A stretch of 10,008 nt of DNA from an uncultured Dyadobacter sp. (GTDB lineage Bacteria > Bacteroidota > Bacteroidia > Cytophagales > Spirosomataceae). Shown piece by piece: positions 1 to 10,008 of the stretch (its first letter is position 1; each line of letters opens with the position of its first letter). The notes under the pieces were generated by a model. It did no database searches. It had not been told where the DNA came from and was given only the letters and a program-made list of their open reading frames with translations. A program made the translations under genes and the position numbers. The stretch covers positions 1 through 10,008 of the forward strand of contig CAMLNK010000071.1 of NCBI GenBank assembly GCA_946481035.1. The letters are read 5' to 3'.

Positions 1-338
1 GCCGGATTAACGATCACAAACATACGTGAACTATAAATCAGGCATTTAAAGAACCCCATAACCTGCCACCAGCCGTTTGCCACCTCATTTCTCAAATCGG
101 CCAGCCTCCATAGATTATACCAAGATACTGTTTTCATTCATCAAACACCAGAAATAATATGCTCAAAAACCACCTGACTACCGACTAAAATTTGGCTCAT
201 TCCCCTATCGTTTTTATAGAATTCGTGGATTGATCGATTCGAAAGCGTACCACTAAAAATATTCTATATAAATTCCATAGACTATATATTATATTCTCTT
301 TTTTCTTAGCTTTGGACTTCTCATTTTATCATTTCACT
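1..338. other. AT-rich intergenic region, no gene seen
   Basis: I see no credible coding sequence, RNA gene or transposon end in this stretch. The last 90 bases before the zinc-ribbon gene are strongly AT-rich (runs of TATA between 262 and 306). One match to the Bacteroidota -7 element, TAGCTTTG, lies at 307-314, about 25 bases before the ATG at 339. No TTG sits about 20 bases upstream of it, so it is only half a promoter. I looked for IS1595-style terminal inverted repeats bracketing the following gene and found none. Confidence 0.5.
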
Positions 339-788
339 ATGCAAGCGGGCAATCTGATCGATATTTACAAGAACGAAATCATCGCGACGGAGGCATTCAA
401 GGATTTCAGGTTACGACGTGGGATCGTGTGCAAGAAATGCGGCGGTACCCATCATTATTGGCTCGCGCCGAAGCAGCAGTTCCAATGCAAGCAATGCCGG
501 TTCCGCACCACTTTGCAGAGCGGCACAGTGCTCGAAGGCAGCAAACTCCCGATCTCCTACTTTTTTATAGCGGTATACATGATCCTAAAAAAGGGTAATA
601 CTTTCACAATTCAGGATTTCCAGGAAGAAACCGGCCACAAATACTACGAGCCGCTTTACGACTTCGTCCGGAAAGTACGGACCTATCTAAACGCTAACGA
701 TCCGAATACCGTCCTGATCGATCTGGTGGAACTATTCAATTATCATCTGGTCAGCCGGAAGTTTCAGGAGCGGGCGGTGCAGGAGTGA
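339..788 (+). CDS. Stand-alone IS1595-type zinc-ribbon protein (transposase N-terminal domain only)
   Basis: The 149-residue product has a Cys4 zinc ribbon: CKKC at residues 31-34 and CKQC at 50-53. It is followed by the segment 'LQSGTVLEGSKLPISYFF', which matches the region just after the zinc ribbon in IS1595-family transposases (their 'TGTIFE..K.PL..WF' block) and a helical stretch to about residue 115. In that family this N-terminal module binds DNA and is followed by a DDE-type nuclease domain of about 150 residues. Here the frame stops at 788 and no DDE domain follows, because the next gene is convergent and starts its 3' end 8 bases later. I start it at ATG 339 rather than TTG 312, since TTG 312 overlaps the -7-like box. 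It is either a transposase remnant or a domesticated DNA-binding protein. The intact frame and clean ends favour a retained protein, but this is inference. Confidence 0.65.
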   Translation: MQAGNLIDIYKNEIIATEAFKDFRLRRGIVCKKCGGTHHYWLAPKQQFQCKQCRFRTTLQSGTVLEGSKLPISYFFIAVYMILKKGNTFTIQDFQEETGHKYYEPLYDFVRKVRTYLNANDPNTVLIDLVELFNYHLVSRKFQERAVQE

Positions 789-795
789 ATAGTAA

Positions 796-1233
796 CTAAA
801 AAATCATTTTTTGGCCTTTTTCAGCATACTGGACACTTCCGTCCTTGAATTTTGCGTACGCGCGGCAGGCAATGCATGTTGTACCGACAGGATAGCCGAT
901 TTTTACTTCCTGACTGACTCCACCAACTTTCGCTGGTTCGGTAAATACGACCTTTCTATCGGTAACAAGCGGGTCTTTGGTGATTTCGACACTATCAATG
1001 GCGTAGACTATGCCATACTCGTCAATGGGTTTGCTTCCCAGGTCATCGATAACAATATGAAAACTCTCAATAACCCCTCCAAGTCTGAGAAAAACGACTG
1101 GCCCGGTTTCAAAAACGAGCGGCTTGGGATCGGCCTTGGATACATCGCACGATGAAATAGTTACAATAAAAAGAAAGGCACCAAGCGCAGCGCAAAGTCC
1201 CTTTTTGAAAGATTTGTTTGAGATAACCATCAT
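796..1233 (-). CDS. Small SPII lipoprotein, paralogue of the upstream lipoprotein
   Basis: The 145-residue protein has a basic N-terminus, a hydrophobic segment (about residues 12-27) and a lipobox T-I-S-S-C with the acylated cysteine at residue 29, so it should be anchored in a membrane and exposed to periplasm or surface. The mature part is about 115 residues and shares a core with the neighbouring lipoprotein: 'EYGIVY' at residues 72-77 and 'RAYAK' at 124-128, followed by 'YA' near the end. That spacing resembles the fibronectin-III/Ig-like domains of Bacteroidota surface proteins, which carry a '.EYG..Y' strand and a 'Y.RAYA...G..YG' strand; this domain assignment is inference. Unlike its paralogue it has Cys120 and Cys123 just before RAYAK. 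The gene follows the other lipoprotein gene by 102 bases and may share its transcript. The start is one of two adjacent ATG codons (1233 or 1230). Its function is unknown. Confidence 0.75.
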   Translation of the reverse strand: MMVISNKSFKKGLCAALGAFLFIVTISSCDVSKADPKPLVFETGPVVFLRLGGVIESFHIVIDDLGSKPIDEYGIVYAIDSVEITKDPLVTDRKVVFTEPAKVGGVSQEVKIGYPVGTTCIACRAYAKFKDGSVQYAEKGQKMIF

Positions 1234-1335
1234 TGCTTTTCAATTTGTTTTCAGCAATGATAACCAACCACAACCCTCTTACTAACTTTTAATGTGCAAC
1301 GGCCTCTTCTTGATGAGTAAAAGGTCCGCCCAGGA

Positions 1336-1791
1336 TCAGTAAGTCATATTAACCCGGTTGGCCGCATAGCGCACCTCGCCGCCAACCACTTTTGCATACG
1401 CGCGGTAGGATAATGCATGCATGCCGGAGGGAAGAGCGATGTTGAAAGTTTCTGTATTGGCCCCTATCCTCGGGGCGTTTTTGAACTTTGCCGTGGGGTA
1501 AGGTCCGCCAATGACAAGGTTCACCGCAGTAGTATCGGGCAAAAATGTGTATACAATGCCGTATTCCTCGATCGGTACATTGCCAAGGCTTACGAAATTG
1601 AGGTAAAAATTTTCTACTACCCCGCGTGATGAGTTAAAAGTGGCCGTGCCGGTCTGTATCTCAGGAAGTAACCTATCCGGAGCCGGTGAGGGATTGTACT
1701 TCGGAGCGCAGGCCGCAACGAATAGGGATAGCAAGCCGGTCAGGAATAAAAGGTTTTTAAAGTTGGTAAGTCTGTGGATAAAAGCCATCAT
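1336..1791 (-). CDS. Small SPII lipoprotein with FnIII-like core
   Basis: The 151-residue protein has a signal segment (about residues 8-27) ending in the lipobox L-F-V-A-A-C, with the acylated cysteine at residue 28 and a Pro-rich linker after it. The mature domain holds 'EYGIVY' at 76-81 and 'YRAYAK' at 129-134, with the final strand ending 'VNMTY'. These elements match the downstream paralogue and look like one fibronectin-III/Ig-like beta sandwich. The gene starts 43 bases after the stop of the GH26 gene on the same strand, so co-transcription with the glycosidase is likely. A role in holding or presenting glycan at the cell surface would fit that context, but no binding residues can be named. 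As in the paralogue, two ATG codons are adjacent at the start (1791 and 1788). Confidence 0.75.
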   Translation of the reverse strand: MMAFIHRLTNFKNLLFLTGLLSLFVAACAPKYNPSPAPDRLLPEIQTGTATFNSSRGVVENFYLNFVSLGNVPIEEYGIVYTFLPDTTAVNLVIGGPYPTAKFKNAPRIGANTETFNIALPSGMHALSYRAYAKVVGGEVRYAANRVNMTY

Positions 1792-1834
1792 GTTTTTTCA
1801 GCAAGTTTATTTAATCTTAACTCTTAAGACGGCT

Positions 1835-2944
1835 TTATTTGTACACCTCCTTCAAATCCTTTTCAAATAAAGTATAAGGATCATGGTAGAACTTCACGAA
1901 ATCAGCCTCGCTGATCTGGCCGGGGAAGGGAGCGTAGAAATGGGTGGGACTTTTGGTGTCGTTGCGCCACACGAGCACGTACGCCAGCCGCAACTTTCGC
2001 GCCTTCAGGGTTTTGAGTAATGTTTCGGTCCACCAGGTTGGGTTAGGAATGCTTTCCAGGCCTGTTTCGGTAAATGCGGCCAATTTTCCTGCCTTTTGCG
2101 CGTATTCTGAGACAATTTCAAGCTTTCTGACACCGGCTTCCAGGTTATATTTGCCGTCGCGGCCGAAGTCGCCGTAGTTGTCCATCCCAACCATATCTAC
2201 CCATTCGTTGCCGGGGTAGCGTTCGAGGAATTCGTATTCGGAGGTGAATTTATTGTCGGGCGAGAATGCGTAAATGAAGTTGTGCACGCCCAGCTGATCG
2301 CGCAGGTAGGAAACGGTGAAGCGCCATACAGCAATGAAATCCTCCTTCGAGGTGTGCCCCTTACCCCACCAGAACCAGTCGCCGTCAAACTCATGAAACG
2401 GCCTGAAAATCATCGGCGCAAGGGTACCGTCCTTGCCTTTCACCGAATGCGCGAAATCCGCGATGGTTTTGAGGATCAGTTTATATTGCTCGTGGTGCGA
2501 GCCGCCGGGCTTAATGAGCGCCATCGCCGGTTTGGAAACATCATCTTTCCAGTAAAAACCGCCTTCGGACGCCGGATTAGAGAAATGCCAGGCCACGGTG
2601 GTAATGCCGCCGCGGTTGTAGGTCGCTACCACATTCTTCCTCAATGCCTCGGCCGTTTTGGCGATTTCGTCCGCTGGCTTGCCGGAAAGTCCCATGAAAT
2701 CGACACCAATCACCGCCGGATGCGAGCCTGTCACCGATTTCACATCCGACCGCTCCGCATCGCCCGACCAGCCGTGGCCGTATTCTGTCGCGTGCTGGTG
2801 GCCGAAAAGAATGTTTTGTTCAGAAAGCTTTTTGAGGTTGCGGTAAAGCGCGGCGGTCTCGGGCGTTGCTTTGGTATCGATTTGCGCCGTTGCGGCTGCG
2901 GTGCAGAGCAATGCGCTTAACAGGCTCATTACAAGTCTTTTCAT
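1835..2944 (-). CDS. Secreted GH26 glycoside hydrolase, probable beta-mannanase
   Basis: The 369-residue protein has a signal peptide (about residues 1-20, cleavage after ATA, mature start near Q21) and a single catalytic domain filling the rest, the usual size for a one-domain GH26 enzyme. The family signature is clear: 'RPFHEFDGDWFWWG' at residues 181-194 carries the acid/base Glu185, and 'FTETGLE' carries the nucleophile Glu293 (numbers from the ATG at 2944). The early motif 'FGHQHATEYG' near residues 47-56 is also typical of mannanases of this family. GH26 enzymes are retaining hydrolases that mostly cut beta-1,4-mannan. A xylanase or mixed-linkage glucanase cannot be excluded from sequence alone. 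An in-frame ATG at 2995 exists, but starting there would put 17 residues ahead of a perfect signal peptide. It leads a same-strand block with two lipoprotein genes. Confidence 0.9.
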   Translation of the reverse strand: MKRLVMSLLSALLCTAAATAQIDTKATPETAALYRNLKKLSEQNILFGHQHATEYGHGWSGDAERSDVKSVTGSHPAVIGVDFMGLSGKPADEIAKTAEALRKNVVATYNRGGITTVAWHFSNPASEGGFYWKDDVSKPAMALIKPGGSHHEQYKLILKTIADFAHSVKGKDGTLAPMIFRPFHEFDGDWFWWGKGHTSKEDFIAVWRFTVSYLRDQLGVHNFIYAFSPDNKFTSEYEFLERYPGNEWVDMVGMDNYGDFGRDGKYNLEAGVRKLEIVSEYAQKAGKLAAFTETGLESIPNPTWWTETLLKTLKARKLRLAYVLVWRNDTKSPTHFYAPFPGQISEADFVKFYHDPYTLFEKDLKEVYK

Positions 2945-3158
2945 GCGTGTATGGTTCGGGATTTGAAATGATGCAAAGATGGGAATAAATCGCATTACGC
3001 ACGATCGCCGCTTATTTTCCGATTATTTCGAAGAAAATTCGAAAATACCCACCCAGCGACGAACTTTTATAATCAATAGGTTGTAATAGATGAACTATAT
3101 TCAAAATATAAGTCAAATTTTTGAATATAATTCTATTCGAACCCAATATCACAGAATC
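2945..3158. other. Divergent intergenic region between GH26 and lrp-like genes
   Basis: This 214-base spacer must hold the promoters of both divergent genes. For the GH26 side, CATCTTTG (complement of 2974-2981) is a 7-of-8 match to TAnnTTTG with no clear TTG partner. For the regulator side, AATTTTTG at 3116-3123 is a similar 7-of-8 match, again without a clear -33 partner. TTCGAA occurs three times (3027-3032, 3038-3043, 3136-3141), the first two exactly 11 bp apart. The 11-bp inverted repeat at 3096-3129 is listed separately. Confidence 0.45.
3096..3129. promoter_or_regulatory. Inverted repeat, candidate operator of the lrp-like gene
   Basis: TATATTCAAAA at 3096-3106 is repeated as its exact reverse complement at 3119-3129, with a 12-base AT-rich spacer. 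The arm centres are 23 bp apart, close to two helical turns, and the site ends 29 bases before the ATG of the Lrp/AsnC-type gene. The right arm overlaps a -7-like box (AATTTTTG, 3116-3123). Lrp/AsnC proteins commonly bind AT-rich palindromes in their own promoters, so autoregulation is a natural reading. That is inference from position and symmetry. Confidence 0.5.
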
Positions 3159-3635
3159 ATGAACGGGACAGATATTGTTCTTGATAAAACCGACCTCAGC
3201 ATTCTCCGACTCATGCAGGAGAACGCGCGCATGACCAACGCCGACCTCGCGCGCGAGCTGGAAATGGCGCCCTCGGCGGTGCTCGAAAGGGTCAAGAAGC
3301 TGGAACAGAAGCAGGTGATCGTTAAATACACGACGCGCATCAACCCGGTGGCTTTGGGGCAAACACTGCTCGCATTCATTGCGATGAAATCGTCGGAGGG
3401 CATGGGCAGCAACAATACCGCCAAGGAACTCGCCAAGATACCGGAAGTGCAAGAGGTTCACCACATTGCCGGCGAGGATTGCTATATGGTGAAGGTCCGC
3501 ACGGCCGACTCGGCGTCACTCATGGACCTGATGCGCAACAAATTCAGCAAAATACAGAATATCACATCCACACGTACCACGATCGTCCTCGAAACGGTCA
3601 AGGAAGAGCAGCAATTAGTTATACCAGAAAAATGA
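3159..3635 (+). CDS. Lrp/AsnC-family transcriptional regulator
   Basis: The 158-residue protein has the two domains of the family at normal length. An N-terminal winged helix-turn-helix spans about residues 8-60: it opens 'LDKTDLSILRLMQENAR', has a recognition helix near 'APSAVLERVKKLE', and continues with 'VIVKYTTRINP'. A C-terminal RAM (ACT-like) effector domain spans about 66-150, including 'IAGEDCYMVKV' at 103-113, where the family has its 'GxYD' turn lining the amino-acid site. Proteins of this type form octamers and respond to amino acids. I start it at ATG 3159, because the longer frame from 3090 would run through the inverted repeat at 3096-3129 and add 23 residues not seen in the family. 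The stop is 7 bases before the exporter gene, so the regulator probably controls its own operon. The effector is unknown. Confidence 0.9.
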   Translation: MNGTDIVLDKTDLSILRLMQENARMTNADLARELEMAPSAVLERVKKLEQKQVIVKYTTRINPVALGQTLLAFIAMKSSEGMGSNNTAKELAKIPEVQEVHHIAGEDCYMVKVRTADSASLMDLMRNKFSKIQNITSTRTTIVLETVKEEQQLVIPEK

Positions 3636-3642
3636 AATCGCC

Positions 3643-4590
3643 ATGCAAACGTCAACAAAAGCTCCTTCAACTTTAATGGTGGTACTGGCATTCGCCACCG
3701 TGTACATCGTTTGGGGATCCACCTATTTCTTCATTCAGCGGGCGCTGGAAGGCTTTCCGCCATTCTTTCTCGGCGCATTCCGCTTCATTATCGCCGGCTT
3801 GCTGATGCTCGGTTGGAGCCTTACACAGGGAGAAAAGGTGTTTTCCTGGAAAGTAATGAAACCCGCCATTGTGACGGGCCTATTGTTGCTGTTTGTCGGT
3901 AACGGGGTGATTATCTGGGTAGAACAATTCCTGCCAAGCGCGATGGTGGCGATTATGGTGTCGTCGGCCCCGCTGTGGTTTGTACTTTTGGACAAACCGA
4001 AATGGTCGGAAAACCTGAGCAACAAATCGACGATCGCGGGCCTGGTAATCGGTTTTGCCGGGGTGATATTGTTGTTTTATGAAAAAATTATGGCTACCAT
4101 GTCGTCGCTGAACAGCAGCCGTGACTTATTCGCGATGGTACTCGTGGTGTTCAGCTCGATGGCCTGGGCGGGCGGTTCTTTGTATTCCAAATACAACTCG
4201 GTTTCCAATTCTGCCACGGTCAACTCCACCTGGCAAATGCTGGCTGCGGGCATCGCATTTATTCCCGGCACCTTCCTGTCGGGCGAATGGACTTCTATTG
4301 ATATTTCGGCAATTCCTGTAAATGCATGGCTGGCTACTACCTATTTGATCCTCGTCGGTTCCATCGCCGGTTTCAGCGCTTATGTGTGGCTTTTGAAAGT
4401 GCAGCCCGCTACAAAAGTGAGTACCTACGCCTATGTTAACCCCGTAGTTGCAGTTCTGTTAGGCATTTTCTTCGCCCACGAATCCATTACGCTATTACAG
4501 ATTTCCGGCCTCATCGTGATTTTAGGTAGTGTTCTTTTAATTAATTTGCACAAATACAGAAAACCAAAACAGGTAGCGGCAACGTGCTAA
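3643..4590 (+). CDS. EamA-family (DMT superfamily) transporter
   Basis: The 315-residue integral membrane protein has the pattern of ten transmembrane helices arranged as two EamA repeats (about residues 12-145 and 163-306). Family marks are 'VWGSTYFFIQRAL' in helix 1, 'PPFFLGAFRFIIAG' in helix 2, and in the second half 'QPATKVSTYAYVNPVVAVLLG', the well-conserved end of the second repeat. These carriers usually export small metabolites, often amino acids or their analogues, from the cytoplasm. The gene lies 7 bases after the Lrp/AsnC-type gene and 1 base before the ChrB-AraC fusion gene, so all three are almost certainly one transcript. An Lrp-type neighbour favours an amino-acid-like substrate; the ChrB domain next door points to stress by chromate or another toxic compound. 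The substrate cannot be decided from sequence. Confidence 0.88.
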   Translation: MQTSTKAPSTLMVVLAFATVYIVWGSTYFFIQRALEGFPPFFLGAFRFIIAGLLMLGWSLTQGEKVFSWKVMKPAIVTGLLLLFVGNGVIIWVEQFLPSAMVAIMVSSAPLWFVLLDKPKWSENLSNKSTIAGLVIGFAGVILLFYEKIMATMSSLNSSRDLFAMVLVVFSSMAWAGGSLYSKYNSVSNSATVNSTWQMLAAGIAFIPGTFLSGEWTSIDISAIPVNAWLATTYLILVGSIAGFSAYVWLLKVQPATKVSTYAYVNPVVAVLLGIFFAHESITLLQISGLIVILGSVLLINLHKYRKPKQVAATC

Positions 4591-4591
4591 T

Positions 4592-5455
4592 ATGAAATGG
4601 ATCACGCGGGAGCGCCCCAAAATTGACCGGTTGGCATGTCCTTGGTTGATACGACGATTTATCGATGCAAACGCGGAGATCATCTATGTGCCCGAAAACG
4701 ACGTGCTAACCGAAGCGAAAAGGCTCGGCGCCACGCCATTTGACGTTCCCGGCGTGGAGTTCACCCATTATGACGACCAGTGCACGTTCGATTATTTTAT
4801 CAAAAAATACGAATTGAAAGATCCGGCACTGAACTTCATCGCGCCCATCGTGCGTGGGGCCGATACCGACGATCACACATTGGCAGTGCAATCCTCGGGA
4901 CTGTGGGCGATTTCCGCGGGGCTGGCTTACAATACGAAAGACGACTATGAGCTCCTGGAAAAAGGAATGCTCATTTACGACGCATTGTACAGCTGGGCGT
5001 TGCATTTGCGAAAAGAAAAGCACACGCAAAGCCCGACTGAGCATTTGCTTTTGCAGATTTACAAAACCTACATCAGCAACAAAGGCGAAAAGAAAACCAA
5101 GGTACCTGCATGGACGAAAGACCTTAAAAACCTCATTCAGGATCATATTGACACCAATCTGAACTTTAATCTGAAAATCGCGTCGGAAGAACTGGATGTA
5201 AACCCGGCCTACCTTTCGAGGGAATTTTCGCGGTACTTCGATAACCTTTCGTTTGGTGAATACATCCGGAAGCTGCGGATCGAGAAGGCCATTCAGCTGC
5301 TCGAATCCACGGACGATACGCTGGCGGAGATTGCCTACCTTACCGGGTTTTCGGACCAGAGCCATTTCAACCGCGTTTTCAAGGGGCATACCGGCCAGAC
5401 GCCCTCGGAATACAGAAAATTTGTCCGAAAAAGTAAAGGAAATACAAAACGTTAA
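4592..5455 (+). CDS. ChrB-type chromate-resistance domain fused to AraC-family HTH
   Basis: This 287-residue protein joins two modules. Residues 1 to about 140 match the Chrome_Resist domain (C-terminal domain of ChrB): 'WITRERPKIDRLACPWLIRR' at 3-22, 'RFIDANAEIIYVP' at 22-34, 'ATPFDVPGVEF' at 47-57, 'CTFDYF' at 64-69, 'IVRGADTDD' at 86-94 and 'YDALY' at 129-133. After a Lys-rich linker (about 141-172), residues 178-277 form an AraC double helix-turn-helix: 'YLSREFSRYF' in the first unit, then 'LAEIAYLTGFSDQSHFNRVFKGHTGQTPSEYR', a near-ideal second unit (244-275, read in two parts). ChrB in Proteobacteria is a chromate-responsive regulator of chrA; here an AraC reader replaces the usual ChrB N-terminal domain, which makes a sensor-regulator likely. 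It starts 1 base after the exporter stop. No chrA gene is in the window. The ligand is unknown, although Cys16, Cys64, Asp and His residues of the sensor domain are retained. Confidence 0.85.
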   Translation: MKWITRERPKIDRLACPWLIRRFIDANAEIIYVPENDVLTEAKRLGATPFDVPGVEFTHYDDQCTFDYFIKKYELKDPALNFIAPIVRGADTDDHTLAVQSSGLWAISAGLAYNTKDDYELLEKGMLIYDALYSWALHLRKEKHTQSPTEHLLLQIYKTYISNKGEKKTKVPAWTKDLKNLIQDHIDTNLNFNLKIASEELDVNPAYLSREFSRYFDNLSFGEYIRKLRIEKAIQLLESTDDTLAEIAYLTGFSDQSHFNRVFKGHTGQTPSEYRKFVRKSKGNTKR

Positions 5456-5531
5456 AACCGTTCTATCCTGCTTGCGCATTGGTTTTTAGAATTGCATGGC
5501 GGTTTGCCGCTTTCATCTAAAATCCCATGTT

Positions 5532-6101
5532 ATGCTCCGTCTTTTTACCGGAAAACTCCTCATTACGCTCTTTATCCTCATTTCGCTTTTGAATGTCGCC
5601 GCACGCGCGCAGCAGCAGGCCCCGCCCGCGTCGGCACCCGCAAGCACGGCCACGCCAGCACCCGCGCCCGTGTACCCGCGTGTAGCCGGTTATGTGGGCA
5701 TTCTGCACCCTATCCTGACTTTCAGCGAGGAGGGTACCACTACCAATTTCGATAGTTATTACGTGGTTGGGTTACCTACCGGCATCAATATCTGGAAAAG
5801 TCCCAAAATCGGCTTTTCCGCCGAGTTTGTGCCGCTGGTAAGAGCTGAGAAGGGTACGAGCAAGATGGCCAATTTTCTTTTCCACCCAGGTATTCTCGTG
5901 ACATTAGCACCCGGGCTTACCTTCGCCGGTCGTGCCGCTTTTGAAACGGCCGGGAGGTACGGCTTCACGCCGGTTTTGAATAAAATCGTGAAGAAAAATA
6001 AGAACAGCGGTTATTTTGTAGCGGTACCGGTGCCTTTCCGTTTCGGGAACGGGCACCCGGCGTCCGTCACAATAGGATTTCAGTTTGGGATCACATTCTG
6101 A
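5532..6101 (+). CDS. Secreted protein, probable small outer-membrane beta-barrel
   Basis: The 189-residue protein begins with a classical signal peptide (Lys8, hydrophobic core about residues 9-21, cleavage after 'AARA' near 26), followed by an Ala/Pro-rich linker of about 25 residues. The rest alternates polar and hydrophobic residues in short Gly/aromatic-rich strands ('GYVGILHPILTF', 'GLTFAGRAAFETAGRYG', 'SVTIGFQFGITF') and ends in Phe, the usual C-terminal residue of outer-membrane barrels. About eight strands would fit. I start it at ATG 5532, because the upstream ATG at 5496 would place 12 poorly charged residues ahead of the signal peptide. The gene follows the ChrB-AraC gene by 76 bases on the same strand and could be a last operon member, or have its own promoter. 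I do not recognise the family. Confidence 0.6.
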   Translation: MLRLFTGKLLITLFILISLLNVAARAQQQAPPASAPASTATPAPAPVYPRVAGYVGILHPILTFSEEGTTTNFDSYYVVGLPTGINIWKSPKIGFSAEFVPLVRAEKGTSKMANFLFHPGILVTLAPGLTFAGRAAFETAGRYGFTPVLNKIVKKNKNSGYFVAVPVPFRFGNGHPASVTIGFQFGITF

Positions 6102-6107
6102 TCACGA

Positions 6108-6362
6108 TCAACAACAAAGTGAGCTATCCATAATCCGTTCAACTTCTGAAATGTCGCGGTTGCGACGGATCAGCGTCATGATTTTTTCAAAGTCGATCAG
6201 CTGTGAAGCTTCGAACGCGATCACGCCCACGAAACTTTTGCCTTTGCTGATAAAATTCAGATGCTTGATCTTCGCCCCGTTTACGGATTCCACACTGGAA
6301 GTGATTTTGTGCAGGTTCCCGGCATTCCGGTAAATGATCCGGAGAAAAAAGGTTTTGCTCAT
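6108..6362 (-). CDS. Stand-alone ACT-domain protein (RelA/SpoT-like ACT)
   Basis: The 84-residue product fits a single ACT fold (beta-alpha-beta-beta-alpha-beta) almost end to end: 'FFLRIIYRNAGNLHKITSSV' as first strand and helix, 'AKIKHLNFI' as second strand, 'SFVGVIAFEA' as third strand, 'DFEKIMTLIRRNRDISEVERI' (read in two parts) as second helix and last strand. The pattern is closest to the C-terminal ACT domain of RelA/SpoT enzymes, where it senses or transmits amino-acid status. No synthetase or hydrolase domain is present. The usual aspartate of the 'D(R)xG' loop is replaced here by Asn ('RNAGN'). The gene is convergent with the barrel-protein gene, with 6 bases between stops. It may be a small regulator that pairs with another ACT protein, or a relic. 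The fold is assigned by eye. Confidence 0.55.
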   Translation of the reverse strand: MSKTFFLRIIYRNAGNLHKITSSVESVNGAKIKHLNFISKGKSFVGVIAFEASQLIDFEKIMTLIRRNRDISEVERIMDSSLCC

Positions 6363-6411
6363 TGGTGTTGATGTTTATGTGGTTTGTTGAGAATATGTTT
6401 TTGACCGCCGA

Positions 6412-6424
6412 CGGCTGACAGCCG
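6412..6424. repeat. Short GC-rich palindrome
   Basis: CGGCT at 6412-6416 and AGCCG at 6420-6424 form a perfect 5-bp stem around GAC. The surrounding 'GCCGACGGCTGACAGCCGATC' half repeats CGGC/GCCG units, and I associate such units with short intergenic repeats in Cytophagales genomes. Only one copy is in this window, so repetitiveness is inference. Confidence 0.35.
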
Positions 6425-6455
6425 ATCGCTGGTTTGTTTGACGATTGTGTTACTA

Positions 6456-6527
6456 ACCATCGACCATGGACCATGATTATTAATTGAATTTCATAAAAAC
6501 CATGGTCCATTGTCAATCGTCTATGGT
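6456..6527. repeat. Imperfect inverted repeat built from ACCATGG-type units
   Basis: GACCATGGACCATG at 6462-6475 pairs with CATGGTCCATTGTC at 6501-6514 with 13 of 14 bases matching. Flanking ACCAT at 6456-6460 pairs with ATGGT at 6523-6527 beyond an internal loop. The AT-rich loop is 25 bases. The arms themselves are tandem degenerate copies of (G)ACCAT(G), giving the unit at least five times across both arms. This looks like a REP/MITE-like intergenic element of Bacteroidota and not a terminator, since no T-run follows on either strand. Confidence 0.6.
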
Positions 6528-6528
6528 C

Positions 6529-6546
6529 GGCCCGCATCAACGGGCC
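6529..6546. terminator. GC-rich hairpin after the cysteine desulfurase gene
   Basis: GGCCCG (6529-6534) and CGGGCC (6541-6546) make a perfect 6-bp stem with a 6-base loop. It lies 84 bases downstream of the stop of the cysteine desulfurase gene (minus strand). Neither strand has a T-tract directly after it, so it is a weak terminator candidate. It may instead belong to the adjacent repeat element. Confidence 0.3.
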
Positions 6547-6629
6547 TCTATTACCTTTACGCCCCGAGCTCCCATTTGGTGCCAACCGGGCACATTAAAT
6601 TTTGTTAAAATTAGAACACACATTTTTGC

Positions 6630-7808
6630 CTAAGCCCAGCTCGCTATGCGCTTCCACGCCTTGCCCGCAGCCGCGGCAGGGTCCGACTCGTAGATCCTCG
6701 CAACGGCATCCACCACGTGATCCAGTTCTTCGAACGTGTTGAACTTGCTGAATGAGAACCGCACATTCTCCTTATCAACCTCGCACGCAAGCGCCTGTAT
6801 CACATGCGACGCGCCCCCGCCCTGGCAGGCGCTCCCGCCCGAGACCGCGACACCGATCTGATCGAGTTTCGTCACAACACTTCCTGTGCTCAAACAGGGA
6901 AATGACACATTGAGCACATTAGCCACGCTGTTTTCTATCGATTTACTTTCGCCATTGTAGCAAATCCCCTCAATGCCGCTGATCGCCAGCTTCGATACCA
7001 GATATTGTTTCAGCTTAGAGACCTTGTTATGGTTCGCTTCCAGGTTTCGGTAAGACACTTCCAGTGCCTTCGCCAGTCCTACTATTCCAACAACATTTTC
7101 CGTACCGCCACGCTGTCCGCGCTCCTGACCGCCCCCGTAGATCAGCGGTTTCAAGTAGTGTTTTTGATTGATATAAACGAATCCTACGCCTTTCGGACCG
7201 TGAAACTTGTGTGCAGAGCCCACCAGAAAATCGATATCCGCCTCCTGCAAATCGAAACGTGCCTTACCCATCGTTTGCGTGGTGTCGGTAAAAAATACGG
7301 CATTATATCGCCGGGCCAGCACGCCGATTGCGTGAATGTCGGTCAGGTTGCCAATCTCATTGTTCCCGTGCATGAGCGCAATGAGCGTGCGCGGGTTCGC
7401 CCGCAGGAGATTTTCGAGATGGTACAAATCCACATTACCGCGCTCGTCGAGCTTTACGAAGCTGGTTTCGATATCGCCTTCCTTTTCGTGGCGCTTCAAC
7501 GTCTGCAAAACCGCCTTATGTTCGATACGGCTGGTGATGGCGTGGTTAAGGTCATAAGCCTGGATTGCCCCCGACAATGCGAGGTTAATCCCCTCCGTCG
7601 CACCGGCCGTGAAGTAAATCTCCTCCGGCAATGCGCCCAGCAGGTGTGCTACCGTACGGCGCGCATTATCCACCGCTTCTTTCACCCTTTTGCCAGCCCC
7701 ATGGGCCGATGAAGGATTGGCATAATGTATGGTCAAAAACGGCAGGATCGCCTCAATCACTTCCGGGTCCAGGGCGGTAGTAGCCGCATTATCCAGATAA
7801 ATTTCCAT
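6630..7808 (-). CDS. Cysteine desulfurase, IscS/NifS type (group I)
   Basis: This 392-residue PLP enzyme should convert L-cysteine to alanine, passing the sulfur through an enzyme persulfide to Fe-S cluster assembly, tRNA thiolation or other acceptors in the cytoplasm. The start 'MEIYLDNAATT' is typical. 'ATEGINLAL' (70-78) and His97 in 'IEHKAVL' line the cofactor, 'GNNEIG' (148-153) and 'TDTTQTMGK' (174-182) follow, and Lys201 in 'GSAHKFHGPKG' is the PLP lysine. 'RGGTEN' (233-238) is complete. The catalytic Cys328 lies in 'SGGSACQGG', in the long-loop arrangement of group I enzymes. The length matches IscS (about 400). No iscU, iscR or suf gene adjoins it. Unusually, its 220-base leader carries a SAM-type riboswitch and a 14-codon upstream ORF, which ties expression to sulfur or methionine status. 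Confidence 0.93.
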   Translation of the reverse strand: MEIYLDNAATTALDPEVIEAILPFLTIHYANPSSAHGAGKRVKEAVDNARRTVAHLLGALPEEIYFTAGATEGINLALSGAIQAYDLNHAITSRIEHKAVLQTLKRHEKEGDIETSFVKLDERGNVDLYHLENLLRANPRTLIALMHGNNEIGNLTDIHAIGVLARRYNAVFFTDTTQTMGKARFDLQEADIDFLVGSAHKFHGPKGVGFVYINQKHYLKPLIYGGGQERGQRGGTENVVGIVGLAKALEVSYRNLEANHNKVSKLKQYLVSKLAISGIEGICYNGESKSIENSVANVLNVSFPCLSTGSVVTKLDQIGVAVSGGSACQGGGASHVIQALACEVDKENVRFSFSKFNTFEELDHVVDAVARIYESDPAAAAGKAWKRIASWA

Positions 7809-7836
7809 GTGTCTCTGGTTTGTTGTTGATCAAAGT

Positions 7837-7881
7837 TTATGAGCGGCAGGGCACAGGTTTCCAAGACCAAAACAGCCTCAT
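7837..7881 (-). CDS. 14-residue upstream ORF (candidate leader peptide)
   Basis: Between the riboswitch and the cysteine desulfurase gene, ATG at 7881-7879 opens a frame encoding MRLFWSWKPVPCRS and ending at TAA 7839-7837, 28 bases before the desulfurase ATG. An in-frame TAA sits directly before its ATG. The peptide is rich in Trp (2), Pro (2) and basic residues and has one Cys codon next to the end. It could couple translation of the leader to desulfurase expression (ribosome stalling or translational coupling), or be chance. There is no ribosome-binding motif to judge by, as is normal in Bacteroidota. Confidence 0.4.
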   Translation of the reverse strand: MRLFWSWKPVPCRS

Positions 7882-7921
7882 TTACTGCGCAATACCAGTT
7901 TACTTCCGTGGTTGGATTTTC

Positions 7922-8017
7922 AGATTTATCAATAGAATTAGGTTGGGGCACCTTGACGAGTCACAGGTTGCCAGAAGATCACAGAGCCTAACCTCTCCCT
8001 TCGTTCTCAATAAATCT
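7922..8017 (-). promoter_or_regulatory. SAM-I-clan riboswitch aptamer upstream of the cysteine desulfurase gene
   Basis: On the minus strand the conserved core 'GGCAACC' (7972-7966) ... 'AAGGTGCC' (7954-7947) of S-box RNAs is present. Helices drawn by hand: P1 AGATTTAT (8017-8010) with ATAAATCT (7929-7922), perfect. P2 outer GAAG (8002-7999) with CTTC (7977-7974). P2 inner AGAG (7996-7993) with CTCT (7986-7983), with a GG/GTGAT internal loop like the family's kink-turn. P3 GGC-A-ACC with GGT-GCC. A pseudoknot pairs TTAGG in the P2 loop (7991-7987) with CCTAA in the joining segment (7942-7938). These RNAs bind S-adenosylmethionine and usually lower expression when SAM is high. I cannot draw a P4 helix between the pseudoknot strand and P1 (only TTCTATTG), so it may be a P4-less variant. 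No terminator hairpin follows, so control is probably at translation or uses another platform. Confidence 0.8.
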
Positions 8018-8031
8018 ACAAATTCGATAGA

Positions 8032-8062
8032 CAAAGATTGATAAAAGATTTTAAAAATGCAA
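8032..8062 (-). promoter_or_regulatory. Promoter of the riboswitch / cysteine desulfurase transcript
   Basis: Read on the minus strand, TTG (8062-8060), a 20-base gap and AATCTTTG (8039-8032) fit the Bacteroidota pattern TTG-N19-21-TAnnTTTG with one mismatch in the -7 element. A transcript starting about 5 bases further on, near 8027, would begin some 10 bases before riboswitch helix P1, which is where a 5' UTR aptamer should sit. Confidence 0.6.
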
Positions 8063-8115
8063 GGGGTGGTATCGCGGTTGGTAAAAAAATTTCCGAGTCC
8101 TGGTGTGAGAGCCGC

Positions 8116-8147
8116 TTGTACAGCCATCACGTGACTTTGCACATTTG
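8116..8147 (+). promoter_or_regulatory. Candidate promoter of the HEPN gene pair
   Basis: TTG at 8116-8118, a 21-base gap and CACATTTG at 8140-8147 match the Bacteroidota promoter pattern with one mismatch in the -7 element. The start of transcription would fall near 8152. That would leave the in-frame TTG codon at 8149 outside the mRNA and favours a start codon further downstream. Confidence 0.4.
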
Positions 8148-8217
8148 ATTGGATTTCCGGCAGCAGCAAAGCCTAGCTTACGCGCGATTTGTTTATCGCA
8201 AACTAAATATTCAGACT

Positions 8218-8637
8218 TTGGCAAGTGCTGCTACTTTGAAAATGCTGGCGCTCGAACGGTTGCAGGACGCAGAATGTCTGATTGCAAATGGCCGTGTCGG
8301 CGGAGCATTCTACATCGGAGGCTACGCGATTGAGCTGGCGCTCAAAGCGGTGGTTTGCAAAAAACTTGGCGTTGAAATGTTTAATAAAGAGGAAGTGCCG
8401 AGGCATATTGCCAAGCCATTTATGATTCATGACATCAACGACCTGGTGATATTATCCGGAATGTCCAACGATTTGGACAATGCTTGCATGGAAAGTCATG
8501 TTTTTCAAGTGAGTTGGTCGCGGGTATCTGCCTGGTCAGAACAACGGAGGTATGACTTGGCTTGCGAAATTGAGAACGTTGAAGTGTTTGTAAATTCTTT
8601 AAAAATAGTAATCGGATGGTTGCAAAAGCACTGGTAG
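8218..8637 (+). CDS. HEPN-domain protein
   Basis: The protein (139 residues from TTG 8218) is a helical HEPN-type protein. 'LALERLQDAECLIANGR' forms the first helix and 'GGAFYIGGYAIELALKAVVC' (about residues 28-47) the conserved second helix, in which 'GYxxExALKA' is the family hallmark. A 'HDINDL' segment matches the later 'H.(l/i)..L' block. HEPN proteins often act with a nucleotidyltransferase as toxin-antitoxin or defence pairs, but the R-X4-6-H RNase motif of toxic members is not evident here. Start choice: the frame is open from TTG 8149, but a promoter candidate at 8116-8147 argues against it; TTG 8218, TTG 8236 and ATG 8242 remain, and I prefer 8218 because it keeps the full first helix. 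Its 3' end overlaps the next gene by 22 bases, implying translational coupling. Confidence 0.65.
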   Translation: MASAATLKMLALERLQDAECLIANGRVGGAFYIGGYAIELALKAVVCKKLGVEMFNKEEVPRHIAKPFMIHDINDLVILSGMSNDLDNACMESHVFQVSWSRVSAWSEQRRYDLACEIENVEVFVNSLKIVIGWLQKHW

Positions 8638-8978
8638 AAACACTTAAAAATGTGTTTCGGGAAGCAAAAAATGACGGGTTCGTCATAGATGCCATCGGAC
8701 TGGCACCTGCCTATCACGGGATGGTAAAAAATAAATACATCCTGGGCGTCAGTGCGCCAATACTTCCGGCAATGTACAAACAGGATAAGATGCAGATCAT
8801 CTTCAACTTACTTTGGCTGCGCCTCACCCTCGAAGAACGCCGCATGATAGATCGCGTTCGTGTTTTTGACACCGTCGAAGATCTGGACGACCACAAATAC
8901 AACGACTTCGAAGACTATCCCTACGAAGGATATGAGGGCATTCAACGAAAGTTGCCCGAGCTGTACCCAGTCGAGTAA
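8616..8978 (+). CDS. Small acidic-tailed protein of unknown family, partner of the HEPN gene
   Basis: I do not recognise this 120-residue protein. An amphipathic N-terminal helix (about 2-18) is followed by strands ('GFVIDAIGLAP', 'KYILGVSAP' at 40-48), a helix ('KMQIIFNLLWLRLTLEERRMI', 58-78, read in two parts), a strand ('DRVRVFD', 79-85) and a strongly acidic tail (85-108, mostly Asp, Glu and Tyr). The layout is compact alpha/beta. It lacks the GS-X10-DxD motif of the minimal nucleotidyltransferases that usually pair with HEPN proteins. The ATG lies 22 bases inside the end of the HEPN gene, so the two should be translated together and may form a complex. The 45-base gap to the convergent sulfatase gene shows no terminator. 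Confidence 0.7.
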   Translation: MVAKALVETLKNVFREAKNDGFVIDAIGLAPAYHGMVKNKYILGVSAPILPAMYKQDKMQIIFNLLWLRLTLEERRMIDRVRVFDTVEDLDDHKYNDFEDYPYEGYEGIQRKLPELYPVE

Positions 8979-9023
8979 AAACCTACTTCACCTCCGCGTT
9001 CAACTACCCGGTGTAATGCATGT

Positions 9024-10008
9024 TTATTTACCCTCCTGCGGCTGGGCTTCGGGATAACCTTTTTTCAACAACATAGCCAGTTCGATCACGGTAATCACGA
9101 AATTGTTATCCTTCGCCAGATTGGTAAACTCGCCCGGGTCTTTCTGGTGGTCGTACAGTTCCGTGCCGGCCTTGCCCCCATCCCATTCGGTATACCTGAA
9201 ACGTTCCGTACGCACGCTGCGACCGAAAATCTGGCCTCTCCGAACCTGGGTATAGGCAGGTTTATTCCAAATGGCCGATGGGTTTTTCAGCAACGGCGTA
9301 AGACTTTTACCTTGCAGGTTCTGCTTCGGATCGAGCCCGCAGAGTTCTGCCAGCGTAGGATAAATATCCACCAGTTCCACGGTACGGCCCGAGGCCTTTC
9401 CTTTGGTACCGCCCGGAACCGAAATAATCAGCGGCACGCGCGCGGAGTTTTCAAAAAGACTTTGCTTCATCCACTGCCCGTGCTGGCCCACGTTGTAACC
9501 GTGGTCACTCCAAAGCACGATGATAGTCTTCTCAGCCAGTTTCAACTTATCAACCGCGTCGATCAGCTTACCTACTTGCGCGTCCATAAAGGTGATGGTG
9601 GCATAGTAGGCCCGTAATGCCTCCCGGCGCTTGGCCTCATCAAGGCCCCAGTGGGGCGGTTTGGTAAACAATGCCGCGTCGGGAACATCGTCGAGGTCAT
9701 TCGGGATTTCTTTCGGCAGCGGCACCTCGTCTACCGGATACATATCAAAGTATTTTTGAGGGGCTACATAAGGGGTATGAGGCCTGAAAAACCCTACCGC
9801 GAGGAAGAATGGCTGATTCTTCTTCTCCGTCATGATTTTAATGGCCTCGCTGGCGATCATGCCGTCGGTTTGCTCCTCGTCCGTTCCTTCGGTTGCACGC
9901 CATGCCAATGCACTGCCGAGACCACGGTCGGGGGTGAGATTTTTAATCAGCGGTTCCTCGGTCTTGTCGCGTCCCTTTGGGTTCACGCGCTGGTTCCACG
10001 AATCCGGG
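9024..10008 (-). CDS. Sulfatase, iduronate-2-sulfatase-like (5' end outside window)
   Basis: About 327 C-terminal residues of a sulfatase are visible; the frame is open to the window edge, where it reads 'PDSWNQR' before the GTG at 9986, so that GTG is not the start. 'VGFFRPHTPYVAPQKYFDMYP' (read in two parts, around 9772-9834) is characteristic of the iduronate-2-sulfatase type. 'LWSDHGYNVGQHGQWMK' (around 9463-9513) carries the metal-binding Asp-His and the substrate-sulfate Lys of the family, and 'ARVPLIISVPG' and 'VELVDIYPTLAELCGL' follow as in other members. The formylglycine motif (C/S-x-P-x-R) and any signal peptide lie beyond the window. Such enzymes remove sulfate esters from sulfated glycans in the periplasm. 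The enzyme fits a polysaccharide-degrading lifestyle, together with the GH26 enzyme, but the two are not in one locus. The true substrate is unknown. Confidence 0.9.
   Translation of the reverse strand, partial: PDSWNQRVNPKGRDKTEEPLIKNLTPDRGLGSALAWRATEGTDEEQTDGMIASEAIKIMTEKKNQPFFLAVGFFRPHTPYVAPQKYFDMYPVDEVPLPKEIPNDLDDVPDAALFTKPPHWGLDEAKRREALRAYYATITFMDAQVGKLIDAVDKLKLAEKTIIVLWSDHGYNVGQHGQWMKQSLFENSARVPLIISVPGGTKGKASGRTVELVDIYPTLAELCGLDPKQNLQGKSLTPLLKNPSAIWNKPAYTQVRRGQIFGRSVRTERFRYTEWDGGKAGTELYDHQKDPGEFTNLAKDNNFVITVIELAMLLKKGYPEAQPQEGK

Follow-up and report, generated by a model that had tools for sequence, protein, structure and literature searches.

What does a riboswitch of the SAM-I clan do in front of a cysteine desulfurase gene, and is the arrangement peculiar to one locus or shared among related bacteria? 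The question is raised by a stretch of 10,008 nucleotides from an uncultured Dyadobacter sp. (the whole stretch is called the window below), on the minus strand of which an earlier reading of the letters alone, here called the original prediction, had recognised a promoter, an aptamer and a transcript leading to a NifS/IscS-type gene. The conserved arrangement described below suggests that related bacteria turn to sulfur mobilisation when methionine and SAM are scarce. The reading that we favour, with a probability of roughly 60%, is that a SAM-I riboswitch without P4 controls a dedicated desulfurase operon, where SAM would repress a sulfur mobilisation that supports methionine synthesis. Coordinates of the features are collected in Table 1.

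Table 1. Features of the desulfurase locus in the window
Feature	Coordinates	Strand	Evidence or remark
Sulfatase, N-terminal part outside the listed frame	9986-9024	minus	PF00884 93.6 bits; upstream, not in the riboswitch transcript
Promoter-like elements TTG (8062-8060) and ATCTTTG (8038-8032; TTTG 8035-8032)	8062-8032	minus	conserved, 22 aligned loci
Palindrome CTTTG-(T/C)CTAT-N7-(A/G)TAGATT, overlapping the P1 5' strand	8036-8013	minus	conserved element
SAM-I riboswitch aptamer without P4	8016-7923	minus	RF00162 47.3 bits; kept in 22 loci
P1 (8 bp)	8017-8010/7929-7922	minus	
P2a	8004-7999/7977-7973	minus	
P2b	7995-7993/7986-7984	minus	
P3	7972-7966/7952-7947	minus	
Pseudoknot of the P2 loop (5 bp), UUAGG with CCUAA	7991-7987/7942-7938	minus	
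Leader from aptamer to start codon, 113 nt	7921-7809	minus	consensus hairpin upstream of the start
Class-V PLP enzyme, NifS/IscS-type cysteine desulfurase, 392 aa	7808-6630	minus	PF00266 249 bits
Small ACT-like frame, 84 aa	6362-6108	minus	ACT_4 24.0 bits, below the 27-bit cut-off

A SAM-I aptamer without P4

Across the whole window a single Rfam match was found, to the SAM-I model RF00162, which is covered in full (model positions 1-108) at 47.3 bits (E 1.6e-8) and passes the gathering cut-off of 44.4. This score confirms the RNA switch of the original prediction, and the elements named there are present as well: a promoter, seen as promoter-like TTG and TTTG elements conserved in 22 copies, P1, a kinked P2 split by an internal loop, P3 and the P2-loop pseudoknot. 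All 27 pairs of the aptamer are intact and invariant in 22 homologous copies (17 distinct sequences), thus no covariation was found within this desulfurase-operon set, and support for the helices comes from the Rfam match and from a comparison of SAM-I copies that serve different genes. For the latter comparison, 105 distinct SAM-I segments were pulled by regular expression from the DNA of related genomes, and 101 of them form four of four pseudoknot pairs (G-U counted), as UAGG/CCUA (49), CAGG/CCUG (23) and UGGG/CCCA (20) among the variants. UAGG/CCUA is found at the desulfurase operon, UGGG/CCCA at metX and CAGG/CCUG at YceI. Since the search expression demanded GG and CC, just the other two pairs test freely, and across the SAM-I copies of different genes these two change in concert. 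The minimum-energy fold of the aptamer region was no better than that of shuffled sequences (z 0.40). RF00162 scores above its cut-off in 21 of 21 Dyadobacter desulfurase-operon copies, and in other genera it reached 48.1-70.9 bits at eight sites from seven sources.

The aptamer shares with SAM-I (RF00162) P1, the kink-loop P2, P3, the P2-loop pseudoknot, the conserved core and a score above the gathering cut-off, but differs in having a cysteine desulfurase as its target and in lacking the P4 hairpin, which is absent in 22 of 22 desulfurase-operon copies. Counting by script gave no more than 3 bp in 11 copies and no more than 2 bp in the other 11 at the P4 position, and these short stems enclose or overlap the pseudoknot strand in nearly all copies; the stem between P3 and P1 is 4-6 bp long in all 25 other SAM-I aptamers (metX, metY, YceI-TonB) of 21 Dyadobacter genomes. 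Because P4 is missing, we name the RNA a P4-less variant that passes the Rfam score, and not a full SAM-I. SAM-IV, according to the available part of PMC6890682, is likewise without P4, but carries PK-2 and P5, whereas no consistent complement to the P3 loop that would form PK-2 was seen here within about 37 nt downstream (22 loci), and RF00634 gave no match at sites in 7 genomes, which excludes membership in that class. SAM-I/IV has the clan core in common with the present aptamer, but the available part of PMC6890682 describes its P2 as unsplit and PK-1 as absent, so that it is unlike our aptamer in both respects (PMC6890682, PMC2864571, as far as their available parts go), and membership is also excluded by scores far below the RF01725 cut-off of 41.1: of five Dyadobacter desulfurase copies, two scored 22.3 and 24.3 bits and three gave no match, and one copy in genome G022 reached 32.8 bits. 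Of the three clan models proposed for checking the original prediction, therefore, RF00162 matches, RF01725 stays below its cut-off and RF00634 has no match at the relatives' sites.

The junctions may bear on the identity of the ligand. J3/4 is changed from AAUU to CCAA in 20 of 22 copies, J3/4 and J4/1 of the desulfurase-operon aptamers are unlike those of metX/metY aptamers in the same genomes, and the aptamer set is nearly invariant, as might be seen if the RNA had an altered affinity or recognised another sulfur metabolite. However, the positions of direct SAM contact are retained, and the aptamers of G112 and G136, also without P4 and also with desulfurase targets, keep the ordinary J3/4, thus we regard such a change of ligand or affinity as highly improbable, with SAM as the probable ligand. 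If so, the P4-less aptamer would also be a natural test of the contribution of P4 to SAM-I.

The downstream frame, which starts 113 nt after P1, is of the NifS/IscS type that had been predicted, as indicated by its PF00266 match and by the presence of the PLP lysine and the catalytic cysteine. The two residues, whose roles we take from alignment to solved desulfurases, are found in each of the 12 riboswitch-linked proteins that were aligned. Among curated models NifS, DndA and IscS score best, but none reaches its equivalog cut-off (356 against 531 bits for TIGR03402, NifS), and the best-scoring solved relatives are 1ecx and IscS 1p3w; judged by sequence, the protein is thus a member of the NifS/IscS superfamily that falls below the equivalog cut-offs of NifS, IscS, DndA and SufS.

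Linkage of aptamer and desulfurase in Dyadobacter and beyond

The aptamer lies ahead of the desulfurase in 30 of 30 named Dyadobacter genomes tested, directly in 20 and with a TlpA-like gene between in 10, and this conserved linkage supports the original interpretation of a SAM-I-clan RNA tied to a NifS/IscS-type gene. The first 21 of these genomes were picked for carrying this desulfurase (14 direct, 7 with the TlpA-like gene and then the desulfurase); the other nine were reached via the other paralogue alone, to lessen selection, and in 9 of 9 the aptamer was found at 112 bits or more (6 direct, 3 with a TlpA-like gene between). The TlpA-like gene has a signal-peptide-like start, and PF00578 was present in both copies tested. 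RF00162 gave 46 sites in the first 21 genomes, all above cut-off, which precede the desulfurase operon (21), metX (18), metY (3) and YceI and/or TonB-type genes (4). These last four constitute a third SAM-I site (L191-L194) before YceI and a TonB-type gene in G015 and G018, or before a TonB-type gene in G013 and G017, with a small downstream gene also present. The paralogues and other SAM-I sites of the window's own genome are presumably like those of its relatives.

Among the 80 best loci listed, the protein finds its closest relatives in Dyadobacter (Spirosomataceae), at up to 94% identity, and the same 80 contain a second desulfurase of about 50% identity in at least 14 of 21 Dyadobacter genomes. 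The fold, the active site and the best model matches, all of the NifS/IscS kind, would suit a second general sulfur donor for Fe-S clusters and tRNA thiolation, whose level follows SAM demand, in place of an enzyme of methionine supply. Yet the loci of the separate paralogue have no SAM-I, no gene for an Fe-S scaffold or for tRNA thiolation was recognised in the loci examined (neighbours scanned in part), and the neighbours that could be named are genes for sulfatases and for TlpA-like, YceI, ACT-like and TonB/SusCD proteins. A general donor is thus unlikely in our view, and a dedicated desulfurase is preferred.

A covariance model built from the 22 aptamers was used to search 200 genomes of the family Spirosomataceae. 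Among its best 30 sites, 21 of which fall in the first 21 Dyadobacter genomes, 18 lead directly to the desulfurase, 11 to a TlpA-like gene and then the desulfurase, and 1 (G181) to an ACT-like gene; the 31st-ranked site (the second in G156) also leads to an ACT-like gene. Weaker sites in G022, G026, G058, G112, G136 and G142 precede mixes of periplasmic genes (TlpA-like, YceI with PF04264, DsbD-N with PF11412, MauG-like with PF03150), a TonB receptor and the desulfurase. The desulfurase of G026 is collinear with the other genes and follows the site at a distance of about 9 kb, in a putative operon, while at G058 and one G142 site periplasmic genes and no desulfurase were found in the stretch examined. 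Locus L173 of G022 carries two SAM-I aptamers facing apart, 5016-5111 (-) and 5456-5552 (+), one leading to the desulfurase and the other to a TlpA-YceI-DsbD_N-MauG-TlpA operon. SAM-I itself is widespread in the family, with an RF00162 site in 146 of 150 genomes, and the sites that were read out lead mostly to metX, metY and metH-like genes.

Taking the other desulfurase loci from the 80 best listed, 58 of 59 have no SAM-I site. The exception (L074) is from Xanthocytophaga flavus, a member of another family, where the aptamer scores 68.4 bits and the desulfurase follows about 225 nt on. When the L074 protein was searched against 380 genomes of the order and the best 30 loci were scanned, SAM-I was present in six, namely two of Xanthocytophaga type, three of Dyadobacter type and G022. 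In a tree of 85 desulfurases, rooted at the midpoint, with several rows found through their riboswitch and G026 counted by its operon, all 27 riboswitch-linked rows lie on one side of a branch with 99/88 support, and riboswitch linkage takes one change in 98% of bootstrap trees, a number reached by 0 of 500 shuffles. L074 falls inside this clade, although its join with G136/G112 is flagged as possibly false, and four riboswitch-linked rows (L074, G142, G022 and G026) are flagged as long. Elsewhere in Cytophagales, SAM-I precedes metX/metY, sulfite-reductase-like and siroheme genes and a monooxygenase resembling SfnG. At L230, L232, L235 and L237 it stands before an ATP-grasp-like gene and a monooxygenase resembling SfnG/SsuD, for which the models were below cut-off at L230, the one locus of the four tested.

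Operon variants, promoter palindrome and leader

The original prediction had the transcript lead only to a lone NifS/IscS gene; the link holds, but "only" and "lone" are too narrow, as a conserved ACT-like frame follows 267 nt past the desulfurase stop and is probably the next gene of the transcript. Homologues of this frame occur in 23 loci besides the window, nearly all downstream and on the same strand: going by coordinates, 15 come directly behind the desulfurase, 5 behind SusC/SusD-type genes (SusCD domains verified in L001 and SusC in L206), 2 directly behind the aptamer and 1 elsewhere. The two cases in which the P4-less aptamer has the ACT-like gene as its immediate follower, with no adjoining desulfurase, are L171 of G156, 5042-4621 (-), and L249 of G181, 7943-7457 (-), and they mark the ACT-like gene as a target in its own right. 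Operons of relatives add TlpA-like, YceI, DsbD-N, MauG-like and TonB/SusCD genes, and sulfatases stand upstream of the operon in the window and in the three relatives tested (L001, L003, L006). In G112 metY adjoins the desulfurase, but is unlikely to belong to its operon, since by eye a terminator-like stretch and a promoter-like element of its own precede it.

These variants allow another history, in which the original target was the periplasmic module (TlpA-like, YceI, DsbD-N, MauG-like) with a TonB receptor, and the desulfurase came to stand behind the riboswitch as a passenger once the first gene was lost, for instance in the lineage of the window. Indeed, 7 of 21 Dyadobacter loci start with the TlpA-like gene, as do those of G022, G026 and G058, and the two Dyadobacter-type aptamers leading to the ACT-like gene alone point the same way. 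On the other hand, the desulfurase of G022 has a riboswitch of its own, that of Xanthocytophaga directly follows SAM-I, and loci that have lost the TlpA-like gene still encode the enzyme with its active site intact. We therefore give the passenger history slightly less credit still than the general donor, and take the desulfurase as a proper target of the switch.

The promoter-like elements, which we take to be of the Bacteroidota -33/-7 type, are strongly conserved (TTG in at least 90% and TTTG invariant across 22 aligned loci). The second of them overlaps a palindrome that is a possible operator, possibly sulfur-related, to judge from its occurrence. Its pattern, with up to 2 mismatches, gave 44 matches in 10 related genomes against 1 for the reversed pattern, and matches were present in 9 of the 10. 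Of 30 sites retrieved, 9 are with a riboswitch and 21 without; the first genes of the latter, mostly named by eye, include five sulfatase-like (one Pfam-confirmed), about five TonB-type, three binding-protein-like (one tested, no Pfam match), three ECF-sigma-like and one metY. The palindrome is absent from the six metX/metY leaders compared. This gene set is weak evidence, because the pattern contains a promoter element, such genomes are probably rich in sulfatase and TonB genes, and the first genes were mostly named by eye.

Comparison of the leaders revealed neither an intrinsic terminator nor a conserved expression platform, and the missing terminator makes translational or Rho-dependent control likelier. 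Sequestration of the start codon by the P1 3' strand (seen by eye) or by AUCCA (in the consensus fold) is not claimed, because the desulfurase start is not adjacent to the aptamer where a TlpA-like gene intervenes.

Putative SAM-repressed sulfur mobilisation and its precedents

SAM-I switches generally lower expression on SAM binding. By analogy, plentiful SAM would close P1 of the aptamer and lower expression of the operon, and at low SAM and methionine the desulfurase would be made and would take sulfur from cysteine or a related compound. The released sulfur could then enter homocysteine and methionine synthesis via MetX/MetY, whose genes have a second SAM-I ahead of them in relatives. Promoter palindrome and riboswitch may both control the operon, which would be part of a wider sulfur-scavenging set that includes sulfatases, TonB/SusCD uptake and periplasmic thiol-redox proteins. 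Genes of the PAPS-reductase and NIR_SIR families lie close together in 21 of 21 Dyadobacter genomes (for example G001 C25 118640-123330), although these families also match in 14 of 14 and 11 of 14 control genomes; as both are present, sulfate assimilation probably exists, and the desulfurase is unlikely to be the only source of sulfide and probably adds to, rather than replaces, the supply.

A broader proposal, which we put forward tentatively and with clearly less confidence than SAM control of the desulfurase operon, is that the lineage-specific P4-less SAM-I and the palindrome govern an otherwise undescribed sulfur-scavenging pathway. It would comprise outer-membrane uptake, periplasmic processing of an unknown sulfur compound by TlpA/YceI/DsbD-N/MauG-like proteins, an ACT-like sensor and a dedicated clade of cytosolic desulfurases feeding methionine and SAM synthesis. 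If SAM does control the desulfurase operon, its level would directly set sulfur release from cysteine, an RNA link between methionine demand and sulfur mobilisation, and uncharacterised periplasmic and uptake genes would be marked as a likely sulfur pathway that is testable in culturable Dyadobacter.

We know of no earlier riboswitch-controlled cysteine desulfurase, and the present case would be the first. In the open-access literature no paper was found joining SAM riboswitch and cysteine desulfurase with Bacteroidetes, Dyadobacter or Cytophaga, nor one joining SAM-I riboswitch, Bacteroidota and sulfur. The main text of PMC3766115 contains neither "desulfurase" nor "nifS", and the available parts of the literature on S-box, desulfurase and methionine, including PMC4239095 and PMC5359408, describe no SAM riboswitch before a desulfurase. 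SAM control of a desulfurase had been called less expected in the original prediction, which needs correction, since protein-based precedents exist: as given in the available parts of the two papers, csd is under predicted MetJ control in Vibrionales (PMC4239095), and metB-csd of Streptococcus pneumoniae is methionine-responsive and controlled by CmhR (PMC5359408). These systems have SAM- or methionine-linked control of a desulfurase in common with ours, but use DNA-binding proteins where a riboswitch is found here.

Two minor observations concern the surroundings of such loci. At L200 (619-3496) a family-2A encapsulin shell gene (PF19307, tested in L200 only) lies near the SAM-I/desulfurase locus; a shell is also found at L176 and L205, with desulfurase-like cargo of 610-655 aa at L200 and L205. 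In the window, 4592-5455 (+) encodes a ChrB C-terminal domain fused to an AraC-type DNA-binding domain and adjoins an EamA transporter.
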